Assembly (NCBI GenBank): GCA_025782575.1
Contig: JALGYY010000049.1
Span: 1 to 10,108, forward strand
Length of the DNA: 10,108 nt
Source: a bacterium
GTDB lineage: Bacteria; Orphanbacterota; Orphanbacteria; Orphanbacterales; Orphanbacteraceae
Reading direction: 5' to 3'
Every line of letters begins with the position of its first letter. Positions within the stretch are counted from its first letter, which is position 1. The translations under genes and the position numbers were made by a program. Below are positions 1 through 10,108 of the stretch, one piece after another. The notes under the pieces were generated by a model. The model searched no databases, was not told where the DNA came from, and worked only from the letters and a program-made list of their open reading frames with translations.

Positions 1-2
1 CG

Positions 3-158
3 CCGAATCAAATCACAGACTTCGCTCCGTGGAAAGTTGCGCGCTCTGAGCTTGATTCCGACCGCGTCCAACGGCTTGTCGCCACTTTGAAACAGACCGG
101 AAGGCTTCCCAAGGAGGGATGTTCCAAAAACCAGAACCTACTCTTTGACGAAAACTAA
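3..158 (+). CDS. C-terminal end of an unidentified protein (5' truncated by window)
   Basis: An open frame enters from the left edge and stops with TAA at 156-158, giving 51 residues. The segment reads TDFAPWKVARSELDSDRVQ followed by a short amphipathic stretch, and it ends LLFDEN. Residue use (Asp/Arg/Leu/Val mix, no low complexity) looks like real protein, whereas the other two forward frames stop earlier. I do not recognise the family. It is convergent with the SUMF1-like gene, whose stop is 48 nt away, and the spacer 159-206 is A-rich on this strand with no clear hairpin. No start, ribosome site or complete domain can be seen, so it may itself be a remnant. Confidence 0.35.
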   Translation, partial: PNQITDFAPWKVARSELDSDRVQRLVATLKQTGRLPKEGCSKNQNLLFDEN

Positions 159-206
159 AGCACTTACAACAAAACTAAACAAAACGGTAAGGAGGTGCAT
201 TGTGGT

Positions 207-1451
207 TCAGGGATCCGTTACCCTGGAGGGGCGACACCCGAGGCTGCTGCCGCGGAGCCCGGGCGTGCCGCTGCCGCGGTACGCCGACCGAGCGTAGGCG
301 GCGGGGTCGTAGAAGCTGCCGCCACGGTAGACGCGGTTGCGAGCGGCGGAGAGAAGACGCGCACCGTCTGCCTCCTGCACAGATGTGCTGTAGGCAGCGA
401 AGCCGTCCCGAGTCCATTCCCAGATACTCCCATGGATTTCGTGGAGGCCAAAAGGGTTGGCTCCGTACGTCCCGATCGGAGCATGAATGGTAAACCCGCC
501 GTCGAGCTCCGGCCAGTCCTTGATTTGTGACCAGGTGGCTCCACCGCGTTTTGCGGCCTGGTCGGCGAGGTTTACAGCGCCGATCAGAGATTTGTGTTCA
601 TCCCCAGTCCACCAGACCGTCGTCGTTCCCGCCCGGGCGGCATACTCCCACTGGGCTTCTGTCGGAAGAAGGAGGCCGAGCTGCGATAGAACCCGATCGC
701 AGTCCTTCCAACTCACCTGCTCGACGGGATGGAGGCCAGGTGCCGTCTTCTTCAGAAGACTTCCTGCGGAGTAGAAGGACGGGTTCTCGTTCCCGAACCT
801 CTCCCACTGCCCTTGGGTCGTCTCGTACTTCGAGAGGAAAAACGGATCCAGCGTGACCTCGTGGACGGGCCCCTCGTTGCTTTCGGCTACCGGATCGTAG
901 TTTGGCTTTTCCTTGTCATCCTTCTGCGCCCCCATCCAAAACGTCCCTCCTGGAATCAGGACGAAAACGAGGCCGATTTCTTTCGTGAGGATGAGCTTTC
1001 CCTCGTCGTCGAGGTCGGGAATCTCTCCTGTTTGAATATGCCCGAATTCCCAGAGGCCCGACTCCCTGTCGCGTCCGATCGGAACGAGCCCGATCTGGGG
1101 TTTGATTTCGAAACCGTTGTATTGGGGGCACTCCTTTTCGTTCGCTATGGAGGCAATAGCCTCCTCCCACTCCACGTCGTACTTCTCGACAGTTTCTTGG
1201 CGCACACTACGAGCTGCGAAGACGAGACGCTCGCCGACATCAGCAATCAGACCGATCGTCCCAGTTCGCCAACCACGTCGGTTGATTTCCTGAATAGCCG
1301 GGGGTACGGACCCGAGGTGCCGATACAGCGAAAAGATGTCCCTGATCCTTTGCGCCTCCTCCTCTTTGACGACGAACTTCTTATCCACCAGCCAGTAGCC
1401 GTACGGAATTCGTCCGCCACACCACTCTCCATCCCGAGCTTTCTTTGCCAT
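207..1451 (-). CDS. SUMF1/formylglycine-generating-enzyme-like domain protein fused to a recombinase remnant
   Basis: The frame is open from above 1500 to TGA at 207-209. The first in-frame ATG inside recognisable sequence is 1451, giving 414 residues. Residues 1-63 are serine-recombinase sequence (GGRIPYGYWLVDKKFVVKEE, then INRRGWRT). From about residue 64 the protein switches to the linker and SUMF1 domain normally found at the C-terminus of kinase/SUMF1 proteins: GLIADVGERLVFA, ECPQYNGFEI, GLVFVLIPGGTFWMG, DPFFLSKYETTQGQWERF, LLPTEAQWEYAARAGTTT, NPFGLHEIHGSIWEW, RVYRGGSFYDPAAYA. The kinase half is absent. In true formylglycine-generating enzymes two cysteines follow the RGGS motif; here those positions are Asp and Ala (residues 382 and 387), so sulfatase-type oxidation is unlikely. 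No convincing ribosome site precedes 1451, so this may be an unexpressed chimera. Identity of the domain is certain; expression is doubtful. Confidence 0.6.
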   Translation of the reverse strand: MAKKARDGEWCGGRIPYGYWLVDKKFVVKEEEAQRIRDIFSLYRHLGSVPPAIQEINRRGWRTGTIGLIADVGERLVFAARSVRQETVEKYDVEWEEAIASIANEKECPQYNGFEIKPQIGLVPIGRDRESGLWEFGHIQTGEIPDLDDEGKLILTKEIGLVFVLIPGGTFWMGAQKDDKEKPNYDPVAESNEGPVHEVTLDPFFLSKYETTQGQWERFGNENPSFYSAGSLLKKTAPGLHPVEQVSWKDCDRVLSQLGLLLPTEAQWEYAARAGTTTVWWTGDEHKSLIGAVNLADQAAKRGGATWSQIKDWPELDGGFTIHAPIGTYGANPFGLHEIHGSIWEWTRDGFAAYSTSVQEADGARLLSAARNRVYRGGSFYDPAAYARSAYRGSGTPGLRGSSLGCRPSRVTDP

Positions 1452-1759
1452 TCCGACTCGAGTTCGTTCAATGATCGTTCCGTGCTCGAACTCGGCAAAC
1501 ACACCGAGTATTTGGAGTTGGCTTTGCCCGCAGGGTTCGAGGTGTCGAATAGGCCCGCGTTGGCGTCCTCGATCATCGCCTGAAGGCCGGGGCGTTTGAG
1601 GTGAGTTCCGGATTCGGTGTCGCGTAAGTCTGGTGCAGGGTCCATTCGTCGCCGTGTTGCGCCTTGCAGAATGCCTCAAGGCGTTCGGTCTGGGCGGGCA
1701 GGGAGTACTTCTGATGAGCCTCGTCCGTCGAGATGCATGTAGAATGCGACGCGAACCAT
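1263..1759 (-). pseudogene. decayed large serine recombinase (second copy)
   Basis: A start-like ATG at 1759 begins MVRVAFYMHL, the first beta strand of the resolvase/invertase domain. A frame change near 1730 restores STDEAHQKYSLPAQTERLEA, carrying the Ser that is expected to be catalytic. A second frame change near 1625 continues as RDTESGTHLKRPGLQAMIED, then AGLFDTSNPAGK. Intact relatives have roughly 40-50 residues between LFDT and a later FDTSNPAGK, including the RLSR-type motif. Here the two FDT sites are joined, so an in-frame deletion is inferred near 1549-1541. A third frame change near 1527 gives LQILGVFAEFEHGTIIERTR, then GGRIPYGYWL (start of the Recombinase domain), and homology ends at INRRGWRT near 1263, where SUMF1-type sequence begins. 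With three frameshifts, a deletion and truncation, it cannot make an active recombinase. Confidence 0.75.
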
Positions 1760-1782
1760 CTCCGGTGTGGCTCGTCCGTTCC

Positions 1783-2249
1783 GATTTCGGCGAGGTCGGC
1801 TGCATCGCGAGTGAGCCGGGCAAGGTCGCGGACAACAAGCACGTCGATTTTTCCGCCATTGACGTCACGCAGAAGCTTTCTCAAGCCCGGTCGGTCCATG
1901 GTGAGGCCGCTCCACCCCGCGTCGCCGTAAGTCTCTCAGGTAGGACGACCCAACTCTCTCCTCCCTGGGCCTCGATGGACGCCTCGACCGCCCTCCGTTG
2001 CGCGCCCAGCGGATCGGGATCTGAAGGATCGACGACCGCCCGCCTCGCGTAGATCGCAACACGTCTTTCATCCCGAGGGATTGCCGCCGCCGATAGTGAT
2101 CGATACAGTTGGCCGTCGAGTGCGAAGCCGTTCTCGCGGACGTAGAGCCGAAGCTCGACGCCACGCCACTTCCGGATGATCACGGTCCCGATACGTGGGT
2201 CACCTGGCTTGCGGTGAGGCTTGTCGGTGGCCCGTTGCCCGGGCTTGGT
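1783..2249 (-). pseudogene. DUF2924 remnant joined to the N-terminus of a large serine recombinase (first copy)
   Basis: The first part, about 2189-2084, reads GTVIIRKWRGVELRLYVREN then GFALDGQLYRSLSAAA. This is the core of DUF2924, a small protein family usually encoded next to large serine recombinases. It runs with almost no linker into RRVAIYARRAVVDPSDPDP (2066 onward), a resolvase-domain first strand. The usual Ser after YAR-x is Ala here, so the catalytic serine appears lost. A frame change near 1930 is needed to continue as GDAGWSGLTMDRPGLRKLL, then GGKIDVLVVRDLARLTRDAA. Homology stops near 1783, just before the second recombinase copy starts. The 5' end overlaps the tail region of the propeller gene, and no intact start is visible. 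DUF2924 and recombinase have probably collapsed together by deletion. Confidence 0.7.
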
Positions 2250-2298
2250 TGCGATCGGATCGCTCGCCGAGGCTTCCGAGGGACGGTGACGCGGATCT

Positions 2299-3828
2299 CT
2301 ACTCGATCTTGAGAATGACCCCATTGGTCACACTGAATCCGGTCGGATTGCCTGCCCCCATGTCCCTGACGAGCCCCTGCAAGTTGAACAACGCCGGAGC
2401 AGCAAACCCACCGCCCTTTGTGACCGTCCAGGGCACCGCTGCGGGAGCCGGCAGCTCCATCACAGACCCGCAGAGTATGCATGGAAGCTGCGGACTCCGG
2501 AGGCAACGAAATGGTTGAGGGGTTATCCCTGGATTCAGCGGAGTCGGGAGTGCCGTGCATCCGAGGAGCTCTCCGCCAGCCATCAATTCGGTGCAGTTTG
2601 TCGGCGCGCCAACCCAGAGCCAAAGCACATAGAGACCGGCACCAGATCCGGCTGGTGCATCATTCATGGCAATGGTGATGGGTTCTCCCGTTGCCACGGT
2701 CACGGTTCCTGAACCTCCGTTCACGAAGAGTACTTCAGTTGTTGGGCCGACGCCGCCGTTCACAGTCCCTAGATTGCAAGGGTTCGGGAGGATCTTGAAT
2801 GCATTGTTGCTGGAGGTGCCCGACACGTAGACGGTGCCCGACCCGTCCACGGTGATGTCAGCAGAACAGCGAAGCACGTGCCCCGCCCCGTCTCCCGTCT
2901 CATCAAGGATCTCGGTGATCGTCCCGCCAGGCGTGATCCTGAACGCATTGTGGGTACAATCCCCTGACACGTAGACGTTCCCCGATCCGTCCACAGCAAG
3001 TCCGCCTCCGCCACCCAGGCGGTTTCCCGCTCCGTCCCCAAAACTATCGATGATCTCGGTGATCACCCCACCCGGGGTGATCTTGAGCACGTTGCTGCTG
3101 AATTGTCCCGAGACATAAGCGTTCCCCGTCCCGTCCACTGCAATGCCCAGGGGGCTGTCGAGCCCAAATCCCGTTCCGGCCCCCGTTTGGTCGATGATCT
3201 CTGTGATCGTTCCGCCAGGCGTTATCTTGAACGCATTGCTGCTGAGATATCCTACGACGTACACGTTTTCAGAGCTGTCCACCGCGATGCATGTCGGCGT
3301 CTGGAGCTCGTTTCCCGCCCCATCCCCAGTTTCGTCGATGATTTCGGTGATCGTCCCGTCCGGAGTGATCTTGAAAGCATTGTCGGTGAATTCCCCCGTT
3401 ACGTAGACGTTGCCCGAGCCGTCTACTACGACGCACCTGGCTCCGACAAGAAGGTTTCCCTCCCCATCGCCCAAGAAACCGATGATCTCTGTGATGGTCC
3501 CGCCCAAGGCGACCTTCGATACCCCGCAGGCTGCAACGAAGACGTTCCCCACCCCGTCCACTGCGACGTCACGAGGGCCGTTGATATCGAGCAAGACACT
3601 GACCACCCCGCCCTCAGTGACCCGGAACACATTATCGCTCGCAAACCCTGCTAGGTAGAAGTTTCCTGAGTCGTCTACTGCCACCCCCCGGGGTCGAATG
3701 AGCGAGTTCCCTGCCCCATCCCCCGATCCATCGATGATCTCGGTGATCTGCGCGGTGGCGTCAGAAGTCAATCCCAGTACAGCGAACACGAGTGAAACGC
3801 AACCCACGGATATCATGCACTTCATCAT
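2299..3828 (-). CDS. secreted seven-bladed NHL/SBBP-like beta-propeller protein
   Basis: The product is 509 residues from ATG 3828; a second ATG follows directly at 3825. The ribosome site GAGGTGG at 3833-3839 sits 4 nt from the first and 7 nt from the second ATG. Residues 1-26 form a signal peptide: hydrophobic core SVGCVSLVFAVLGL, cleavage after ATA before Gln27. Residues 28 to about 350 hold seven repeats of about 48 residues, typical unit VDGSGNVYVSG-x(4)-NAFKITPGGTITEIID-x-TGDGAG, which should close one propeller. A C-terminal domain of about 155 residues follows (CNLGTVNGGV, TVTVATGEPI, LYVLWLWVG, CTALPTPLNP, FSVTNGVILKIE) and is Cys-containing. I have seen this tail type on secreted proteins of large-genome environmental bacteria but cannot name it. 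The role is probably extracellular or periplasmic binding; no ligand can be deduced. It has its own promoter and lies 213 nt downstream of the PD40 gene. Confidence 0.85.
   Translation of the reverse strand: MMKCMISVGCVSLVFAVLGLTSDATAQITEIIDGSGDGAGNSLIRPRGVAVDDSGNFYLAGFASDNVFRVTEGGVVSVLLDINGPRDVAVDGVGNVFVAACGVSKVALGGTITEIIGFLGDGEGNLLVGARCVVVDGSGNVYVTGEFTDNAFKITPDGTITEIIDETGDGAGNELQTPTCIAVDSSENVYVVGYLSSNAFKITPGGTITEIIDQTGAGTGFGLDSPLGIAVDGTGNAYVSGQFSSNVLKITPGGVITEIIDSFGDGAGNRLGGGGGLAVDGSGNVYVSGDCTHNAFRITPGGTITEILDETGDGAGHVLRCSADITVDGSGTVYVSGTSSNNAFKILPNPCNLGTVNGGVGPTTEVLFVNGGSGTVTVATGEPITIAMNDAPAGSGAGLYVLWLWVGAPTNCTELMAGGELLGCTALPTPLNPGITPQPFRCLRSPQLPCILCGSVMELPAPAAVPWTVTKGGGFAAPALFNLQGLVRDMGAGNPTGFSVTNGVILKIE
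2780..3747 (-). repeat. seven tandem ~144-bp coding repeats of the propeller
   Basis: The DNA is built from units of about 144 bp, one per blade. Units 3 to 6 are the most alike (ITEIID-x(2)-GDGAG-N-x(6-8)-AVDGSGNVYV-x-G). Unit 2 is shortened, lacking the GDGAG loop at its start, and unit 7 ends in KILPNP instead of a new strand. The likeness of neighbouring units suggests recent duplication or gene conversion within the gene. Confidence 0.75.
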
Positions 3829-3906
3829 TTCTCCACCTCGCAAGGCGTCCATGGTGGGGCTGGCATTGACGCAATTGAGATCTGATTATCATGAGGCACG
3901 GACCCG

Positions 3907-3935
3907 ATTGTATCCCTGAGGATCGAAGAAGTAAA
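3907..3935 (-). promoter_or_regulatory. sigma70-like promoter of the propeller gene
   Basis: On the minus strand a -35 box TTTACT (3935-3930) is followed by a 17-bp spacer and a -10 box TACAAT (3912-3907). That is 4/6 and 5/6 matches to consensus with ideal spacing. Transcription would begin near 3900, leaving a leader of about 70 nt before the ATG at 3828. The rest of 3829-4041 shows no gene and no clear terminator after the PD40 gene. Confidence 0.55.
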
Positions 3936-4041
3936 CACCTGGCAGAACCAGCGGAGCCACGGAAACCCTCTCGGTCTCGGGTGATTCAATTCCTGTTGTG
4001 AGGCCCATTCGATCTCCTGCTTTCCGTCCGCAGAAGCCGGG

Positions 4042-5520
4042 TCAGTCGAGATCCAGAATCGCCTCCCATAGCTGAGACTCGTCCCGTACCATAGGCGAAA
4101 GGCCATAGACAATGCTCCTGTGCTGTCTCTTTGTCGGTCGCCAGAATGCCCCGGTTGCAAAAAAGTCCCCCTCTTGTGAAATCCGGAATTCGGCTACGCC
4201 AGGTGAGAGATCCGTACACGTGCTTGGAGGTGTCGCCCCGAATGGCCGGGAGAAGTTCCGCAACGCCCTAAGAACATCGATGACATAAATGCTCCCAGGA
4301 GTACCATTGGCACCATTCTCAGCCCGACTGTACAGAATGTAACGCCCGTCCTCAGACCATCGAATGCCGCTACGCGACGTTTCGTCTTGTGCTGTCTTTC
4401 GAGAAGTCAGCTGAAAGCACTGAACCGTCTCGTCACTGGCTGCGTCCGGATCGTAGACAGCCACGTAGAGTTGGGAACCAAAGAGCGGGTTTTTTATGTT
4501 ATTGGTGACATTGAATGCGTACATGAAGCCATTCGGTGACCACTCGGGCTGCCCAGAGAAGCCAAGCTCTGGAAAAGGAAGTTCTATCTTTGCGTCTGCA
4601 ATTTCTCCTACACCAAAATCCATCGGTCCAAAGGTCTCCTTGATTCGGACGAGAGCAATCGTCTTGGCGAAAGCACCCCCACCAGGAAGTATCGCGGTAA
4701 TGATGAGTCGTCCGAAGTTGAAGTGTTCTCTGTCAAGAACCGGACAAGCACTCCCGTTTTCGGATGTCGTTTCGATCGAATTCCCCTTATCACGATCGAT
4801 GACCAGTTGCTCGATGACACCAGTCTCACTGGAGACCGTGAAATGCGAACGAATCAAGTCATTCCGGCTACCACGTTCCGAGTAGAGCCATTCGACATCC
4901 CCTCCCCAGAGGATGCCCTGCTTGGCTGGGTCAGGACGATCAACATCGCTTACGGGATGCCCTACCAATCCACCACCAAAGGGAGGACGGATAGGTGCTA
5001 CAAAGATTTCAGCATCGTCTCGCACGCGATTGTATGCCACCCAAAATACGCCACCTAGCCGAGTAGCGGAAATAGCAAGGGGATCGTTCCCGCCACTGTC
5101 GTCTGGCACAGTGGTACGTTCGCCGGTCAGCGTCACGCTTCCCTTCCGGTCAATCTCAACTGTGAAGTCACGTATTTGGCGGCGTGGCACAGTGGCTTTA
5201 CACACGATTGAAGAACCATCCCGGGTGAAGTGGGGGTCGTTGTAGAAGACTGGCGGATCGGTCAACTGACGTCGACTCAGAACCACCTCATCCCCTCGAG
5301 CTGTTCCCCCGCCCAGCGGGCAGGTCACACTACTCCCCGGAGCATTCGGTATGGGTGTTGCCACGGTCGCTATCCCTCTACCCCGCGGGTTTTCGAATTG
5401 ACTCCGTCGGATGCTTGGAGGTGGTATGTGTGGCGTTGCGATGCCCCAGTGCTCGGAGTCCGGGTCATTGCTTGGCGCATTCGGTGGCGGCGTTTGATCA
5501 GTTGCTATTCCTGGAGACAT
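4042..5520 (-). CDS. PD40/TolB-like beta-propeller protein with repetitive GIAT/proline N-terminus
   Basis: The product is 492 residues. The start ATG at 5520 is fixed by a strong ribosome site AAAGGAG (5533-5527) with a 6-nt spacer. The N-terminal ~65 residues are Pro-rich with three imperfect repeats beginning GIAT. The rest carries WD40-like PD40 signatures: DPHFTRDGSSIVCKA (95-109), PEWSPNGFMYAFN (325-337) and IRWSEDGRYILYSRA (386-400), separated by strand-rich sequence, so a TolB-type propeller is expected. Unlike most TolB-like proteins, no signal peptide is visible and the first residues are hydrophilic, which suggests a cytoplasmic location or an unconventional export route. It lies 95 nt downstream of the small-protein gene on the same strand and is probably the last gene of the operon. 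Its function is unknown. Confidence 0.8.
   Translation of the reverse strand: MSPGIATDQTPPPNAPSNDPDSEHWGIATPHIPPPSIRRSQFENPRGRGIATVATPIPNAPGSSVTCPLGGGTARGDEVVLSRRQLTDPPVFYNDPHFTRDGSSIVCKATVPRRQIRDFTVEIDRKGSVTLTGERTTVPDDSGGNDPLAISATRLGGVFWVAYNRVRDDAEIFVAPIRPPFGGGLVGHPVSDVDRPDPAKQGILWGGDVEWLYSERGSRNDLIRSHFTVSSETGVIEQLVIDRDKGNSIETTSENGSACPVLDREHFNFGRLIITAILPGGGAFAKTIALVRIKETFGPMDFGVGEIADAKIELPFPELGFSGQPEWSPNGFMYAFNVTNNIKNPLFGSQLYVAVYDPDAASDETVQCFQLTSRKTAQDETSRSGIRWSEDGRYILYSRAENGANGTPGSIYVIDVLRALRNFSRPFGATPPSTCTDLSPGVAEFRISQEGDFFATGAFWRPTKRQHRSIVYGLSPMVRDESQLWEAILDLD
5329..5511 (-). repeat. three GIAT-Pro repeats encoded at the N-terminus of the PD40 gene
   Basis: Residues 4, 26 and 49 each start a copy: GIATDQTPPPNAPS, GIATPHIPPPSIRR and GIATVATPIPNAPG, spaced 22 and 23 residues. 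They are similar in protein and partly in DNA (for example PNAP in copies 1 and 3). The segment should be extended or disordered and could be a linker or a recognition tag; this role is inference. Confidence 0.5.
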
Positions 5521-5526
5521 TCCAAA

Positions 5527-5533
5527 CTCCTTT
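5527..5533 (-). promoter_or_regulatory. ribosome binding site AAAGGAG of the PD40 gene
   Basis: This strong Shine-Dalgarno match lies 6 nt before the ATG at 5520. It settles the start codon and shows that the unusual proline-rich N-terminus is really translated. Confidence 0.7.
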
Positions 5534-5615
5534 CATCCTACGAGGGCTGGGAGCCAATTCGTAGCGAGCTTCCGATGACATCACAGGCCCGCTGAGGGCA
5601 CCCAGCCCGAAAGAC

Positions 5616-5933
5616 CTATTCAACCCACATTGGCTCGAGAACCGTGACAAGCGCCATATCTCCGGCGGCCATCGCGAAGCTGAGTCGGACCTCTTCCTTG
5701 AGGTCCGAAACCTCCAACTTCTGCATCCCGGGGACCGTAAAGGCCTCGAACGTTCCGGCGGTCGTAAACGCGGTGTCCGCCCGGTTCTTGTGCTCGACCT
5801 TGATGCTGAGGGCCGGAAATGATCCGGTCAAAGTCACCACATCCACCGTAAAGAACGCTTTCGATCCGCCGCGAGGCTCAGTGTGCGTCGGTACCGCGAC
5901 ATCGCTCTTCCAGAGAACTTCCGTAGTAAGCAT
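5616..5933 (-). CDS. small beta-rich protein, paralogue B (virion/appendage-like, function unknown)
   Basis: The product is 105 residues if it starts at ATG 5933. An upstream in-frame ATG at 5957 would add MAQEEAKK. I prefer 5933 because GAGG lies 8 nt before it and because the product then aligns end to end with its upstream neighbour, which also starts Met-Leu. The sequence is predicted to be mostly beta strands, with the core KAFFTVDVVTLTGSFPALSI, HKNRADTAFTTAGTFEAFTV and LKEEVRLSFAMAAGDMALVT. It has no signal peptide, no Cys and no catalytic motif. The pattern of alternating hydrophobic strands with a turn before DTxxTTxxxF recalls small phage tail or decoration proteins, but I cannot assign a family. 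The gene lies 52 nt after its paralogue (28 nt if the longer start is used) and 95 nt before the PD40 gene. Confidence 0.7.
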   Translation of the reverse strand: MLTTEVLWKSDVAVPTHTEPRGGSKAFFTVDVVTLTGSFPALSIKVEHKNRADTAFTTAGTFEAFTVPGMQKLEVSDLKEEVRLSFAMAAGDMALVTVLEPMWVE

Positions 5934-5985
5934 CTTCTTTGCCTCTTCTTGGGCCATCGATTGACTCGACGAGGCCGCGTCCCCT

Positions 5986-6309
5986 TTAGTTGGTCCAGGA
6001 AACCGGGAGCATCTGGATCCGAACCCATGCTGCGCTGCCTCCAGTCACGTCGAACTTCAGTCGGACTTGCTCCTTGACGTCGTCTGCCTGTTTTGTCCCC
6101 ATCCCTACGGCGGTGATGTTGGCGAAGGCCGCCATGGATGTCCATGTGGTGTCCGCCTGGTTCTTTTGCTGGATCTCGATGGCAAGCGTCGCCGTACCCT
6201 CCAGCTGCGTCACATCGACGCTCATCATGGCGGTCTTGCCCCCTCGACTGATCGGAGCCGTGAAGACAGACGTAGAAGCTGCATTGTGGATCATCTCTCC
6301 AAGTAGCAT
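5986..6309 (-). CDS. small beta-rich protein, paralogue A (virion/appendage-like, function unknown)
   Basis: The product is 107 residues. The start ATG at 6309 is chosen from the ribosome site GAGGAG (6322-6317) with a 7-nt spacer; the frame extends upstream to 6363 but that part overlaps the glycosyltransferase. It aligns with paralogue B throughout: GGKTAMMSVDVTQLEGTATL with GGSKAFFTVDVVTLTGSFPA, QKNQADTTWTSMAAF with HKNRADTAFTTAGTF, and DDVKEQVRLKFDVTGG with SDLKEEVRLSFAMAAG. It is rich in Thr and Ser, has no Cys and no signal peptide, and should form a compact beta sandwich. Only 11 nt separate it from the upstream glycosyltransferase stop, so the two are co-transcribed and probably translationally coupled. 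It could be a structural subunit and, as inference, a substrate of that enzyme. Confidence 0.75.
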   Translation of the reverse strand: MLLGEMIHNAASTSVFTAPISRGGKTAMMSVDVTQLEGTATLAIEIQQKNQADTTWTSMAAFANITAVGMGTKQADDVKEQVRLKFDVTGGSAAWVRIQMLPVSWTN

Positions 6310-6316
6310 TGATGTT

Positions 6317-6322
6317 CTCCTC
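6317..6322 (-). promoter_or_regulatory. ribosome site GAGGAG overlapping the glycosyltransferase stop codon
   Basis: The Shine-Dalgarno match for the ATG at 6309 shares two bases with the TGA stop at 6323-6321 of the upstream gene. This arrangement favours coupled translation and supports the operon. Confidence 0.65.
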
Positions 6323-8369
6323 AGATCTCTTGTCTTGGGGCCGCTGTTTGGCCGACTACACACGAATTGGAAAAAGGCTTCGGGTTCTCTCTGTGACCGA
6401 AGCCCTCGACCTCGAATAGGATGCGGTCAAATACATCCTTCCAGTCATCCCGTTTCTTCTGGCGGAACAACCGGACGCTTGAATACCAGGGACTGTCTTC
6501 GCGATCCAGAAACCACCGCCAGTCGGGTACCGTGGAAAGGAGAATCCAGGTGGGCTTTCCCAAGGCTGCCGACAGGTGGCCAACCGAGGTGTCGACGGTG
6601 ATGACCAGATCCAGGTTGTCGATGGCGGCCGCGGTGTCGGAGAAATCGCCAAATGTCGCACCAAGGTCGAAAGGAGCGGCATCGTCTGGAATTCCCGCAA
6701 GTTGCTCGTGTCCCGGCCCTTTCTGGAGGGAGTACACCCACACACCCTCCATCCGGCACAGGGGAGCGAAGCTGGAAAGGCGCGTCGATCGGATCGAATC
6801 GTGTCTGTGCAGCGGACTCCCCTGCCACACGATGCCAACCTTGAGGTTCGGATGCTCAAACCAGTCCGTTCGGTAGCGATCCGACTTCCGGGAGTCGGCA
6901 TGCAGATAGGGCCCTGGAGACGGGATGGTCGAGAGATCGGTTGCGAACCGATACGGGAGACTTCCCAGGGGGGCGTACAGATCGTAGGAAGGGGACGTCT
7001 TTCCGGCATCTCGGGAGACGATCTCTGCTTGCAGATCGTTTCCACGGAGCAGCGATTCGAGCCCGGGTTGGGGCTCGAACAGGACACGCGCTCCCCGGGC
7101 ATGGAGCATGGGAAGGTAGCGGACAAACTGAATGACGTCCCCGAAACCCTGCTCGGCATACACGAGGATCGTCTTGTCGCGGAGAGATTCTCCCTTCCAT
7201 TCCGGGTGATCGAGGAGGTCGCTTTCTCTGCGTCGGTGGTTCTCGTCCTCGCGTCGGCTCTCATACAGAGGCCAACCCCTGGCGAAATCCTCGTGCATGA
7301 GGTACAGGATCCCCAGGCAGGTTCTGGCTTCCGCGTTGTCCTCGTCGTTCGAAGCCATGGACAGCGCGTGCTCGAAGGCGGCAATGCTTTCTTGAAACTC
7401 GCTTTTTCGCAGCAGGGCCAATCCGATCCCGAGATGCGACGACACTTCCGCGGGATTGATCGCGAGGACCCTCTCGAAAGTCTCGAGGGCTCGATCGAGC
7501 TCACCCTGATGGATGAAAACGTCACCCAGATTGTGGATCGAAGCGATGCACTCCGGATCTCCTTCGATGACCTTCTCGTAGGCCAGAGCCGCTCCATCGA
7601 GGTCCTTTTGATTGAACAAGACCCGTCCGAGCTGGAACCACGCCTCGGTGTGATCGGATTGCTCTTCCGCTGGAACACTCACTGCGGCGCGAAAGGCGAG
7701 AACGGCCTCCTCGAGACGCTCCTGTTGCACGAGCGCCTTCCCAATCCAGAACCAGGTTCGAGAGTGGTTCAGCCCCATGCTCAGTGCACGGAACAACGAA
7801 TCAAGGGCCTCGAGTAGGTCCCCGTTCTTCACGAGTGCCACCCCGAGCATCCTGTGCGCAGCGGGTTTCGTGGCATCTATTTCGCAAAGGGCTTTGAGCT
7901 GCGTGATTGCACCGGAGTATTCCTTGCTGGCGATCAGGATCTCGGCGAGGTTTTCCCGGAAGCTCGCCCGGTCAGGGGCAAGAGAGATGGATTTCTGAAT
8001 GAACTCGAGTCCCTTTGCGGAGTCCGATGTCGTGATGAGGATGGTCCCTTTGAGGTGCCAGGAATCGGGGTGATCGGGGTCGTCTGCCAGGATTTGATCG
8101 CAGTTTGCGGTAGCGCGAAGACGATCACCGGACTGGAACGTCTCGACGGCGCGCGACCAGAGATCGTCGTTCGACGTCGTGTCGAAAGCGCGCTCCTCTG
8201 GTGAACCCGGAGCGATTGCGAGGTTCGCGGTTCCTGGCTGTTGACCCTTGATGTCGGCCACTCCCGTATGCTGCAAAACCCGATCCGGCGACTTGCCAGA
8301 GCAGAGCCACGGCGGCGGACGTACGGATAGATCGCGGGTTTTGGGCGACTCGTTTACTCGTTTTTGCAT
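6321..8369 (-). CDS. TPR-repeat glycosyltransferase (GT9/heptosyltransferase-like C-terminal domain)
   Basis: The product is 682 residues from ATG 8369, or 646 from GTG 8261; neither has a good ribosome site and the domains begin only at residue ~65, so the start is uncertain. Residues ~68-365 hold about eight tetratricopeptide repeats (for example IHNLGDVFIHQGELDRALET, then FERVLAINP). Residues ~398-656 form a GT-B domain of the type attached to TPRs: ILVYAEQGFGDVIQFVRYLP, VGIVWQGSPLHRHDSIRS, VYSLQKGPG, and IDNLDLVITVDTSVGHLSAA LGKPTW, the last being the nucleotide-sugar binding motif. The protein is cytoplasmic with no membrane segment. Relatives transfer sugars onto lipopolysaccharide cores or onto proteins such as flagellins; TPRs usually bind the protein acceptor. 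It heads the operon with the two small proteins and the PD40 protein, and a methyltransferase diverges upstream. The domain looks intact; the sugar and acceptor are unknown. Confidence 0.85.
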   Translation of the reverse strand: MQKRVNESPKTRDLSVRPPPWLCSGKSPDRVLQHTGVADIKGQQPGTANLAIAPGSPEERAFDTTSNDDLWSRAVETFQSGDRLRATANCDQILADDPDHPDSWHLKGTILITTSDSAKGLEFIQKSISLAPDRASFRENLAEILIASKEYSGAITQLKALCEIDATKPAAHRMLGVALVKNGDLLEALDSLFRALSMGLNHSRTWFWIGKALVQQERLEEAVLAFRAAVSVPAEEQSDHTEAWFQLGRVLFNQKDLDGAALAYEKVIEGDPECIASIHNLGDVFIHQGELDRALETFERVLAINPAEVSSHLGIGLALLRKSEFQESIAAFEHALSMASNDEDNAEARTCLGILYLMHEDFARGWPLYESRREDENHRRRESDLLDHPEWKGESLRDKTILVYAEQGFGDVIQFVRYLPMLHARGARVLFEPQPGLESLLRGNDLQAEIVSRDAGKTSPSYDLYAPLGSLPYRFATDLSTIPSPGPYLHADSRKSDRYRTDWFEHPNLKVGIVWQGSPLHRHDSIRSTRLSSFAPLCRMEGVWVYSLQKGPGHEQLAGIPDDAAPFDLGATFGDFSDTAAAIDNLDLVITVDTSVGHLSAALGKPTWILLSTVPDWRWFLDREDSPWYSSVRLFRQKKRDDWKDVFDRILFEVEGFGHRENPKPFSNSCVVGQTAAPRQEI

Positions 8370-8397
8370 TCGCAAGGACGGGGCGGGCGAATACAAT
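8369..8397 (+). promoter_or_regulatory. candidate promoter toward the methyltransferase
   Basis: TTCGCA (8369-8374), a 17-bp spacer and TACAAT (8392-8397) give 4/6 and 5/6 matches to sigma70 boxes. The leader to the ATG at 8628 would be about 220 nt, which is long. A GATAAT hexamer at 8544-8549 is a closer -10 but has no good -35. Confidence 0.35.
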
Positions 8398-8418
8398 CCT
8401 GTTTGCCAATCAAACTCT

Positions 8419-8447
8419 ATCAAAAGCGCTGTCGTCGGTTTCGTCAA
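8419..8447 (-). promoter_or_regulatory. candidate promoter of the TPR-glycosyltransferase operon
   Basis: On the minus strand TTGACG (8447-8442), a 17-bp spacer and TTTGAT (8424-8419) match sigma70 boxes 5/6 and 4/6. Transcription would begin near 8412, about 43 nt before the ATG at 8369. It faces away from the plus-strand candidate at 8369-8397. Confidence 0.35.
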
Positions 8448-8627
8448 GAAGAAGAAACGCAAAAGATGCGACGTGCGGTGTAACTGTTGGTGCGTCTCCC
8501 TGTTGCCGGCGAAAAAAATATCGGCGTTGAGGCGTGCCGTGGGGATAATGGAGCTTGGCTGTCGGGAGCTTCTGGGTCGGTGGAAGACGGGAAGTGTGTA
8601 GACGAGTCGATATCTGAGGATCAGGTG

Positions 8628-9350
8628 ATGGATGAAACGACGAAGTGCGCGAGACGTCGGCGTAGCGAAGGATTCTACGATCGATTCATCGTTGGACACG
8701 GAATCGACATCGGGTGCGGGCGGGACAAGATCGACTCCTCGGCGGTCGGCTACGATCTCGAGTCCGGGGATGCGCAAAGGATGGACGGATTCGAAGACGG
8801 GTCTTTCGACTACGTGTACAGCAGCCACTGTCTGGAGCACATGCGGGATCCTCGCGAGGCGATTCTGAACTGGTGGCGGCTCGTGAAGCCGGGTGGCCAC
8901 CTCATCGTGGCGATTCCCGACGAGGACCTGTATGAGCAGGGGATCGTACCGAGTGTCTTCAACCCGGATCACAAAATCACGTTCACGATCAGCAAGGAGC
9001 GGAGCTGGAGCCCGGTGAGCGTGAACATCCTCGATCTCGTACATATCCTTCCTCGCCGCAAGGTGATCTACATCAAGACGATGGACCGGGGATACGACTA
9101 CACGAAGCTCGGGACGAACGAGGACCAAACCCTGGGCGACGCGGAGGCCGGGATCGAGTTCGTCGTCCAGAAGGTGAGGGAGGAGCTCCCGCGGCGGACC
9201 ACGTTGCAACAGCTCATCCTGTGCCCGGAGTGCGGGAGGATGGAGTTGACGATGATCGGTGTCGACCAGGGAGGGGCGATGAACGTGAGATGCCGATCCT
9301 GCGGGGCGCCTGGAAAGCTCAGGATGTCGGGTGGGGCTCCGACAGAATAG
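8628..9350 (+). CDS. class I SAM-dependent methyltransferase with C-terminal zinc-ribbon-like motif
   Basis: The product is 240 residues from ATG 8628, preceded by the purine-rich GAGGATCAGGTG; the frame is open upstream to 8487 but that part reads as non-coding. Motif I is GIDIGCG (25-31), followed by the acidic strand GYDLE (41-45) that normally contacts the SAM ribose, and SFDYVYSSHCLEHMRDP (59-75) with LVKPGGHLIVAIPDEDLYEQ (85-104), typical of the Methyltransf_11 type. The middle (FNPDHKITFTISKERSW) belongs to a subgroup often found in sugar or surface-polymer gene clusters. The C-terminus has CPEC (199-202) and CRSC (222-225), a four-Cys arrangement that should bind zinc and is not part of the core fold. 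It diverges from the TPR-glycosyltransferase, which suggests a shared pathway. Substrate is unknown. Confidence 0.8.
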   Translation: MDETTKCARRRRSEGFYDRFIVGHGIDIGCGRDKIDSSAVGYDLESGDAQRMDGFEDGSFDYVYSSHCLEHMRDPREAILNWWRLVKPGGHLIVAIPDEDLYEQGIVPSVFNPDHKITFTISKERSWSPVSVNILDLVHILPRRKVIYIKTMDRGYDYTKLGTNEDQTLGDAEAGIEFVVQKVREELPRRTTLQQLILCPECGRMELTMIGVDQGGAMNVRCRSCGAPGKLRMSGGAPTE

Positions 9351-9364
9351 GGGTGGATCCGAAT

Positions 9365-9405
9365 GGTCCCCGGGGCGGTTTACGTTTCTGAGACGACCGG
9401 GGACC
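9365..9405 (+). terminator. hairpin after the methyltransferase gene
   Basis: GGTCCCCGG (9365-9373) and CCGGGGACC (9397-9405) form a perfect 9-bp stem with a 23-nt loop, 14 nt beyond the stop codon. There is no T-run after it and the loop is long, so it is a weak intrinsic terminator at best or an RNA-stabilising stem. Confidence 0.4.
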
Positions 9406-9867
9406 CAAAGCAGAGATAAGGTCGAATTTGAAATGGCAATCGGGGCTTGGGGGAGCCCGGGGTGCGGTGGTGTAAGTGGCTACTTGGTTTGGGGATGGGG
9501 GTAAGTGGTTAGTTGGGGAGATGGCCGGTTTTCGGCCTTGGGCCATTTTCGGGGGCGATCGGATGGGTTGGTAAACCGGCCTGACGCTATCAAACTATCG
9601 GCGCGAAGAGATTGGGATGAATGGGTTTAGGGGAGAGATGGTTGGCTTTCGCCCTTTTGGGTCGATCGGTACCTGTCCATCCCGAAAATGCCATCCGGAC
9701 CGAAATAGAGCCGAATTCCACGTCGAATTGGTCTTGCGACAGACGCTGTTGGTAGGTAGATCTCTGATTTCCTTGAGTCTCGATCGTTTTGGATGTGGAG
9801 TTAGTGTTCTTCGCAGGGAGTCCCCCCGGGCAAAAATGGCCGAGGTCACTCTTTCAAGTGGCCGTCG
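9406..9867. other. non-coding stretch with degenerate G-rich repeats
   Basis: No frame here reads like a protein: the short open frames are rich in Arg/Pro/Ser and lack any motif or good ribosome site. The stretch contains tandem and dispersed G/T-rich repeats and a small stem GGCCG-GTTTT-CGGCC (9523-9537). The right part, up to 9867, probably contains the end of the insertion sequence whose transposase stops at 9868. The exact terminus could not be placed because the other end lies outside the window. Confidence 0.5.
9472..9529 (+). repeat. two tandem imperfect 29-bp G/T-rich repeats
   Basis: GTAAGTGGCTACTTGG (9472-) and GTAAGTGGTTAGTTGG (9501-) begin two adjacent 29-bp units, differing at two of the first 16 bases and drifting after that. 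A looser copy of the 9491-9560 block lies at 9611-9670, sharing GAGATGG, TTTCG and CGATCGG in the same order. Confidence 0.45.
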
Positions 9868-10107
9868 TTACGCAGCTCGAGTGTACCGATGATGAAGGCC
9901 ACCGACCATCGGGGTGGAAATCACTTGCCCGTTCTCAGGCGGATCGACCTTCCGTGGAATCGGAGCGTTTCGGCCGAGGGACAGGTGCGGTCGCACTTCG
10001 TGATAATAGGTCAAGTAACCTGACACGATTTGCCGAAGGTGGTTCTCGCCCAGAACGATGACGTGATTGAGGATCTCTCGCCGAAGTGAGCCGATTACCC
10101 TTTCCGC
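9868..10107 (-). CDS. C-terminal end of an integrase-core (rve-type) transposase, truncated by window
   Basis: From the right edge the minus strand gives 79 residues to TAA at 9870-9868. It reads RVIGSLRREILNHVIVLGEN, then HLRQIVSGYLTYYHEVRPHL SLGRNAPIPR and VGGLHHRYTRAA. This is the last part of the DDE integrase core of insertion-sequence transposases; RRE(C/I)L-HVIVL..HL and YY---RPHLSL are the family's hallmarks, and RRE would carry the third catalytic acid (Glu). IS3- or IS481-related elements are the best fit. The frame is intact inside the window. The terminal inverted repeat should lie left of 9868, possibly around the C- and A-rich CCCCCCGGGCAAAAATGGCC at 9822-9841, but no partner is available to test this. 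Confidence 0.75.
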   Translation of the reverse strand, partial: AERVIGSLRREILNHVIVLGENHLRQIVSGYLTYYHEVRPHLSLGRNAPIPRKVDPPENGQVISTPMVGGLHHRYTRAA

Positions 10108-10108
10108 G

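Follow-up and report, generated by a model that had tools for sequence, protein, structure and literature searches.

What two small, adjacent genes are doing directly behind the gene of a TPR-glycosyltransferase is the question raised by the window, the whole stretch of DNA analysed here (contig C15, 10,108 b, complete, from a 4.88-Mb assembly). The order on the minus strand is TPR-glycosyltransferase, A, B, a 492-aa PD40-like protein and an SBBP/NHL-type β-propeller protein (Table 1), and a literature search found no description of this gene set. An earlier note, made from the DNA sequence, had proposed that A and B are β-rich paralogues with a strand pattern recalling phage tail or decoration proteins, that they are two subunits or a hetero-oligomer, and that they are candidate acceptors or structural partners of the glycosyltransferase.

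Both ORFs were found where the note had placed them on the minus strand (A 6309..5986; B ending at 5616). The proteins proved to be whole-length but diverged paralogues, with 37% identity in the full alignment and a central two-sequence BLASTP match of 40% identity over 78 aa (E 3e-18). The glycosyltransferase gene ends in a TGA (6323-6321) that shares bases with the GAGGAG ahead of A (6322-6317), also as described. For B, the listed start at 5957 gives 113 aa and the ATG at 5933 gives 105 aa. Because the latter codon is aligned with the start of A and has an AGAGG (5946-5942) 8 nt upstream, and because the eight extra residues of the longer form are the least confident part of its model (residues 1-6, pLDDT <50), the true start is most likely ATG 5933, which restores an N-terminus in common with A; 5957 is less likely. 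Neither A nor B contains a cysteine, and no signal peptide is evident in A, B or the large downstream partner.

Table 1. Features of the window, with the evidence for each.
Feature	Position	Strand	Evidence
SBBP/NHL-type β-propeller protein, likely signal peptide	2299-3852	-	ORF, Pfam
Large partner, 492 aa, probable PD40-like β-propeller body	4042..5520	-	Weak Pfam PD40 and DPPIV_N matches
N-terminal tag region of large partner, Pro-rich, three GIAT copies	5341..5520	-	Sequence
Jelly-roll protein B, 105 aa from ATG 5933	5616..5933	-	ORF, model (pLDDT 82), orthologue L149:7113-7430 at 58%, Shine-Dalgarno sequence
Jelly-roll protein A, 107 aa	5986..6309	-	ORF, paralogy, model, orthologue L149:7499-7831 at 55%, tree
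Shine-Dalgarno GAGGAG of A	6317..6322	-	Sequence; overlaps glycosyltransferase TGA stop 6321-6323
TPR-glycosyltransferase, 660 aa, TPRs and GT9-like C-terminal part	6321..8303	-	Pfam; start codon uncertain
Methyltransferase, divergent from glycosyltransferase	8628..9350	+	Pfam

AlphaFold2 monomer models, computed with an alignment of A and B alone, were all-β with 8 to 9 strands, in keeping with the β-rich character ascribed to the pair (A, pLDDT 75 and pTM 0.67; B, 82 and 0.75). The eight-stranded jelly roll of Bbp16-type phage cement proteins, a common fold, is present in both models. When the models were compared with PDB structures, Bbp16 (3j4u_H) reached Z 10.0 with A (102 residues) and 10.4 with B (107 residues), on a par with GOLD, PirA and further jelly rolls, and the Ena subunit 7a02_A scored 9.3 (A) and 9.4 (B), with Ena2A (9i0y) at 9.2 for B. 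The best viral Foldseek match of both models was a 115-aa protein of phage PPpW-3 (V5YTA7), most likely its ORF-7; among PDB entries, Foldseek rank one for B was another phage cement protein, 7dou. A PDB sequence search gave chance-level matches only. Since the fold is very common, these structural matches by themselves prove nothing, and we rejected GOLD, PirA and Cry-type identities, whose structural scores tie with Bbp16 and which have no sequence support.

Single-sequence searches of genome_contigs, viral_contigs and phages found no close homologues of A or B, and a first profile (A1) run over the window's own phylum and ~380 further genomes matched the window alone. Neither the pair nor the glycosyltransferase was found in any relative among seven genomes of that phylum. 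Members were obtained from a sample of 392 genomes from the phylum of a DUF1559-rich genome (labelled Planctomycetota-type on the basis of the DUF1559 marker), in which an A + B profile had matches in 18 genomes (E <= 0.01). A family alignment of 33 members was built from those genomes plus the window; in it R22, R83 and W105 (A numbering) are invariant and A27, K79, E80 and P103 nearly so; a candidate at locus L168 was dropped as a false positive within a ribulose-phosphate epimerase-like protein. The small two-gene pair is in this way placed in a definable family with conserved residues. There is no Pfam or NCBIfam model for it, and no Pfam family covers the 33 members. Most members come from Planctomycetota-type genomes, where the arrays comprise one to five copies, and a tRNA gene is present in 6 of the 19 fetched array loci, a count to which we gave no weight. 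In genome G409 (L164:8021-13888), two cassettes of a jelly-roll pair and a large protein lie next to each other, with a small membrane protein encoded after the first.

The likeness to phage virion proteins became clear with the family as a whole. On their own, A and B match PHROG 427, 5707 and 9522 weakly (A versus phrog_427, E 0.002), with HMMER scores against phage profiles barely above those of shuffled sequences; significance came from the larger family only. With all 33 members searched against 38,880 PHROGs, the commonest matches by far were phrog_9522 (12/33, best E 4.4e-7) and phrog_5707 (9/33), while phrog_427 was matched by two members. Of the phage proteins, Bbp16 is a member of phrog_427 and PPpW-3 ORF-7 one of phrog_5707; in addition, each of the two matches the other's family as well as phrog_9522. 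Profile-profile comparison (hhalign), for which 60 column shuffles served as the null, gave a probability of 95% and a score of 50 against the PPpW-3 ORF-7-type (phrog_5707) set (shuffle maximum 19), 30 against tail C-terminal domains (maximum 15) and 45 against the merged phage set (maximum 17). Against the phrog_427 set alone the score of 15.4 was within the shuffles, and direct membership of the Bbp16 family is hence not claimed. Given the PHROG match counts and the profile-profile scores above shuffles, common ancestry of the family with the phage virion jelly-roll superfamily (PHROG 427/5707/9522) is well supported at the level of sequence, and the search that the earlier note had proposed backs its comparison with tail and decoration proteins. 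A family that lacks a Pfam model and joins phage cement and tail jelly rolls to chromosomal arrays in Planctomycetota-type bacteria also offers a lead for genes that otherwise lack annotation.

The closest phage counterparts differ from A and B in setting. Bbp16 of phage BPP-1 (phrog_427, PDB 3j4u) is likewise an eight-stranded jelly roll of similar size, but it is the product of a phage head gene, whereas A and B are a diverged pair in a non-phage operon; its gene comes after that of the major capsid protein, and phage production depends on it (PMC3863775). That context, a gene directly behind a major capsid gene, was not seen here, as no phage structural gene could be recognised in the window. 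The Pseudomonas phage PPpW-3 ORF-7 (phrog_5707) is the family's best profile-profile match and has the K-x-x-V-R motif in common with it; unlike A and B, it is encoded two genes behind a phage major capsid gene. The strongest PHROG match, phrog_9522, corresponds to a jelly-roll domain at the C-terminus of some major tail proteins of phages, part of a protein of ~240 aa, whereas A and B are free-standing.

One IMG/VR contig (L219) does carry a family member, of 62% identity, in a phage tail module, where a tail assembly chaperone gene (phrog_344, E 4e-16) lies on one side of it and a gene for a tail fibre (phrog_4176, E 1e-14) on the other. The family tree places this copy within f315, a clade of chromosomal members, and the phage therefore probably took it up from the chromosomal family. 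We read the phage-type fold as being at home in chromosomal loci and now and then picked up by phage. On the same contig (L219:81-7706) the family member is followed by a gene for a 281-aa protein, a HEAT-repeat-like gene and a gene for a 1020-aa protein of unknown family.

The earlier note had called for a survey of linkage between the pair, the glycosyltransferase and the PD40 gene, and the outcome was mixed. Contig C119 of genome G442 (locus L149) has the gene order of the window: a glycosyltransferase with 57% identity over 303 aa comes first, then A' (55%) and B' (58%), and last a propeller-like protein of 513 aa. A second contig of this genome, C387 (L167), holds another glycosyltransferase gene and an A-like gene, both frame-broken, and a B-like gene, together with a methyltransferase gene (66% over 59 aa) divergent from a further glycosyltransferase gene, as in the window. 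The glycosyltransferase homologues in G442 are 48-57% identical to that of the window. As the ends of C119 and C387 overlap (94.7% over 376 bp), the two contigs may be adjacent. The order glycosyltransferase, A, B, large protein thus recurs, but it is not general: the fetched flanks of the other array genomes hold no relative of the window's TPR-glycosyltransferase, and a search of genome_contigs with this protein gave no match. Outside the window, the linkage comes from one genome and two operons, the second of them frame-broken in the assembly. Likewise, a large downstream protein recurs in G442, whereas the PD40 body does not, the G442 body failing to match. TPR-glycosyltransferase relatives were also seen in other settings. 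In phage MW202512 (L028:17490-20861) a major capsid gene is followed by two small genes, the relative and more sugar-related genes, a possible virion glycosylation cassette; the small proteins were rejected as relatives of A and B, as they match other PHROGs weakly or none. A relative on an Azospirillum plasmid (L027) has a large calcium-binding protein and a type I secretion system as its neighbours.

The family tree pairs A with A' (ultrafast bootstrap 94) and B with B' (99), which implies that the pair is old and that its members are not interchangeable. Similarly, each of the four array positions in genomes G447 and G596 pairs with its own orthologue (support 100). Two non-interchangeable lineages are what a hetero-oligomer would be expected to leave, and to this extent the suggestion of two subunits agrees with the sequences. 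For B-B' the dN/dS ratio was 0.24, and six other orthologue pairs within the family gave 0.06-0.45; for A-A', synonymous sites were saturated. Orthologues at 55-58% identity, with dN/dS <0.5 wherever computable, argue that A and B are genes and not chance ORFs.

In most arrays a larger ORF, usually of 230-510 aa, follows on the same strand within 175 bp, and the constant companion of the family is this larger downstream protein and not the glycosyltransferase. Start codons and frames of these partners were called mechanically. Searches with Pfam (ten partners) and PHROG (nine) gave only weak PD40-type matches and one match to DUF3750 (L166, E 1.7e-5), and the window's own partner had no PHROG match. 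The window's 492-aa partner begins with a tag that contains GIATD, GIATP and GIATV, and M-x-x-G-I-A is common to it and the 513-aa protein in the same position in G442 (L149:5437-6978); the bodies of the two do not match. Within the first 60 aa of these two glycosyltransferase-linked partners, GIATP is the sole 5-mer in common (chance 0.0035), and residues 4-6 coincide (chance 0.0003). Several array partners instead start with a similar Cys-rich stretch, MGACC..KPFGEPCGDCAFDEP, which is 83% identical over the first 24 aa in two partners without a body match. The tag varies by clade, being GIAT-type in the window and L149 and Cys-rich in most arrays; in some partners (L154, L161) no front tag was recognised, and some (L157, L160, L161) have related bodies. 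Partner GC3 was below that of the jelly-roll genes in 16/16 loci (counting those whose downstream ORF encodes a protein from outside the family), which could reflect lineage-specific genes instead of an exchange of cargo.

We propose, with a probability of roughly 0.4, that A and B form a hetero-oligomeric, phage-related jelly-roll scaffold in chromosomal operons, which holds a tagged partner, and, more speculatively, that the glycosyltransferase modifies partner or scaffold. A and B would assemble with each other, probably by edge-strand pairing, a natural proposal by analogy with Bbp16, which dimerises through its F strands (PMC3863775), and with Ena1C, whose rings form via strand augmentation (PMC12921279). 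The gene order, scaffold and then tagged partner, suggests docking, in which the short N-terminal tag would stay similar while the body changes. In the version found in the window, the TPR-glycosyltransferase might modify partner or scaffold in the cytoplasm. OGT and SPINDLY modify cytoplasmic and nuclear proteins. The TPR part of the window's enzyme resembles theirs (PDB sequence matches) and A, B and the partner have no evident signal peptide, so a cytoplasmic modification is possible. The Thr-containing GIAT tag is a candidate site, and the Thr/Pro-rich tag region is at least as plausible a putative glycosylation acceptor as A and B, which the earlier note had nominated. It is a bolder and rather improbable claim that the locus represents a previously undescribed type of assembly, with jelly-roll hetero-oligomers that carry interchangeable, tag-docked large proteins and a dedicated TPR-glycosyltransferase that modifies tag or scaffold. 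If the main proposal holds, a building block of phage capsids or tails would have become established in operons of the cell, where it would serve exchangeable partners as a scaffold of several subunits. The data suggest a viral building block reused in a new role.

Other readings of the same genes were weighed against this one. A and B could be tail or decoration genes of a decayed prophage, acting now or formerly only in particles, as their remote homology to phage cement and tail proteins, the member in the L219 tail module, the TPR-glycosyltransferase relative three genes behind the major capsid gene of MW202512 and the mobile-element genes at both window ends would suggest. However, searches of the window turned up no recognisable phage gene, in agreement with the earlier note, the surroundings of the arrays showed no prophage, and relatives of the other tested L219 genes were not found near any chromosomal array. 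The tested partners also lack PHROG matches, the phage copy was probably acquired from within the f315 clade, and dN/dS is well below 1 with A/B order kept across genomes; we regard this origin as unlikely. Slightly less probable still is that the large proteins are polymorphic effectors, the small membrane proteins or lipoproteins encoded behind them protect the producer, and the jelly rolls act as loading or delivery adaptors or chaperones. The short shared tags on often unrelated bodies of lower GC3 fit such cassettes, as do the small membrane or lipoprotein genes after several partners, the adjacent repeated cassettes in G409 and an RHS-like repeat ORF near L165. Yet the partners gave no match to any known toxin domain, DUF3750 in L166 (E 1.7e-5) being the sole hit, and a toxin role thus found no support from domains; the window's partner resembles a β-propeller and no obvious enzyme, with no secretion apparatus nearby.

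Ena1A and Ena1B, endospore appendage subunits of Bacillus that co-polymerise (PMC12921279), are likewise a tandem pair of paralogous jelly-roll proteins, comparable in size and with a third gene close by, and by this model A and B, tandem paralogues of ~105 aa with structural matches to 7a02_A and Ena2A, would polymerise into a thin cell-surface fibre with the large protein as tip or anchor. Ena1A and Ena1B are spore-specific and disulfide-linked via an N-terminal cysteine connector (PMC12921279). The A and B models have the jelly-roll subunit fold of Ena, but the proteins have neither cysteine nor the cysteine-bearing connector that couples Ena subunits, no signal peptide is evident and no Ena-type family is among the Pfam matches, which makes a fibre quite improbable. 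We give least credence to a reading of A and B as CBM-like or GOLD-like domains whose ligands are the glycans that the adjoining glycosyltransferase produces. Foldseek lists CBM4 and other CBM domains for B (E 1e-3 to 1e-2), but Pfam searches with A, B and the 33 members gave no CBM match, a consistent signal at the sequence level came from the phage jelly-roll profiles only, and the glycosyltransferase was not found near most arrays.

Finally, the composition and edges of the window bear on its origin. By tetranucleotide composition the contig lies at a distance of 0.172 from its own genome, whose fragments range over 0.08-0.22 (mostly <0.14), and of 0.163 from G442. This atypical composition, the single 10-kb contig and the transposase end and broken recombinase at its ends imply that C15 may be a mobile island or result of horizontal transfer, or a mis-binned contig, and our statements on host and distribution are limited accordingly. 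Recombinase pieces lie at 207-2324 with a DUF2924 gene upstream; there, the reading frame of a resolvase fragment continues into a sulfatase-modifying-factor (FGE) domain, as if a decayed recombinase had been joined to a different gene. The C-terminal end of a transposase (rve_3 integrase core) at 9868-10108 is cut by the contig end. We also noted a ~160-aa C-terminal domain, 47% identical, common to the SBBP propeller protein of the window (2299-2780) and an FG-GAP protein of G442 (L149:3746-5389), where it sits on different repeat bodies.
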